The notes under the pieces: generated by a model
Databases searched by the model: none
The model's input: the letters and a program-made list of their open reading frames with translations, nothing else
What the model was told of the DNA's origin: nothing
Shown here: piece after piece, positions 1 to 64,000 of the stretch
Layout: each line of letters opens with the position of its first letter
Position numbering within the stretch: position 1 is the first letter of the stretch
NCBI GenBank assembly: GCA_031316115.1
Contig: JALDRC010000004.1
Span: forward strand, 124,001 to 188,000
Direction of reading: 5' to 3'
Source of the DNA: Nitrososphaeraceae archaeon
GTDB taxonomy: Archaea; Thermoproteota; Nitrososphaeria; Nitrososphaerales; Nitrososphaeraceae
Length of the DNA stretch: 64,000 nt
Translations under genes and position numbers: made by a program

Positions 1-147
1 ACACAAGCAAATCGCAAAGCAATGCCAAATGCAGAATTCGACAAATGGATAAAGCCTGAAGATCTGTCGGATGTAATATTATTTCTAAGTTCAGATAAAG
101 CAAAGACCATAACTGGAGCTGCAATACCAACCTTTGGAATAAATTAA
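1..147 (+). CDS. C-terminal end of an SDR-family oxidoreductase (5' truncated by window)
   Basis: The window opens inside a reading frame that runs without a stop from base 1 to TAA at 145-147, giving 48 residues. The C-terminal stretch reads '[20 protein letters not shown]' followed by '[11 protein letters not shown]'. This is the typical end of a classical short-chain dehydrogenase/reductase, where a helix with 'P.D.A..I.FL.SD.A..ITG' precedes the last beta strand. The Rossmann glycine motif and the Ser-Tyr-Lys active site lie upstream of the window, so substrate and cofactor cannot be judged. Family assignment is fairly firm; the reaction is unknown. Confidence 0.7.
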
Positions 148-1352
148 ATGTTAGCAAATATGGATGTGTTGGTCTTAACCTAGGAAATACATGCTCTTAA
201 AGTTTAACATACAAATCCAAGATATTTAGAAAATATTTCAATCTATTAACTAAAAAATCATTATTCAAGAATTATTATTGGTTTTTCAGTAATTACATCA
301 AAATAGGAAAATCTGTATCAATATATGGATCTTGTTAAGTTAATATAATATTTCCATCCTTTAACCAAAAATCATAATTGTTATTTGTTCTAATGTCATT
401 CTAAATAGAGAAAATGATAGTAATAATTTTTATTTTCCTTCTTCTGCCTTTAACAATTGATTTTGGAATAACAATATATTTTTCATTAATTTCTGTTCAG
501 AAAAATTTACATCCAAATCAATAGATGATAAATCTAGTGCCTATTCTAAGGATTTATAAATAATTATATCTGGATTTTATCCATACGTTTTTTTAGATTG
601 TTTTGGCGCGTTTGCTGGTTAAAGTTGCAGAATATTAATATAATTTATCAGAACAACAACACCAACCAAGAGAAGAACATGAGTTAACTAAGTTCTAACA
701 TAGTTAAATAAAAGACAGATGAATTATATGATTATTAAAGATCTAGTAAAAAAATCACACTGTCCTCAAATGACGACAATAATAGAATCCATAGATACAA
801 GCCTATTTCTGTCACCCATGCCCAAGTCCTGCTAGAACGGTCTCAGTGCTATACCGTTCTGGGTATGGGTTGATCCTATAGAAAAATATTAAGAATATAT
901 CAGCTAAACGAAAGTATTGTTAACACATTTTCGGATTAACACAGATGAGTAGTAAAGAATATCTTTTATTTGACTATGAAAACATTCAGTCAATATTAGA
1001 TTTATTGTTACATCTAGTACTGTTGCAACTGCTACTAAAATTATTTAAAGTATTCAAATGCTCAAGAATTTCCTATTTTGATATTTAAGATTTCTTATGA
1101 AAAATAATTTGAACCAGATCAAAGTTAATAAAATTTTACCAATTTTTGTAGTGAGTTTGATATTGAATTCTACCTGTGCAATAATTATATAATCTCATAG
1201 AGCATTCACATTTTAAGTGTTTTATCTACTTATTTACCCTGATTAGCAAAGATCTGCATATTCAGTTACATAATTATAATCTTCTTGTCTATTGTTCTTC
1301 TTGTTGTTTATGTCGTTGATCATATTATTCTATTTTCAACCTATTTGTTTTA
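148..1352. other. 1.2-kb AT-rich region without a convincing gene
   Basis: No open frame with coding character was found on either strand. The one sharp feature is the GC-rich stem structure at 814-870, listed separately. On the minus strand between about 180 and 600, short coding-like stretches are broken by many stops, which may be the residue of a dead gene. The rest looks like ordinary AT-rich spacer. Confidence 0.6.
814..870. ncRNA. putative structured RNA: 18-bp two-part stem with a 10-nt one-sided bulge
   Basis: Bases 814-823 (acccatgccc) pair with 861-870 (gggtatgggt), ten pairs including one G-U. Bases 834-841 (agaacggt) pair perfectly with 853-860 (accgttct), eight pairs. The loop is 11 nt (842-852). 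The 3' arms abut, whereas the 5' arms are separated by 10 nt (824-833), so the fold is one long hairpin with a single asymmetric bulge. It is clearly richer in G+C than the surrounding 1.2 kb. It does not fit a tRNA, and no ACA or C/D boxes were seen. The element is nearly symmetric, so the transcribed strand is uncertain. It could be a small RNA, a guide-like hairpin, or a relic of a mobile-element end. The structure is visible; the function is inferred. Confidence 0.4.
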
Positions 1353-1742
1353 ATGACATTTACTAGGTCATTTACAATAAAAATATATCACAGAATACCT
1401 AACAGGAATTCAGATATGTACAAGGAAACTAAAGATATTCCGTTTGAAACTCATTTAGTTCAAATAGATGAAATCATTAAAGGTAGACTTTTAGAATTAA
1501 GAAAATTTGTAAATTCTTTAGGAAATAATGTTATCGAAGAAGTCAGACCACACAGAATATCATATTCAAAGACAATAGTGTTTCGTGTTTTTTTAGATAT
1601 TCAACCCATTAACAATGAACTAATTCTATCCATCAAAAGAGATAGAAGAAATCCTGCTAAAATATTTAAGATATCATGTAACAATCATGACTTGAATGAA
1701 ATAAAAAAAGAAATTGAATATGCTTATAAAAATATCAAATGA
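1353..1742 (+). CDS. DUF5655-like small protein
   Basis: A 129-residue frame. The region from about residue 22, with 'IDEIIKGRLLELRKFVNSL', 'EEVRPHRISYSKTIVFRVFL', 'LILSIKR' and 'LNEIKKEIEYAYKNI', resembles the DUF5655 fold found in predicted transport-associated or stand-alone proteins, usually as 'LR..I..L...VEE......IAY'. The lysine and arginine ligands usually conserved there are only partly recognisable. A second ATG at 1416 (residue 22) may be the true start, because the first 21 residues look unstructured and basic. It sits alone in a gene-poor stretch, convergent with the acylphosphatase gene 18 bp away. No function is assigned. Confidence 0.55.
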   Translation: MTFTRSFTIKIYHRIPNRNSDMYKETKDIPFETHLVQIDEIIKGRLLELRKFVNSLGNNVIEEVRPHRISYSKTIVFRVFLDIQPINNELILSIKRDRRNPAKIFKISCNNHDLNEIKKEIEYAYKNIK

Positions 1743-1760
1743 TCGATAATTTATCGATCT

Positions 1761-2090
1761 TCAATAGACGATTTTAAAATCAGTGTATTCCCCTATAAAT
1801 CTCTCATAAAGTATTTCAACTTTATCTACTCTACTATCCTGGGGTCCCTTGTGACACCATTCGACAACTTTATCTACATCTGACTTTAAACCTTCTAAAA
1901 TACTTTCAACATCTCCATTTTTGAGATTTCTAACCCAACCAGTTACATTATTTTCTGTAGAAATTTCTTGAAGATGTTTCCGGAAATAAACTCCTTGAAC
2001 CTTACCAGAAACAACTAGATGTACTCTTACATGTTCTAATTGTTTATTTTTTTCATTATAAGCATCTCTATTTAGGTCATTATTACTCAA
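1761..2090 (-). CDS. acyP: acylphosphatase
   Basis: A 109-residue protein hydrolysing the carboxyl-phosphate bond of acylphosphates such as carbamoyl phosphate and 1,3-bisphosphoglycerate. The core starts near residue 21, after an unusual polar N-terminal extension. Both catalytic residues are in place: Arg37 in 'VQGVYFRKHL', the phosphate-binding loop, and Asn55 in 'GWVRNLKNGDVE'. The family is normally about 90-98 residues, so the first 18 or so may be non-conserved or the start may lie further in, though no later methionine fits well. It faces the DUF5655-like gene and is separated by 188 bp from the IS6 element. Identification is firm; the physiological substrate is not known from sequence. 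Confidence 0.9.
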   Translation of the reverse strand: MSNNDLNRDAYNEKNKQLEHVRVHLVVSGKVQGVYFRKHLQEISTENNVTGWVRNLKNGDVESILEGLKSDVDKVVEWCHKGPQDSRVDKVEILYERFIGEYTDFKIVY

Positions 2091-2270
2091 TATAAATAAA
2101 TGAAAATAAGATGATCAAATATAAATTATGAGAAAAACCTCACAGTATTTTCTTCATATTATTTTTTTTCAAAAAAAAGTTCTTTTTAACAGGACTTTTT
2201 TCGAATTACTTTACCATTTCCAACAGTTTTCATTACCATAATTTTTCTAGTTTAAAATGAGATTACATAT

Positions 2271-2278
2271 CAAAAACT
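2271..2278. repeat. left target-site duplication of the IS6 element
   Basis: The 8 bases caaaaact directly precede the left inverted repeat and recur immediately outside the right one at 3000-3007. Eight-base duplications are the rule for IS6-family insertions. Confidence 0.85.
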
Positions 2279-2999
2279 GGCTCTGTTAATTTAAGATAAT
2301 ATTCACCTCCTTTTCTAACTCAAAATGATTATTATTTGCTATGGTATCATTGTACATAGAGATAAAGAATTGTATCCAGTTATGTACATGAAATAGATTG
2401 CATTCCTGTTGTCTACATGGATAGTAATCATCAAATGATTCAATTCTATCCTTCAAAAACTGGTTTACTCTTTCCATCAAACTTTTCTGAATTGGTGAAT
2501 GTAGATAGTATTTCAATCCAATTACGTTACATGCTTGATTATACCAGGTACCACCATCTGTATAGACAGTATGTTTTCCATATCTGGATACAAGAGATCT
2601 GATAAAATTCTCTGCCACAAACATGTTTCTCTCTTCAGAAATATAGATTCCAAGCACTGAAGAGTTAATTGGTTCAATACAAATCCATAACCAAAAATGC
2701 TGGTTACCAATCTGAATAACTGTTTCATCTATAACAAAAGCAGTTACTCTTTTTCTTTTGTAGATCCGGGAGGAACCAAATCTTTGTATCCAATTCCAAA
2801 CAGAAACATAACTTCTTTTATCATCTCTAAATATTACTAATGCTTTAGATGTATTACGTAAACTCAAACCAAGAAAGTATAGATAAAGATAATACATGAC
2901 AATATAATTAGGTGTTCTAGTTCTTTCAAATTTGATTTGATTCATATGATAAATAGAATGTTCTTAGCTATAGCTGTTTCTGCTTAAGTTAACAGAGCC
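2279..2999 (-). mobile_element. complete IS6-family insertion sequence (721 bp)
   Basis: The ends are inverted repeats: ggctctgttaatttaag at 2279-2295, and its near-complement at 2983-2999, identical at 16 of 17 positions. The GGCxCTGTT start is the IS6-family signature. An 8-bp direct duplication flanks the element. Nearly all the interior is one transposase gene on the minus strand that begins 54 bp from the right end and stops 7 bp from the left. Ends, duplication and gene are all undamaged, so the insertion looks recent and possibly still active. Confidence 0.92.
2286..2945 (-). CDS. IS6-family DDE transposase
   Basis: A 219-residue DDE transposase, close to the 220-240 residues usual for IS6. 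Visible catalytic residues are Asp in 'AFVIDETVIQ', Asp in 'VYTDGGTWY', and Glu in 'SLMERVNQFLKDRIESFDDY', with the conserved Arg/Lys one turn later. The N-terminal part ('YYLYLYFLGLSLRNTSKAL') matches the helix-turn-helix segment before the catalytic core. The protein would cut and join the 17-bp ends of its own element through cointegrate formation, as known for the family. No frameshift or internal stop is present. Confidence 0.92.
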   Translation of the reverse strand: MNQIKFERTRTPNYIVMYYLYLYFLGLSLRNTSKALVIFRDDKRSYVSVWNWIQRFGSSRIYKRKRVTAFVIDETVIQIGNQHFWLWICIEPINSSVLGIYISEERNMFVAENFIRSLVSRYGKHTVYTDGGTWYNQACNVIGLKYYLHSPIQKSLMERVNQFLKDRIESFDDYYPCRQQECNLFHVHNWIQFFISMYNDTIANNNHFELEKEVNIILN

Positions 3000-3007
3000 C
3001 AAAAACT
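3000..3007. repeat. right target-site duplication of the IS6 element
   Basis: The bases caaaaact immediately follow the right inverted repeat and match the copy at 2271-2278 exactly. Confidence 0.85.
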
Positions 3008-4340
3008 ATCGAATAAGCTTCAACAAGGTAAAAAGAAACATAATTTCCAATATTAACATTAAGATTTGAAAGGCACAATATATGAATTACATCATAGGAA
3101 GCATATAAAGCCCATGTTATTGTAGGTATTTTGTTTAGGATCCTTTAAATCTCATTGATTTAATCTAATTGATGTTGTGCTATTTAGAGATAGCTCTAAT
3201 TTCTCTGGGATATTCATGTTCTAAAAATATAGTATAAAGTAAAATATAATACAAAGCACAAACTAGAGTTATTTTATTTCTTTTATATTCAGTTGTATTT
3301 ATTATTTTGGAAGCTAAAATCTTTTCCTCATTGGCGTGGATTTTATTATACATAATCAACAAAAATTATCCACAGGTATAAGACAATTCATTTAATCTCT
3401 AAATATTTATTTGTCAGTTCTCCAGATAAGGGTACAGATATATTATAAGGAACATTAGTTGCTCTCCAATAGGATTAGTATTCCCAATAAAAGAAATATA
3501 CTATTTTACCCTTGAAGATAAGAAATCAAGATATGATCTACTGCCAAATAAACATAGAAAATAAGTTAGTTACCAACATTTATAAAAATGAAATCTCCCA
3601 ATTCTAGAGATTATCTAAACTATATATGTTTGATTATTTAGTCATTTTAAATGCTACTGCCATTAAAATGAATATATATTTTCCGTTGCTATGATTTTGG
3701 ATAACATTTGTATCAATCCTATAGGTGATAAAGTTTTGGTTTTACTTTTATTTTAGATATTATTTAATCCATGATGAATATTCTAGCAAAAGAACTTAAT
3801 ATCATAGTATTCGCACTTTTACTTTATATTCTTCCTAATCTAGACCAATATAAATAACGTTATTAAATTGAAAGATCATATTTTAGTAGAACATAATTCT
3901 TCGAATGAACTATTATCAAATATAGTTCTGTAATCTATAAAATAAAAGTGTATGAATGTATTAAAAATTCGTTTGAATATACAATTCTTGTATCATCTTT
4001 ATACCTTGAATAAGGATTTTGAAAATATCTAAGGTTAATGTAATCTTGCTTCGTATACGATATAAACTGGTGCTTCCATATTTTTATACCAATCGATTTA
4101 TCTCAAATTAACGAATGTATGGATCTGGAATTTTCCCCCATTTTTTTAGGAGCTATCTATAAAATATACAAATTAAAATTGTTATTAATAATTATTAAAA
4201 AAATTCTTTTAAATGGGTAAAAATATTTTTAAAACATGAACATGTAATTTATAAAGTACATTGTTTAGTTCAATTATCCTAAACTACATTAATAAAATAT
4301 CATATCTAATAGGTAGAAACAAAAGTAAAGATAAGCTATC
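3008..4340. other. 1.3-kb AT-rich region without a convincing gene
   Basis: No frame with recognisable coding character was found between the IS6 element and the cdc48 stop. The longest frame, 60 codons on the minus strand at 3180-3362, has no family resemblance and is treated as chance. No tRNA-like or GC-rich structured segment was seen. Confidence 0.6.
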
Positions 4341-6512
4341 CTAACGATAGTATGGAACAGTTACTTTTTGATCTGGTCGTGTATCACGTTGTTTCTTTAT
4401 TTTCCTAACTGCATTCTCATAATCTTTCATTGAAATGAAAGCTTCAGACGTATGTTTAGCAGCTTCTTCAGGGGAAGAATATTTTCTCAGATAATCTTGT
4501 AAAACAAATGATATTGCTACATTAACAACTGAGCTAACATCTGCTCCTGTAAACCCATCAGTAAGTTCTGATATTTTTTCAAAATCAATATCACTAGAAT
4601 TAGGTTTATTTTTTGAACTCATTTCTAATATGATACGTCTTGTTTTCTTATCAGGAAGGGGTACGAATAATATCTTATCAAATCTTCCTGGTCTCAGTAA
4701 GGCAGGATCAATCATATCTGAACGATTAGTAGCAGCAAGAACGACAACACCAGACAAGGCTTGAATACCATCCATTTCGGTTAGTAATTGGGAGACTACC
4801 CGTTCTGCTACCATACTATCACTTTCTAGTCCTCTGATTGGAGCTATAGAATCTACTTCATCAAAGAATATAACACAAGGTGAAGCCTGTCTTGCACGTC
4901 TAAAGATTTCACGTATACCTTTTTCAGATTCTCCTACCCATTTTGACAAAAGTTCTGGGCCTTTAACACTTATGAAGTTGGCTTCCGATTCTGTTGCAAC
5001 TGCTTTAGCTAACATGGTCTTGCCTGTTCCAGATGGACCATGTAATAGCACACCTTTTGGTATTGTATGTCCAAGTTTGTTATACATATCTGGAAAACGC
5101 ATGGGCCATTCTACTGCTTCCTGTAGTTCATGTTTAACTTCTTCTAGACCACCTATTTCTGACCAATGTACGTCTGGGGGTTCCAGATAAACTTCTCTCA
5201 TAGCTGATGGCAATACATCTTTTATAGCATGTTCAAAATCACTCATGGTTATGATTAGTTTGTTCAATACGTCTGGTGCTAGTTTTTCGTCTTCCAAATT
5301 AAGTTGTGGGAGAAGACGTCTAAGGCATTTCATTGCTGCTTCTTTGCATAGATATTCTAGATCAGCTCCAACAAATCCATGAGTTATTCCTGCAATCTTG
5401 TCTTGATCTACATCTGTATCAAGTGGCATGTTACGAGTATGGATTTGTAAAATCTCAAGTCTACCTCGTTTGTCTGGAACCTTTATCTCGATCTCTCTAT
5501 CAAACCTTCCTGGACGTCTTAGTGCTTGGTCTAGTGCATTTGGTCTGTTTGTTGCCGCTATTACGATAACTTTACCTCTTGCTTCAAGACCGTCCATTAA
5601 GGATAACAATTGTGATACAACTCTTCTTTCTACCTCTCCTGTTACTTCCTCTCTTTTTGGAGCAATAGAATCTATCTCGTCAACAAACATTATAGAAGGA
5701 GCTTTTTCTTTTGCTTCTTTGAATATCTCTCTAAGACGAGCTTCAGATTCACCGTAGAATTTGCTCATGATTTCTGGACCAGAGATACTGATGAAATGAG
5801 AGTTACTTTCATTGGCAACTGCCTTTGCCAAAAGTGTCTTGCCTGTTCCAGGTGGTCCATGTAATAGTACACCTTTTGGAGCTTCTATTCCAAGTTTCTC
5901 AAATATTTCGGGATGTCTTAATGGAAGTTCAATCATTTCTCGTACTTTTTGTATCTCTTCTCTTAACCCACCAATATCTTCATATGTAACTTGAGGGACT
6001 CCACGGAGGGTTTCGCCTTTTTCTGCGATATGAAATATAGTTTTTTGAGTTACAAGTACAGCGTCTGCATTGGCAGGGGATACACCAATAACTTGGAATG
6101 TTAGACGTCCTCCAAAATATGGAACCATGACATTATCTCCCTTAATAATTGGAACACTTTCTAATGCGTCAGCAAGATAGCGTTCATCTATTGGGGGAAT
6201 AGCTTCAAGAGGAGAAAGTAAAATTTTTTCTGCATTTAAAGATTTAATTTTTTTAACAAAAACATTATCACCTATAGCAATTCCAGAATTATTTCTTACA
6301 AGACCATCAATTCTTATAATGCCTTTTCCTTCGTCTGAAGGATAAAGTGGTAAACACTTTGCAGTGGTTCTACGTTTGCCCCTGATTTCTATGACATCAC
6401 CAGTAGAAACAGCTAAAGAATCCATAGTATCATAATCAATTCGAGCAATGCCACGACCTACATCACGTGTGTAAGCCTCTAGTACCTTTAGGGAAATAGT
6501 GTTCTGGCTCAA
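4341..6512 (-). CDS. cdc48: Cdc48/VCP-like AAA+ ATPase (VAT)
   Basis: A 723-residue double-ring AAA+ unfoldase. Residues 1 to about 180 form the Cdc48 N-domain (double-psi barrel plus the second subdomain). D1 has Walker A 'GPPGTGKT' near residue 218, Walker B '[14 protein letters not shown]', and an arginine-finger region '[12 protein letters not shown]'. D2 has 'GPSGTGKT' near 493, Walker B '[12 protein letters not shown]', and '[16 protein letters not shown]'. The C-terminus ends 'VPYYR', compatible with the HbYX-type tail by which archaeal Cdc48 proteins can dock on the 20S proteasome; that role is inference here. The gene is monocistronic and divergent from rpl2, with about 236 bp between them. 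Confidence 0.96.
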
Positions 6513-6748
6513 TACACTTATGAATTATCAATCAAAAATCACATAATAATCTTTGGATGCTTTCATAAAAAAAATTTTGACAAAATATCTTTTCTTTTAC
6601 TTTTTATTCGTATAAAATTAAGTAAAAATAATCATGATTCTAAGATTATAAACTAGATCAGGATGGATAATTAATTATATATACCATTTTACCATTCAAA
6701 ACACAAAAGTTAAAATCACCTAACGATATCGATTCCTTTAGATTTACT

Positions 6749-7480
6749 TTGGGAAAGAGACCACTAGTACGTAGACGAGGACGTGGAGGAAAACAATTTA
6801 GAGCCATCAAAGTAGGAAAAATTGCTGCAGCAAAATATCCAAATTTCAAATTAGATGAGAAACACTCTGGCGAGATAGTTGATATTGTTCATGAAAAGGG
6901 AAGAGATGCTCCATTAGCTAAAGTAAAATTTGATAATAATTTAATTTCTTTTATTCCAGCTCCAGTGGGTATTGCTGTTGGTAGTACTATACAAACAGGA
7001 ATAGGTACACCAGCAATTCCAAAAAATATATTGCCGTTAGAATCTATCCCAGATGGGACTATTATATGTAATATTGAACGAAATGCAGGGGATGGAGGAA
7101 AGTTAATAAAAGCTGCTGGTTCTTCAGCGGTTGTATTTTCACACACTACCGAGGGTGTGAGTTTAAAACTACCTTCTGGAAAATTCCTCACAATAAATCA
7201 AAAATGTAGAGCAATGATAGGGACTATTGCTGGTTCTGGGCGAATGGAAAAACCTTTCCTAAAAGCTGGAAACAAAGCAAAATATATGAAAGCTAGAGGT
7301 AAATTATATCCAAAGGTTCGAGGAATAGCTCAAGCGGCGGTTTATCACCCTCATGGAGGTGGTAGACATCAGCACATAGGCCGTCAATCATCAGTCAGCA
7401 GAAACACGCCGCCAGGTAGAAAGGTTGGAATCATAGCTCCACGAAAAACAGGAAGAGGTAGGTTAAAAGAACGCAGGTAA
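6749..7480 (+). CDS. rpl2: 50S ribosomal protein L2
   Basis: A 243-residue L2 protein, which binds 23S rRNA near the peptidyl-transferase centre. The start is TTG at 6749, fixed by the archaeal N-terminus 'GKRPLVRRRGRGGKQFRA'. The conserved C-terminal block 'HPHGGGRHQHIGRQSSVSRN' contains the invariant histidine loop, followed by the basic tail 'GRKVGIIAPRKTGRGR'. Length matches archaeal L2 (about 240). It stands alone between cdc48 and argF, away from the L3-L4-L23 genes that normally precede it. Confidence 0.96.
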   Translation: MGKRPLVRRRGRGGKQFRAIKVGKIAAAKYPNFKLDEKHSGEIVDIVHEKGRDAPLAKVKFDNNLISFIPAPVGIAVGSTIQTGIGTPAIPKNILPLESIPDGTIICNIERNAGDGGKLIKAAGSSAVVFSHTTEGVSLKLPSGKFLTINQKCRAMIGTIAGSGRMEKPFLKAGNKAKYMKARGKLYPKVRGIAQAAVYHPHGGGRHQHIGRQSSVSRNTPPGRKVGIIAPRKTGRGRLKERR

Positions 7481-7553
7481 CAATTTATTTCTGATTATCA
7501 TTTTATAATACTATTTTATTTGTGCTATTATCTCAAGTGTCGTTTGATATTCT

Positions 7554-8495
7554 TTACGATATTTCTAACAATGAGCACAATAATGCTTTTTGTATATGTA
7601 ATCTGTTTTCTGCTTCATCCCAAACAACAGAAGATTTTCCGTCAATTATTTCAGCAGTTACTTCTTGACCCCTTTTTGCTGGTAAACAATGCATAAAAAT
7701 AACATCATTTTGTGCATGTCTTAAAAGATCGGAATTAACTTGATATTTGGGAAGGAAAATTTTTTCTCTTTGGATTTTTTCATTATCTTTTCCAAGTGAA
7801 ACAAAAGTATCAGTTATCACAATATCTGCATCTTTAACTGCTTTAATAGGGTCATTTATTACATTAATATTACAATTATTTTGTTTTCCTTCTTTCTGTG
7901 CCAATTTAACTATCCATTCTAACGGTTCATATCCTTTTGGACATGCTGCTGTCATATTTATTCCAGTTTTGGCACATCCTATTAGAAGATCATTACAAAC
8001 ATTGAATCCATCTCCTACCCACGCAAGAGACAATCCCTCTAATTTCCCTTTATGTTCTCTAATAGTAAGAAGATCAGCCAATATTTGACATGGATGAAAT
8101 CGATCTGACAAACCATTGATAACGGGAATTGTCGATGACGTTGATAATTTTTCGAGATCTGTATGATCATATACTCTTGCCATTATACAATCAAGATATA
8201 AAGATAAAGTCCTACCTGTATCTTCTATTGTTTCTCCTTTTGATAACTGCATATCATTTGGGCCCAAAAATAGAGCGTGTCCTCCTAGTTGTAACATTCC
8301 AGCTTCAAAACTTACTCTTGTACGTGTAGAAGGTTTTTGAAAAATCATTCCTAATATTTTTCCTTTTAGTAATTGTCTGTATTTGCCTGAGTCAACTTCT
8401 TGTTTAAATTTTTCAGCGGTATCTAATAACATATGAATTTCATTAGAATCGAGATCCTGTAGACTAAGAATGTATCTATTCTTTAAGAATGTCAT
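7554..8495 (-). CDS. argF: ornithine carbamoyltransferase
   Basis: A 313-residue enzyme joining carbamoyl phosphate and ornithine to make citrulline in arginine synthesis. Carbamoyl-phosphate motif 'STRTR' lies at residues 56-60, 'HPCQ' at 134-137, and the ornithine loop 'HCLPAKRG' near 270; the 'D.FVSLG' segment near 225 also fits OTC rather than aspartate transcarbamylase. The start ATG at 8495 lies inside the end of ftsY, a 20-bp overlap in another frame, so translation is likely coupled and the genes share a transcript. No other arg gene is in the window. Confidence 0.94.
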   Translation of the reverse strand: MTFLKNRYILSLQDLDSNEIHMLLDTAEKFKQEVDSGKYRQLLKGKILGMIFQKPSTRTRVSFEAGMLQLGGHALFLGPNDMQLSKGETIEDTGRTLSLYLDCIMARVYDHTDLEKLSTSSTIPVINGLSDRFHPCQILADLLTIREHKGKLEGLSLAWVGDGFNVCNDLLIGCAKTGINMTAACPKGYEPLEWIVKLAQKEGKQNNCNINVINDPIKAVKDADIVITDTFVSLGKDNEKIQREKIFLPKYQVNSDLLRHAQNDVIFMHCLPAKRGQEVTAEIIDGKSSVVWDEAENRLHIQKALLCSLLEIS

Positions 8496-9999
8496 CTAAA
8501 TCATCATCTGTTAGATATACTACGTCCTTTTCTTTTTCTACGTCTCCGTTCACATTTGCATCGTCTTTACTATTATCGGTCTCCTCGTTTTCTGATTTCG
8601 ATTTTTCTGCAGATTTTCCTTTGAACTTTGGCTTTTTTCCAAATAATGAAAAAAAACCTTTTTTTTCATTTTTTTTGTCTTTATTTTCCATACCTGATTC
8701 TAAATTAATTATATCATCAGATTCTCTTCTTTCTTTAGATGATTCTTTTTTTGAATCATCTAAAGTTGGATTAGATAGTTTTGTTTTTGTCGAATCAGAT
8801 TCAAATTCAGCATCGATTTTACTTTTGCTTATTTTGGTATAATCTTCCTCTTCATTGTATTGCTTTTCATTATCATGAATTTTTTCATTTGCGGCTATTT
8901 CTGTTGTAGAAGAATTTGTAGCTTTCTCTGTAGATAAATTGTTTTCGAAGCTTGATTCTTGAATTTTTTTTGAAGAAAGCTCTTGATTTAATACTTTAGC
9001 TGTATTTGCATACGGCAATTTGGAAGTTTTATTTTCTGTTTGTAAATTTGTACTTCTATTAGGATTATTATTTGTGATTTCAGGAGAAAGTGAGAAATTA
9101 AATAACGACTCGATAAATTGATCAATATTAAATGGAATTATATCATCATAATTTTGTCCTATACCAAGATACATAATAGGTTTTGATGTTAAATAGGAAA
9201 TCGAGAGTATCGAACCTCCCTTCGAATCCGAGTCAGTCTTAGTTAATATAGCACCATCAAATTTTGTATAAGAATAGAATTCCGTTGCTTGAAATATAGC
9301 ATCATTTCCCGCAAGCGAATCGCCTACGAAGATTTTCATATCAGGTTTTACAACCTGAACAATCTTATTAATTTCATCCATGAGATTCTTTGCTGTTTGC
9401 ATTCTTCCCGCAGTATCTATCAATACTGCATCAACCCTATGTTTCTTCCCGTACTCGACCGCATCCCTTGCAACCGCCGAGGGATCGGCACCGTATCTCT
9501 GATGAATCATTTTTAATGATAATCTTTTAGCATGCTCCTGTAATTGCTCTATTGCTCCTGCTCTGTGGGTATCAGCAGCTGCCAACACAACAGATATATC
9601 ATTTTTTCTAAGTAGGTTAGCAATTTTTGCAACAGTGGTAGTTTTACCAGTTCCATTAATCCCCAAAAAAACTAATACAAAAGGATTTTTCTGTTCTTTT
9701 TTGGCTTTAATAACTTCTACTAGATCCAGACTTCCGGATTTTGAAATAATTTCATATATAGATTGCCTAAGATGTAACTGAATTATTTCGTCTGCCCTAT
9801 CGCCCTTTTCTAGAGTCATTCCCAGTAATTTAGTTTTAATATTGTTGGTAATATCAGTAATGACTTCCTGAGCAACATCACTTTCTAATAAGCCTATTTC
9901 TAGGTCTAGTAAAGTGTTTTCAAGATCCTTTTTTGAGATTTCTTTTTTACCGATGTCGGAAACAATATCAGAAAAAGCTTTTTTTAGTTTTTCAAACAT
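8476..9999 (-). CDS. ftsY: signal recognition particle receptor FtsY with a long C-terminal tail
   Basis: The SRP receptor GTPase that docks ribosome-SRP complexes at the membrane. Residues 1-90 are the SRP54-type N domain. The G domain has P-loop 'GINGTGKT' at 113-120, 'DTHRAGAIEQL' at 143-153, 'DTAGRMQ' at 195-201, 'TKTDSDSKGG' at 253-262 (usually TKLDGTAKGG), and ends near 'GQNYDDIIPF'. From about residue 301 to 507 follows a low-complexity tail rich in Lys, Glu, Asp, Ser and Asn, ending 'LTDDDLDDILKE'. Bacterial FtsY carries its acidic region at the N-terminus, so a C-terminal tail of about 200 residues is odd. It lies 50 bp after pfdA and overlaps argF by 20 bp. Confidence 0.95.
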   Translation of the reverse strand: MFEKLKKAFSDIVSDIGKKEISKKDLENTLLDLEIGLLESDVAQEVITDITNNIKTKLLGMTLEKGDRADEIIQLHLRQSIYEIISKSGSLDLVEVIKAKKEQKNPFVLVFLGINGTGKTTTVAKIANLLRKNDISVVLAAADTHRAGAIEQLQEHAKRLSLKMIHQRYGADPSAVARDAVEYGKKHRVDAVLIDTAGRMQTAKNLMDEINKIVQVVKPDMKIFVGDSLAGNDAIFQATEFYSYTKFDGAILTKTDSDSKGGSILSISYLTSKPIMYLGIGQNYDDIIPFNIDQFIESLFNFSLSPEITNNNPNRSTNLQTENKTSKLPYANTAKVLNQELSSKKIQESSFENNLSTEKATNSSTTEIAANEKIHDNEKQYNEEEDYTKISKSKIDAEFESDSTKTKLSNPTLDDSKKESSKERRESDDIINLESGMENKDKKNEKKGFFSLFGKKPKFKGKSAEKSKSENEETDNSKDDANVNGDVEKEKDVVYLTDDDLDDILKE

Positions 10000-10049
10000 T
10001 TTGTTCCACCCAAACTAGTGATTTGAATTATATTTCAAAACATCATTCT

Positions 10050-10529
10050 CTAATTAGATTTTATGTTTCGATTTTGATTTTGATTGGAACTTGCTTGTTG
10101 TAGCATAGTGTTGGCTTGAATTTGAATCTGTTCAAGTTGAGAAGTTAATTGTTTTTTTTGAGTTATCAATTGATTAAATGCTATTTCAAATTCTTTGATC
10201 CTAGATTCAATATAATTTAATGTATCTTCTCTTGTCTTTTCAACCGTAACACCTGCTCCAACATTAACCAGTAATGTATCTGATGAGGCGATATTGGTTT
10301 TAATAAAAACACCTATACCTATTGGCATTAATGCTTCATTTTCTTTGCCAGGAGGAATAGTTTGAAGAGCATGAGATGCAAGACGAGCTTCTTCGATTAA
10401 TTTTGTAACCGTAACTTCCCTTCCAATTATCTCATTGAGATATAATTCTAAGGTTTTAGAATGTTGAGCAAGTTCGGTTAAACGTTGTTCTAAATTGATA
10501 TTCTGAGGATTATTTTCTTCGCTCATCAT
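10050..10529 (-). CDS. pfdA: prefoldin alpha subunit
   Basis: A 159-residue subunit of the jellyfish-shaped prefoldin chaperone, which passes unfolded proteins to the thermosome. The pattern is clear: an N-terminal coiled coil (residues 14-55), a central beta hairpin with 'LMPIGIGVFIKTNI' and 'LLVNVGAGVTVEKT', then a second coiled coil (about 105-148). A Gln/Asn-rich tail follows ('QASSNQNQNRNIKSN'). Two adjacent ATG codons stand at the start. ftsY follows 50 bp downstream on the same strand, an arrangement known from other archaea. Confidence 0.93.
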   Translation of the reverse strand: MMSEENNPQNINLEQRLTELAQHSKTLELYLNEIIGREVTVTKLIEEARLASHALQTIPPGKENEALMPIGIGVFIKTNIASSDTLLVNVGAGVTVEKTREDTLNYIESRIKEFEIAFNQLITQKKQLTSQLEQIQIQANTMLQQASSNQNQNRNIKSN

Positions 10530-10615
10530 TAGTAAACTATTTTAACTCCATTTATAACTGTGACGAAAATAGATGATAAAACTATAGTTGGGTGTTAATG
10601 CATACAGGTTTACAT

Positions 10616-11641
10616 TTATACTCTAGAAACTTTCATCATATCAAACATTTTGATTTGCATCCCATAACGATCCTCATTATTTTTCATATAATTATAAATA
10701 CGGAGTAAATCATAACAATTTTTGAAGAGTTTAAACGTTCCTGTTATTTTCATCATAATAAATTTAAAAACTAGAGAATAAATATTGAAATATTTCAGAA
10801 CTTGCTCACGATATGATGGGAAATTATCATAGTTTTTAATGAATAGATCAGCACATATGGTTGATGGTATTATTCCTTCTCCAAGGAGGGGATAAACTGT
10901 TCCTATGGATTCCCCAACTCCAATTGTTTTTAAATTGTCGGTAAACGGTTCAGATTTGGAAGGAGGACTTATTCTAACAGGTCTTCCATTTTTTTTTATG
11001 AATTCACATTTATATTTTTTAAAGAATTCCTCCACGAAGTAATTATGATTCTTACGAGTAAAATCACCTGCACCGATATGTGCATATCCATTTCCTAAAG
11101 GAAAATACCAAAAGTAACCAGACATGGAGGGAAAACTTTTTAGATAAAAGTCATCAAAAGGGAGGTTATTGGGTTCATACTTGACTTTATATTGAACGCA
11201 AGGAATCCACATTTCATACTCCAATCTTGGGAGATAATTTCTATGAAATCCGGTAGAATCAATTATCAAATCAAATTGAGATTCCAAGATATCTTTTTTT
11301 GGAGCTTTGCCAAACTTAATTTCAGTTCCCCGAATCATATCTTTTATTAGTTTTAATTTATCATAGCAAATCATTCCTTTTAGTTTTATGTCAACATAAT
11401 TATCTCCATTTAAGTCAACCCTCATATTTTTTCCATCATGTAGGACATAATCTTCAAAATTTAGACCGCATTTCTTTGCATATTTAGCCATGACATCTTT
11501 ACAGGTGGCCCAAGCACACACAGCATCGTGATCTTTTTCCTGCATTCTTTCGAATCCAGTAACATGAATATCATGTTTATCACTAAATTGATTTAAAAGG
11601 TATGCACCTGCTACTCCAACTCCTATCACAGCAATCTTCAT
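10616..11641 (-). CDS. geranylgeranyl reductase family FAD-dependent oxidoreductase
   Basis: About 341 residues from the ATG at 11641. That start is chosen because 'MKIAVIGVGVAGAYLLNQF' places the Rossmann FAD motif GxGxxG at the N-terminus, as in the family; the frame stays open 63 bp further upstream but those codons look spurious. Later family marks are 'YFWYFPLGNGYAHIGAG' near residue 190 and 'GVGESIGTVYPLLGEGI' near 255, the second FAD-contact motif. Members saturate isoprenoid chains of archaeal lipids or quinones. This copy is shorter than typical digeranylgeranylglycerophospholipid reductases (about 390), so the exact substrate is open. The gene is divergent from a small membrane protein gene. 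Confidence 0.8.
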   Translation of the reverse strand: MKIAVIGVGVAGAYLLNQFSDKHDIHVTGFERMQEKDHDAVCAWATCKDVMAKYAKKCGLNFEDYVLHDGKNMRVDLNGDNYVDIKLKGMICYDKLKLIKDMIRGTEIKFGKAPKKDILESQFDLIIDSTGFHRNYLPRLEYEMWIPCVQYKVKYEPNNLPFDDFYLKSFPSMSGYFWYFPLGNGYAHIGAGDFTRKNHNYFVEEFFKKYKCEFIKKNGRPVRISPPSKSEPFTDNLKTIGVGESIGTVYPLLGEGIIPSTICADLFIKNYDNFPSYREQVLKYFNIYSLVFKFIMMKITGTFKLFKNCYDLLRIYNYMKNNEDRYGMQIKMFDMMKVSRV

Positions 11642-11724
11642 GAATATATAATCTCTAAAAATTCGAAAATAAAAATATATTGAGAGAAATATGTATTTTA
11701 GCACTATTGAAAAAGAAAATTGCG

Positions 11725-11913
11725 ATGCCTAATTCTGCTCGCGCAGGTATCGCTATATTAGTAATTGGCGCAATACTTATGGGAATAGGATCTTACCAGG
11801 ACAGAGGAGCTCTTTCTTTATATGGATTAATAATGGCAATAGGTGGATTTAGCCTTTACATGATTTCATCGGTCTATATAGCAAGAAAAAATAAGCAAAG
11901 CTATTCTAAGTAG
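11725..11913 (+). CDS. small two-helix membrane protein
   Basis: Starting at the ATG at 11725, 62 residues: 'MPNSARAGIAILVIGAILMG' begins a first hydrophobic helix (about 7-24), followed by a short polar turn 'SYQDRGALS', a second helix 'LYGLIMAIGGFSLYMISSVY', and a basic tail 'ARKNKQSYSK'. The frame stays open 45 bp upstream, but those codons look non-coding. The 3' end overlaps the leuS stop region by 13 bp in convergent orientation. No family is recognised; it is probably a conserved archaeal microprotein of unknown role. Confidence 0.6.
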   Translation: MPNSARAGIAILVIGAILMGIGSYQDRGALSLYGLIMAIGGFSLYMISSVYIARKNKQSYSK

Positions 11914-14900
11914 ATCGCTGGTTTAAACGGCCTTGAAAATTTTGATCTCTCTTTTGGATCGTATATGTTTTGATCGTCTTCTGAAGATACAATGATCTTA
12001 ACACTTTTGTTATTTGTTGTTATCTCATTTGCGAGTAATTTCTTACAATCCTCTATTACATAAGATTCGTTGAATAAATCTATATTCATAAGATTGGTTC
12101 TTGAGTCTGGCGATACAGATAATATATCTTCGATTATTTTCTTGACCAATGAGGGATATCTTTTAGCTTCATTGGTGTTAGGATCTTCAATAAGTTTTTT
12201 AATTATATCTCCAAAATCTCTCTGGTTATCTATCGATATCAATCGCAAAATTTTCTGATAAATTATTTTTTTTATAATAGAAGAACAATAAATATATATT
12301 GTGTTAGGTGTTTTTTTTGTTACCTTAATAATCTTGTTAATATCATAAATTAATGTATTTATATATTTTTCAGATTCTTCTGCAAAAGGATCGACTTTTT
12401 CCTTTTGAAAAAAAGGCCAGGTGGTTAGAGTAATAGAATTTATGTTGCCAAATTTTTCCCAAATTTCTTCAGTTATATAAGGAGCAAAGGGTGACAACAT
12501 TTTTATTCTCAAAGACAAACACAGTAATAACATAGCATCCACTATGGAGTGGTTATTTTTTCTTTCTCTTGATGATGATCTTTTTTTATACCTTTGAATT
12601 TCCTGCTCAAAAACGAATAATAGATTATGAAGCACTTCTCTTACTCGTAATGAATCCATCGATTCAGTTACATCATGAATAAGTTTTTGTAATTTATTCA
12701 TCATCCATTTATCTTCGATTTGTAGAAATTCTGATTTGTTATCTATATAAGAATATAGGATATCTTCGAAAGTTTTATTGGCAGGAGTAGGTTGAAAATT
12801 TTTGAATCCTTGAATTTTTTTTTCAAGTAAACTACTATTTTGAAGTTCAATAGATTGATAATAAAGTTCAATTAGTTTAGATCTTATTGATTTAGCTGTT
12901 TCAAAAGAAAAATCAGCGTCTTGCAAAAGTTCTGCAGAAATCAAGATAGATAACCTGATTGTATCTGCTCCGTAATTCTGAATTGCTTTTCTAATTGGAA
13001 TTATATTTCCTATTGACTTTGACATTTTTTTTCCATCCATGAGTACAGAACCATTTATCACTATCTGTTTAGGCCAATATTTCTGATCAAATATAGCTAT
13101 ATGATTAAAAATAAAAAAAGACAAATGATTAGGAACCAAATCTCTTCCTGAATGCCTAGAATCAACAGGATAAAAGTATAAAAATTCTTTCCTGATTTTA
13201 GATATTAAAGAATTGTCAACTTTACATTGTTTTTCAATATCATAAATGTTACCTAAACCTAAGAAAATATAGTCAAAAAAAGAGCCATTGATATTTTCAA
13301 TGTATTTATTCAAACTATATTTGTCATTGTTGACAAACTTAGCTATAATATAATAGGCCATATAGACTACAGAATCGGAAAGGCTTTCTATGATCCATTC
13401 TTGATCCCAGGGAAATTTTGTCCCTAATCCAGATTTTCTTGCACATGCTCTTTCTTTTAACCAATCTACAACATTATGAAATTCTTGTCTGAGTTCTTCT
13501 GGGAGTATACTAATAGAATCGAGATACTGATGTACTTTCTCTTTCCATTTTGGATCTCCGTAATTGATGAACCATTGGTCATTTAATAATTTTACCACAC
13601 ATTCGCTACCACACCTACACTTAGGAATTTTTACAAATTCATAAAATATTTCTGCGATTTTTTTTGAGAGTAATTTTTGTTTTATGTCATCCTTTGCATC
13701 TTTTACATCTTTTGCAAAATAACTCCCTGTATTTGATAACATTTTTCCTTTATAATATTCAATATGATATAACTCGGTTGTAGCCCGTTCCAGAGCTTCA
13801 TCCATTTGACTAGTGATCCCATATTTTGATATTACCGTTTCAACTGAAACATCAGATGACGATGGCGTTTTCAAATCTTCGTTTCCATTCACATTGTTTT
13901 TATATAATATTTGTGATGTATTGGATTGACTTTCAGTAGGATTATATTCTTTTACCTCAATTATTTTTATTGGATGAACTGTCTCTAACTCTAAGTTTGG
14001 AAAAGATGTTTTTATTTTTTTATCTTTTTTTAAATCCATTATCGCCTGATAATCGTAAGGAGCATGACCAGGAACAGACATAACTATACCTGTTCCTGCA
14101 TCAGATTTTACAAATTTTGCAGGAAAAATCTGGATCTTTATTTCTCCAACAGGATTAATGACATATTTTCCAATCAAATCTTTACCAGGAATAGTATTTA
14201 ACAATTTTATGTCATGATTAAGAAATCCTAACTTTTGGTAACTTTCTCTAGTTACGATCCATCTTTCGTTATCAATGTCTATTTCTAAATAATCAATATT
14301 TGGATTTATCCATAAATTTGTAACTCCAAATATTGTCTCTGGTCTTAAGGTTGCTACAGGTAGAAAGATATTTTTATTTAACAATTTGAATTTTATTAAT
14401 GTATATTCATTAAATTCTGGTTCTACATCACCTAATGTATCATGTTGACTGACTGGATTATCGTCTCTAGGACACCAACCTACAGGATGAGAACCTTGTA
14501 CTATTAATCCATTCTTTTTTAACGTATTAAATTGCCAAACAACAAATTTCGAAAACAATTTGTCAATAGTTGTAAATTCACGTGTCCAATCAATAGAGTA
14601 ACCCATCTCTTGCATTCCTAGCTTAATTTCTTTATGAAAATACTTAGCGATTTTTTCGGGGTTTGAAAATGTTTTAATTATGTCTTCTGGAACATTATAA
14701 ATATTCTTAAAATTATCTATCAGGTCAACATCTCCAGACATCACTCGTTTTGACATTGCTAGAATTGGGGTACCGGTATAATGAAAACCCATAGGAAATA
14801 AGACAGTGTTTCCTTTCATTCTCATATAACGAGCATGTACGTCAGCTAAAGTGTATGTCCTACCATGTCCAATATGTTGAGGTGAATTCGGATATGGAAA

Positions 14901-15038
14901 AGCAACTGTAATAAAATATTTGTTTTCCTTATTGTAATCTGGATTACATACAAATAAATTTTCAGTATTCCACCTTAACCTCCATTTTGATTCTATCTTG
15001 TGAAAATTTATTTTTGATACGGATTCACTGTAATCCAT
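11901..15038 (-). CDS. leuS: leucyl-tRNA synthetase (archaeal type)
   Basis: A class I synthetase charging tRNA-Leu. The HIGH-type motif is 'PQHIGHGRTY' near residue 55, the KMSKS loop 'GKKMSKSIGN' near 670, and a CP1 editing domain lies between (about 210-360, with 'LRPETIFGVTNLWINP'). The archaeal C-terminal domain ends 'RSKFSRPFKPAIYLE'. At 1045 residues it is somewhat longer than most archaeal LeuRS (about 940-970). A low-complexity Ser/Asn/Thr segment near residues 365-395 within the catalytic-editing linker accounts for part of this. The start codon overlaps the alaS 3' end by 14 bp, so alaS and leuS form an operon. Confidence 0.95.
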   Translation of the reverse strand: MDYSESVSKINFHKIESKWRLRWNTENLFVCNPDYNKENKYFITVAFPYPNSPQHIGHGRTYTLADVHARYMRMKGNTVLFPMGFHYTGTPILAMSKRVMSGDVDLIDNFKNIYNVPEDIIKTFSNPEKIAKYFHKEIKLGMQEMGYSIDWTREFTTIDKLFSKFVVWQFNTLKKNGLIVQGSHPVGWCPRDDNPVSQHDTLGDVEPEFNEYTLIKFKLLNKNIFLPVATLRPETIFGVTNLWINPNIDYLEIDIDNERWIVTRESYQKLGFLNHDIKLLNTIPGKDLIGKYVINPVGEIKIQIFPAKFVKSDAGTGIVMSVPGHAPYDYQAIMDLKKDKKIKTSFPNLELETVHPIKIIEVKEYNPTESQSNTSQILYKNNVNGNEDLKTPSSSDVSVETVISKYGITSQMDEALERATTELYHIEYYKGKMLSNTGSYFAKDVKDAKDDIKQKLLSKKIAEIFYEFVKIPKCRCGSECVVKLLNDQWFINYGDPKWKEKVHQYLDSISILPEELRQEFHNVVDWLKERACARKSGLGTKFPWDQEWIIESLSDSVVYMAYYIIAKFVNNDKYSLNKYIENINGSFFDYIFLGLGNIYDIEKQCKVDNSLISKIRKEFLYFYPVDSRHSGRDLVPNHLSFFIFNHIAIFDQKYWPKQIVINGSVLMDGKKMSKSIGNIIPIRKAIQNYGADTIRLSILISAELLQDADFSFETAKSIRSKLIELYYQSIELQNSSLLEKKIQGFKNFQPTPANKTFEDILYSYIDNKSEFLQIEDKWMMNKLQKLIHDVTESMDSLRVREVLHNLLFVFEQEIQRYKKRSSSRERKNNHSIVDAMLLLCLSLRIKMLSPFAPYITEEIWEKFGNINSITLTTWPFFQKEKVDPFAEESEKYINTLIYDINKIIKVTKKTPNTIYIYCSSIIKKIIYQKILRLISIDNQRDFGDIIKKLIEDPNTNEAKRYPSLVKKIIEDILSVSPDSRTNLMNIDLFNESYVIEDCKKLLANEITTNNKSVKIIVSSEDDQNIYDPKERSKFSRPFKPAIYLE

Positions 15039-17793
15039 CTTGGTTTTTTCTCCCTAAAATTGTATTGTTTATATAATTTTCTCCTACCAAGACCTCATCA
15101 ATTTTATTCTTAAATTTACCTCCCCCTTGTCCAAACCTCTTATCGCCTCCTCCAGAACCACCTAACCTACCTGACAAATCTTTTGCAATTTGACCAGCAT
15201 TGTAGCCATATTTTCTAGCCTCCTCACCTACAAATATGATTACTCTAACTCCATCACCCTTGGAAATAAAAGAAATATACAACAGGAGTGGATCTAAAAC
15301 TATTGATTTTTCTCCTATAAGGATATGATAGTCTTCATCTAATTCATTATCAAAAGTAGAATATACCTTAACTCCATCACTTGATATTTGTTTAGCATTA
15401 GAGCATACATACTGTGCCAAGATTATTGCTGTTTTTCTCATGAAAATTTTTATTTTGGTCCTTAATTTTTCTGATTCATCAAAATATCTTGTAAAAGATT
15501 CTACTATTCTTTCTTTACTTGACCCCAAAGTATTAGTAATAAGTGAGATATGATGATCTTGTTTGTTTACAAAATCTATTGCATGTTTGCCTGCTACAAA
15601 TTCGAGTCTGATAACACCATCTTGAATTCTTTCAGATTTAAGAATTTTTATTAATCCTAACTCACCAGTTTTACTAACATGTGTACCTCCACATGCTTCT
15701 ATATCGAAGTCACTTATATTCACTATCCTAACATTGTTAGATGGAACAACTCCTCCTTGGTATATTCGAAAAGAAAATTTTTGCTCACTTTCTCCTCTTT
15801 CATATTCCTTAATATTAACATCTAGATTTTTCATGACTATATTATTAGCAATATTTTCAATATCAGATACCTGTTCTTTAGTTAAAGCAGAGTGATGTGT
15901 AATATCAAGCCGTCCATAATCTACATCTTTAAATGCAGAATTTTGCCAAACCCATGAGCCAAGAGTATTCCTTGCAGCCGAATTTAAAATGTGAGTTGCA
16001 GTATGATGTTTAGTGATTGAATCACGACGATTTGAATTAACTATGCAATTAACGATAGAACCTTCTTTAATTAAAGAAGAAAGGTTCTCTACTTTATGCA
16101 GAACAATATTTTTATATTTTATTACATCAGAAACTGAGAATATATCTATAGTTCCATTATCCGGCTCTTGTCCTCCACCACGAGGATAAAATGCAGATTC
16201 ATCCAAAACCACATATTTGTTGTTTATAATTTTTAATACTTTGGCTGAAAAGCTTCTTAAAAAGGGATCTTCATAAAATAATAACCTAGTCGGAGGTAAT
16301 TCTTCATCAATATCAAAGAGGCTATTATTACTTTGTTTTTGAGCAGATTCATGAAGCTCTGCTAATTTTGCATAAAAATTGTGAGGGATATCTGATATAA
16401 TATCAAGCTCCTTGAGAAAGTCTGGGGTAATCCCATCTGAATCGTATAACTTGATGAGATCATCTACTGTGAGATGTTTTTGTGTCTTCTTTAAATTATT
16501 AGCAATACCGTTCATTCTATTTCTAGCATTTATATATCGATCAGACTCTATTTTCATTATTTCCAACACTTCATTCCTATATTGTTCTAATTCAGGATAC
16601 ATATTTTTTAGGTATGAAATATGTAAATCAATTAAATTGTCTATTTTTATATTCCACTTGTTCCTTTCAATTATTGCAAGCATCCTTCGTAATAGGATAC
16701 GTAAATTGTACCCTCCACCTACATTCGACGGTAGAGAACCATCAGAGATAGCAAACAAAAGTGTCCTACTATGATCAGCAATAGTATAAATTGCTTCATA
16801 TGGTGAAACGATCTTTTCAAGTTTTTCAAATGAAAGATGCATTTCTTTAGCAATCTCACATTTTAAAATATTTACATTATCAGACTGATATCCATTTAAA
16901 TAATTAAATTTGTCTGACATTAGTGTAAAATAAGTTGAAAGAAATTCTTTGTTTTTTTCTAACCCAATACTATTTTCCATATATTTAATTACGGATTCGA
17001 AACAAGAATCATAACTGGTTGGAGTACCCATAGTGATCCAAGCAAGTCTTTCCAACCCTGCCCCCATATCAATAATTTTATTTTTCATAACCCTGTACTG
17101 ATTAGCATCTCCTTCAAATTCTGTGAATACTGCGTTACCTAGTTCTAGCCCACGAACAAAATATTCTAGAGAATATCCAAAGGCTCCAGCCCCCATCCAA
17201 ACATCCTCTACGAAAGTAATTTCACTTTGATTTATTCCTAAAACATTTGTGAGTAATTTAAAATCTAGATCAATGCATCTGTCCTTCCAGTAACCTCCTT
17301 GAATATCTGCGTTACATGTTTGGCCAATCATACAAAAGCTTGTATAATGCCTTCCACTTATTCCAACATTCTCAATATCATTAAATCTTAAACAAACCTG
17401 TGGTACTACGAGAGGATTGGAAGGTAATTCGAAAATAACCTTATCACCGATTATTCTCTGAAAATCTACAATGGACGCGATTGTGAAATAGAGGTCTTCT
17501 CTCCATCTACATACCACCGGATATCTTCTAATAATTGAATGATCCTCAGTTCTAAAATGATTTTCAACTTCTTTCCATGCTGTTACATAATCTAATCTTT
17601 TTTTGGTAGGAGGATTTCCGATAAAATTATATCTTTCGTGATCCGGACAAACGGATTTATCTAATATAGACCAAAAAAATTTTCCACAAGTTATACATTT
17701 ATGACGCTGAAATCCTAATTTATCAAATAATGCGACTCTATAATATTTATCAGGATTTGATGAAAATAGCGTAGATATTTCTTGCTTGCCCAA
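15025..17793 (-). CDS. alaS: alanyl-tRNA synthetase (archaeal type)
   Basis: A 922-residue class II synthetase. The N-terminus carries the archaeal zinc motif 'CITCGKFFW' with 'CPDHERY' (residues 36-56). The aminoacylation core follows, with 'VCLRFNDIENVGISGRHYTS' (motif 2) and 'DMGAGLERLAW' (motif 3). The editing domain has 'HHTATHIL' near residue 598 and 'EACGGTHVSKTGELG' near 700, the HxxxH and CxxxH zinc sites that clear Ser and Gly mischarging. The C-terminal domain ends in a glycine-rich segment around 'GGSGGGDKRFGQGGG', normal for AlaRS. leuS follows with a 14-bp overlap. Confidence 0.95.
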   Translation of the reverse strand: MGKQEISTLFSSNPDKYYRVALFDKLGFQRHKCITCGKFFWSILDKSVCPDHERYNFIGNPPTKKRLDYVTAWKEVENHFRTEDHSIIRRYPVVCRWREDLYFTIASIVDFQRIIGDKVIFELPSNPLVVPQVCLRFNDIENVGISGRHYTSFCMIGQTCNADIQGGYWKDRCIDLDFKLLTNVLGINQSEITFVEDVWMGAGAFGYSLEYFVRGLELGNAVFTEFEGDANQYRVMKNKIIDMGAGLERLAWITMGTPTSYDSCFESVIKYMENSIGLEKNKEFLSTYFTLMSDKFNYLNGYQSDNVNILKCEIAKEMHLSFEKLEKIVSPYEAIYTIADHSRTLLFAISDGSLPSNVGGGYNLRILLRRMLAIIERNKWNIKIDNLIDLHISYLKNMYPELEQYRNEVLEIMKIESDRYINARNRMNGIANNLKKTQKHLTVDDLIKLYDSDGITPDFLKELDIISDIPHNFYAKLAELHESAQKQSNNSLFDIDEELPPTRLLFYEDPFLRSFSAKVLKIINNKYVVLDESAFYPRGGGQEPDNGTIDIFSVSDVIKYKNIVLHKVENLSSLIKEGSIVNCIVNSNRRDSITKHHTATHILNSAARNTLGSWVWQNSAFKDVDYGRLDITHHSALTKEQVSDIENIANNIVMKNLDVNIKEYERGESEQKFSFRIYQGGVVPSNNVRIVNISDFDIEACGGTHVSKTGELGLIKILKSERIQDGVIRLEFVAGKHAIDFVNKQDHHISLITNTLGSSKERIVESFTRYFDESEKLRTKIKIFMRKTAIILAQYVCSNAKQISSDGVKVYSTFDNELDEDYHILIGEKSIVLDPLLLYISFISKGDGVRVIIFVGEEARKYGYNAGQIAKDLSGRLGGSGGGDKRFGQGGGKFKNKIDEVLVGENYINNTILGRKNQDGLQ

Positions 17794-17876
17794 CTAATCC
17801 TACGGTTATTATAATCTATATTAATGCTTTTTTGAAAAATAATATTGGTAGAAAATACATATGTTAATAGGGATCT

Positions 17877-18215
17877 TTATTTTGAGAGCGAATCTTCGAT
17901 GAATTTTTGGTATGCCTCTTTGGGAGCTGCACCAACTGTTCTAGCAATCTCTTTGCCATTTTTAAACAATATCAGAGAAGGGATAGAATGTATATTGTAT
18001 TTTACAGCGATTTCTTGATTTTCATCAACATTAACCTTTGCTATTTTCACCTTACCATCTAAAATTTTTGAAAGCTGTTCTACTGCCGGACCTACCATTC
18101 TACATGGACCACACCACTCCGCCCAAAAATCAACAAAAACAGGTAACTGTGAGTTTATCACTTCTTTTTCCCAAGAAGATTGGGTTACATGAACTAAATT
18201 ATTACTGTTTGTCAT
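17877..18215 (-). CDS. trxA: thioredoxin
   Basis: A 112-residue thioredoxin with redox motif 'WAEWCGPCRM' (residues 31-40), the cis-proline loop 'HSIPSLILF' (about 76-84) and the buried Asp 'VFVDFWA' before the active site. Length and motif order are those of a cytosolic disulfide reductase. It lies upstream of alaS on the same strand with an 83-bp gap. A second, N-terminally extended thioredoxin is at 52044-52463. Confidence 0.95.
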   Translation of the reverse strand: MTNSNNLVHVTQSSWEKEVINSQLPVFVDFWAEWCGPCRMVGPAVEQLSKILDGKVKIAKVNVDENQEIAVKYNIHSIPSLILFKNGKEIARTVGAAPKEAYQKFIEDSLSK

Positions 18216-18411
18216 ATTCTCAAGATCTAAGCAAGGATATTTGAACTATGCTGATATAAAATAAATTTTGATGAATTGAATGTTACTCTTCCTTGGTATT
18301 TGAGGGTTTAAGTCAGGATTAAATAATACTGTTATTGCTAATAATAGGCTTTATCTAAAATTACTCAAAAAATAAATTAGTCTGATTTAAACCTTATACA
18401 ATACCTAGGTT

Positions 18412-19776
18412 GTGAAATTGGCTCATAAGTTGAAAGAAGAAGAATTAGGAGATTGGAGAAGAAGTCATTATTCATCAGATATTAATTCTGAATATGAAGG
18501 GAGTATCGTGACTGTAATGGGATGGGTGTCAAGTATCAGAGATCATGGAAATATTCAATTTATAATGTTAAGAGACAAAGAAGGAGATTTACAAATTATA
18601 GCTAAAAAGGGACAGTGTTCAGATAATATATACGAAGAAATATCTGCAATAAGGGAACATACTTCTATGGCAATACGTGGAAAAGTAATTACACAGAATA
18701 AGGCTCCAAATGGCATAGAAATAATACCAATTGAAATAAAAATATTTTCGATTCCTTTAAAAGCACCTCCATTTATGATTCAAAACAAGAATCCAGCAGG
18801 AATAGATACCAGATTAGATTTCAGAGCTATCGATTTAAGAAGAAAACAGTTACAGAATATTTTTAATATCAGGAATTCAATCTTAAAATTTGTAAGAGAA
18901 TTTTTATTTACGGAAAAATTTACAGAAGTTAATACTCCAAAAATTATTGCTACTGCTTCGGAAGGTGGTACCGCATTATTTCCTATATTTTACTATGACA
19001 GGGAAGCATTTATGGCACAAAGTCCTCAAATATACAAGGAACAGTTAACAATGTCATTTGAAAATGTCTTCGAGATAGGTCCTATATTTAGGGCTGAACC
19101 TTCACGTACAAATAGACATTTATCTGAAGCTATTTCTATAGATATCGAAAAAGCTTTTGTCGATTATAATGATATTATGATCCTATTGGAAAAAATGATA
19201 AAATATGTAATAAAATCAATAAAAAAGAATCATACTAAAGAGATTTCTGAATTGGAAATAGATCCAACTGTTATTAACAATATAATTAGCAGTGAAGGAA
19301 ATCAACATTTTCCAAGATTCAAATATTCAGATTTAATAGACAGATTGAATAATGCAGGAGAGAGGATTAGATGGGGAGATGACATTTCTCCTAGTGATAT
19401 TAAGAAACTTAATGATGAAAAATTAGAAGGATTTTATTTTATAGTAGATTGGCCATCATCTACTAAACCATTTTATGTGAAAGAGAACATGATTGAACCA
19501 AGAATTTGTGAGTCATTTGATTTGATGTATAGATCTTTAGAAATATCGTCTGGAAGTACCAGAGTGAGTAACAAAGATATTTTGGTAAACAAAATGAAGA
19601 AAAAAGGACTCAATTTGAATTCATTTGATTATCACTTACGTATATTTAATTATGGAATGCCTCCTCACGCAGGATGTGGTATTGGATTAGAAAGGCTTTT
19701 GATGATAATTACAAACGTAGAGAACATTAGAGATACTACTCTATATCCAAGAGATATAGACAGATTATCTCCTTAA
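18412..19776 (+). CDS. aspS: aspartyl-tRNA synthetase, probably non-discriminating (Asp-tRNA Asp/Asn)
   Basis: A 454-residue archaeal-type class IIb synthetase, GTG start. It has an OB-fold anticodon domain (residues 15-120), motif 2 'FRAEPSRTNRHLSEA' near 222 and motif 3 'GCGIGLERLLM' near 420. Relative to the discriminating Thermococcus kodakarensis enzyme, whose Trp26 and Lys85 exclude tRNA-Asn, the aligned residues here are Ser40 and Pro99 ('NKAPNGIEI'). Pro at the latter site is the state known for non-discriminating archaeal AspRS. The amidotransferase genes gatC, gatA and gatB follow immediately, so this enzyme probably makes Asp-tRNA(Asn) as their substrate. The alignment was done by eye from memory of the reference protein. 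Confidence 0.93.
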   Translation: MKLAHKLKEEELGDWRRSHYSSDINSEYEGSIVTVMGWVSSIRDHGNIQFIMLRDKEGDLQIIAKKGQCSDNIYEEISAIREHTSMAIRGKVITQNKAPNGIEIIPIEIKIFSIPLKAPPFMIQNKNPAGIDTRLDFRAIDLRRKQLQNIFNIRNSILKFVREFLFTEKFTEVNTPKIIATASEGGTALFPIFYYDREAFMAQSPQIYKEQLTMSFENVFEIGPIFRAEPSRTNRHLSEAISIDIEKAFVDYNDIMILLEKMIKYVIKSIKKNHTKEISELEIDPTVINNIISSEGNQHFPRFKYSDLIDRLNNAGERIRWGDDISPSDIKKLNDEKLEGFYFIVDWPSSTKPFYVKENMIEPRICESFDLMYRSLEISSGSTRVSNKDILVNKMKKKGLNLNSFDYHLRIFNYGMPPHAGCGIGLERLLMIITNVENIRDTTLYPRDIDRLSP

Positions 19777-19792
19777 CAGAAGTGTTGTATGA

Positions 19793-20065
19793 ATGATTAC
19801 TAGAGAGAATTTAAAACATCTTAGTAAGCTTTCCAAAATACATTTATCTGAAGATCAGTACGAGAACTATGCCAAACAGATTGAGAAAATTGTAAAATAT
19901 TTAGACAAATTGGATGAAATCTCACTAGATCAAACTGAATCGTATTTTACAACAAAGGAAATTGCTGACTTAAGAGATGACGAAGCTAAGGAATTTCATA
20001 ATGAGATAATAAACATGCTTAAAACTAAAAAAAATAGATTTGTTAAAGGTCCTAGGATGAATTAA
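19793..20065 (+). CDS. gatC: Asp/Glu-tRNA amidotransferase subunit C
   Basis: A 90-residue GatC with the usual pattern 'LSKLSKIHLSEDQYENYAKQ' then 'IEKIVKYLDKLDEISLDQTE' (residues 7-47) and the C-terminal 'LRDDEAKEFHNE...KNRFVKGPRMN', whose 'D...F..GPR' is a GatC hallmark. GatC wraps around and stabilises the GatA-GatB pair. It begins 17 bp after aspS and ends 1 bp before the gatA start codon, so all four genes are probably co-transcribed. Confidence 0.92.
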   Translation: MITRENLKHLSKLSKIHLSEDQYENYAKQIEKIVKYLDKLDEISLDQTESYFTTKEIADLRDDEAKEFHNEIINMLKTKKNRFVKGPRMN

Positions 20066-20066
20066 C

Positions 20067-21515
20067 ATGGCTAATTTACCAATTTTAGATATTCAAGGTG
20101 TATCAAATGGTATTAGAGATGGAAATTTTACAGTTGAGGAATATATCACCTCCTTATTGAATAGAATAGAAAAGATAGACAAGAAAATTAATGCCTTCAT
20201 AACGATAAACAAAAATGCTATAAACCAAGCCAAAGAAATAGATAAAAAAATAAAAAATGGAAGACCTATAGGTCCTTTGGCTGGAGTAGCGGTTGGAATT
20301 AAAGACAATATAAGCACTATGGATTTAAAAACTACCTGTGCTTCCAAAATGCTTTCTGAATATATACCTCCATTTAATGCTACGGTAGTACAAAAATTGG
20401 TCGACAATGATGCAATAATGATAGGGAAACTGAACTTGGATGAATTTGCCATGGGATCTACAACTGAATGGAGTTATTTTGGAATTACACGAAATCCTTG
20501 GAATACAAATTATGTTTGTGGGGGTTCATCTGGTGGAAGTGCAGCAAGTGTATCATCACAGATGTGTACTTTTTCGTTAGGTTCAGACACTGGAGGTTCT
20601 ATACGTTGTCCTGCAAGCTTTTGTTCGGTTGTCGGCTTAAAACCTACGTATGGAATGGTTAGCAGATATGGACTTATATCATATTCCAATAGCTTGGAAC
20701 AAATAGGCCCTATAGGTAAAAACACATCTGATGTTAGAAAGATATTTTGGACTATTTCCGGAAAAGATATTAATGATGATACTTCTTTAGACAAGAATAA
20801 CTACAATTTAACAACTAATAATGATTTTAAAAAGAAAATAAAAATTGGTCTAATCAAAGAATTAATTGATGGGGCAGACCAAGATGTTTCAAAGTGCATT
20901 TATTCTTCTTTAAATACTCTTGAAAACCTTGGATTTGAATGTGAAGAGATTTCATTGAAGTATACAGAATATGCACTTGCATCATATTACACTATTGCAA
21001 CAGCGGAAGCAAGCAGCAACCTTGCTAGATACGATAACATAAGATATGGATTTCAATTAGATCCAGATGATTACGAATGGAATTCATATTTTTCAGAAAC
21101 TAGAGGAAATTTTGGAGATGAAGTTAAACGTAGAATAATATTAGGTACATATGTTTTATCTTCTGGATATTATGGAAAATACTACGTTAAAGCTCAGAAA
21201 GCAAAATCTATAATTAAAATGGAATTAAAGAAACTTTTTAAGAAATATGATTTATTAATTTCCCCAACGGTACCTGTTCTTCCATTCAAGATTGGAGAAA
21301 AAATCGACGATCCTTTGAAAATGTATTTAATAGATATTAACACGGTTTTAGCTAATTTATCAGGTATACCTGCAATCTCAGTTCCTGCAGGATTCCGAGA
21401 TGATCTTCCGATTGGTATTCAGATCATGGGAGATGAATTTCAGGAAGAAAAGATTTTAAACGTAAGTGAATTATTTGAAAAATCTATTAATATTAATAAA
21501 TATCCTAATTTATAA
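20067..21515 (+). CDS. gatA: Asp/Glu-tRNA amidotransferase subunit A (amidase)
   Basis: A 482-residue amidase-signature enzyme that hydrolyses glutamine and feeds ammonia to GatB. The Ser-cisSer-Lys triad is in place: Lys in 'VAVGIKDNI' (about residue 77), then 'GGSSGGSAASVSS' (about 151) and 'GSDTGGSIRCPAS' (about 173). Full length for GatA (about 480). It is placed 1 bp after gatC and 5 bp before gatB. Confidence 0.95.
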   Translation: MANLPILDIQGVSNGIRDGNFTVEEYITSLLNRIEKIDKKINAFITINKNAINQAKEIDKKIKNGRPIGPLAGVAVGIKDNISTMDLKTTCASKMLSEYIPPFNATVVQKLVDNDAIMIGKLNLDEFAMGSTTEWSYFGITRNPWNTNYVCGGSSGGSAASVSSQMCTFSLGSDTGGSIRCPASFCSVVGLKPTYGMVSRYGLISYSNSLEQIGPIGKNTSDVRKIFWTISGKDINDDTSLDKNNYNLTTNNDFKKKIKIGLIKELIDGADQDVSKCIYSSLNTLENLGFECEEISLKYTEYALASYYTIATAEASSNLARYDNIRYGFQLDPDDYEWNSYFSETRGNFGDEVKRRIILGTYVLSSGYYGKYYVKAQKAKSIIKMELKKLFKKYDLLISPTVPVLPFKIGEKIDDPLKMYLIDINTVLANLSGIPAISVPAGFRDDLPIGIQIMGDEFQEEKILNVSELFEKSININKYPNL

Positions 21516-21520
21516 TAACA

Positions 21521-22942
21521 TTGACTATAAAAATTGGTTTAGAGATACATTGTCAATTAACTGAAATACAGAGTAAATTATTTTGTTCTTGTTTTTCAAA
21601 TTATAGAACCAAAGATATAAATGAAAATATATGTCCTGTGTGTGTTGGATTACCAGGTTCCTTACCTCTTTTAAACAGAAATGCGTTGAATCATGCTATA
21701 ATGATTTCCAAAGCACTTAATTGTGAAATGCCTGGAATGATGATGTTTTCCAGGAAAAATTATTTCTATCCTGATCTTCCTAAAAATTTTCAGATCACAC
21801 AATACGATACAGACGAAACTAATACCTGTATCGGAAAGAGAGGTAAAGTGTATTATGGAGATGGCAAAAAGGTTAGAATACTAAGGATCCAATTAGAGGA
21901 AGATCCTGGTCGAATAGTTTATGAAGAAAATACAAAACAAGCCTTAATTGATTACAATAGATCTGGTGTAGCATTGGTAGAAATTGTTACAGCACCAGAT
22001 TTTGATGATCCGAAAGATGTAAGATTATTTCTAAACAAAATAACTTCAATATTAGCACATCTTAATGTATGCAGAACAGATTTAGAAGGATCGATTAGAT
22101 GTGATGCCAATATCTCTATTGGAGAGGGTAAAAAAGTAGAAATAAAAAATGTAAGTTCATTCAAGGATGTTGAAAAAGCTCTAACATATGAAATAGCAAG
22201 ACAACAAACTATGAATGTACATGATATAGAGATAAAGGCTGAAACAAGACATTGGGATGAAAAGCGTAAAATCACAAAACAATCAAGGTCCAAAGAAGAG
22301 GTAGAGGATTATAGATACTTTCCCGAACCAGATATTCCAAAAATTATCGTAGATAAAAAATATATTTCTTCTCTTAAAATTCCAGAGCTTCCTGACGATA
22401 GGAAACTAAGATTTATTAGTCAATTTGGATTATCAGAACATGTTTCCCAAGTACTAATAGATAACAAGGAGTTGGGAGATCTGTTCGAATCCGCAGTGAA
22501 AATATATTATTCTCCTGTATCGATTTCAAACTGGATAGTTAGTGATATTTTGGCTTTTTTAGACTTTGATTCATCAGGAAAGAAAACTCTGGAAGAAATG
22601 AAAATTAATGCAAATCACATTGTAGAAGTAGCAAGACTAGTGGATGAAAACGTAATAAATAGAACAGTTGCAAAGAGTATTTTAAGCAGAATTATTAAAA
22701 CTGGTGAATTACCTTCTAAAATAATCAATGAAAAACAGGTTTCTCTAATTACCGATGAAAAAATTTTGAGCAAAACAATTTGTAGTGTATTCGACAAAGA
22801 AAAGAATGCAGTAGAGGATGCAAAAAAAAATCCAACTGTTATTAATTATTTGTTAGGAAAGGTTATGAGAGAGACAAGTGGCAGGGCTGATGCCAAGATC
22901 ACTTTAAGATTGATAAGAAAGAATTTAGGAGTTGGAAGATAA
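21521..22942 (+). CDS. gatB: Asp/Glu-tRNA amidotransferase subunit B
   Basis: A 473-residue GatB, TTG start chosen because 'TIKIGLEIHCQL' is the family N-terminus. GatB phosphorylates the carboxylate of the mischarged aminoacyl-tRNA and amidates it with ammonia channelled from GatA. Visible marks are the zinc cysteines 'KLFCSCF' and 'ICPVCVGLPG', the signature 'YFYPDLPKNFQITQYD' (about residues 84-99), and the C-terminal YqeY-like helical domain ending 'GRADAKITLRLIRKNL'. This is GatB rather than GatE (archaeal GatDE), so the complex is GatCAB. The Asp-to-Asn role is suggested by the adjacent aspS. Confidence 0.95.
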   Translation: MTIKIGLEIHCQLTEIQSKLFCSCFSNYRTKDINENICPVCVGLPGSLPLLNRNALNHAIMISKALNCEMPGMMMFSRKNYFYPDLPKNFQITQYDTDETNTCIGKRGKVYYGDGKKVRILRIQLEEDPGRIVYEENTKQALIDYNRSGVALVEIVTAPDFDDPKDVRLFLNKITSILAHLNVCRTDLEGSIRCDANISIGEGKKVEIKNVSSFKDVEKALTYEIARQQTMNVHDIEIKAETRHWDEKRKITKQSRSKEEVEDYRYFPEPDIPKIIVDKKYISSLKIPELPDDRKLRFISQFGLSEHVSQVLIDNKELGDLFESAVKIYYSPVSISNWIVSDILAFLDFDSSGKKTLEEMKINANHIVEVARLVDENVINRTVAKSILSRIIKTGELPSKIINEKQVSLITDEKILSKTICSVFDKEKNAVEDAKKNPTVINYLLGKVMRETSGRADAKITLRLIRKNLGVGR

Positions 22943-23494
22943 ACAATTGAAGTTTTAGTTAAGGATAGACTAAATAACTTTTGACTTGGAGATAGAAGAT
23001 ACATACCCAAATCTTTGTACCATTGCTCTACTGCTTGAAAGTGTAATAATGTTAGGTTTGGCTAAAACCTAATAATTGTATATAAAAATAAAACCAGTTA
23101 TTTAGATATATAGTATTTTTATTCCAAATTTGTGGTTGTTTTATATTTAGTTGTTAGAATAAACAAAAAATATTTGTATATGGATATTCTAAAATAAACA
23201 TATTATATCTTACTGAGTAGATTTATTTTTGTATTATGTTATTTCATAGTTATTATTGATGCATTTTAAACTTTTAACGTAAATTGATGAAAAACATATA
23301 GAAGTATTTAATTTTATATTTGAATCAAATTAATTGTGACTATTATATAAAATATTTATTCAAGAAAAATCAAATTTTAATCATTTTGTTATAGATTTTA
23401 AGATATTTTAAATATGATAATTCATGCCAACAACCCAATACATTTAAGATTCCTTCTTACATAACAACATATTCCATTCTTTTTGGTAATTGTA
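22943..23494. other. 552-bp AT-rich spacer between gatB and an IS relic
   Basis: No coding frame was found. A perfect 8-bp stem (ttaggttt 23052-23059 with aaacctaa 23065-23072, 5-nt loop) lies about 110 bp after the gatB stop. It could help terminate the aspS-gat transcript, but it is not followed by a clear T run. The rest is very AT-rich. Confidence 0.5.
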
Positions 23495-23553
23495 ATTAGC
23501 TGATGTACTTGTATACATAGGTTACAATTTCATTTACTGACATGGGTAACACT
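23495..23553 (+). repeat. left terminal inverted repeat of the IS481-like relic
   Basis: Pairs with 24491-24549. The inner 50 bases (23504-23553) differ at roughly seven positions; the outer nine at about two. Confidence 0.8.
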
Positions 23554-23604
23554 CTCTAGCTCTGCTAGGAAGTTTATAGGAAATAGATTTACAAACAAAA
23601 TATA

Positions 23605-24514
23605 ATTTACTTCATGAAAAAGAATGGCCTGGAGATACTGTAATTGATATCTGTATTAGATATCAGATATCTAGAAAGATATACTACAAGTGGAAAAACA
23701 GGTACCTAAAGTATGGAATAGAAGGTTTACATGATAAAAGTACAAAACCTCATAATATCCAACCTGGAAAAGTAACAAAAGAGATAGAACAGGAAATACT
23801 AAATTTACGTCAACTAAAAGATTTGGATGCAATCGTATAAAATTCAGATTAAAAGACTAAAGCAGGTATCACTAATACCAGAACCACATACAATATACTG
23901 AAAAGACATGGTTTGAATATCTTTTCATGTAAAATCAACACAGAAAATACAAAAGATTTGCAATGAAAAAACCTAATCAAATGGTAGATGGACATTTTAG
24001 GACCATTTTACATAGAGAATTGTGCTCAAAAGAACTATGTTATCAGTTGTGAAGATGATTGTTCAAGAAAGATAGCAAGTGAATGGACTGAGAGAAAAAG
24101 GAGTGTAGATGTAATAGATTGCTGGAAGACTACATAGTAGATAATGGTAAACCAGAAAAGGTAATGCATGATAATGGTAAACAGTTTACATCCAAGATAT
24201 TCAGACGTTTTCTACGACGTAACAATATAAAAGATAAATCCATACCTGCTAGATATCCACAATTACAGGGAAAAATTGAAGCATATAACAAGATTGTAAA
24301 GAATGAGTTTCTAGCAGTAGAAAATATTCCTAATGTAGAAGATGGAAAAATAATGTATTCCATGTTTGTCAAAGCATACAATGAAGAAAGAGAACATGGT
24401 GGTATAGGTGGTCATACACCATCTGAAATGTTTCTTATAAAAGGAAGATTAAATAGTTATAATGGTAACAAGAAAATCAAGCAGATAAAAAGTGTTACCC
24501 ATGTTGGTAAGTGA
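23605..24514 (+). pseudogene. inactivated IS481-like transposase (rve/DDE integrase core)
   Basis: Translation in one frame from about 23605 gives an N-terminal helix-turn-helix part ('EWPGDTVIDICIRYQISRK', 'YYKWKNRYLKYGIEGLHDKS') and then meets stops near 23838, 23850, 23962 and 23980. The core resumes with 'MDILGPFYIENCAQKNYVIS' near 23990, which carries the first catalytic Asp. A frameshift near 24119 leads into the last 131 codons, with 'HDNGKQFTSKIFRRFL' (second Asp) and 'QLQGKIEAYNKIVKNEF' (Glu). At least four stops and one frameshift exclude function. The open piece at 24119-24514 is the C-terminal remnant only. Confidence 0.8.
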
Positions 24515-24549
24515 ATCTGTTACCTATGTATACAAGTACAACAACTAAT
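24491..24549 (-). repeat. right terminal inverted repeat of the IS481-like relic
   Basis: Complement of 23495-23553. It includes the last codons of the dead transposase gene, whose stop lies at 24512-24514 inside the repeat. Confidence 0.8.
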
Positions 24550-25205
24550 ACAGTGTCTTTTATCATTTGTTTTATCAATGAATCAATCTTACTGATTCTC
24601 TACCTAAATTCATTCTTTGTTGGTTAGTATTCTATAAAGACCATAATTTCTGTGATTGTTAATCAATTTATAGATACTACGGTAATTGACATCAATATTT
24701 CTAGCTTTATCCATATATCTCATTCCGATTTTTTCCCTTACTGTGAGAGATCTTATGTACTCTACATTATCCTTGGTATTGTCATGAAGGGAATCTGGTC
24801 TTTTTCTGAACGAGATAGTATAATTATATAATATTTGGTAACTTATTAGCTTATACCACGTTAAAGCTCCTTCTATAAACAAAAATGAATATTAAGTATT
24901 GATTAACTACCAGATGCTTGATAAATCCTACTTTATATATTACCATCTATTTTCTTCACGTAAAAATACCTGTAAAATCTAATTTTGGAAAGGAACGTGA
25001 AAGCTAAATCGAGTTATGATAGTGTTAAGATAGAATCGGATAATCTATGATTGATTTTTCCTTTCAAAAAACAAAAAAGATGTGTATTAGATGATTTATA
25101 TATAAATAATAGATAAATTTTGAATTGACTAATGATCTTTAATTTATTACTACAAATTAAAAGGAGTGACTAGGATAAACGATTTAGAGATTAGAACAAA
25201 TCTAA
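24550..25205. other. AT-rich spacer beyond the IS relic
   Basis: Apart from one doubtful 90-codon frame on the minus strand (24610-24882) nothing recognisable is present. No RNA-like GC-rich segment was seen. Confidence 0.5.
24610..24882 (-). CDS. doubtful small ORF, possibly a decayed gene
   Basis: A 90-codon frame. Its second half ('EYIRSLTVREKIGMRYMDKA', 'IDVNYRSIYKLINNHRNYG') has a composition and helical pattern like a real helix-turn-helix protein. The first part does not, no family is recognised, and it lies just outside a dead insertion sequence. It may be a chance frame or a remnant of a DNA-binding protein. Confidence 0.25.
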   Translation of the reverse strand: MFIEGALTWYKLISYQILYNYTISFRKRPDSLHDNTKDNVEYIRSLTVREKIGMRYMDKARNIDVNYRSIYKLINNHRNYGLYRILTNKE

Positions 25206-26438
25206 TTATCTCATGTTTTCTAAATGTTGTAGAATCATTGGAAGAAATACACCAACATCTGTTACTATTCCAATTGCTTGAGTAGTACCTCTATCTAATA
25301 GTTTAGTAACAACAGATTGATTTATATCAACTGCTATGACTTTTATGTATGACGGTAACATATTTCCTACTGCAATTGAATGTAACATTGACGAAAGCAT
25401 TATAACCATGCTTGCATCTTTTAAGAGTTCTTTATATTGTCTCTGTGCTTCTACAATATCAGTAACAACATCTGGAATAGGACCATCGTCTCTTATAGAT
25501 CCAGATAGAACGTATGGTACTTTATTTTGTATGCACTCATACATGATTCCTTTTTTTAGGATACCTTTTTCAACCATTTTTCTTATAGATCCATACTTGA
25601 AAACTTCGTTGATTGACTGCATATGATTCCTGTGTCCTCGAACTGCTAAAGTTCCATCATCGATATTCATTCCTAGAGATGTCCCTAACAGCGCATTTTC
25701 AATGTCATGTACCGCTAACGCATTTCCTGTAAGTAAACCATGAACGTACCCCATGCTTATCAATTTAGATAAAGATTGAGAGCCACCTGCATGAACTATT
25801 ACTGGTCCTCCTACAATAATTATTTTGCCATTATTTTTTTTGACTTGATGAATATCTTTCGCGACTTTTTTAATAATATGTTGAGTAGGTCTCTCACTAG
25901 ATGAATTACTACTCATGAATTGGAAAATATCTACACCCTGACGTGGCCTTTCTTCTGGAATAATTCTTATACCTCTTTCCTTGATTACTATTAAATCTCC
26001 TTTTTTTATGTCTCTAATCATAGTGCATTTAGCTCTATTTTTTTGTGTATCAACCATTATACATTTATCCATCATAATATTTTCTACATCTATCCATTTT
26101 CCATCATAACATACCTGTGTGGGTTTATTGGTCGTACTATAAAAAAAATCTGGCATAACCATATCAGATGGTGCCGGTTCCAATAAAACATCTTTAGTTA
26201 TAATCGGTTGTGCACCTTCCCTGTAAATAGCATCTAAAATTTGATCTAAATGTTTTTGATTGTTTCCACCTATCAATAGTCTGGCATAACTGGGATCAGT
26301 TTTCTTTCTCCCTACGGTAAATTCTAGAACTTTAAAATCTCCTTTTAAATCCATTATTTTATCAAAAATATTAGTTAAAATCATTGAATCAATTAGATGA
26401 CCTTTAACTTCTATTTCTGTTTCTAATTTCCTTGCCAA
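25206..26438 (-). CDS. TIGR00300 / LOR-SDH domain protein (archaeal ornithine cyclodeaminase-like)
   Basis: A 410-residue member of the LOR/SDH family, TTG start fixed by 'ARKLETEIEVKGHLIDSMIL', the family N-terminus. The N-terminal LOR domain (about 1-110) ends near 'QPIITKDVLLEPAPSDMVMP'. The C-terminal part carries the nucleotide-binding region 'GKIIIVGGPVIVHAGG' and later 'LLTGNALAVHDIENALLGTSLG' and 'DDGPIPDVVTDIVEAQ'. Methanogen members have been reported as an archaeal ornithine cyclodeaminase giving proline, and the same domain occurs in cyanobacterial AgrE/ArgZ. Ornithine-to-proline conversion is therefore the best guess, by family knowledge only. Twin 16-bp direct repeats sit just upstream. 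Confidence 0.85.
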   Translation of the reverse strand: MARKLETEIEVKGHLIDSMILTNIFDKIMDLKGDFKVLEFTVGRKKTDPSYARLLIGGNNQKHLDQILDAIYREGAQPIITKDVLLEPAPSDMVMPDFFYSTTNKPTQVCYDGKWIDVENIMMDKCIMVDTQKNRAKCTMIRDIKKGDLIVIKERGIRIIPEERPRQGVDIFQFMSSNSSSERPTQHIIKKVAKDIHQVKKNNGKIIIVGGPVIVHAGGSQSLSKLISMGYVHGLLTGNALAVHDIENALLGTSLGMNIDDGTLAVRGHRNHMQSINEVFKYGSIRKMVEKGILKKGIMYECIQNKVPYVLSGSIRDDGPIPDVVTDIVEAQRQYKELLKDASMVIMLSSMLHSIAVGNMLPSYIKVIAVDINQSVVTKLLDRGTTQAIGIVTDVGVFLPMILQHLENMR

Positions 26439-26463
26439 ATTACATTATTAGAATGGAGTTTCG

Positions 26464-26504
26464 TACTTAAGGATTAATTCTTGATTCATACTTAAGGATT
26501 AATT
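26464..26504 (-). promoter_or_regulatory. tandem 16-bp direct repeats upstream of the LOR/SDH gene
   Basis: The 16 bases tacttaaggattaatt occur at 26464-26479 and again at 26489-26504, 25 bp apart start to start. Each copy contains the palindrome cttaag. They lie 26-66 bp upstream of the LOR/SDH start on the minus strand, and the second copy reaches the stop codon of the upstream gene. Two sites spaced by about 2.5 helical turns look like a dimer-bound operator, but this is inferred. Confidence 0.4.
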
Positions 26505-26829
26505 ATATTGGTAAGGATAGTTTTCCAAAATATTCTTTTAAATTTTGTTCCTTCTGTATTTTAAAAATGATATTATTCTTCTCTTCTTCCGAAAACCATT
26601 GGGCGATAGATTTAGCTATTCCATTAGAATCGCATAAAACGATCATATAGCCATTTGTTTCTTTAACGACTGCAAATAGATTCTCCTCACCTACTGGTTC
26701 CCAGTTATTTGATTTATTATCTTTTAGTGCAAGAGCAGGCATAGCAGTATTTCCGGTATAAAGTTTTAAAAGGTCTCGTGCTTGTTTAACACGTTTTTCT
26801 CCAAGTTTTAATGCCATGAAATATTGCAT
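26503..26829 (-). CDS. conserved hypothetical protein, 108 aa
   Basis: A small soluble protein of no recognised family. It starts 'MQYFMALKLGEKRVKQARDL', and a second ATG at residue 5 (26817) is equally possible. The middle ('EENLFAVVKETNGYMIVLCD') alternates like a beta sheet, and the ends are charged helices. It lies 28 bp after the HD-domain gene and 64 bp before the LOR/SDH gene, all on the minus strand, so the three may be co-transcribed. No function is proposed. Confidence 0.6.
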   Translation of the reverse strand: MQYFMALKLGEKRVKQARDLLKLYTGNTAMPALALKDNKSNNWEPVGEENLFAVVKETNGYMIVLCDSNGIAKSIAQWFSEEEKNNIIFKIQKEQNLKEYFGKLSLPI

Positions 26830-26857
26830 ATTATAGATAGTATTTTTTATTCATCGG

Positions 26858-27493
26858 TTATTTTAAATTTTTTAGTATATTGGCTACGTATGGAATTTCA
26901 TATAGTGTATAATTTTTTTCTCCATCATAAGGGCTTTTGGTAAACTTCAAAAATTCTGCTAAGTGTTTTATAGGATATCCTTGAACAGAATATTCCTTAG
27001 CCTGTAACATCATTTCTAGCTTATCTAGATTGTGAACTAACTTAGCCTCTTTAGAACGGTTGGAAATAAATTCTTTCCATATATTCATGTAGGAAATTGA
27101 GATATTTGACGGAAGCGAAAATAATATTGATTTCATAGCTTCATTTTCTTTAAATCTTTTCTCTTTTTTTGGAACTTCTCCAGGCATAACATCTCCGATT
27201 ATAGCTTCCGCCAAATCATGGATAATACACATCTTTATTACTTTGTGTGTATCTAGACCCATAATGTCTGAAAAAAACATGCATAATGCCGACAACGAAT
27301 AACTATGATCTGCAATAGACTCTCCATCTAGTATTTTCCCTTTTGCTAGCCAACCAGTTCTTTTAATTTTTTTTAGCTTTAGAACGGATTGAATAAAGAT
27401 ATCAATTTTAAATTCTTTTGTTTCATGTTTAGGATTTTTATTGTTAAATGGAGTAAATCTGCTCTTATTAGAAGAGTTATTTGTATTAAACAT
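26858..27493 (-). CDS. HD-domain phosphohydrolase (HDDC2/YfbR-like)
   Basis: About 211 residues from the ATG at 27493. The metal-binding residues of the HD superfamily are present: His in 'ESIADHSYSLSALCMFF', the HD pair in 'CIIHDLAEAIIGDVMPGEVP', and a later Asp in 'VHNLDKLEMMLQAKEY'. The last two stretches are characteristic of HDDC2/YfbR-type 5'-deoxynucleotidases, which hydrolyse dNMPs. The frame remains open upstream to 27727, but that part overlaps a separate membrane microprotein in another frame and is not HD-like, so the later start is preferred. The substrate is inferred from family only. Confidence 0.82.
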   Translation of the reverse strand: MFNTNNSSNKSRFTPFNNKNPKHETKEFKIDIFIQSVLKLKKIKRTGWLAKGKILDGESIADHSYSLSALCMFFSDIMGLDTHKVIKMCIIHDLAEAIIGDVMPGEVPKKEKRFKENEAMKSILFSLPSNISISYMNIWKEFISNRSKEAKLVHNLDKLEMMLQAKEYSVQGYPIKHLAEFLKFTKSPYDGEKNYTLYEIPYVANILKNLK

Positions 27494-27525
27494 ATTAAAT
27501 AAGAAAAAATTCAAAGTTTTATCTT

Positions 27526-27717
27526 TTATCCATATAATATATTGCAGAATTGAAAATAATTGAAATATAGAGTGGTAATTTTTATAAAATCTAGCAGAGT
27601 AAGTGGTAATAAATACGGTTTTAAAAAAATATCGAATAAATTTGCCAGTAGTAATGTAATGATTGCAACAATTACTGTAAGTAGAAATATAAAAATAACG
27701 TTTCTCAGTTGTCCCAT
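27526..27717 (-). CDS. small membrane protein, 63 aa
   Basis: Starts ATG at 27717 with 'MGQLRNVIFIFLLTVIVAII', a strong transmembrane helix (about 6-28), followed by a second hydrophobic stretch around 'LKPYLLPLTLLDFIKI'. It lies 33 bp before the HD hydrolase start and 34 bp after the adenosyltransferase stop, all on the minus strand. The overlapping longer frame here has no such pattern, which is why this one is favoured. No family recognised. Confidence 0.5.
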   Translation of the reverse strand: MGQLRNVIFIFLLTVIVAIITLLLANLFDIFLKPYLLPLTLLDFIKITTLYFNYFQFCNILYG

Positions 27718-27751
27718 TTAAAGACAAGGTTTTGTTAAATATTACACTATT

Positions 27752-28318
27752 TTAAGGTCTCCATGCGATATCAGAGATTCTTAATCTTTTATTTATCAAT
27801 CTAGCCAAGACAAAGAATAAATCGGATAATCTATTTAGGTAAATGAGAATTAGTTTGTTTATGGTCTGATTCTTATTTGTAATTAATTTTGAAACACTAG
27901 TTTCTGCTCTTCTAACTATGGTTCTGGCTATGTGAATATAAGCAGATTCTATGGAACCTCCAGGTAAGATAAAATATCTTATAGGATCAAGGTCCTTTTC
28001 ATATCTATCAATATTATTTTCTAAATTTTCTATCATTTCTTGTTTCACCCTTCCTGTATTAGATTTTAAGTTAGGATCGGCAAGATCAGATCCGATAATA
28101 AAAAGATCATTTTGTATAAGATTTAATAGATTTATCACATCTTGAAACAAAAAATTCTTACTTTGTCTTTCTGACAAAACTGCAATACACAATCCGATAT
28201 AAGAATTGAGTTCATCAACGGTACCGTAAGTTATTATTCTTAAATTACTTTTTGAGATTCTTTTGCCTCCAATCAGACCAGTATATCCTTTATCTCCTGT
28301 TTTTGTATATATTTTCAT
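27752..28318 (-). CDS. PduO-type corrinoid adenosyltransferase
   Basis: A 188-residue ATP:cob(I)alamin adenosyltransferase making adenosylcobalamin. Hallmarks are the N-terminal ATP-binding motif 'TKTGDKGYTGLIGGKRISK' (residues 5-23), 'YGTVDELNSYIGL' (31-43), 'ILPGGSIESAYIHIARTIVR' (about 116-135, with the catalytic Arg) and 'YLNRLSDLFFVLARL' near the end. Length is typical (180-190). In ammonia-oxidising archaea the product would serve methylmalonyl-CoA mutase of the 3-hydroxypropionate/4-hydroxybutyrate cycle, which is inference here. First gene of a likely minus-strand run down to 25206. Confidence 0.92.
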   Translation of the reverse strand: MKIYTKTGDKGYTGLIGGKRISKSNLRIITYGTVDELNSYIGLCIAVLSERQSKNFLFQDVINLLNLIQNDLFIIGSDLADPNLKSNTGRVKQEMIENLENNIDRYEKDLDPIRYFILPGGSIESAYIHIARTIVRRAETSVSKLITNKNQTINKLILIYLNRLSDLFFVLARLINKRLRISDIAWRP

Positions 28319-28391
28319 GTATTTTTATTTGAGATCTTTAAAATAAATATTCTCCAGATATTTGAAATTTTAAATTACATAGTAAAAGGAT

Positions 28392-28562
28392 TTAATAAGA
28401 ATGTACATCAGCTTTATGTTCTCTGAGATGCTTTTTTTTCTTAAACCTTTCATTACATTTGTCACATTTGAAAGGCATGTCGAATTCCAAAAGAAACCTT
28501 TGTTTCCTTTCTTCTGAAGTCTCTATGACTTGATCTGATTCAGAGCGAACTAAATTATTCAT
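28392..28562 (-). CDS. C2H2 zinc-finger microprotein, 56 aa
   Basis: A 56-codon frame from ATG at 28562 (in-frame TAG shortly upstream) to TAA at 28392-28394. Residues 31-54 read 'FKCDKCNERFKKKK' then 'HLREHKADVH', a perfect classical C2H2 finger: C-x2-C-x12-H-x4-H with the conserved Phe. The N-terminal half is polar and acidic ('SESDQVIETSEERKQRF'). A single-finger protein this small could bind nucleic acid or a protein partner. It lies 73 bp upstream of the adenosyltransferase gene on the same strand. Coding is supported by the intact finger spacing; the role is unknown. Confidence 0.75.
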   Translation of the reverse strand: MNNLVRSESDQVIETSEERKQRFLLEFDMPFKCDKCNERFKKKKHLREHKADVHSY

Positions 28563-28742
28563 TCCTATTATCTTCTAAAAAATTATTTTTAATCTTTATT
28601 TACTTTTAGATATATAGTTATATGAAAAAAGTTATTAACAAAATTACTTTGATTTTTATATAAATAAATTAAATGTAATTTTACATTAATACTGAATAAT
28701 AGAAATTTTATATAAAATCTATTAAAATATATTCAAAATAGA

Positions 28743-28750
28743 ATTATATA
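28743..28750 (+). promoter_or_regulatory. candidate TATA box for tRNA-Phe
   Basis: attatata, centred about 29 bp before the first base of the tRNA, fits archaeal TATA spacing for a transcript starting a few bases upstream of the tRNA. The whole region is AT-rich, so the call is weak. Confidence 0.35.
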
Positions 28751-28775
28751 CTGATTGAATCTATCGATATTTAAT

Positions 28776-28884
28776 GCCGTCGTAGCTCAGCCTGGGAGAG
28801 CACTCGACACGATTGATTGATTATATTATCACGTGAGTGAAGCTGAAGACCGAGCTGTCGTGAGCTCAAATCTCACCGGCGGCA
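28776..28884 (+). tRNA. tRNA-Phe(GAA) with a 35-nt non-canonical intron
   Basis: Acceptor stem gccgtcg/cggcggc with discriminator A at 28884; D stem gctc/gagc; T arm gtgag-ctcaaat-ctcac. Read straight through, the anticodon stem cannot form. Removing 28807-28841 joins ...ACUCG to GCUGAAGACCGAG and gives a perfect five-pair stem (CUCGG/CCGAG) with loop CUGAAGA, anticodon GAA, and a 74-nt mature tRNA. The intron thus sits in the 5' anticodon stem (about position 30/31), not at 37/38. Inside it, CACG pairs with CGUG, as expected for a bulge-helix-bulge-like substrate. T-loop base 54 is C (28865) instead of the near-universal U. CCA is not encoded. Confidence 0.88.
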
Positions 28885-28925
28885 TTGATTAATATTAGAT
28901 TATACAGTGATATTATGATGTATTA

Positions 28926-29090
28926 TTGAAGGTTCTAATACAACTAATCAGAAGATTATTTTGTTCGCATAATGATTCCTTTTCCTTCAGATTGTACAAC
29001 AACTTCGATTTTAGTGAATATAATAAATGCGTAAAATGTGGAAAAACACTAGATTCGTTCACAGGATTCGATGAAGATCTCAGAGGATGA
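28926..29090 (+). CDS. possible zinc-ribbon microprotein, 54 aa
   Basis: A 54-codon frame from TTG at 28926 to TGA at 29088-29090. It contains 'RLFCSHNDSF' and, further on, 'YNKCVKCGKTLDSF', a C-x-H ... C-x2-C arrangement like small zinc ribbons (DUF1660-type). The TTG start is weak. Its 3' end overlaps the start of the next gene by 20 bp in another frame, which suggests translational coupling. Evidence rests on the cysteine pattern and this overlap. Confidence 0.4.
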   Translation: MKVLIQLIRRLFCSHNDSFSFRLYNNFDFSEYNKCVKCGKTLDSFTGFDEDLRG

Positions 29091-29298
29091 AATATTAGTG
29101 ATTAAGGTTAGTCTTCAATTACTAATAGTGAGTTGGTGGATGGGAGCTGCGACAGCCTTGATATCATTCCTAATCCCAGTATATAATTATCACATTCTTG
29201 TTGCTGGATTTGGTTGGTCGATTATATTAGGAAGTACAATCTTAATAATCTACGAAATTAGGAGAATAAAGGAAGAAGATAAAAAAACAAAATTATGA
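29071..29298 (+). CDS. small two-helix membrane protein, 75 aa
   Basis: Starts ATG at 29071 inside the possible zinc-ribbon frame. After a short acidic N-terminus ('MKISEDEILVIK'), two hydrophobic helices follow: 'VSLQLLIVSWWMGAATALIS' continuing to the 'PVYN' turn, and 'HILVAGFGWSIILGSTILII', then a charged tail 'YEIRRIKEEDKKTKL'. The positive cytoplasmic tail fits an N-in/C-in hairpin. No family recognised. Confidence 0.6.
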   Translation: MKISEDEILVIKVSLQLLIVSWWMGAATALISFLIPVYNYHILVAGFGWSIILGSTILIIYEIRRIKEEDKKTKL

Positions 29299-30050
29299 AA
29301 ATATAGAACCAAATATCAAAAATGAATAAAGTCTATTTTCTTTTGATTGTGAGTGTTCACACTCTTAAAGAGAAATTTGATAAATTTGTTGTTATTATAT
29401 TAGTCAACCTGAAATATTTCTAGATATTTTCTTTGTAGGTCTAGCCTTGAATCGATCTCCATGATTAGATCAAATAGATAATTGTATGATAATTTAGTTT
29501 TTCACAAATATGGGTATATTTTTATGTGCTTGTTGAGAGTTCTACATTTTATTTTTGTTATATCTCTTTTCTATCTTTCAGTATTAATTTAGATATAGTG
29601 AAAAAATTGAAGAATCTACAACATTGGTTATTCATAACATCTTTCTTTTATGATGGTTCTTCCTAGAGTGATATTTCTATTATCTGGCTCTTCATCTGAA
29701 GTAAATAGATCGATGAACTTTCCATTAATTTTGTATTTGATTGTGATTTAAAAAAACTATTTTTTTGTAATAACCATTTTTTTCATAATAATGGCAAAAA
29801 ACAAGTAATTTTGACATAACAATTAATAAAAAGAATGTTCTGGTACCATTGCGTATTCATGTTTAGTTTATCTTCCACTATATTTTCTTGAACTATTGTA
29901 GATAATATTCCTAGTATTCTTTTACCTAAATACGATAATTTGTAATTGCAAAAGATTGTATGACTTTGGAGTATTAAAATTGATTATACGTGTTTAACAT
30001 ACTCAACTTTTTTCCATTAAGAAAATATTGGTTAATTAATAATAATAAGA
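29299..30050. other. 752-bp AT-rich region without a gene
   Basis: No coding frame was found. A short inverted repeat, gagtgt-tc-acactc, lies at 29351-29364 about 52 bp after the membrane protein gene. It could be an operator or a transcription stop but has no T run. Nothing else stands out. Confidence 0.55.
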
Positions 30051-30305
30051 TTAATGATTTTCTTTTCCACCTTGTTCCTCTATTACTACCAAGGTAACGG
30101 TTGATGTAATGCCAGGTATTTTTCTAATTTTATTTGTAATGGTATTATTCATCGATTCTGTATCACTAGACCTAACTTTTACGAATACATCATGAACTCC
30201 GTATGTTCCCCTTACCTCTTTGACATCTGACAAATTCGTCAATTCCCTAATTATCTTTTCTTCAGAACCTAAAGTACAGTTAACCAAAATATATGCAGTC
30301 GGCAT
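30051..30305 (-). CDS. stand-alone Lrp/AsnC ligand-binding (RAM) domain
   Basis: An 84-residue protein consisting only of the Lrp/AsnC effector domain: 'AYILVNCTLGSEEKIIREL', 'LSDVKEVRGTYGVHDVFVKV', then 'KIRKIPGITSTVTLVVIE' show the beta-alpha-beta-beta-alpha-beta pattern. There is no helix-turn-helix, so it cannot bind DNA itself. Such stand-alone RAM proteins are common in archaea and may bind amino acids and modulate full-length Lrp partners. It is divergent from the 287-residue hypothetical gene at 30457. Confidence 0.88.
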   Translation of the reverse strand: MPTAYILVNCTLGSEEKIIRELTNLSDVKEVRGTYGVHDVFVKVRSSDTESMNNTITNKIRKIPGITSTVTLVVIEEQGGKENH

Positions 30306-30456
30306 AAGTTAATCTAATCTTGCTTTTATTTTAGTTTTTTTTTTTTCAAGCAAAATATCGATATTTGGGGAAATAAAATTATCAAGACTCAATTGTGGAT
30401 ATCAGGAGTTTAAATCCAAAATCTATTTTAAAGTTAAATAGGCATTATTTTAAGAA

Positions 30457-31320
30457 ATGCGAGTTCCACTAAATGGAAATGACGAGTTTGTTTCGGACGT
30501 AAATAATGTAGTCAATCAAATCAATGACGAATTTATAGAATTTTTAAGACCAAAACTAAAGATGGAAAAAGTTAAGGTTATGTTGGGTGATGGAACAGTT
30601 ACTTCTTCGGAGACTTTTGATCCAACAGAAATTAGGAACTTGTACTCAAGTTTTTTAAAAAAATTGAGTGAATGGATTATATCGGATGTTTCTGTTTCGA
30701 AAACTGAGGACTTACATCGTTTATTTTTTCAAATTTCAATAATTATCGATAAATTTTACCTTTATGGTTATTTTGGAATCCAATATCATTCCCTAGCAGT
30801 TTATAAAGTAGATAAAAAGGTTCTTGAAATTCAAAAAGAGTTAATAAAATTGGACCAAGAATCGTTTGAAAGATTCTCCTCACTGGCTATACAAGGGAAT
30901 GAGAAAATAAAGGAAGAATTAAAAAAATATGGTTATGAAAAGTTAGATTTTGAAGAATTATTTACTTTAATTTTTGAAGATTCTTTGTTAATGACAAGAC
31001 TCGAAAAAATTGCATTAAAGCATGAGAATGAATTTCCAGATATAGCAGAACTCAATAAAAAAAGAGAGAAGTTACTTTTGGAATTAAATGAGATGATAAT
31101 ACACCTTTATAGAATAACACCAGTAAAAATAGATTACAACAGATTGATCCAAGGAGAAGAAGGAATAATATCTTATTTTGACATAGAAGTTATTAAGAAT
31201 AAAAAAAGTGGAATAAGGGATCCATATATCAATACAAAAAGTATTAAATCTCATACCACAAATCAAATTGTGAATAAATTAAATGAAGTGATATACACTA
31301 TTAGAAATTCGAGTCATTAG
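30457..31320 (+). CDS. hypothetical protein, 287 aa, helical
   Basis: An intracellular, mostly helical, charged protein with no recognised domain. There are no transmembrane segments, signal peptide or metal motifs. The N-terminal 'MRVPLNGNDEFVSDVNNVVN' and 'DEFIEFLRPKLKMEKVKVML' precede long amphipathic helices, with probable coiled coil around residues 125-215 ('KKREKLLLELNEMIIHLYR'). Codon composition matches its neighbours, so coding is likely. It lies 61 bp upstream of ilvA on the same strand. Function unknown. Confidence 0.7.
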   Translation: MRVPLNGNDEFVSDVNNVVNQINDEFIEFLRPKLKMEKVKVMLGDGTVTSSETFDPTEIRNLYSSFLKKLSEWIISDVSVSKTEDLHRLFFQISIIIDKFYLYGYFGIQYHSLAVYKVDKKVLEIQKELIKLDQESFERFSSLAIQGNEKIKEELKKYGYEKLDFEELFTLIFEDSLLMTRLEKIALKHENEFPDIAELNKKREKLLLELNEMIIHLYRITPVKIDYNRLIQGEEGIISYFDIEVIKNKKSGIRDPYINTKSIKSHTTNQIVNKLNEVIYTIRNSSH

Positions 31321-31381
31321 TTCCTTTAGTTTTATTAAATAGCAAATTATAATTAGAAATGCAAACTTATTCTTAGATACA

Positions 31382-32617
31382 ATGATTGGTAAATTAAATT
31401 TAGAGACAATGCCAGTCTATAAAGATATACTAAATGCCAATAGAGTATTAAAAAAATACATTGGGAAAACCCCAGTTTATAAATCTAACACTTTTTCTCG
31501 ATTTGTAGGTACTAATATATTCTTGAAAAACGAAGCTTTACAAAAAACAGGATCATTTAAGGTAAGAGGAGCTCTTTACAAGATAGAGTCTTTATCAGAC
31601 GAAGAAATAAAACATGGAATTATAGCTGCATCGGCTGGTAATCATGCACAAGGGGTAGCTTACGCGGCATCTATAAGGAATGTTCCATGTACTATTGTTA
31701 TGCCCATTAATGCATCTCCTGCTAAAATTGCTGCAACAAGATCTTATAATGCAGAAGTAATTCTTAGAGGGTCAGATTATGATGAAGCTTGGTTAGCAGC
31801 TAAAGAAATCGCAAGATACGAAAAAAAGGCAATAATACACGCATTCGATGATCCCAAAGTAGTTGCTGGGCAAGGATCATTAGGATTAGAATTGCTAGAA
31901 GATATTCCAGACCTTGATGAGGTTTATCTTCCTGTTGGTGGTGGAGGATTGGCCGCTGGAGTTGCCATAGCGATAAAGGAGAAAAAAAATAATGTTAAAA
32001 TCATTGGTGTAGAATCACGAGCGTTTCCAGCTATGAAGGAATCTATAGAGAAAGGATGTCTTCAATCAAAAAAAGGTGAGTTCAGTATTGCTGATGGAAT
32101 TGCTGTAAAATCTCCTGGAAAATTAACCTTTGAAATTGTAAAAAGATATCTTGATGATATTGTATTAGTTGATGATAATTCCATAGTAAAAACCATGTTT
32201 CTATTAATGGAAAGGTCCAAGTTGGTGATAGAACCGGCAGGAGCAGCAAGTTTGGCTTATTTAATGGCCAATGGTCATAAAAATAAAAGCAAAAAAGTTG
32301 TATCAATTCTTTCGGGGGGTAATGTAGATATGTATTTACTTGGCCAAGTAGTTGCTAAAGGACTCATGCAAATGAATAGAATGCTGAAAATTTTCGTACT
32401 ATTGCCAGATAAACCAGGAGCCTTGAAAACAGTAGTAGATGGAATTTCAGATCTTAGCGTGAATATAGTTGAAGTAGTTCATGACAGACTTAGTTCAAAT
32501 GTATCTGCAGGAACAGCAGGAGTCTATTTAAGTTTAGAATTAGAAAATACCAAACATTCAGATCTTTTAATTGAATTCTTTAAGAGAAAAGAAATAGATT
32601 TTAAAATAATCACATGA
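31382..32617 (+). CDS. ilvA: threonine ammonia-lyase with ACT domain
   Basis: A 411-residue PLP enzyme converting threonine to 2-oxobutyrate and ammonia, the first step of isoleucine synthesis. The PLP lysine is Lys60 in 'QKTGSFKVRGAL'. The substrate loop 'SAGNHAQGVA' is near residue 87, and the phosphate-binding glycine loop 'PVGGGGLAAG' near 187. Residues from about 330 form an ACT domain ('RMLKIFVLLPDKPGALKTVV'), which suggests a single-ACT regulated enzyme of about 400 residues rather than the two-ACT biosynthetic E. coli type (514). Feedback by an amino acid is likely but not shown. Confidence 0.93.
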   Translation: MIGKLNLETMPVYKDILNANRVLKKYIGKTPVYKSNTFSRFVGTNIFLKNEALQKTGSFKVRGALYKIESLSDEEIKHGIIAASAGNHAQGVAYAASIRNVPCTIVMPINASPAKIAATRSYNAEVILRGSDYDEAWLAAKEIARYEKKAIIHAFDDPKVVAGQGSLGLELLEDIPDLDEVYLPVGGGGLAAGVAIAIKEKKNNVKIIGVESRAFPAMKESIEKGCLQSKKGEFSIADGIAVKSPGKLTFEIVKRYLDDIVLVDDNSIVKTMFLLMERSKLVIEPAGAASLAYLMANGHKNKSKKVVSILSGGNVDMYLLGQVVAKGLMQMNRMLKIFVLLPDKPGALKTVVDGISDLSVNIVEVVHDRLSSNVSAGTAGVYLSLELENTKHSDLLIEFFKRKEIDFKIIT

Positions 32618-32668
32618 TTCTAGAAACTAGTAATCTTGAAAACTAACTTGCTTTTATTTCCTATCGTT

Positions 32669-33934
32669 CTAAAATCCTGCTCTTATGGGATCATTTGGTT
32701 TTATAATTTCTCTCAATAACGTGGTTGCATAGGAACCTTTGGGTAATTTAAATGAAAGATTTATTGAACCAGAGTATCTAAAGTCCATACAACACAGAGA
32801 GGTTTGCCTAAATCCAGATTGTACGCTCAACTCTTGTAGGTCTTTTATGTAAAAATTATTTGGTGAGATATCATCATGTTTTATGATTTTTTGTATTATA
32901 TCATCAAATCTACTGTTTTTTCTTGGTTGAAAATTATATCCTATTAATCGCACAGCTGGAATAACATCTTTGATTGAATTTGATTCGTGTCTATACCTTC
33001 GGATTTTTCCAAAAACCAATGGTTTTTCAATTTCAAAACATAGGTCTTCTTCCACACATCTATGAATATCTTCTCCCTCAAGTAGAGCTGTACTAATGCA
33101 TTTATTAAAAACATACGATTGATATGCATGAACAAATAGTCTTCTGATAGATAATGGAATTGATCTTAATGCGGAAATAGATCCTTTGCCATTTAGTAGA
33201 GTAAGTATTATTTTTTTTTCTAAATCCATCCCTCTTGGTATATTTTTGATCAATGTAGAATAATTTTTGGGATCCCTGCTTTTTTCTCGGATCTCTTTTG
33301 AAAATTTTGAATCATAGTCTGAAGTATAGGAAAGCAAATATTCTATTGCCTTGTCAAACTGTCCTTTAAGGATAGATTTTCCTACCAAATGGGTCACCAT
33401 CCGTTCACTTCCAAATCTTTGTAATCCATAAAAATTGGCGATTTTGTTAATTTCCTTGGTAAAACTCTTTAAATTATTTTCCTGTACATCATCAATCTTG
33501 ATTTTAAACATATTACCGATGAGATAAGATTTTGATAGTGGTTTATTTAAAAAACCTATTAAGGATAATTTGATTGTTGAAGTTTCGATTTTTTTGGGGA
33601 TGTTCTTAGTATTTTCCGAACTTGCGTATTGAGTTGTTATAGCTTTTGCATCTTTAATTCCTAATATTTTTAAAGTTAACCCTGTCTTTTTTTTTAGTTC
33701 GATTATGGCATGATTTGAATCTAAACCCTTTTTTTCTAACAAAAAAATAGGAAATTTATGGATTTTGTCTTGCTGAGAAGAAAAATAAGGAAATTTTAAA
33801 ATCATATCATTTATTAATTCAAAAACATAGAATTCATCACTCTTTTTTTTTATCCTTCCATTTATTCCTAAGAAATCAGTACAATAACATTCTACACCTG
33901 CTTGACGATCTATATGGGGAACTTCTTTAATCAC
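32669..33934 (-). CDS. truD: tRNA pseudouridine synthase D (archaeal TruD/Pus7)
   Basis: A 421-residue TruD that isomerises U13 in tRNAs. The family start 'GINGRIKKKSDEFYVFEL' is at residues 23-40. The catalytic Asp is Asp95 in 'LGIKDAKAITTQ'. Also present are 'NFYGLQRFGSERMVTHLVG' (around 170-190) and 'RRLFVHAYQSYVFNKCIS' (about 265), both TruD hallmarks. The archaeal TRUD insertion domain lies between. The gene is convergent with ilvA (51 bp) and divergent from hsp20. Confidence 0.93.
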   Translation of the reverse strand: MIKEVPHIDRQAGVECYCTDFLGINGRIKKKSDEFYVFELINDMILKFPYFSSQQDKIHKFPIFLLEKKGLDSNHAIIELKKKTGLTLKILGIKDAKAITTQYASSENTKNIPKKIETSTIKLSLIGFLNKPLSKSYLIGNMFKIKIDDVQENNLKSFTKEINKIANFYGLQRFGSERMVTHLVGKSILKGQFDKAIEYLLSYTSDYDSKFSKEIREKSRDPKNYSTLIKNIPRGMDLEKKIILTLLNGKGSISALRSIPLSIRRLFVHAYQSYVFNKCISTALLEGEDIHRCVEEDLCFEIEKPLVFGKIRRYRHESNSIKDVIPAVRLIGYNFQPRKNSRFDDIIQKIIKHDDISPNNFYIKDLQELSVQSGFRQTSLCCMDFRYSGSINLSFKLPKGSYATTLLREIIKPNDPIRAGF

Positions 33935-34028
33935 ACCATCAAGTTATTGAAGATAAATATAAACAATCTCAATAAATAGGAATGTACTAAATAATGATTT
34001 ATATTCAAATATCACAATTTAAATAATT

Positions 34029-34412
34029 ATGGGATTAGGATTGTATATGGCAAGAGAAGTTATGAAAGAAATAAATAATAAATCAAAGGAATTTTACGAA
34101 TTTGTTCTTCCTCCTGTAGACATGTATGAGGATGGAAATGATTTAGTTGTTGTTATAGATCTACCAGGATTTGACAAGAAAGACATCAATCTCAGAATCA
34201 CAAAGAATATTTTAACAATAAAGGCAAATAAAAAAGAGAAAGATGTAGCAGGGATAGTTTACTTTAAACATAGGCCCACAAATATAAATAAAAAAGTAAT
34301 TTTGCCTTTTTCGGTGAAAGAAGAAGAGGTAACGGGAACTGCTAGCTATGTAGCCGGTATAGTAACATTACGTATTCCTCTTAAATTCGGGACTGAAATT
34401 TTAATTTCGTAA
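34029..34412 (+). CDS. hsp20: Hsp20/alpha-crystallin small heat-shock protein
   Basis: A 127-residue holdase chaperone. The alpha-crystallin domain spans about 28-120: 'PPVDMYEDGNDLVVVIDLPG' and 'KKDINLRITKNILTIKANKK' form the first strands, and 'TASYVAGIVTLRIPL' replaces the usual 'A.Y.NGVL.I..P'. The C-terminus 'EILIS' supplies the I-x-I anchor used for oligomer assembly. It is a monocistronic gene followed by the hairpin at 34438-34464. Confidence 0.92.
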   Translation: MGLGLYMAREVMKEINNKSKEFYEFVLPPVDMYEDGNDLVVVIDLPGFDKKDINLRITKNILTIKANKKEKDVAGIVYFKHRPTNINKKVILPFSVKEEEVTGTASYVAGIVTLRIPLKFGTEILIS

Positions 34413-34437
34413 TACGAATAACTACTGATTAAGATTT

Positions 34438-34464
34438 AAAAATGGGGGTCGGGCCATTTTTTTT
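34438..34464. terminator. hairpin with T run between convergent hsp20 and rhodanese genes
   Basis: aaaaatgg (34438-34445) pairs with ccattttt (34454-34461) around an 8-nt G-rich loop gggtcggg, followed by further T residues to 34464. The stem is flanked by A and T tracts on opposite sides, so it could act in both directions. Archaeal termination depends mainly on T runs, so the stem itself may be secondary. Confidence 0.5.
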
Positions 34465-34499
34465 ATATTATTTATCAAAATGAATAATAAATATTTTTA

Positions 34500-35432
34500 T
34501 TATTCTGCTGACAAGTCCCAATAATTAGCATCTTTGAATTCTGTTTTTGGTTTTCCTAATGCTTTCCAGTCTTTAAATGATTTAGAATACAATTTCACAT
34601 CTTTTATTCCTGCTAATTTCAATGCATAAAAGGCCAATCCAGATAATGTACCTACACTACCACAATATGTGATGATTTCAGAATCCTTTTTAATTCCTCT
34701 ATTTTCTATAAATCTTTTCAAATCATTTCTTGGTCTCAGAATGCTGTTGTCTGTTCCCAACATTGTATATGGTATGTTTTTTGCATTTGGAATATGTTCA
34801 GTTAAAAAATTGAGTCTTTCTCTTGAATCTACTAACACAGTGTTTTGATCATTTTGAATAGATTCCACATATTTAGCATCAGCAAAAATAGATGGATTTA
34901 TTTTTAAAGTGTGCTTAGTTTTAGCAAAGGTATTATTCTTTTTTTCGATCTCTAATCCCAGATCTTTCCAGTTTGCAAAAGTCATTTCAAGCAATGATGT
35001 ATTTTCGTGTCCAACATATTGAAATGTCCAAGCTACTCTTGCAGCTAATGCTCCGAATGTATCGTCATAAACTACTACCGGAATATTATCTGAGACACCA
35101 ATATTTTCAAGTATTTGGATTATTTGTTCTGGAGTATCATTAGAAATTATTTGTGCCAGAGGCAGAGATACTGCAGTTGAAATATGTCCTTTCTTGTAAT
35201 CTTCGGTTTTACGAACATCAACAACCCTAACAGTTTTTTTTCTAATTAATGTTCGAAGGGTATCAACATCACATATTATGGGAAGTTTTTGATATGATTT
35301 TATCCCAAGTTTTTTTGCAATAGTGGTCTTTGTACTAGTTCTTTGTGTATTTTGTGTTTTTTTTTTATCGTTACTTGTCTTGATTTTAGTGGTTTGTTTT
35401 TTTAAAATATAATTTTTTTTCAAGCGGCGCAT
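34500..35432 (-). CDS. tandem-domain rhodanese (thiosulfate sulfurtransferase)
   Basis: A 310-residue protein with a basic, disordered N-terminus (residues 1-45, rich in Lys, Thr and Gln) and two rhodanese domains. The N-terminal domain (about 52-165) has Asp where catalysis would need Cys ('VVVYDDTFGALAARVAW'), as usual for the inactive half. The C-terminal domain (about 180-300) has the catalytic Cys257 in 'IITYCGSVGTLSG'. It would transfer sulfane sulfur from thiosulfate or a persulfide. Its ATG overlaps the end of the nitrite/sulfite reductase gene by 13 bp, so the two are translationally coupled, pointing to shared sulfur metabolism. Confidence 0.9.
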   Translation of the reverse strand: MRRLKKNYILKKQTTKIKTSNDKKKTQNTQRTSTKTTIAKKLGIKSYQKLPIICDVDTLRTLIRKKTVRVVDVRKTEDYKKGHISTAVSLPLAQIISNDTPEQIIQILENIGVSDNIPVVVYDDTFGALAARVAWTFQYVGHENTSLLEMTFANWKDLGLEIEKKNNTFAKTKHTLKINPSIFADAKYVESIQNDQNTVLVDSRERLNFLTEHIPNAKNIPYTMLGTDNSILRPRNDLKRFIENRGIKKDSEIITYCGSVGTLSGLAFYALKLAGIKDVKLYSKSFKDWKALGKPKTEFKDANYWDLSAE

Positions 35433-37261
35433 TCTCCTCTAGCAGTCTTTGCAATAAATTTGACATCATTTCCATAATCTTGATATGAAGTGGGAGATTC
35501 TTCTGAAGGAGGAAGTTGTACAATAGGTGTCAAATGTGTTTTTATATCTTCTAAATTTTTTATTGTTGCAGGTCCATTTCCATTTACAACGTGATCAAGC
35601 CATAAATCCAATGGTTCGCTATTTTTTTCTTGTTTATATAATTCTACAATTTTCTGGATAACTTCTATAACTCTCTTGGCTGGTACTCTCATTACTGGTT
35701 TTCCTAGTTTAGAATCCTTATCTGATCTTCCACCAAATAGCATAGTATATACCGGTGCCATTGTGTTGCCTATTCTTGTAGCACCTCCAAAAAATCCTAT
35801 TGTTGCAATCTCATGTTGTCCACAAGAATTTGGACATCCACTTATTTTTATTGTTGAAGATCGTAGACTATCATCAACATCAAACCCTAATTCTAAAAGT
35901 TTACTCTGAACTTCCTTAGCTAATCTGTGAGAATTTGTGATTGCAAGATTGCAAGAGGTAGTACCTGAACATCCCACTGCGGATGTTATAGTTAAAGCAC
36001 CAGAATTTGATAATCCAGTTGTATGTAATTTTTTGTAAACTTTAGATAGGTCAGTATAATGTACATATCTTATGGCAAAATTTTGTTGAGGAGTATTTCT
36101 AGCAACCCCTTCTAGTGAAAAGTCTTGTATAATAGTTGCTAAAGACTTTAATTGATTTGAAGTGATATCACCAGCTCCAAGAGTTACAAATACTGTGTAA
36201 TAGCCTTGTTGTTTTTGTTCTACTGTATTTGTATGTAACCATCGAGTATAACTTGAGCTATCTATAGAGATGGATTCGGTTACAATCGGTAGTTTATGAT
36301 TGGATTTCATTTTATTAAGAATTGAGTTGGATATTAGATTGTGACTGAACTGGTGTACGGAAAAAAGATCCCGTGTAGACTCGGAGGTTGTCATATAAAG
36401 TATTGTTCGTTCCTTCAAAATTAATTTTTGAAATTTTTCCCATCCCATCTCATTTACTAAATATCTCATTCTATTACGTGCCATATTCTCTCTGTTTCCA
36501 TGTCTATCGAATATTCGTATAGTCGCCATACAAGTGGAAAGAAGTTGTTCTTCGGGGGTAAAATCTTCTAAAAGATGTCCTATGAATGAAGCTGCTCCTA
36601 GGCCGCCACCGAGGTAGATTCTAAATCCTCTCCTCCCATCCTGAATTGCAGGAATAAGTCCTATGTCTGCTATTCTAACAAGACCATGTTTATCACAGCA
36701 ACCAAAATTAATTTTGAATTTTCGTGGTAGATTTTGTGATATTGGATTACGCAAAAAGAATTTCGCTATTGCTTTAGAATATGGAGTAGCGTCAAATATC
36801 TCTTCAGAGCATACACCTGAAAAATGGCTACACATTACATTTCGTACCGTATTACCACACGCTTCTCTAGTAGTTAAACCAACTTCTACTAGTCCTCTCA
36901 TTACCTCGCTTACATCTTCTAACTGTACCCAGTGTAATTGAATATTTTGTCTAGTTGAAACATGTGCAGAACCTATTGAAAACGATTCTGACAAATCTGC
37001 GATCTTTTCAAGCTGTTTAGGAGTGATTTCACCACTTGGAATTTTAATTCTAATCATACTATAATCTGGACGTAGTCTAGAACCGTACGCACCATGTTGA
37101 AGTCTAAATCTCCTAAAATCATCATCAGAAATCTTTTCTTGACGATATGATTTAACTTGATTAGCAAAATTTTCAGTTTCCTTTTCTAAGCCCCATTTTT
37201 CATCAGGCCTAGTAAAAGACTTTTTTTTATGTTCGACTTTAATGAAATCTTTTTTTTTCAA
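35420..37261 (-). CDS. ferredoxin-dependent nitrite/sulfite reductase (siroheme, 4Fe-4S)
   Basis: A 613-residue assimilatory six-electron reductase. Two ferredoxin-like half-domains and two catalytic halves are visible. The Fe-S/siroheme cysteines are 'VGCSGTTSCNLA' (about 430-437) and 'SGCPNSCGQHEIA' (about 475-480), spaced C-x5-C and C-x3-C as in the family. Basic residues in the first half ('STRQNIQLHWVQL' and 'RNTPQQNFAIRYV' in the second) suit anion binding. Sequence alone does not tell nitrite from sulfite. The coupled rhodanese gene favours sulfite, while an ammonia oxidiser has little need to reduce nitrite for assimilation. It is probably soluble and ferredoxin-fed. Confidence 0.92.
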   Translation of the reverse strand: MKKKDFIKVEHKKKSFTRPDEKWGLEKETENFANQVKSYRQEKISDDDFRRFRLQHGAYGSRLRPDYSMIRIKIPSGEITPKQLEKIADLSESFSIGSAHVSTRQNIQLHWVQLEDVSEVMRGLVEVGLTTREACGNTVRNVMCSHFSGVCSEEIFDATPYSKAIAKFFLRNPISQNLPRKFKINFGCCDKHGLVRIADIGLIPAIQDGRRGFRIYLGGGLGAASFIGHLLEDFTPEEQLLSTCMATIRIFDRHGNRENMARNRMRYLVNEMGWEKFQKLILKERTILYMTTSESTRDLFSVHQFSHNLISNSILNKMKSNHKLPIVTESISIDSSSYTRWLHTNTVEQKQQGYYTVFVTLGAGDITSNQLKSLATIIQDFSLEGVARNTPQQNFAIRYVHYTDLSKVYKKLHTTGLSNSGALTITSAVGCSGTTSCNLAITNSHRLAKEVQSKLLELGFDVDDSLRSSTIKISGCPNSCGQHEIATIGFFGGATRIGNTMAPVYTMLFGGRSDKDSKLGKPVMRVPAKRVIEVIQKIVELYKQEKNSEPLDLWLDHVVNGNGPATIKNLEDIKTHLTPIVQLPPSEESPTSYQDYGNDVKFIAKTARGECAA

Positions 37262-37490
37262 TAGATTAGTGTGTTGTTTGAAACCATATATTTTTTATGG
37301 AATAGTATTTTAAAATAATAGTACAAAAATTAGGCGGCAATTTATTGTACGAATATCATAGTTTATTAAATAGATAATTTTCTAGTTAAATAATACACAA
37401 TATGAAAATAATATAGTGATTTCTTCATAAATATGAGAATTATTTAAGATCTTTTAGAATTTTTAAAATCGTAATGTATTATTTTGGTAT

Positions 37491-38024
37491 TTAATTTTTT
37501 ATTTTTTCAACCAATTTACCGGTAGGAGACGGTATTATCTTTAATTTCGGAGATTTAAAATCTAATCTCAGTTCCTGACCATTAAATATTCTATCTAAAA
37601 CTATGGCAAGTGCAGCTATTTCGGAATGCGGTTGATTACTAACAGATATATTGTAATCAGATAGTTTATAAACTTCACTAGGAACTTTTTCTGCTCCAAC
37701 AATTAAAAGAATTTTATCATTATCCTTTTTTGTTTTTTTAAAAAAATCGTCAACATTGATGCCATACATAGTAATATGGATAACAAGTCCGCCATTTTTC
37801 TTCCATTTTTGTAGAACATTTTTCCAATTTTTAACAATTTCTATTTCAAAATTATTGTATCCCCATCTATCATTGACATCAGCTATAGTTAATTTGATAG
37901 AATCATCTACATCTGTCATGTAAATTTTTTGACACCCAAAAGCTCTTGCAACTAGGGCTACATGAGTAGTAGTACGATCATCTCTAACCAACCTATGTCC
38001 TAGCCGAAGTATCGCAACACTCAT
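37491..38024 (-). CDS. trm56: tRNA (cytidine-56) 2'-O-methyltransferase
   Basis: A 177-residue archaeal SPOUT enzyme methylating the ribose of C56 in the tRNA T-loop. The family start 'SVAILRLGHRLVRDDRTTTH' is clear, with 'VALVARAFG' following. The knotted SAM site is 'ILLIVGAEKVPSEVYKLSDY' then 'NISVSNQPHSEIAALAIVLD'. Length is typical. The start overlaps the hflX stop by 4 bp. Confidence 0.93.
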   Translation of the reverse strand: MSVAILRLGHRLVRDDRTTTHVALVARAFGCQKIYMTDVDDSIKLTIADVNDRWGYNNFEIEIVKNWKNVLQKWKKNGGLVIHITMYGINVDDFFKKTKKDNDKILLIVGAEKVPSEVYKLSDYNISVSNQPHSEIAALAIVLDRIFNGQELRLDFKSPKLKIIPSPTGKLVEKIKN

Positions 38025-39127
38025 TTGAAAAATTTCCTATTATTTTTTATAGAAATTTTTTTCCCATAAATTATATCGCCTATCAAATCTTTTAATTTAT
38101 CGAGATTATGACCAGTCTTAGAGGATATAGGCAAAACTATATGATTGGAATCCTCCAATCCTAAATCTATGTATTTATCATATGCATCATTTAGATCGGT
38201 TAAATCAATTTTATTAAATAAGTAAATTATTTTGGTATTAGGAACTTGTAGTTCATTCATTATATGAAGAGAACTATTTAATTTAATTTTAATATCATTA
38301 ATTTTTTGACTAATATCTAAAACTAATAATATTAGCTCTGAAAATACTAATTCATTTAAAGTAGATTTAAATGCATCTATCATATAAGCTGGTAACTTAT
38401 TAACAAAACCAACAGTGTCTGTTATCAAGACCTTGTTTTCATTAAGATTCAGAGCACGAGTAAAAGTAGTCAAGGTAGTAAACATTCCTTGACCGGTGAT
38501 CTTAGATTCACCAGTTAAATGATTAAATAATGTTGTCTTCCCAGCTGAAGTATAGCCTACCAAGGAAATGGTAGGAATTCCCAATTTGTTTCTTTGATAA
38601 CGATATAATTTTCTTCTTTTTTCTTCTTTCTCTAACTTTTTTTTTAATATAGACATACGAGACTTTATATCCAAAATGTGTATGTCTGCATCATATTTTC
38701 CTAGACCAAAAAAACCTGGTTGTTCGCCTATTTTAGCAAGTCGAACTTTTTCTTTAACCCTTACCATTTCATATCTCAATTGAGCTAATTTAATTTGAAT
38801 ACGAGATTCCGAATTACTTGATCTTCGTTCAAAGATCTCCAAAATAATCCTTTCTCTATCTATGATCTCTTTTTTACATAAACTTGCTAAATTATAATGT
38901 TGAGAAGGTTTTAGTACTTCATCGAATATAATAACGTCTATATTCATTGTATCTAAAAGATCCTTTACTTCTAAAGCCTTACCTTTCCCAATACCATATC
39001 GCGACCTTGTAATATGTTTCTGTTTTACAATTTTTTTTACATCATATCCAGCTGTCTCTGCAAGTGATAGTGCTTCATTGATAGATTCTTCTTCAGGATA
39101 TGTTATTAGAATAGCCTTAGCGTTCAT
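38021..39127 (-). CDS. hflX: HflX-type GTPase
   Basis: A 368-residue ribosome-binding GTPase. The HflX N-domain has 'RSRYGIGKGKALEVKDLL' and 'IIFDEVLKPSQHYNLA', then a long coiled coil (about 105-185, 'RRSSNSESRIQIKLAQLRYE', 'GEQPGFFGLGKYD'). The G domain has G1 'GYTSAGKTTLFNHL' near 190, G3 'ITDTVGFVNKLP' and G4 'LFNKIDLTD'. The usual 'GPGE' glycine-rich segment reads 'GFFGLGKYDAD' here. It starts 1 bp before the aMBF1 stop codon region and overlaps trm56 by 4 bp, giving a compact translation-related operon. Confidence 0.93.
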   Translation of the reverse strand: MNAKAILITYPEEESINEALSLAETAGYDVKKIVKQKHITRSRYGIGKGKALEVKDLLDTMNIDVIIFDEVLKPSQHYNLASLCKKEIIDRERIILEIFERRSSNSESRIQIKLAQLRYEMVRVKEKVRLAKIGEQPGFFGLGKYDADIHILDIKSRMSILKKKLEKEEKRRKLYRYQRNKLGIPTISLVGYTSAGKTTLFNHLTGESKITGQGMFTTLTTFTRALNLNENKVLITDTVGFVNKLPAYMIDAFKSTLNELVFSELILLVLDISQKINDIKIKLNSSLHIMNELQVPNTKIIYLFNKIDLTDLNDAYDKYIDLGLEDSNHIVLPISSKTGHNLDKLKDLIGDIIYGKKISIKNNRKFFK

Positions 39128-39595
39128 TTATACTTCATCATCGTCTTCAATAAGTCTTTCATACAATTGAATTCCTAGAAAACGTTCTAGTTTCTTGGAT
39201 ATTATTTCATTAGGTTTTAGTCCTCCTGTTTCTATTTTTTTAAATAAAGTTACTTTTTCATTTATTTTATTAGCAACATATTCTTGAGTATAACCTTTTT
39301 TCAATCTAGCATTGTGTATTATATCAGCAAAGTCTGATTTTAATACATTATCATCAAAGAACTCAATTTTATTGAATTTTAGATTAGTAGGTTTTTGAAA
39401 TGGTTTTTTAGTAGAAGGTTGATTTGATATTTGTTTTTTAGGAGGCTGATTTGATATTTGTTTTTTAGGAATAGGAGGCTGGTAAGGTTTTCCGCGTTTA
39501 GAGCAGGATAAACAGACATTGAAAATGCTGCCATCGATAATCACTGTTTTAAGTCCTTGTGTTGATCCACCGCATAATTCACAATAGGATGGCAT
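39128..39595 (-). CDS. multiprotein bridging factor homologue aMBF1
   Basis: About 155 residues from ATG at 39595, chosen because archaeal aMBF1 begins 'MxxCELCG' and here 'MPSYCELCGGSTQG' fits; a further in-frame start exists 21 bp upstream. An N-terminal zinc ribbon ('CELC...CLSC', residues 5-32) precedes a Pro/Lys/Gln linker with a 9-residue repeat, then an XRE/Cro helix-turn-helix ('KKGYTQEYVANKINEKVTLF'). aMBF1 associates with the ribosome and translation in archaea. It heads the aMBF1-hflX-trm56 operon. The linker repeat comes from a 27-bp DNA repeat (39421-39469). Confidence 0.9.
   Translation of the reverse strand: MPSYCELCGGSTQGLKTVIIDGSIFNVCLSCSKRGKPYQPPIPKKQISNQPPKKQISNQPSTKKPFQKPTNLKFNKIEFFDDNVLKSDFADIIHNARLKKGYTQEYVANKINEKVTLFKKIETGGLKPNEIISKKLERFLGIQLYERLIEDDDEV
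39421..39469 (-). repeat. 27-bp tandem repeat coding for a 9-residue linker repeat in aMBF1
   Basis: gatttgatatttgtttttta plus gg occurs at 39421-39442 and 39448-39469, 27 bp apart. In the protein it gives 'KKQISNQPP' followed by 'KKQISNQPS'. Confidence 0.75.
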
Positions 39596-39712
39596 GCAAT
39601 TATCTACAGATACCAAGAAATAAAGTCCTTTCTTTTTATCAAAATTTTTTGATATTCTGTAATTTAAAATAAGAAAGATAAATATTTTATAAAATTAGTA
39701 GAACAGAAATCA

Positions 39713-40186
39713 TTGAACCCATTGCCTTTGGATGAGAAAAGAAAACTAGCTGCTCATATTAGACTCCTCTTCAATACAGAAGTAAGTAATGAATTTTCCA
39801 AAATTCAATGTGAGTATTCTAAAAGAACTGGCAGGATAAAGAATTTTTTCGTGAATTCGGAATTGTTTGCTACTTTGCGAAAAGATGGTCAGATAGTTTT
39901 AACATTATTTGGAGCAAGGCAAATGTTGAGATTTGAGGCGTTTAAACAAAATTGTATAATTCCAAAGGATGAAGCGGTACCTTTCATTAGTGAAGGAAGA
40001 TCATTATTTTGCAAACATGTAAAGTGGTGTGGAAACAACATAAAAATTGGCTCAGAAGTAGTAGTTATAGATGAGAATGAGAATGTATTAGCTGTGGGTA
40101 GGTCATTATGTTCATGCGTATTAATGAATAAATTTGATTATGGAGTAGCTGTGAAGATTAGAGAAGGAATAAAAAGCAGAAAATAA
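39713..40186 (+). CDS. PUA-domain RNA-binding protein
   Basis: A 157-residue protein, TTG start at 39713. The C-terminal half (about 78-152) is a PUA domain: 'NCIIPKDEAVPFISEGRSLF' followed by 'CKHVKWCGNNIKIGSEVVVI' and 'ENVLAVGRSLCSCVLMNKFD' has the expected beta-barrel and 'G.....V...D.....VG' pattern. The N-terminal half is a small alpha/beta region as in archaeal PUA-containing translation factors. It precedes the NAC gene by 26 bp, suggesting a role at the ribosome or in RNA modification. Exact function unknown. Confidence 0.85.
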   Translation: MNPLPLDEKRKLAAHIRLLFNTEVSNEFSKIQCEYSKRTGRIKNFFVNSELFATLRKDGQIVLTLFGARQMLRFEAFKQNCIIPKDEAVPFISEGRSLFCKHVKWCGNNIKIGSEVVVIDENENVLAVGRSLCSCVLMNKFDYGVAVKIREGIKSRK

Positions 40187-40212
40187 CCAGTATAAGGTAG
40201 GGGATAAAAAAA

Positions 40213-40551
40213 ATGATGCGTGGTGGAAATAGAGAAATGCGAAGAATGCTAGGGAAGATGGGTCTAGAAATGAAGGAAATGGATGGAATTGAAGAAGTGA
40301 TAATCAAAACAGAAACAAAAGAACTTTATTTAATAAAGCCTCAAGTCGTCGAAATGAAGGGAAAAGACAGCACTATTTTTCAAATAGTAGCGACAGATAT
40401 TGAGGAAAGACAGCGGGCAATTCCATCATTTAAAGAGGAAGACATATTATTGGTTATGCAACAAGCAAATGTATCTAAAGAAAAAGCAATTCAAGCATTA
40501 AATGATGCAAAAGGAGATATGGCACAAGCTATACTGAGTTTAACAACATAG
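40213..40551 (+). CDS. nac: nascent polypeptide-associated complex protein (NAC)
   Basis: A 112-residue archaeal homodimeric NAC that binds emerging chains at the ribosome. The NAC domain (about 12-65) contains 'MEEVIIKTETKELYLIKPQV'-like strands (here 'GIEEVIIKTETKELYLIKPQ') and 'GKDSTIFQIVATDIEERQR'. The C-terminal UBA domain is 'FKEEDILLVMQQANVSKEKA' followed by 'IQALNDAKGDMAQAILSL'. The gene starts with two ATG codons and follows the PUA gene on the same strand. Confidence 0.94.
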   Translation: MMRGGNREMRRMLGKMGLEMKEMDGIEEVIIKTETKELYLIKPQVVEMKGKDSTIFQIVATDIEERQRAIPSFKEEDILLVMQQANVSKEKAIQALNDAKGDMAQAILSLTT

Positions 40552-40693
40552 TTTATTGTGATGAAAAAAGATACCCTATAACATTCTCGAGGGCCTGTTT
40601 AGATATTTCCTTACAAGGAAGATAAAAAAATATATACATATATCGAATATGGTTTTAATTATTAGATTTTTCTCTTTATTTTAGGTTATTTAT

Positions 40694-41506
40694 CTAAACT
40701 TGATCTTGATCAAGACCCCATTTAGATCTTACCTTGGATTCAAGTTTTGAAAACAACAGTCTATCAAAAAAAAGTCCAATTGTAAAAATTGTTATCATTG
40801 TTGCTATTATTTGGTCCATGAGATGAAATTCTCTTCCTATAAACAAAATATGTCCCAGTCCTAACAACGTTGTAATCAATATCTCTGCTCCAATTAATGC
40901 ATGCCATGCGAAAGACCACGCTTGTCTGATCCCAATAATCAAAGAAGGGGTTGCAGCAGGAATCATAACATGACGAAACATGGAAAATCCTTTTGCACCC
41001 ATGTTTCTGGCGGCATTTATGTAAATTGGAGATATGTTTCTTATACCACTGTATGTTGAAATCATTACAGAAAAGACTGAGCTCATTATTACTACAAAAA
41101 GTATACCAAAATCATTTATTCCAATTAACAGAATAGCAAAAGGTACCCAAGCAATACTCGGAAAAGATTGCAAACCAACAGCGAAGGAACTTAAAGTATT
41201 ACCAAAGTTTTTGAATTTTACCATTGCTAATCCTATTAAAACTCCAAGTACAAGCGAGATAGCAAATCCGATTACAAGACGTGAAAGGGTTATTCCTACA
41301 TCTAAAAGAAGAGATTGATAAAATAATAATTTAACAAATGAATTTCCCACCATTAATGGTGAAGGAAATGAAACCTCTGGCCATATTCCCAAGAGAAAAA
41401 GGAATTGCCAGATAGCAAGAAACGCTGATAGGAAAAGAAGAGTATTAACTAGAGCCTTTATGTTTAGTTTGGTGTTAATTTTAAAACCTTCATACCCTTT
41501 AGACAT
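40694..41506 (-). CDS. ABC transporter permease (SsuC/TauC/NrtB type)
   Basis: A 270-residue inner-membrane permease with six probable helices (e.g. 'LVNTLLFLSAFLAIWQFLFL' and 'LVIGFAISLVLGVLIGLAMV'). The EAA loop that contacts the ATPase is 'NAARNMGAKGFSMFRHVMIP' with 'AATPSLIIGIRQAWSFAW' after it. The family imports nitrate, sulfonates, taurine, bicarbonate or pyrimidine precursors. Neither an ATPase nor a substrate-binding protein is encoded nearby, so partners must be elsewhere and the substrate cannot be told. Confidence 0.9.
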   Translation of the reverse strand: MSKGYEGFKINTKLNIKALVNTLLFLSAFLAIWQFLFLLGIWPEVSFPSPLMVGNSFVKLLFYQSLLLDVGITLSRLVIGFAISLVLGVLIGLAMVKFKNFGNTLSSFAVGLQSFPSIAWVPFAILLIGINDFGILFVVIMSSVFSVMISTYSGIRNISPIYINAARNMGAKGFSMFRHVMIPAATPSLIIGIRQAWSFAWHALIGAEILITTLLGLGHILFIGREFHLMDQIIATMITIFTIGLFFDRLLFSKLESKVRSKWGLDQDQV

Positions 41507-41569
41507 TGACTACACCATTTTTTCTCTAGTAAACAGCATAAATTTATACAGATTTTATATTATTATAAT

Positions 41570-42121
41570 TTATTTTTTCGTATTTTTATTAAAAAAACTA
41601 AGATATTCTTGATAAAGAAATAATGCCGCGATAGTTTTGCAATCAATTATTTCAGCCGTCATGCATTTTTTTATAGCAGTTTTAAAAGAATATTTTTTTA
41701 ATCTTATATTTTCATCATCATCTTTGCATTGTTCTTTGCTGACTTTTTTTAAATTAGTTACTAGAAAAATATACATCATTTCAGTATCATATCCTGGTGC
41801 TAAATACCATTGAGTTAAAAAAGTAAATTTGCCTGAGTATCCTGTCTCTTCTAATAGTTCTCTTTCTGCAGCTTTCTCCTTGGTTTCTCCTTTTTCAATT
41901 TTCCCTGCTGGGATTTCTAGTAATACCTTTCCTGTTGCATGACGATACTGAGTGATTAAAAGTATATTGTTATTTTCAAGCATTGGAATAATTCCAACAG
42001 AATCAGAATGTTCTACTATTTCTTTTTGTATTGTTTTTCCTTCCAAAATAAATTCATCCATGCGCACAGAAATTTTGCCAGAATAAATTTTATTGCTATT
42101 TAATAACTTTATTGATCTCAT
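41570..42121 (-). CDS. Nudix hydrolase (ADP-ribose pyrophosphatase-like)
   Basis: A 183-residue Nudix protein. The Nudix box is complete: 'GKIEKGETKEKAAERELLEE' followed by 'TGYSG' (about residues 79-103). The preceding 'VLLEIPAG' and upstream 'ITQYRHATGK' are typical of ADP-ribose pyrophosphatases (NudF-like), which split ADP-ribose to AMP and ribose 5-phosphate. Substrate assignment is by resemblance. The gene is divergent from the membrane protein at 42235 and follows the ABC permease direction. Confidence 0.9.
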   Translation of the reverse strand: MRSIKLLNSNKIYSGKISVRMDEFILEGKTIQKEIVEHSDSVGIIPMLENNNILLITQYRHATGKVLLEIPAGKIEKGETKEKAAERELLEETGYSGKFTFLTQWYLAPGYDTEMMYIFLVTNLKKVSKEQCKDDDENIRLKKYSFKTAIKKCMTAEIIDCKTIAALFLYQEYLSFFNKNTKK

Positions 42122-42234
42122 ATTATGTTGAAATTGATTTAAAAGATATATTTATCTATAGAAAGACAGATTCTTTTATTTATTACATTTAAACTTAAGT
42201 TAATTTTATATGATCTATAAAATCAATGTTATAA

Positions 42235-42669
42235 ATGGATTTCTTTGACGGGAGTGGAAATATATTGATCCCTAAATCCGTCAGACCTATTATAGATTTT
42301 CAGGAAACTATTTTAGGAAACAAAGAAGGTGCTAAAAAACAATACAGAATGGGAAATCTCCATATAAGAGAATATAATGAATTCTATAGTTTACATGTTG
42401 ATAAGGTTGATCCAAGAGACAACCCTCTTGGACATTTAATAGAAGATGCTCCAGACGTTCTAATTGGGTTAATTTTAGCTTCAGCTATAGGTATCAAAAT
42501 GGGAAGAACATATTATAACAAGATAAATACCGAAGATAAGAAAATATTTTTAAATTCAAAAGGATTAGTACAAGCTTCTTTGGCCACAATTGGAACATAT
42601 ATGCTATCTAGATATATTTCCTTAACATTAAAAAGAAAAGTTAATCGCATTCATTCAAAAGATAAATAA
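42235..42669 (+). CDS. hypothetical membrane-associated protein, 144 aa
   Basis: A soluble N-terminal half ('MDFFDGSGNILIPKSVRPII', 'GNKEGAKKQYRMGNLHIREY') is followed by two hydrophobic helices, 'DVLIGLILASAIGIKMG' (about 80-96) and 'LVQASLATIGTYMLSRYISL' (about 113-132), with a basic tail. No family recognised. It ends 1 bp before the ABC1/UbiB gene, so it may be co-translated and work with it at the membrane. Confidence 0.65.
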   Translation: MDFFDGSGNILIPKSVRPIIDFQETILGNKEGAKKQYRMGNLHIREYNEFYSLHVDKVDPRDNPLGHLIEDAPDVLIGLILASAIGIKMGRTYYNKINTEDKKIFLNSKGLVQASLATIGTYMLSRYISLTLKRKVNRIHSKDK

Positions 42670-42670
42670 A

Positions 42671-44230
42671 ATGTGGAAAAAAAAAAATTCTATAAAGATT
42701 ATTAAAATAATTATCAAACTATTTCCTTTAATAATAAATTTTAAGAAAGATAGAAGGGAATGGGTTGCTAAAGAAGGAAGAAATGTTGATGAGAATAAAT
42801 ATAGAAAACATGCTAGAAAAGCATTAAAAGTGTTCATAGAGTTAGGTCCATCATATATAAAATTTGGTCAATGGTTATCATCCAGATCAGATATATTACC
42901 ACAGCCATATCTAGAAGTTCTTTCGACTCTACAAGACGATGTTCCAGTTGCACCATTTGAGAAGATTAAGAAAACGATTGAAAATGAGTTAGGTAAAATA
43001 GAATCAGTTTTTGAATCATTTAACCCTGAAGCTTTCTCAGGAGCTAGTCTTGGACAGGTATATCACGCCAAATACAAAGGAAAAGATGTAGTTGTAAAAG
43101 TGGCAAGGCCTGATATCGAATCCGTTATTGGACAGGATATTTTGATTATGAAAAAATTAATTCCATTTGCAACTAGGTTTATTGATCCTAACCTCCGCTT
43201 TTCGATCGAAGGGATGTTCTCACAATTCATTGAGACTATTTATGAAGAAATGGATTATCTAAAAGAGGCAGAAAATTTGTTGGCGATAAAAAACAATTTG
43301 ATAAATGAAAAAAAAGTAATAATACCTAATTTACTACCTGAAATAACTTCAAAACATATAATTACTACGGAATATGAACCAGGTATAAAAATTACAGATA
43401 TTGAAACATTAAATAAGTTTAGTATTGATAGACAAAAATTAGTGGTATTGATTCATCATGTATTTTTTAAGATGTTGTTAAGAAATAATATTTTTCATTC
43501 AGATCCTCATCCCGGAAATATACGAGTTAGAAAAGATGGATCTATTGTGTTATACGATTTTGGAATGGTGGGAAAATTAGATAAAGAAACTAGACTTATG
43601 TTGATAAGATTATATCTTGGATTAATTGACAAAGATCCGGTAAGAACAGTAAACGTTCTTATGCAATTGGGAACTTTAGAACCCACTGTTAATCGTACAT
43701 TTGTAGAAAAAGCATTGGAATTGAGTATAAGATCATTACATGGAAAAAAAGTTGACAGAATGGAAGTCAGATCGCTAATGGATTTATCCAATAAAACATT
43801 AAGTAAATTTCCATTTCGATTACCTAAAAATTTGGCTTTATATATGAGAATGACTTCTATTTTAGAAGGAATTTATCACCACCATAAAATAAAATTTCAA
43901 TTTGTAAAAGTCTTATCAAATCTGTTAGAACAAGAGGGTTTATTAAAAGAAGCATATATAGAAGAAGTAAAATTTTCATTTTCAAAATTTTTAAAAAATA
44001 TAGAAACATCATCTAATTTGTCTGAATCAATAAAAACATATTTAGAAAATCAAGAAGTTCGTAATAGAAACAACATAATGTTCTATAGATCTATTGTAGT
44101 AAGTGTGTTTTCCTCTGCTTTATTCATAGGATCTGCTATCATATTAGCATACAACCCGATCGTGTCATACTTTGGATTCACTGGTTCTATTATACTATTT
44201 TTGCTGACTTTAACTAAAAAATTAAATTAA
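42671..44230 (+). CDS. ABC1/UbiB (AarF) family atypical kinase
   Basis: A 519-residue member of the ABC1/ADCK/UbiB family. It shows the KxGQ motif variant 'IKFGQWLSSRSDILPQPYL' (about 59-77), the alanine-rich loop 'SGASLGQVYHAKYKGKDVVV' (about 126-145), the catalytic 'FHSDPHPGNIRVRKDGSIVL' and metal-binding 'YDFGMVGKL' (about 276-305), and two C-terminal transmembrane helices ('SIVVSVFSSALFIGSAIILA'). Members regulate isoprenoid-quinone synthesis or lipid handling. In an archaeon the partner is probably menaquinone or isoprenoid lipids, which is inference. Preceded by 1 bp by a small membrane protein gene. Confidence 0.92.
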   Translation: MWKKKNSIKIIKIIIKLFPLIINFKKDRREWVAKEGRNVDENKYRKHARKALKVFIELGPSYIKFGQWLSSRSDILPQPYLEVLSTLQDDVPVAPFEKIKKTIENELGKIESVFESFNPEAFSGASLGQVYHAKYKGKDVVVKVARPDIESVIGQDILIMKKLIPFATRFIDPNLRFSIEGMFSQFIETIYEEMDYLKEAENLLAIKNNLINEKKVIIPNLLPEITSKHIITTEYEPGIKITDIETLNKFSIDRQKLVVLIHHVFFKMLLRNNIFHSDPHPGNIRVRKDGSIVLYDFGMVGKLDKETRLMLIRLYLGLIDKDPVRTVNVLMQLGTLEPTVNRTFVEKALELSIRSLHGKKVDRMEVRSLMDLSNKTLSKFPFRLPKNLALYMRMTSILEGIYHHHKIKFQFVKVLSNLLEQEGLLKEAYIEEVKFSFSKFLKNIETSSNLSESIKTYLENQEVRNRNNIMFYRSIVVSVFSSALFIGSAIILAYNPIVSYFGFTGSIILFLLTLTKKLN

Positions 44231-44323
44231 ATAAAATAAAAGTAAAATAAAATAAAAGTAAAATTAGTATTTTTAGAAAATAATCTTTTTTAGAAATATC
44301 CATACTCTTAATTTTTATTTTAG

Positions 44324-45601
44324 ATGTTTATAGTTATTTTGAGGATGGAGTTTTTTTTACATGGAGCTGTATTTAGTTCATTACCAGTTCCAGAATTATC
44401 ATCCGAATTTATTGTACAAGATTTTGCATTTATTATGGTCATTGCAGCGATCATGCTTTTCATTACACATAAATTAAAACAATCTATGGTCATTGGATAT
44501 TTACTTGCTGGAATGATCATTGGTCCGTATACACCTCCGTTTTCCCTTATCCAAAATGTGGAAACTGTAAACGTATTTGCGGAATTGGGAATAATCATGC
44601 TTTTATTTGTTATAGGGATCGAATTTCCCATAGCAAAACTTAAGCAAATTGGAAAAATCTCAATGATAGTTGGATTAACTGAATCTATCGGAACGATGTT
44701 AATTACTTTCTTTGTTGCTCAAAATTTAGGGTTTTCGGTGTTTGACTCAATGTTCTTAGCTTTAGCAATGTCCATAACTAGTACCGTAGTTACGATAAAA
44801 GTTTTAGAGGAAATGGGTAAAATAAAGGAAAGGTCATCGATATTAATTTTAGGTGTTTTGATTGTTGAAGATATAATAGCTATTACTGCTTTGGCTATAC
44901 TTCAATCGATAGCAGTAGCTTCAGATAAAGATATTTCTATTATACCCATATCCATCTCTATTGCAATCGCAATTGTATTCATTGGTAGTATTCTAATTCT
45001 GGGATCCAGATTTTTACCCACAATAATAGACAGAATTGGGAAAACCAATGATTATGCTTTACTTCTGATTGTAATACTAGGACTTGCTTTTGGACTGTCT
45101 TTTATAGCAAATATTTTAGGATTATCTGTTGTAATAGGTGCATTCTTAGCAGGAGTATTAGTTGCAGAATCAAAAAGTGCGACTATTGCGAAGGTAATAA
45201 CCATTCCTTTAAGAGATGTATTTTCTGCACTCTTCTTTATATCTATAGGGGCATTAGTTAATGTTTCAGTCATACCAATGTTCATTATTCCAGCCATGAT
45301 ATTGATATTAACTGCATTTGCAGCAAAATTAATTCTTGTCTTAGCGGTGTTATCAAAATCCAAGTTTGACAATATCGAACGATTAAGAGCTGGATTAGGA
45401 TTAGCAACTGCAAAGGGTGAAATGTCTCTTGTAATAGCAAAGGGCGGACAGGATGTTGGTGCTATCACATCGTCTGTCCTTCCAATACTAAGTGTAGTAA
45501 CAATAATCACGTCTTTTGCTTGTCCATATATCATCAGATTTGCACAAAATATAGGATCCTCAAAAACAGATAACAAGATAGATGAGGGAAAAAAAGCATA
45601 A
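44324..45601 (+). CDS. cation:proton antiporter, CPA2 (KefB/Nap) family
   Basis: A 425-residue membrane protein with about 11-12 helices and no nucleotide-binding C-terminal domain. Family marks are 'QSMVIGYLLAGMIIGPYTPP', 'FAELGIIMLLFVIGIEFP', the unwound-helix region 'ALAMSITSTVVTIKVLEEMG' and 'LILGVLIVEDIIAITALAIL', whose acidic residue after a hydrophobic run is the likely ion site. It would exchange Na+ or K+ for H+. An alternative start lies 7 codons in (44345). Confidence 0.9.
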   Translation: MFIVILRMEFFLHGAVFSSLPVPELSSEFIVQDFAFIMVIAAIMLFITHKLKQSMVIGYLLAGMIIGPYTPPFSLIQNVETVNVFAELGIIMLLFVIGIEFPIAKLKQIGKISMIVGLTESIGTMLITFFVAQNLGFSVFDSMFLALAMSITSTVVTIKVLEEMGKIKERSSILILGVLIVEDIIAITALAILQSIAVASDKDISIIPISISIAIAIVFIGSILILGSRFLPTIIDRIGKTNDYALLLIVILGLAFGLSFIANILGLSVVIGAFLAGVLVAESKSATIAKVITIPLRDVFSALFFISIGALVNVSVIPMFIIPAMILILTAFAAKLILVLAVLSKSKFDNIERLRAGLGLATAKGEMSLVIAKGGQDVGAITSSVLPILSVVTIITSFACPYIIRFAQNIGSSKTDNKIDEGKKA

Positions 45602-45651
45602 AACTATAGAAAAATTAAAAAAAGGACCAGGTAATAGTTTATAACAGATAT

Positions 45652-46215
45652 ATGTCTTCTGATATTAAAATTAACGAAAGTCCACCTCATTTCATGGTTC
45701 TTGATGCGTTATCTAAAGGGAACAAGGATATAAAAAAGATTTCAAAATCAACAAAGATGAGCAAGGAGGAAGTTGAGATGGTAATAAACGATTTAGCAGT
45801 TCAAAGATTAATAATAAAAAAAGAAAAAAGAGGTTTTTTTGGTAACAAAAAAATAGATATCTCAATAACTGAAACTGGAATCCGACTACTGAATTCAAAA
45901 AAAGAAGAGCTAGAACAAAAATGGCACAAAGCACGACGTATTTACAATAATGGCAAAGGGGATAAGGCACAATTACAAACATATATGGAAGCAAATAGAT
46001 CTTGGATGCCTGTAATGTTATTTATGGGAATAACAGATATATTGTTTTTTATGACCATGATGTCATTTGTTGGTATGGCTTTAAATCCTATGGAGAATTC
46101 TATGGTTGGTGATGCAGGAACAGAAACCTCAGCAGGAGAAACAGGGACTGATATGGAAAGTTCTGATACAGGAGATTTCGGGGGTTTCGATGGTGGAGGA
46201 TTTGGAGATTTTTAA
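45652..46215 (+). CDS. winged-helix protein with a membrane segment and Gly-rich tail
   Basis: A 187-residue protein. Residues about 10-80 form a winged helix ('FMVLDALSKGNKDIKKISKS', 'KEEVEMVINDLAVQRLIIKK', 'ISITETGIRLLNSKKEEL'). Next comes a coiled region, then one hydrophobic helix ('WMPVMLFMGITDILFFMTMM', about 120-145), and a Ser/Thr/Asp/Gly tail ending 'DTGDFGGFDGGGFGDF'. A DNA-binding domain tethered to the membrane suggests a membrane-bound regulator, but the winged helix could serve protein contacts instead. It lies 50 bp after the antiporter gene on the same strand. Confidence 0.7.
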   Translation: MSSDIKINESPPHFMVLDALSKGNKDIKKISKSTKMSKEEVEMVINDLAVQRLIIKKEKRGFFGNKKIDISITETGIRLLNSKKEELEQKWHKARRIYNNGKGDKAQLQTYMEANRSWMPVMLFMGITDILFFMTMMSFVGMALNPMENSMVGDAGTETSAGETGTDMESSDTGDFGGFDGGGFGDF

Positions 46216-46353
46216 AAAATTCTTACAAAATGTTTTCCCACAATACAACAATAAAATGTAAAGTAGAAACTCTTAATATTATTTAATTTTCTATCCTGAA
46301 TAGAAATATGAAATAGCATCGATAATTTTAATTCTTTTTAAAAACTTTATCTC

Positions 46354-46851
46354 TTAATTTTTAAGATCGTCGATAGTCTTATTTTCAATATGATATAAAT
46401 TCCTGTTATTGTTATTTACAAGCAAATTATTTTGATTATTTGAATTTAAATCTTGGAGATTTTGCAATGGAACAGAGTATACATATTCCCTGAGTTTTTT
46501 AGTTCGAAGTAATTTGCCTTTTGTACAATATCTTGACAAGTATGTAGAAATTACACTTAATTTAATAGATTCTTTGTATTTTTCTTCATAAAATGCAACG
46601 ATATCCGATGAAGTAAAAGATGTACTTTGAAATGATTGCTCAATAATGTTCCAAATCTTTGAATCTATTGATATTATTTCTTTGTTGTCAGTATTATTAT
46701 TAGAATTTATTATTTTACCAGATTGAACCATATCCACCAATTCCATAATATATAAAACCTTTTCTTTTGAAAAATTTCCCTCTAATGAAAGGTTATATTT
46801 ATCTCCCTGGCTATCTTCTACTTCTATCTTTATCTTTTTTTTTGAGCCCAA
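46354..46851 (-). CDS. hypothetical protein with winged-helix-like region, 165 aa
   Basis: TTG start. The N-terminus 'KKKIKIEVEDSQGDKYNLSL' alternates like beta strands and is followed by 'KEKVLYIMELVDMVQSG'. The central part (about 78-130: 'SFTSSDIVAFYEEKYKESIK', 'LSVISTYLSRYCTKGKLLRT') looks like a winged helix, with a basic wing 'KKLREYVYSV'. The C-terminus is Asn-rich and disordered. This could be a regulator peculiar to this archaeal group. No close family named. Confidence 0.6.
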   Translation of the reverse strand: MGSKKKIKIEVEDSQGDKYNLSLEGNFSKEKVLYIMELVDMVQSGKIINSNNNTDNKEIISIDSKIWNIIEQSFQSTSFTSSDIVAFYEEKYKESIKLSVISTYLSRYCTKGKLLRTKKLREYVYSVPLQNLQDLNSNNQNNLLVNNNNRNLYHIENKTIDDLKN

Positions 46852-47268
46852 AAAAGTTCTTTGCTTACTACTAGATATGAAGTTGTTAAGATTTATAGTA
46901 AATAATATTAGATCTAATACTCAAATTTTGTTGACTGATTTATGCATATTCCGATAATCAAAAAACACAGAAAAGACAAGAATAATTTTTATAATGAGTT
47001 TTAAATGAAGCAACAGAAAATCAAATTATTCTCAAATGATGTTTTCTATATTATGTTACTAAAAATAATTTACCAGAAATTAGGATATAATTAAATGTAA
47101 ATTTCTCTACTATTTTCAATTATAATTTTTTAAAAACACCAATTGAATTTAAAAAAATACCTGTTGATGCTATTCATGTTTAACCTACATAACGAATGTG
47201 AAAATAAGAATGGGTTTTACTTTCATTTTGTTAATGATCTATTTAATAATTATTTGTTATGTTTAATG
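46852..47268. other. 417-bp AT-rich spacer
   Basis: Lies between the start of the hypothetical gene and the dnaJ stop. No frame, RNA-like fold or repeat was recognised. Confidence 0.55.
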
Positions 47269-48408
47269 TCAAAATCTATCTCGTTGGAATTCTTTATCTA
47301 GTTCTTTTAAAAGCCATTTTTGTTTATCAGATATTTTCTGTGGAATATCAATACGAAGCTTAATTAATTGATCGCCTTTGCCATAACTACCATATCGAGG
47401 TAAACCTTTACCCTTTAGTCTCAAAATTGCATCTGATGATGTTCCAGGTGGAATCTTTAATTTCTCAAGGCCATGTAAAGTAGGAACCTTTAATTCTGTT
47501 CCTAAAACCAAGCTAGTATAATTCACATTTAAATTATATAATATATGCCCATCATCTAGTCTTTCAAATATTTTGTGTGGAGTAACATGTATTCTAATCA
47601 ATAAATCTCCATGATAACCACTTTCAGAATATTCCCCTTCTCCAGTTAATTGTAAAGTCATTCCATCTTCTACCCCTGCAGGAATATTGAGTTGAAGTTT
47701 CTTTGTTATTTTTACTCTACCGGATCCATGGCATTTGTTACAAGGATGATCAATAATTTCTCCTTTTCCTTTACAATTGTGACATGTTTCTAAGGAAATA
47801 AATGTTGAAAATCTACCTTGATTATATGTTCTAGTAGTTTGTCCTCTTCCGTTACATTCAGTACATATTTTTGGCTTGCTGCCTTTTTCCGCCCCTGATC
47901 CATTACAATCATAGCATCTATCAAACTTTGGTAATTCAATTTCATCTTTTTTTCCTTTTAAGACATCTTCTAACGAAATTTCCATATCGTATAAGATATC
48001 TCTACCTCTTCTTCGTTCACTACCTCCCATATTAAAGGTAAAACCGCTAAACGGATCTCCAGAGGTAAATCCGCCTCCTCCTCTTCCTCCAAACATTTGT
48101 TCAAAAATAGTTTTTGCAAAGCCACCAAAACCCATATCTTTGAATATTTCCTCAAAATTAGCTTCAGATCCTCTAAATACCTCTTCTGTGCCTATATGAC
48201 CATAAGTATCATATCTTTTTCTTTTTTCATCATCAGAAAGAACTGCGTAGGCTTCAGAGATTTCTTTGAATTTCTCCTCAGCATCTTTGGATTTATTTCT
48301 ATCAGGATGAAATTTTAGAGCTAGTTTACGATAATTGTTTTTAATTTCATCCTTACTCGCTGTCTTTTGTATTCCTAAAACTTCATAATAATCTCTCTTA
48401 TTTGCCAT
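47269..48408 (-). CDS. dnaJ: chaperone DnaJ
   Basis: About 379 residues from ATG at 48408, preferred over a GTG 12 bp upstream because '[14 protein letters not shown]' is the family N-terminus. The J domain has HPD in 'KFHPDRNKS' and is followed by a Gly/Phe-rich linker ('[17 protein letters not shown]'). There are four zinc repeats of the CxxCxGxG type ('CYDCNGSG', 'CTECNGRG', 'CHNCKGKG', 'CNKCHGSG') and the C-terminal substrate-binding beta domains. It delivers clients to DnaK and stimulates its ATPase. Last gene of grpE-dnaK-dnaJ. Confidence 0.95.
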
Positions 48409-48477
48409 TAATACTATCACTAAAAAATAAAGGTAAATGAATATACATACACGGTTATAATTTCTTTTACATCAATT

Positions 48478-50403
48478 TCATGATGAAGATTTATCATTAG
48501 AACCACCAGGATTTGATTGGGTTGCTTCGGCTGTTGTTTCACCTGTTCCCGTTGTTTCACCTGTTCCCGTTGTTCCACCTGTTCCCGTTGTTCCACCTGT
48601 TCCCGTTGTTCCACCTGTTCCCGTTGTTCCACCACTGGCAGTTGCTCCAACGTTTCTGTAAATTTCTGTGCTTATTTCTGCTAATAGAGTTTTTGTATTT
48701 TGAATTTTATTCTTTAGCTCTTCCATATTGTTACTAGATAAAGTGTCTCTTAATTCTTGTATCGATTTATTAACTTTGTCTTTTTGTTCTGGTGTAATTT
48801 TATCCTTTAAATCTTCATTAATTAGCTTTTCAGAGGAATAAATGATATTATCTGCTTCATTACGTAATTCTGCTTCATCCTTCTTTTTCTTATCAGCTTC
48901 TTGATATTGTTCTGATTCCTTCTTTAATTTTTCAATTTCTTCTTTTGATAATTTTGTATTTGCGGTTATAGTGATTTTTGCTTCCTTGGATGTTCCTAAA
49001 TCTTTTGCTGTTACATTTAATATTCCATTAGCATCAATATCAAATGTAACTTCGATTTGAGGTATTCCTCTAGGTGCTGGGGGTAATCCACTCAAATTAA
49101 AAGTTCCTAATGAAACACAATCTGCAGCCATTGCTCTCTCTCCTTGTACTACATGAATAGTAACAGCAGATTGATAATCAGCAGCAGTTGTAAAGACTTT
49201 GCTTTTCTTTGTAGGAATAGTAGTGTTTCTTTCGATCAATGTTTCTTTTACTCCTCCGAGGACTTCAAGACCTAATGTAAGTGGAGTAACATCCACAAGA
49301 AGAATATCTGTTGAAACATCCCCAGAAATTATTGCACCTTGTATTGCTGCCCCCATTGCTACTGCTTCCATAGGATCTACACCTCTTTCTGGTTCCTTCC
49401 CCATTACCGTTTCCACAAATTTCCTAACAATTGGCATTCTTGTCGGGCCACCAACCATAATAATTTTATCGATATCACCAGCTGCAAGTTTGGCATCTTT
49501 TATTGCCTGCAACATTGGAGCCTTACACTTGTCTACTATTGGTCTTGTTAGTTCTTCTAGTTTTGATCGGGTTAGAGTGAAAACAAGATTTTTGGGTCCT
49601 GTAGATGGATCATAGGCAAGAAAAGGCAGATTTATTTCAGTAGAAACAATATTAGACAGCTCTATTTTTGCCTTTTCTGCAGATTCTCTTATTCGCATCA
49701 TAGCTGCCTTATCGTTTCTGACGTCCAACCCAGATTGGTGTTTAAATTCTTGTATAATATGTTCAATAATAACATTATCCATATCTGTCCCTCCCAATTG
49801 AGTGTCACCAGATGTACTTTTAACTTGAAATACTCCACCACCCATTTCCATTATTGTAACATCTAATGTTCCTCCGCCAAAGTCAAATACCATAATCTTT
49901 AGATCTTTTTGAATTTTGTCTAAACCATAGGCTAAGGATGCGGCAGTAGGTTCATTAATAATTCTTTCTACTTTTAATCCTGCTATTTCACCTGCATCTT
50001 TTGTAGCCTGTCTTTGATTATCATTAAAGTATGCTGGAACAGTAATTACTGCTCTGTCTACTGTATCGCCCAAAAAGGCTTCTGCGTCCTTTTTGATTTT
50101 TTGTAAAATAAATGATGATATTTGCTGAGGAGTATATTCTTTCCCTGAAATACTGAATTTAAAATTTGTACCCATTTTTCTTTTTGCAGCCATAACCGTT
50201 CCTGTTGGATTGGAAATCGTTTGCCTTCTTGCAGGTTCCCCGACCAACAAGTCACCAGTAGTAGTAAATGCAACTACAGAAGGAAATGCTTTTCCCCCTA
50301 CGGAAGCTCCTTCCGCTGCTTGAATTATGGTTGGTTTTCCACCTATCATCGCAGCAGCGGCAGAATTGCTAGTTCCTAAATCAATACCAATAATTTTTCC
50401 CAT
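48478..50403 (-). CDS. dnaK: chaperone DnaK (Hsp70) with repeat-bearing C-terminus
   Basis: A 641-residue Hsp70. ATPase domain: '[20 protein letters not shown]' at the start, '[14 protein letters not shown]', '[14 protein letters not shown]' and 'MVGGPTRMP'. Substrate-binding domain: '[14 protein letters not shown]' and '[17 protein letters not shown]'. The lid is followed by a low-complexity tail (from about residue 588) built of repeated 'GTTGTG' units and ending 'GGSNDKSSS', encoded by an 18-bp tandem DNA repeat. Archaeal dnaK-grpE-dnaJ sets are regarded as acquired from bacteria. It lies between grpE (27 bp) and dnaJ. Confidence 0.96.
48533..48634 (-). repeat. 18-bp tandem repeat in the 3' end of dnaK
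   Basis: About five and a half units, read on the plus strand as gttgttccacctgttccc; the first two units carry one base difference (gttgtttcacc...). Each unit codes for six residues, GTTGTG with G/E variation. Near-identity between units implies recent slippage, so copy number is likely to vary between strains. Confidence 0.9.
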
Positions 50404-50430
50404 AATTAATTATTCACCTTGATGAGTTAC

Positions 50431-51114
50431 CTACTTATTGTTAGGTATATTTTTTTTTTTCGATATAATTACTAGACTTGGTCTTAAAATTTTATCATCA
50501 ATCATATAACCAGTACGTATTTCATCCGTTATAACATTTTCATCCTTATCAGAATCATAAGAGAAACTTACTACATCATGTTGATTCGGATCGAATACTT
50601 TACCTATGCTTTCGATTTTTTTTACGCCTTCAGATAGCAAGATATTTTGAAAATTTTTTATTATTCCATCTAATCCTTCAGTTATAACATTGTCAATATC
50701 TTTGTCCTTTTTTATGATATCTAATGCCCTTTGATAATCATCTAGTAGATTTAAAAATTTTGACAAGATATTAGCTTTATTTGTTTCTATAGTTGAATTC
50801 ATTTGTTTTTCAATTTGTTTTCTGTAATTATCGAAATCAGCCATCATGTATTTTAGCTTGTTTAAAGTTTTTTCATAATCCTTTTTTGTTATTTCTAATT
50901 CAGATTTCACTTGGTTAAACTCTAAAGTTAGAATTTCATAATTTTTGTCTGGTTCTTTAGCTGCCTTATGATCTGGTTCTTTAGCTGCCTTATGATCTGG
51001 TTCTTTAGCTGCCTTATGATCTGGTTCTTTAGCTGCCTTATGATCTGGTTCTTTAGCTGCCTTATGATCTGGTTCTTTAGCTTCTAATATTTTATCATCA
51101 GTACTTTCTACCAC
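50431..51114 (-). CDS. grpE: nucleotide exchange factor GrpE with N-terminal repeat
   Basis: A 227-residue GrpE, GTG start, that releases ADP from DnaK. Residues 12-57 are 8-residue repeats of 'AKEPDHKA'. The long GrpE coiled coil follows (about 62-125, 'KLKYMMADFDNYRKQIEKQM') and then the beta domain ('DPNQHDVVSFSYDSDKDENV', 'IRTGYMIDDKILRPSLVIIS'). Typical GrpE is 180-200 residues; the repeat accounts for the excess. First gene of the chaperone operon, 27 bp before dnaK. Confidence 0.93.
   Translation of the reverse strand: MVESTDDKILEAKEPDHKAAKEPDHKAAKEPDHKAAKEPDHKAAKEPDHKAAKEPDKNYEILTLEFNQVKSELEITKKDYEKTLNKLKYMMADFDNYRKQIEKQMNSTIETNKANILSKFLNLLDDYQRALDIIKKDKDIDNVITEGLDGIIKNFQNILLSEGVKKIESIGKVFDPNQHDVVSFSYDSDKDENVITDEIRTGYMIDDKILRPSLVIISKKKNIPNNK
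50948..51080 (-). repeat. 24-bp tandem repeat in the 5' end of grpE
   Basis: Five and a half units of tctggttctttagctgcctt plus atga (plus strand), 133 bp in all, with essentially perfect identity between copies. It codes for 'AKEPDHKA' repeats and keeps the frame. Perfect copies imply very recent expansion. Confidence 0.92.
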
Positions 51115-52043
51115 AGTTAGTGATTAAGAAATAAAGCAAAATAATTAGATATCGATAGCGTTAAAACCTTACATAATATGAAAAGGATACAACAGAATTA
51201 ACAAACAATAATTGAATGCATCGATTAAGTTTAACAACAAAATATATTTACAATCACATAAACCTCTTCGGAATCTTATTACTAAATTCTATTTTTGTGT
51301 AAAGTTTCCATAAGACAAGGTATCTGCCGAATTGGATGGTTAACATTGTAAAAGCATATCTAGTAAATATTGTGGGTCACTAATTGATTTGGCCATCTGT
51401 TTTATAACACTATACATTATTATATACAAATCATAGAAATTAAAAATACTAGAAAGTTTACATAATCAACTCATCATTTATTTGCATAACTGTTAATGCT
51501 TTTCTGTCCTAGGAATTATTCATTATCTATTTGAACAATTTAGAAATTAAAAAATAATCTTAACAAAATATATTCTAATGTATTATCCTAAGCTTAAATC
51601 AGGAATGTTAGACTTTTCATCTCATTATTTTTTTTATTTTTTAATATGAAAAAAGCTTACTGATCATCTATTGGTCAATTCACTTTTTTAAAAAAAAGTA
51701 TCGCCAAAAAAATAAAATAGCGTAAGTTAAAAAGTTGTTACAAAGAAAGGCAATCAATAATTGAAGATCTAAAAATGAATCTGATATTGTAACAACATCA
51801 TCTAATTGTAAATAAGTCTAATAACACTCATCTCAATATAACTAAAAACAATTTAGATAATGAACTCATGTCTTTGTTTACATAACTATTAACTTACAAC
51901 TACAATAATCCCTTGATGTCATGTATTATTGCTTTAAACATACTTTTCTATCATCCAATATTTTATATAATTACATATATCATATCTAACCTTCACTAAT
52001 TAAAACACAAAATAAATTAAGGATTATTGATTATGGTTATGAC
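51115..52043. other. 929-bp AT-rich region between grpE and a thioredoxin gene
   Basis: Divergent promoters for the chaperone operon and the thioredoxin gene must lie here. No gene, tRNA or GC-rich fold was recognised. Composition is uniformly AT-rich, so TATA boxes cannot be picked out with confidence. Confidence 0.55.
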
Positions 52044-52463
52044 ATGGTTTCTTCGGATGATGAAATATCAGTCTTAATGAACAAAAAAATGAAAGACTTA
52101 CAAAGAAAATTTAATGCTCTAATAGAATTAAAAAAAATTAATAAACCAATAATCTTAAGTGATTCAAATTTTGATATTGAAAAAAGTAAATATCCATTAC
52201 TATTAGTTGATTTTTGGGCTTCATGGTGTGGTCCATGTAAAGTAGTTCTTCCTATTATAGAACAATTAGCACAAGAATATACTGGAAAAGTAGTTTTTGC
52301 AAAAATTAATGTAGATGAAAATCCAATTTTGTCCAAAAAATTTGGAATTCAGAGCATTCCAACTATGATTCTCTTCAAATATGGAGAAGTAATTGATATT
52401 ATCATTGGTGCTCTGCCAAGAGGACAAATCGAAAGCAAGTTAAGGAATTATTTAGAAAAATGA
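52044..52463 (+). CDS. thioredoxin with N-terminal extension
   Basis: A 139-residue thioredoxin with redox motif 'FWASWCGPCKVVLPIIEQLA' (about 57-76) and cis-Pro loop 'FGIQSIPTMILFKYG'. The first 35 residues ('MVSSDDEISVLMNKKMKDLQ', 'RKFNALIELKKINKPI') form a charged helical extension not found in the 112-residue TrxA at 17877. There is no signal peptide, so it is cytosolic. The extension might select a partner protein. Confidence 0.92.
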   Translation: MVSSDDEISVLMNKKMKDLQRKFNALIELKKINKPIILSDSNFDIEKSKYPLLLVDFWASWCGPCKVVLPIIEQLAQEYTGKVVFAKINVDENPILSKKFGIQSIPTMILFKYGEVIDIIIGALPRGQIESKLRNYLEK

Positions 52464-52564
52464 GTATGAATTTCTATTTTTTAAGGAGAATACTAATATC
52501 TGCAGGATACTGTACTGTAATTTTAGAGTATTTCTAAGATCCCTTAATCAAGGTTTGATCAAGT

Positions 52565-52996
52565 CTATGCATAATTTCCTTTAATAGAGGACTTCGCTCC
52601 ACATGCTTCACATAATAAAAATCCTAATTTCTTATTTTTTTCTGTTCTAGTATCTGGACTGCTACAAACTGGACAAACAACATAATTTTTTACGTATCTA
52701 TCAATTAATGCACCGAATGAAGAACGTTCTTTACGTCCTAGAAAGATTACTCTATCACCACTAATATATCCAGCTGATGCAAGCTCTTTATTTAAATAAA
52801 GGAGTAGTTTTTCAGGCTCACGTCGTAATGCTTTGGGGAATTCCATAAAATTTCTAAAAATAGTTCTCTGTCCAACCCAAATTATCTGTGGTGTTGGTAA
52901 TTCTAATCTGGAAATATCTTTTCGTGATGTTGAACCAAGTTTAGCATAAATTCGATCTAATAAAACAGCGTAACTTGATTTAGTTTGAACATTCAC
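52565..52996 (-). CDS. translation initiation factor aIF2 beta subunit
   Basis: A 143-residue aIF2-beta, part of the heterotrimer carrying initiator tRNA. It has the central alpha-beta domain ('PTPQIIWVGQRTIFRNFMEF', 'LRREPEKLLLYLNKELASAG') and C-terminal zinc ribbon 'VVCPVCSSPDTRTEKNKKLG' with 'LLCEACGAKSSI', four cysteines in two CxxC pairs. Length is normal (about 135-145). It stands alone, convergent with the thioredoxin gene. Confidence 0.94.
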   Translation of the reverse strand: MNVQTKSSYAVLLDRIYAKLGSTSRKDISRLELPTPQIIWVGQRTIFRNFMEFPKALRREPEKLLLYLNKELASAGYISGDRVIFLGRKERSSFGALIDRYVKNYVVCPVCSSPDTRTEKNKKLGFLLCEACGAKSSIKGNYA

Positions 52997-53190
52997 AAAT
53001 CATTAGAGAAATTCTCTATAATTTATTCTATGATGTCTAAGAATTATTGTAGTGTATTTGCAAATATTGAAAAAAAAATAAAACTTATCTATACGTGTTA
53101 TACAAACTCTGAAAACAATAAAAAGATGATATAAACCTATGGAAAAGTGGCATTGTAATTATTGCGCAATTGATCAATTCTATATCATAG

Positions 53191-53805
53191 TTAGTTAGTC
53201 GTTTTTATCCACTCAAAAAAAGGTTCAAGTATATGATTATAGGGTAATTTTTGATGATCTGAAGTATTATATCCTACCATCACCATCCTGCCTTCTAGTT
53301 TATTAATCAAATCTGGTGATAGTTCCCATTTTTCAAATGGTTTATTAATTATTTTAAAAAAATAATCCTGTTTAAAGTGAACAATATGTTGTTCAAAACA
53401 GCCAGACAAAATTGTCGGATCCCGTAATATACATAAATTCATATTTTTAGCATCAAGTCCACGATTATCGATAGAGATTTGTAATATTCTCTTGAAGTAT
53501 TCATCTCTTATAAAGTTAGAGTCTATCTTATTTTTTTCTGAGCTATTCAAAATTTTTATATTTCTTGTTATTTGATCAATAGTTTTTCTTGCAAGACTAC
53601 GAACAGACATTATATCTAACTCTCCTCTAACTTTATGATTTTTTCCAAACAGATAAAATGTACCAATTATTTCATCTTTATTGATATATGGAAATTCTGT
53701 TTTTTTATTGATAAAATCAGATAATCGTTTTGTAATGTCTTTTGGAAGAAAAATTCCCATGTAGGAATCAGTCATTATTATCAAATTTGTAATCCCTTGA
53801 ATCAC
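53191..53805 (-). CDS. hypothetical protein, 204 aa
   Basis: No domain recognised. A GTG opens the frame at 53805, but ATG at 53772 ('MTDSYMGIFLPKDITKRLSD') is a better start. The protein is soluble and charged, with a mixed helix/strand pattern ('KDEIIGTFYLFGKNHKVRGE', 'KLEGRMVMVGYNTSDHQKLP'). The opening 'MGIFLPKDITKRL' recalls the start of 2H phosphoesterases, but the HxT/S motifs are missing, so this is not claimed. It lies between aIF2-beta and ferredoxin genes, all on the minus strand with large gaps. Confidence 0.6.
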   Translation of the reverse strand: MIQGITNLIIMTDSYMGIFLPKDITKRLSDFINKKTEFPYINKDEIIGTFYLFGKNHKVRGELDIMSVRSLARKTIDQITRNIKILNSSEKNKIDSNFIRDEYFKRILQISIDNRGLDAKNMNLCILRDPTILSGCFEQHIVHFKQDYFFKIINKPFEKWELSPDLINKLEGRMVMVGYNTSDHQKLPYNHILEPFFEWIKTTN

Positions 53806-53934
53806 ATATTTTGAACTAAAATTTTTTATAGTATTGTATTTTGATATAAAAGTTCTTAGACATAAATCACAATTTCTTTATTTCAACGAATTAATAATTA
53901 GATATTGTTAATATTTTTAAAATAAAAAAAAGAG

Positions 53935-54486
53935 TTAGTGTGCGTGTGGTGGAGGCGCACTTCCTTTTGATAACGATTCGCTGAATGTTCCAGCTGCTTT
54001 TTCGTGAAATTCCAAAGATGATTGGTCTACTTTAATTGCTTGAGGTGGACATACTGAAACACATGCCATACACCATATACAATCATGTTCTCTAATTGGA
54101 TCTGCTTTATCTGTAAAATCTTTTCTCTCTTCTTTTACGCTTGAACCAGTGCCTTCGAATATCTGTTTATCAGCATCTTTTGCTGGTACATCATGTTCTG
54201 TTCTATACCATTGGAAAACTTGAACAGGACATGCTTCTATACATGCACCGTCTGCTACACATGAATCCCAATCCACAGCCACCATTGTACCGCTTACACC
54301 TAAAGGAACTTGTTCTTCTCCACGAGCTGTATATGCTGCTTTTACTTCTTCATTTTCTGCTGCTTCAGCTTTTCTACCTGGTCCCCATCTAAAGTGGAAT
54401 TGTTCACCATCACTACCAAGTTGTATTTTACCAATAACTTGATTGTTTTTTGGAAAATCTGGATCTATTGGCATTAATCTATCCAT
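53935..54486 (-). CDS. dicluster (Sulfolobus-type, zinc) ferredoxin
   Basis: A 183-residue electron carrier. The first cluster site is 'DSCVADGACIEACPVQVFQW' (C-x5-C-x3-CP, the 3Fe-4S type of Sulfolobus ferredoxin). The second is 'HDCIWCMACVSVCPPQAI' (CxxCxxCxxxCP, 4Fe-4S). The N-terminal extension ('NQVIGKIQLGSDGEQFHFRW') parallels the region that holds zinc in that ferredoxin. It is longer than the 103-residue Sulfolobus protein because of an inserted segment between the clusters (about 30 residues, acidic and polar), a longer N-terminal region and a C-terminal tail. It probably supplies low-potential electrons to enzymes such as the nitrite/sulfite reductase; this link is inferred. Confidence 0.92.
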   Translation of the reverse strand: MDRLMPIDPDFPKNNQVIGKIQLGSDGEQFHFRWGPGRKAEAAENEEVKAAYTARGEEQVPLGVSGTMVAVDWDSCVADGACIEACPVQVFQWYRTEHDVPAKDADKQIFEGTGSSVKEERKDFTDKADPIREHDCIWCMACVSVCPPQAIKVDQSSLEFHEKAAGTFSESLSKGSAPPPHAH

Positions 54487-54623
54487 GAATACATATTATA
54501 TAAATCATATGTGAGATGATGTTTAAAAATTCTTAATTAATCAATGCTATATAAATAATGTAAAAATATTTTAATCCTGCTATCGATTTATGTGATTAAA
54601 TTTAAAAAAATAAAAAAAGGAAA

Positions 54624-55868
54624 CTAATCATTGAATGCTTTTTCAGCATGCTGGGTTATATCTATTCCTGCTTCTTCCTCTTCGTCTGATACACGTAATC
54701 CAGTTGTCTTGTCTATTATCTTAAATATTGCTATAGAGACTCCGAATGCAAATGCTGCCGCTACAGCTATTCCAAATGCCTGAATAGCCAATTGCATTGG
54801 GTTTCCATATAACCATCCAACGGGCCCATCAGGATATACGAGAGGACTAGCTGCAACACCGATTGCAAGAGCTCCTAGGATTCCTGTTACACCGTGTACC
54901 GAACTAACATCTAGAGCATCGTCTATTCTTAACTTCTCCTTGAACAATACTATACCATAGTAAGAGCCAAACCCAAGTACTATACCTAGTACAAATGCTG
55001 CATCTCCTGTTATGTATCCTGCTGCGGGTGTTATTCCAGCAAGACCAGAAATCGCTCCGTTAATAACAGCAGCTACAGAGGGCTTTCCTGACCGTTTCCA
55101 TGATAAAAAGAGCCAGACCATTGTACACGTTGACGCACCAATTTGAGAGGTTAGTAGCGCATTTCCTGCTACACCGTTTGAAGCCAATGCACTACCAGCA
55201 TTAAATCCGAACCATCCGAGCCAAAGCATTGTTGCACCGATTACAGCGAGAGGTAGATTATTCGGTACCATTATTTGTGGTCCAAAGTTCTTCCTTCTTC
55301 CGAGGACTAAACCTGCCGCAAGAGATGCCATACCAGCACTAGTATGAATAACTATACCTCCTGCGAAATCCCAGACTCCTAGTTGAGCAAGCCATCCTCC
55401 ACCCCAGATCCAATGGGCCAATGGGAAGTAAACAAACAAGCTCCAAGCAATTGTGAAGATGAAAAATCCACTGTACTTCATTCTTTCCGCATATGCGCCT
55501 GATATTAACAGAGGTGTAATTACGGCAAACATCATCTGATAAGTAGCAAATGTTACCCCTGGAAATGTAGTCATTGCACCAAAGCCTTCATGAATTCCCA
55601 CTCCTTGATAGAAGACGTGATCGAGGCCACCTATTATACCTCCTTGATCGGGTCCAAAGGTTAGTGTGAATCCAACGATAAACCAAAGTGTAGAAACTAT
55701 TGCCAGTCCTGAAAAGCAATGCATAATCGCAGAAAGACTGTTTTTGAATCGTATTAAACCTGCTTCAAAGAATCCGAGCCCCGGTGTCATCAACATTACT
55801 AGACCAGTTGCAACCATCATCCATGCAGTATCACCAGTATCTAATGCCATTCCTGTTGCATAAATCAC
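54624..55868 (-). CDS. amt: Amt/MEP/Rh ammonium transporter
   Basis: A 414-residue, 11-helix channel for NH4+/NH3. The opening 'DTGDTAWMMVATGLVMLMTP' is the Amt signature. The recruitment Asp is in 'LGVWDFAGGIVIHTSAGMAS', which also carries the first of the twin pore histidines; the second is in 'VSSVHGVTGILGALAIG'. An acidic cytoplasmic tail ends 'DITQHAEKAFND'. The frame opens with GTG at 55868; the ATG at 55850 (residue 7) is an alternative and fits better with a TATA-like ttataa about 30 bp upstream (near 55880). In an ammonia oxidiser it imports the energy substrate or nitrogen source. Confidence 0.95.
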   Translation of the reverse strand: MIYATGMALDTGDTAWMMVATGLVMLMTPGLGFFEAGLIRFKNSLSAIMHCFSGLAIVSTLWFIVGFTLTFGPDQGGIIGGLDHVFYQGVGIHEGFGAMTTFPGVTFATYQMMFAVITPLLISGAYAERMKYSGFFIFTIAWSLFVYFPLAHWIWGGGWLAQLGVWDFAGGIVIHTSAGMASLAAGLVLGRRKNFGPQIMVPNNLPLAVIGATMLWLGWFGFNAGSALASNGVAGNALLTSQIGASTCTMVWLFLSWKRSGKPSVAAVINGAISGLAGITPAAGYITGDAAFVLGIVLGFGSYYGIVLFKEKLRIDDALDVSSVHGVTGILGALAIGVAASPLVYPDGPVGWLYGNPMQLAIQAFGIAVAAAFAFGVSIAIFKIIDKTTGLRVSDEEEEAGIDITQHAEKAFND

Positions 55869-55956
55869 TACATAGTATTATAAAAAAGTTTGTTCTTTGT
55901 AGATAAAAAATTATTCCTATTCATATAATCAAAAAAAAATGCAAAATTTTGAAAAA

Positions 55957-57090
55957 TTATTGAAAAATTGATAATTCTTTTTTTAATAGATCTGCAATTT
56001 GTTCTATATCAGTTTCTGAAACAAATGGATGAACGGGTAAGGATAATACACATTTACTAGCCCACTCGGTTGACGGTAATAGTCCTTCAAATCCAAATTT
56101 TCGGTAATAAGGTGTAAGGTGAACTGGTGGGTCGTAATATATTGCAATACCTATTCCATTTTCGATTAGTTTCTTTTTTATGTGTTCTCTTAACAAAGAA
56201 TCTTTTGTACCCAGAAAACATAATGTATATAAATACCAATTAAATTTCTTGATATGATCTTCTTCAGGTATTTTTAACGTTTTAATTTGTTCAATAAACT
56301 TTTCTAATAAATTGGACAATAAAATAGAGTTTTTTCTTCTAACTTCCAATATATTTTTGATTTTTTTCATTTGTATTTTTGCAATTGCGGCACTTATTTC
56401 GGGAAGTCGATAATTCAATCCAAAAATACGAGTATCATATCCTTCGACCATTCCATGATTCCTTATCATCTTTAATATGTCTGCTATATTGTCATCATTT
56501 GTTGAAACTGCACCGCCTTCTCCGGAGGTTAACACTTTGCTGGCGTATAAGCTGAAACATCCTAATTTACCAAAGGTTCCGGTATGTTTGTCTTTATAAG
56601 TTGACCCTAATGATTGACAAGCATCTTCAATTATATCCAATGAAAAACTATTTGATATATCGATGATTTCATTCAAGTCGGCTGGATGTCCATAAAGATG
56701 AACAGGAATGATGGCTTTAGTTCTATTTGTTATTTTTTTTCGTAAATCTTGAGTGTCTATTGTGTAATCTTTCTTATTAATATCTACAAAAACTGGTTTA
56801 GCGCCAGTTGCTATAACGGAATTAGCCGTAGCTACGAAAGTAAAAGATGGTAATAATACCTCATCTCCACTTTTAATACCTATAGAAAGCAAAGCGGCGT
56901 GCAAAGCAGCAGTTCCTGAATTAACAGAAATGACATGTTTTACATTTAAGAAATCTTTGAGAGAATTTTCAAATTCTTGTACGCGTTTTCCTCCTTCCCT
57001 TGAGGCACTAGTAAGTATATTTTCATCAAGGACTTTCATAACTTCTTTTTTTTCTTCTTCGTCAATCCAAGGTCTATTAATTGGAATCAT
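55957..57090 (-). CDS. DegT/DnrJ/EryC1/StrS family aminotransferase
   Basis: A 377-residue PLP-dependent sugar aminotransferase. Family features are the start 'IPINRPWIDEEEKKEVMKVL', 'VNSGTAALHAALLSIGIKSG', 'EDACQSLGSTYKDKHTGTFG' and the PLP lysine in 'FSLYASKVLTSGEGGAVSTN' (about residue 183). Members aminate keto-sugars bound to nucleotides for surface glycans or N-glycans. No other sugar-biosynthesis gene is nearby, so the sugar is unknown. Confidence 0.92.
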   Translation of the reverse strand: MIPINRPWIDEEEKKEVMKVLDENILTSASREGGKRVQEFENSLKDFLNVKHVISVNSGTAALHAALLSIGIKSGDEVLLPSFTFVATANSVIATGAKPVFVDINKKDYTIDTQDLRKKITNRTKAIIPVHLYGHPADLNEIIDISNSFSLDIIEDACQSLGSTYKDKHTGTFGKLGCFSLYASKVLTSGEGGAVSTNDDNIADILKMIRNHGMVEGYDTRIFGLNYRLPEISAAIAKIQMKKIKNILEVRRKNSILLSNLLEKFIEQIKTLKIPEEDHIKKFNWYLYTLCFLGTKDSLLREHIKKKLIENGIGIAIYYDPPVHLTPYYRKFGFEGLLPSTEWASKCVLSLPVHPFVSETDIEQIADLLKKELSIFQ

Positions 57091-57329
57091 GTTATGATTT
57101 AGCTAAAGTCAGCGTAATTAAGTTTTTGTAAAAAGTGGATTCTATTTATCTATTGTTACTATACACTCAAACATATTTAAGTTGAATAAAGTTAATGATA
57201 GTATAATCACATCACAAATTAGTTGTTTATCAGCGTATTTTTTATCCAGGTAAGAAAAATGATGTATCATTTACAAAAATATAATATATTATAAAAATAT
57301 AATAACAGGTTATCTTGCCTATTTGTTGT

Positions 57330-57453
57330 GCAGATGTGGCAGAGTGGTCTTCTTATTAGAACACAATAATGCGTCGGCCTTGAGTAATCTTCAAGGTTAT
57401 AAGCTAGCCGATTCGCCTTCGGGCGATCAGGAGTTCAAATCTCCTCATCTGCG
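57330..57453 (+). tRNA. tRNA-Ser(UGA) with a canonical intron and an overlong D-loop
   Basis: Acceptor stem gcagatg/catctgc, discriminator G at 57453, long variable arm (tcgcc...ggcga), T arm aggag-ttcaaat-ctcct: a class II tRNA-Ser. Anticodon stem tcggc (57374-57378) pairs with gccga (57407-57411). The loop is cttgag then a, anticodon TGA at 57381-57383. A 21-nt intron at 57385-57405 sits at canonical 37/38 and contains tcaag able to pair with the exon's cttga. After its removal 103 nt remain, about 17 more than normal. The excess lies in the D-loop (28 nt between gca and tgc, 57341-57368), suggesting a second intron whose borders I cannot fix. CCA not encoded. Confidence 0.88.
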
Positions 57454-57540
57454 CTTTTCATGTAGAAAATAGATTAAAATTTGCTCATACTTGGAAAATG
57501 AAATTTATATGCTATTTACTTTGTAAATTTAAGCTACACA

Positions 57541-58650
57541 ATGGAGAAGAGAATTCTAATTATAGCTATTTTTGTTGTAATTGCAGGAGTTGTTACAATT
57601 ATAATGACACCTTCTGATACTACAATTCCTATTCCTGAACCTGAGTCATTACTCAACAAAACTACTTCAAATCAAGGGATAGATATAATTGCAGAAAATC
57701 TAAACACTCCATGGGCTATTGATATATCAAAAGATAACAGAATATTCTTTACTGAACGTGATGGAAAAATAAGAACGATCAGTAGTGATGGAAAAATCAT
57801 AGAAGAACCAGTTGCCTTCATAAGGGCAGAACAACAAGGAGGGTCAGGATTACTTGGAATCGCATTGCATCCTAATTTTACAGATAATCATTTGATGTAT
57901 ATTTATCATACCTATATGAAAAATAATCAACTGTTTAATAAAGTTCTTATCTTAAAAGAAAAAGACAATAGAATTATTCAATCAAAAATACTAATTGATG
58001 ACATACCTGGATCATTATATAATAATGGTGGTAGATTAAAAATAGGACCAGATAATAAATTATATATAACTACAGGAGATGCTTCCAATCCACACCTAGC
58101 TCAAAATATTTCTTCACTAGCTGGAAAGATATTACGTTTGAATTTAGATGGCTCAATTCCCAAGGATAACCCATTTAAGAATTCACCCATCTACTCATAT
58201 GGACACAGAAATGTTCAGGGAATTGCATGGCATCCAGAAACTAGAGATATGTATGCATCAGAACACGGTCCTTCTGGATTTGATGAAATAAATTTAATAT
58301 TACCAGGGAGAAATTATGGTTGGCCAGATGTAAAGTGTGAAGGTACAGCGACAAGTGAAAAAGCTGTATACTGTTTTAACCCGGCATTAGCTCCAAGTGG
58401 GATTACATTTCCAGCATCTGATAAATTAGGATATAAAAATGATCTTATAATAACCACATTAAAAGGATCTCATTTGAGACAGATAGATACAGATTCGAAC
58501 CAACAAAATAACATATTGGTTGGTTATGGAAGACTACGGGATGTTGTAGAAGGAAATGATGGATTTTTATATGTGTTAACGAGTAACAAAGATGGAAGAG
58601 GTATTCCCGAAAATAATGATGATAAAATTTTAAAAATACTTAAGTCATAA
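57541..58650 (+). CDS. PQQ-dependent sugar dehydrogenase family protein (Asd/YliI-like), membrane-anchored
   Basis: A 369-residue six-bladed beta-propeller. The N-terminus is an uncleaved-type signal or anchor ('MEKRILIIAIFVVIAGVVTI'), placing the enzyme outside the membrane. The propeller has 'LNTPWAIDISKDNRIFFTER', 'GLLGIALHPNFTDNHLMYIY', 'YGHRNVQGIAWHPETRDMYA' and 'EHGPSGFDEINLILPGRNYG', all typical of soluble aldose sugar dehydrogenases, including the His and Arg near PQQ. It would oxidise aldoses and pass electrons to a carrier. Whether the organism makes PQQ is not known from this window. The HMG-CoA reductase gene follows after 7 bp. Confidence 0.88.
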   Translation: MEKRILIIAIFVVIAGVVTIIMTPSDTTIPIPEPESLLNKTTSNQGIDIIAENLNTPWAIDISKDNRIFFTERDGKIRTISSDGKIIEEPVAFIRAEQQGGSGLLGIALHPNFTDNHLMYIYHTYMKNNQLFNKVLILKEKDNRIIQSKILIDDIPGSLYNNGGRLKIGPDNKLYITTGDASNPHLAQNISSLAGKILRLNLDGSIPKDNPFKNSPIYSYGHRNVQGIAWHPETRDMYASEHGPSGFDEINLILPGRNYGWPDVKCEGTATSEKAVYCFNPALAPSGITFPASDKLGYKNDLIITTLKGSHLRQIDTDSNQQNNILVGYGRLRDVVEGNDGFLYVLTSNKDGRGIPENNDDKILKILKS

Positions 58651-58657
58651 TAATTCC

Positions 58658-59980
58658 GTGAAAAGTCTCAAAAAAAGAGATAATTCAATACCAAGAAAAT
58701 TCTATGAATTAGATCTTGATGACCGATTAGATTATCTAAAAAAAGAAACCAATCTCACAGCTAAAGATACAAAGTTATTAAAAGATTTACCAAAAAATTT
58801 CTCATTTAATAAAATAGACAAGATGATAGAGAATTGTATAGGTATAATACCAATTCCATTAGGAGTTGCTACAAATTTTGTAATTAATGGAAAAAAATAT
58901 TTGATACCAATTTCGATAGAAGAACCTTCTGTCATAGCAGCAGCAAGTAAGGCAGCTAAAATCGCAAGTATAGGTGGAGGATTCACTGCAGAGGCTGATG
59001 ACTCCATAATGATAGGACAAATCCAATTGATATCAAGAGATAAAAATAATAGAGATCGATTGAAAAATAAAAGAGAAAGAGAAAGAGTAACTAAAATAAT
59101 CATAGATAATAAAGAAGAACTTTTAAAAATTGCAAATTCGCGAAGTATATCCGTTATAGCTAAAGATATCAAAGTTAGAGAACTCTATGATGAAAGTATT
59201 AACAATATGGGATATATGATAATAATAGAGTTAATTGTAGATACAAGAGATGCAATGGGTGCAAATGTTATTAATACAATGTGTGAATCGATTGCCCCTA
59301 AAATTGAAAAAATTTCTAATGCAAAAGTGGTATTAAAAATATTATCGAATTATTCAATACATAGATTGGCAAGATGTAGGGCAACTTTCCCTAAAAACTT
59401 GATAGGTGGGAAGAAAGGGGTAGATAAAATATTACTAGCATATGCTTTTGCATATTCTGATGTTTTTCGAGCAGTTACTCATAACAAGGGATTGATGAAT
59501 GGAATTGATGCATTAGCTATAGCAACTGGACAAGATTTTCGTGCATTGGAAGCTTCTATTCACGCCTATGCAGCAAGAGATGGAAAATACAGATCATTAA
59601 CAAAATGGTATAAATCAAGAAAAGGGGATTTGATTGGAGAAATAGAGTTACCAATGGCTATAGGGATTGTCGGAGGCATAGTATCAGTACATCCTATTGT
59701 AAGAATAGTTTTAAAGATACTTGATATTAAAAATGTCAAGGAATTGGCATCTATTTTTGCTGCTATTGGACTCGCACAAAATTTTGCTGCCATCAGGGCA
59801 TTAGCTGACGAAGGAATTCAGAAAGGTCATATGAAATTACACGCCAGAAATATAGCTATAACAGCTGGAGCAAAAGAAAACCAAGTAGACTTTATTGCAG
59901 AAAGAATGTTAAAAGAAAATAATGTTAGTGTAAACAAAGCTAAAGAAGTAATACAACTAATTAAAACAACTAGAAACTGA
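58658..59980 (+). CDS. hmgA: HMG-CoA reductase, class II type
   Basis: A 440-residue enzyme making mevalonate, the precursor of archaeal isoprenoid lipids; GTG start. The sequence follows the bacterial class II pattern of Pseudomonas mevalonii: 'ENCIGIIPIPLGVATNFVIN' and 'IEEPSVIAAASKAAK' (catalytic Glu, about residue 88), 'VDTRDAMGANVINTM' (about 192), 'AVTHNKGLMNGIDALAIATG' (catalytic Lys, about 277), 'GQDFRA' (Asp, about 291) and 'KGHMKLHARNIAITAGA' (His near 390). All four catalytic residues are present. It is probably co-transcribed with the upstream sugar dehydrogenase, with hisG 51 bp downstream. Confidence 0.95.
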   Translation: MKSLKKRDNSIPRKFYELDLDDRLDYLKKETNLTAKDTKLLKDLPKNFSFNKIDKMIENCIGIIPIPLGVATNFVINGKKYLIPISIEEPSVIAAASKAAKIASIGGGFTAEADDSIMIGQIQLISRDKNNRDRLKNKRERERVTKIIIDNKEELLKIANSRSISVIAKDIKVRELYDESINNMGYMIIIELIVDTRDAMGANVINTMCESIAPKIEKISNAKVVLKILSNYSIHRLARCRATFPKNLIGGKKGVDKILLAYAFAYSDVFRAVTHNKGLMNGIDALAIATGQDFRALEASIHAYAARDGKYRSLTKWYKSRKGDLIGEIELPMAIGIVGGIVSVHPIVRIVLKILDIKNVKELASIFAAIGLAQNFAAIRALADEGIQKGHMKLHARNIAITAGAKENQVDFIAERMLKENNVSVNKAKEVIQLIKTTRN

Positions 59981-60031
59981 TTTATTAACAATTAGATATA
60001 TATCGGATAAATAGATTTTCCTTGTATATTT

Positions 60032-61015
60032 ATGCCCAGTATAGTTAAATTTGCCGTACCAAAAGGAACTATAGAAGAAGCAACCTTTAGACTATTAGAG
60101 GAAGCTTGGCAAAGAGTGAGTGGCAGAGCTAGAACATACAGGATAAAGCTAAGTGATCCTGAAATAGAGGTAAAGTTACTTAGACCACAGGAGATTCCAA
60201 CATACATACAAGAGGGATTATACGATATAGGTATTACAGGAAGAGACTGGATAAGAGAAGCAAGAGCTGATGTAAAAATATTATTAGATTTAGAGTATGG
60301 AAAAGTAAAACAGATAATTGCAATTCCGGAAAATTTTCAATTTAATAGTTTAGATGATATGATTACTGCATATGCAAAAGATAAAAAAACGATAAGAATA
60401 TCTTCAGAGTATCTTACTACAATATCTGCACATATTAAATCCAGAACAGCATATAAAAAATATTATGGTAGTAGTGACCCTATGATAATTACTCCTTGGT
60501 TAAGGATTGGAGAAAATAAAAATGTGGAAATTTTTCTTTCATTTGGAGCAACTGAAGCTAAACCTCCAGAAGATGTAGATGCCATATGTGATATTACCGA
60601 AACTGGAACAACTCTAGTACAAAATAATCTCAAGATAATAGACAAGGTAATGGAATCTAGTTCTGTTCTTATAGCTAACAAGAATTCTCTAAGAGATGAC
60701 AAAAAAAGAGAAAAGATCGCAGACATGGTTGCTTTATTGAGGGGAGTAGTTGAGGCAAGGAAGAAACTTCATATTTTTGTAAATGTTAAAAAAGAAAATT
60801 TAGATGAATTATTGAGTAAGCTTCCTGCGCTAAAAAGACCTACAATAAGTACTTTGAGTGAGGAAGGATGGTACGGTGTTAATACAATAATAGATAAAGA
60901 TGAATTCATCAAAATAGTACCTATTATGCGAAAACTTGCTCAAGGATTAGTAGTGACAGAACCCAGACAAATATTACCATTAGAAGAAATAAAAATTGAA
61001 AAAGAAGATATCTAA
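60032..61015 (+). CDS. hisG: ATP phosphoribosyltransferase, long form
   Basis: A 327-residue HisG catalysing the first, committed step of histidine synthesis (ATP + PRPP). Opening 'IVKFAVPKGTIEEATFRLLE', 'YDIGITGRDWIRE' and the PRPP loop 'VDAICDITETGTTLVQNNLK' (about 190-209) are characteristic. The C-terminal 75 residues form the HisG-C regulatory domain ('KLHIFVNVKKENLDELLSKL', 'PALKRPTISTLSEEGWYGVN'), so this is the hexameric long form, feedback-inhibited by histidine without HisZ. The stop codon directly abuts the hisD start. Confidence 0.95.
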   Translation: MPSIVKFAVPKGTIEEATFRLLEEAWQRVSGRARTYRIKLSDPEIEVKLLRPQEIPTYIQEGLYDIGITGRDWIREARADVKILLDLEYGKVKQIIAIPENFQFNSLDDMITAYAKDKKTIRISSEYLTTISAHIKSRTAYKKYYGSSDPMIITPWLRIGENKNVEIFLSFGATEAKPPEDVDAICDITETGTTLVQNNLKIIDKVMESSSVLIANKNSLRDDKKREKIADMVALLRGVVEARKKLHIFVNVKKENLDELLSKLPALKRPTISTLSEEGWYGVNTIIDKDEFIKIVPIMRKLAQGLVVTEPRQILPLEEIKIEKEDI

Positions 61016-62341
61016 TTGATAAAAAAAATATTTATTAAAAATTCTAAAGGAGATGTAAAGAATCTAAGAAAAAACACGTTCAGTATTTTATCTTCAGATA
61101 TTTTTAAAAAAACATCAGAGATTATCGAAAATGTTCGAATCAATGGAGATAAAGCTCTGAGAGAGTATACTTATAAATTTGACAATGTCACCCTTGATTC
61201 TATAAAAGTAACAGATAATGAAATAAAAGCTGCATATAATCTTGTTACTGAAAGACAGATCAGAACAATCTCTGAAATAAAAGAGAAATTAATTGCAAAT
61301 GATGTTAAACTTTTAGATCATGTTAAAAAAATATCTGTTTTATATTCAAATGATAGGAGGATAAAAAAATTTGTTCAACCGATTTCTAGTGTTGGATGTT
61401 ATGTTCCAGGTGGTCTCGCAAGATATCCAAGTACAATGATTATGTGTGCAGTTCCTGCAAAGTTAGCTGGTGTAAGTAGGATTGTTGCTATTTCTCCAGC
61501 ACAAAAAAATGGTAGTGTTGATCCTTTAACCTTAGTTGCAGCAGACATTTGTGGTGTTAATGAGTTTTATAAGATAGGAGGGGCTCAAGGTATTGCAGCA
61601 TTGGCTTTTGGAACCCAGAGTATTGCTTGTGTAGATAAAATAGTGGGTCCAGGGGGAATTTTCGTTACAACAGCCAAATTATTGGTTTCCAATAAAGTAT
61701 CAATAGATATGATGGCGGGTCCAACAGAATTAGTTATTTATGCTGATTCTCAAGATAAGGCAAGGTATATTGCGTTAGATTTAGTATCTCAAGCTGAACA
61801 TAGTAAAGATACAATATGTGGATTAGTTACTAGTTCCACTCGGTTAGCTCATCTGGTTGAACAGGAAATAAATGAAATTCTTAAAGAAAACATACCTCGT
61901 AAGGAGATCGTTTTTGAAAGTTTAGATAAAAATGGATTTATAGCCATAGCTGAAAATGAGGATGTCGCTATAGAATTTGTAAATGAATTTTCTCCAGAAC
62001 ATTTTCAAATTATGGCTAAAAATGAGATGAATATAGCTAAAAAGGTTACATCAGCTGGTTTAATACTAATTGGCGAAAATACACCCTCATCCGTAAGTGA
62101 TTATTGTCTGGGTTCTAATCATGTCCTTCCTACAATGGGTTTTGGAAAATCACGTGCATCACTATCAGTATTAGATTTCATAAGGATCGCGACGATTGTA
62201 AAAGCTACAAAAGAAGATCTGAAAAAAATTGAACCTTTTATAAATATGATTACAGAAAAAGAGGGATTAATTAATCATTATGAAGCACTAAAAGAAAGAA
62301 TAAAAGGCAACCAAAAAATATTGAATCAAAAAAAAGGATGA
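61016..62341 (+). CDS. hisD: histidinol dehydrogenase
   Basis: A 441-residue NAD+- and zinc-dependent enzyme carrying out the last two steps of histidine synthesis. The TTG start at 61016 follows the hisG stop with no gap. Recognisable segments are 'VGCYVPGGLARYPSTMIMCA' (about 120-139), 'NEFYKIGGAQGIAALAFGTQ', 'DMMAGPTELVIYAD', and the zinc site 'DLVSQAEHSKDTICGLVTS' (Gln and His) with a further His in 'LINHYEALKER'. Length is normal. Confidence 0.95.
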   Translation: MIKKIFIKNSKGDVKNLRKNTFSILSSDIFKKTSEIIENVRINGDKALREYTYKFDNVTLDSIKVTDNEIKAAYNLVTERQIRTISEIKEKLIANDVKLLDHVKKISVLYSNDRRIKKFVQPISSVGCYVPGGLARYPSTMIMCAVPAKLAGVSRIVAISPAQKNGSVDPLTLVAADICGVNEFYKIGGAQGIAALAFGTQSIACVDKIVGPGGIFVTTAKLLVSNKVSIDMMAGPTELVIYADSQDKARYIALDLVSQAEHSKDTICGLVTSSTRLAHLVEQEINEILKENIPRKEIVFESLDKNGFIAIAENEDVAIEFVNEFSPEHFQIMAKNEMNIAKKVTSAGLILIGENTPSSVSDYCLGSNHVLPTMGFGKSRASLSVLDFIRIATIVKATKEDLKKIEPFINMITEKEGLINHYEALKERIKGNQKILNQKKG

Positions 62342-62350
62342 AGAATCGCT

Positions 62351-63433
62351 GTGCAAAATTGGCTTGAAAAAAAATATGATGAATTAGGCAAAATTGAAGG
62401 GTATGTAAAACCTGAAAAAAGTGAAGGGATTAAACTAGATTCAAACGAAAATTTTGTTATAAGAAATGATTTCATTAGGGATATTTCACTAAAAGTATTA
62501 AGAAAGATTGATTTAAGGGAGTATCCTTTAGAACAGTTTGAAGAATTTTATACGCAATTATCAAAATACACAAAAATAAAAAAGAGTTATTTATCCATAG
62601 GAAATGGTTCGGATCAGATAATAGATCTTGTTTTATCTATTTTTGGGAAACATAATAGAGTTACTACATTTACTCCGACATTTTCATATTTTATTGATAG
62701 GTGTAAACTCTATTCTATAGCCATAGATCAAGTACCTCTCGAAAAAAATGATAACTTGTTAGATAAATCAAAATTCATTAAAAGTGCGAAAAAATCACAA
62801 ATAGCTTATATCTGTTCGCCAAATAATCCTACTGGAAATCAGATTGAAAAGCAGAAGGTAATAGAAATCATTAATGAACTTGACGATAAATTGATAATAA
62901 TAGATGAAGCATATGTAGAATTTGCAAATTATTCGATTTCAAATGAAATTATAAAAAAAAACAATGTTATCGTTCTACGAACACTATCTAAAGCATTTGG
63001 TTTAGCAGGTGCTAGACTAGGTTATTGTATATCTAACGAAAAATTTTCAAATTTATTTAGAAAAGTCATACAGTCTCCTTATCCTATCAATACCATATCT
63101 CTGTGTATAGGATGTGAAATTTTAAAAAATACGGATTATATTAATGAAACGATAAAAGGAATCAAGGAAGAGAGAGATAGACTTTATTTCTATCTGAAAA
63201 AATTAGAAAATAAAATAAGGGTTTTTAAAACTGATGCTAACTTTATATTCATACAGATAAATGATAGTGAGCGATACTATCGTTTATTAGAGTTATTAAA
63301 AAAAGAGAAAATCATCATAAAAGCATTCGATAAAATTGAAGGCAGAAATGGTAGATATATTAGAGTTACCATCGGAACTAAAGAAATGAATAAAAGATTC
63401 TTAAAGATATTTAGAAAAATATATGAAGTATAA
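62351..63433 (+). CDS. hisC: histidinol-phosphate aminotransferase
   Basis: A 360-residue fold-type I PLP aminotransferase, GTG start. Family marks are 'IKLDSNENFVI' near the N-terminus, 'LSIGNGSDQIIDLVLSIFGK', 'ICSPNNPTGNQIEKQ' (about 157), 'IIDEAYVEFAN' and the PLP lysine in 'VLRTLSKAFGLAGARLGYCI' (about 217). It converts imidazole-acetol phosphate to histidinol phosphate. It begins 9 bp after hisD, and its end overlaps the next gene by 11 bp. Confidence 0.93.
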   Translation: MQNWLEKKYDELGKIEGYVKPEKSEGIKLDSNENFVIRNDFIRDISLKVLRKIDLREYPLEQFEEFYTQLSKYTKIKKSYLSIGNGSDQIIDLVLSIFGKHNRVTTFTPTFSYFIDRCKLYSIAIDQVPLEKNDNLLDKSKFIKSAKKSQIAYICSPNNPTGNQIEKQKVIEIINELDDKLIIIDEAYVEFANYSISNEIIKKNNVIVLRTLSKAFGLAGARLGYCISNEKFSNLFRKVIQSPYPINTISLCIGCEILKNTDYINETIKGIKEERDRLYFYLKKLENKIRVFKTDANFIFIQINDSERYYRLLELLKKEKIIIKAFDKIEGRNGRYIRVTIGTKEMNKRFLKIFRKIYEV

Positions 63434-64000
63434 AAAGATAACAAAAGAAGATATAATATCTGAAAATATAAAAAATAAAGAAATTTATCTTACTGGCATT
63501 GTGATGGATATAGATGGAGTATTAATAGATGTTAATAAATCCTATAATGAGGCAATAAGAAAAACCGTTCATTTTATAACATCTAAATTGAAAAAATCTT
63601 ACGCTAGAAATCTTGTTAATGACGAAATAATTTTGAGATTTAGACAATCCGGAGGATTTAACAATGATATGGATACTAGTTATGCGATTTCGCTTGCTTT
63701 GTTATCTTTGAATACTTCAGATAAGATAAATCCTAAAAAATTTCTTTTAAAAATAGCAGAAAATTCCAATGAGAAAGGTATAAGGTCCGTAGAAAAATTC
63801 TTGAAATGTTATTTAAATAGCGACTATAGTAACAAATTGGCTAATGGATTTAATGGAAATATAGACAAAATTAAAAAATATTTGGATTATCCTGGACCAG
63901 TAGGAAAGAGTATAGTTTCTACTATTTTTGATGAATTTTTTTATGGACAAAAATTGTTTAAATCTAGATATGGATTTGAAACTAATTATTATCATGGGAA
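63423..64000 (+). CDS. HAD-superfamily phosphatase (TIGR01548-like), 3' truncated by window; candidate histidinol-phosphatase
   Basis: An ATG at 63423, overlapping hisC by 11 bp, opens a frame that continues to the window edge (192 codons seen). HAD motif I is 'GIVMDIDGVLIDVNKSYNEA' (DxDGVL, about residues 27-46). 'FRQSGGFNNDMDTSYAI' (about 83) matches the GGFNND segment of the HAD-IA family TIGR01548, often found beside his genes. Motifs II and III are mostly beyond the window. Position directly after hisC makes histidinol-phosphate hydrolysis the obvious role, as no PHP-type or HisB-N phosphatase is seen; this is inference. Confidence 0.8.
   Translation, partial: MKYKKITKEDIISENIKNKEIYLTGIVMDIDGVLIDVNKSYNEAIRKTVHFITSKLKKSYARNLVNDEIILRFRQSGGFNNDMDTSYAISLALLSLNTSDKINPKKFLLKIAENSNEKGIRSVEKFLKCYLNSDYSNKLANGFNGNIDKIKKYLDYPGPVGKSIVSTIFDEFFYGQKLFKSRYGFETNYYHG

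Follow-up and report, generated by a model that had tools for sequence, protein, structure and literature searches.

What is a stable two-part hairpin doing in a stretch of archaeal DNA that had been called empty, and is it the small RNA that it resembles? The window, i.e. the whole stretch of 64,000 nucleotides that was analysed, is C15:124001-188000 of G000, a genome of 3.16 Mb in 20 contigs, and this is the genome that was searched for relatives of the hairpin. On comparing sequences, the window hairpin is best read as the relic of a structured RNA element, with a putative function, that belonged to a terS-terL mRNA. The features on which this reading is built are collected in Table 1.

Table 1. 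Features of the hairpin locus, in window coordinates
Feature	Position	Strand	Basis
Decayed terS 3' end and terL 5' end; frameshifted pseudogene with stops	674..986	+	blastn, tblastn
Relic end of terS-like reading frame, ELTKF then stop	681..698	+	compared with L005 9510-9527, ELTTKF-stop
Start codon of the relic terL, reading MIIKDL where the intact gene has MTFKDL	728..730	+	alignment with L005
Two-part hairpin, sense strand of terL	814..870	+	fold, covariance-model match
Outer stem, 5' arm, ACCCATGCCC	814..823	+	sequence, fold
One-sided bulge, 10 nt, variable (35% identity between copies)	824..833	+	fold, copy comparison
Inner stem, 5' arm, AGAACGGT; Glu-Arg codons in in-frame copies	834..841	+	
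Inner stem, 3' arm, ACCGTTCT; Pro-Phe codons	853..860	+	
Outer stem, 3' arm, GGGTATGGGT; Trp-Val-Trp codons	861..870	+	sequence, fold

The hairpin and the gene around it

The structure itself is exactly as the first-pass annotation had drawn it, down to the one-sided bulge and the single G·U pair. Ten pairs make up the outer stem, G820·U864 included, and eight the inner stem, which closes an 11-nt loop (842-852); beyond a one-base bulge, about three more pairs (811-813 with 872-874) prolong the outer stem. With a folding energy of -25.1 kcal/mol (z=-4.33) that none of 200 dinucleotide shuffles equalled, the earlier judgement that such a fold is unlikely by chance is upheld, and no other 70-nt segment within the first 4 kb reaches a lower energy. 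The minus strand folds less well (z=-2.67). In the covariance model used for the copy searches, the window copy scores 69.8 bits, being itself among the seven sequences from which the model was built. Neither tRNA nor tmRNA was matched in the window, where Rfam 15 also gave no match at the curated threshold, and at three terL loci Rfam 15 returned nothing relevant up to E=1; for want of a match to any of these, we rejected an identity as tRNA, tmRNA or Rfam RNA.

The surroundings had been described as an empty region whose neighbours explain nothing, which proved wrong. By blastn, positions 674-879 share 70% DNA identity (E=4e-15), and positions 920-982 share 73%, with an intact terS-like/terL locus on contig C20, whilst tblastn recovers pieces of TerL at 745-840, 842-883 and 924-986, in three frames (E=9e-8). 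Since homology to terS and terL spans the whole of the feature, the supposedly empty region is a pseudogene. The gene is clearly dead in the window copy, where frameshifts and stops leave residues about 7-90 alone recognisable. The hairpin starts about 86-88 nt downstream of the relic terL start codon, and spans codons for which the intact copy has SVHIQQSLERLSHIPFWVWAD (motif SAHxQ..ER....PFWVWAD). As terminase homology covers this very site, a free-standing RNA in empty DNA was rejected; what stands of the undescribed small RNA that had been proposed is a fold of RNA type without a match in Rfam, and what falls is its independence, as it sits in the 5' coding part of terL.

At 684-707, overlapping with the stop of the relic terS, stands another inverted repeat, TTAACTA-(10 nt)-TAGTTAA. 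In several further copies of the locus the corresponding sequence is TTAACCA...TGGTTAA, with both arms changed as a pair, and the C20 copy is without an inverted repeat of this type.

An intact terL and the family of copies

A DNA search of the genome with its own hairpin region returned two further copies, one of which (C20:17664) lies inside an intact terminase large-subunit gene of 497 codons that matches PHROG 2 over residues 85-485 in a profile search (E=1.3e-22); the covariance model places this hairpin at C20:17646-17712. The intact terL is preceded, at a distance of 30 nt, by a helix-turn-helix gene, which we call TerS-like on account of its position and its helix-turn-helix, the match to a small-terminase profile being weak (E=0.023). 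The intact terL is carried by an integrated element of ~19 kb: 19-bp direct repeats at C20:3299 and 22290 flank it, the second adjoining a tyrosine integrase, and between them lie a D5-type primase, a zinc-finger gene, the TerS-like gene and terL. These repeats are far from the terL hairpin, for which reason we rejected an integrase attachment site. The portal and major capsid genes by which a tailed-virus provirus is recognised were not found in the C20 element, and PF04860 (Phage_portal) and PF05065 (Phage_capsid), which were detected in positive controls elsewhere, are absent from the whole genome, although divergent capsids could be missed. Remnants of TerS/TerL are very numerous in the same genome, which holds 19 TerL matches, most of them broken, despite the lack of any portal or capsid family found genome-wide. 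It also holds a hybrid terminase with an open TerL frame of 541 aa (L253, C1:55951-56694), in which the C-terminal half resembles the hairpin-bearing TerL family (about 50% identity) and the N-terminal half is unrelated and carries no hairpin.

A covariance model of seven sequences and 20 pairs (R1) finds about 19 sense-strand hairpins in this genome and has no match below E=0.1 in the 69 further family genomes searched; these are the model search and the copy count that the first-pass annotation had proposed. The tblastn search places most copies at the N-terminus of TerL, and almost all the rest show the same reading in broken frames, of the type HSAHIQDIPERxxxxxPFWVWAD; the most weakly placed are C15_100 and C19_44. 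The copies stand in terL genes or, for the most part, in broken fragments of them. Many scattered copies had been named beforehand as the mark of a mobile-element fragment, and this is largely what we find, in that the copies are the remains of integrated terS-terL elements. An independent palindromic mobile element was rejected, as the placeable copies sit at the same terL codons.

Beyond the family, 400 genomes of the class yielded two weak matches only, in G117 (E=5.5e-5) and G214 (E=0.0099), where each E refers to one genome; with no TerL N-terminal match, both are taken as chance. The model matched none of 19 control loci, namely 16 TerL of other genera, the second TerL type of G000 and two viral TerL. 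Among viral contigs, a 16-mer search gave 9 matches, about the level of chance, a loose pattern gave noise, and a single-protein search gave none, whilst a search by alignment reached two distant TerL loci without the hairpin. Seven viral pattern matches were unsupported by the covariance model, a motif pattern of fixed but wrong spacing matched less often than its control, and genome contigs searched by pattern and by protein contained no match.

Selection on the pairing

Could the fold be an accident all the same, a quasi-palindrome left by template switching or by chance in a protein motif, and merely inherited in decaying copies? Several points speak for such a lack of function: the protein motif encoded by one arm, PFWxWAD, is itself conserved, mutation can homogenise the arms of a palindrome, and a single lineage holds all copies. 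We nevertheless see only a slight chance that it is right, and the copies themselves already disfavour it. In 18 of the 19, the 67-nt sequence has z<=-2.2, and the same stretch in 19 TerL genes of related genera has a mean z of -0.3; relatives with the same PFWxWD motif are without the fold. Redrawing codons with the amino acids kept rarely produces an equally good fold: in five copies, stability goes beyond these codon-preserving controls, being equalled in 0 to 40 of 2000 redraws (1-2 for the intact gene, 0 for C3, 6-13 for C17, 6-16 for C14_159 and 38-40 for C1_525, in which a stop codon was swapped for a serine codon).

The pattern of variation points the same way. Identity between copies is.79/.83 in the stems,.35 in the bulge and.40 in the loop, and the pairing register holds 91.4% of positions paired against 29-48% when it is slid, with further support from column shuffles. 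G·U pairs outnumber A·C pairs by 25 to 2 (12 to 2 when distinct ones are counted) and, of the distinct double changes, 6 keep pairing and 5 do not, counts that, like the others given here for the copies, are not independent events because the copies are related and come from one genome. From the G·U excess, which template switching would not yield, it follows that it is the coding strand that folds; it also folds better than its complement, by a mean of -3.3 kcal/mol (Wilcoxon p=0.007).

Rare codons in doubly synonymous pairs are a further difficulty for a fold without function. In the long ORFs of the window, CGG makes up 2% of Arg codons and CCG 7% of Pro codons. CGG is paired with CCG in seven in-frame copies, plus the window copy across its frameshift, and AGG with CCT in three, with zero mixed cases among them. 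The exchange between CGG/CCG and AGG/CCT is silent on both sides, and protein selection therefore cannot explain it. The fold is selected as a nucleic acid, and pairing on the coding strand overrides codon preference. The first-pass annotation had taken the structure for a folded RNA and not a DNA operator, and had suggested a search for compensatory changes: these are present, in the doubly silent exchange and in the six double changes that keep pairing (five do not), and together with the strong bias of G·U over A·C they bear out its view.

Candidate roles at a module junction

Considering a hairpin that lies in terL, belongs to a family of copies and is under selection for pairing on the sense strand, what might it do? 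We propose that the window holds a dead copy of an RNA hairpin which a family of integrated terS-terL elements in this archaeon conserves within the 5' coding part of terL. In living copies, the hairpin would act in cis on the mRNA of terS and terL, as a folded structure to which a protein might bind or at which a nuclease might cut, and could thereby set the translation of terL or the processing of the mRNA. On this cis role our confidence is evenly balanced. A purely cis role in the production of TerL leaves unexplained why hairpins persist in copies that have no terL body, and one group of copies is without the bulge. These type B copies (C3, C14_162, C14_29a, C12_201) have different inner-stem codons and a single longer stem, whereas type A copies carry the 10-nt bulge; with two architectures, what is conserved is not the bulge but a long hairpin on the sense strand, its outer arms resembling TCAGCCCA/TGGGCTGA. 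One tandem pair, at C14:29258 and 29930 (L242), joins a type B to a type A hairpin 672 nt apart, each with its own terL start.

What lies behind the hairpin differs from copy to copy. TerL homology continues downstream in 9 of the 19 and is undetectable in the other 10, and two different tails (i and ii) stand behind truncated copies and, at strong E-values, nowhere else in the genome. By their blastn edges, similarities between copies start or stop in the joined 3' arm, 853-874. C20 and C3 are 88% identical in the TerL body and 57-59% upstream of the 3' arm; C17 and C1_198 are 77% identical up to the end of the hairpin, with nothing detectable thereafter; C19_77 and C15_100 go from 60% before the 3' arm to about 80% after it. 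A changepoint scan with a crude alignment, covering 7 informative pairs, put the switches mostly near the hairpin. Since identity so often switches at the 3' arm, the hairpin also marks a module junction; breakage directed to this site could be the cause, and so could ordinary recombination via a conserved patch.

These identity switches suggest a role at the level of DNA, either as a packaging-initiation or cleavage site of the pac or cos kind, or as a folded single-strand recombination site. Cutting or crossover at the 3' base of the hairpin would then yield both truncated and mosaic copies, in keeping with the loss of TerL after the hairpin and with tails found only behind hairpin copies. 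Retention of the fold where the terL body is missing likewise favours a signal able to act without its own TerL. As with the pac and cos sites of tailed viruses, the hairpin is located in the region of terS and terL, and its base is where similarity breaks off; unlike them, it has an RNA-like bias towards G·U. That bias favours RNA, or at most folded single-stranded DNA, over recognition of a duplex, ordinary recombination through the conserved 20-nt patch can also make such junctions, and the direct repeats of the C20 element are far from terL. We think a DNA-level site rather unlikely.

A smaller chance still goes to a small RNA acting in trans, cut from the 5' region of terL or made by truncated copies, which would persist for that reason. 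The hairpin is indeed kept in broken and truncated copies, and no Rfam family matches it; against this, no promoter, terminator or transcript speaks for it, and the bulge and loop, where a seed for target pairing would be expected, are variable. Doubtful, too, is a wider picture in which the terS-terL elements would be capsid-less satellites that use the capsid of a helper, and the hairpin, as RNA or single-stranded DNA, would be a signal recognised by the terminase, kept without the terL body and serving as a point of module exchange.

RNA hairpins inside viral coding sequences are a familiar kind of element. The one proposed here resembles them in that sense-strand pairing is selected within a coding region via synonymous codon pairs; it differs in lying in terL of archaeal elements, and in an architecture and sequence that match no Rfam family. 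The nearest named relative of its host gene (TerL, PHROG 2) is nvie-Pro1-2 of the provirus Pro-Nvie1 (FR725450), the Nvie-Pro1 terminase and the intact TerL sharing 32% identity over 88%. Pro-Nvie1 has portal and capsid genes, whereas none were recognised in the C20 element; a scan of 16 related TerL loci from other genera gave no hairpin. In NitKor-E1, a cryptic integrated element of Nitrosopumilus koreensis, adjacent terS and terL are the only head-tail-virus genes, and the role of the terminase was called 'enigmatic' (PMC6563490). Like the C20 element, it is integrated and combines terS-terL with a tyrosine integrase; its description, by which alone the two were compared, contains no hairpin.

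Rfam gave no match and the literature searched held no paper describing such a hairpin family; neither the family nor its gene nor its location at module junctions appears to have been described. The terminase genes that ammonia-oxidising archaea carry in the absence of capsid genes have been termed enigmatic (PMC6563490), and a selected RNA structure in such a terL offers a concrete, testable handle on what capsid-less terminases do, as well as on the control of packaging genes in archaeal elements. This structure is kept where the body of the gene is gone, and it sits at the junction of exchanged modules.

Two observations concern the neighbourhoods of the copies. On the minus strand of the window, 2286-2945 holds a transposase-like ORF of 219 aa, with relatives of this ORF in the vicinity of four or five of the other hairpin copies. 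At two further loci (L243, L244), truncated copies stand directly upstream of paralogous secreted-protein-like genes (ILVASSLLFVSWIS..ADIICPPTCDEAKQ).
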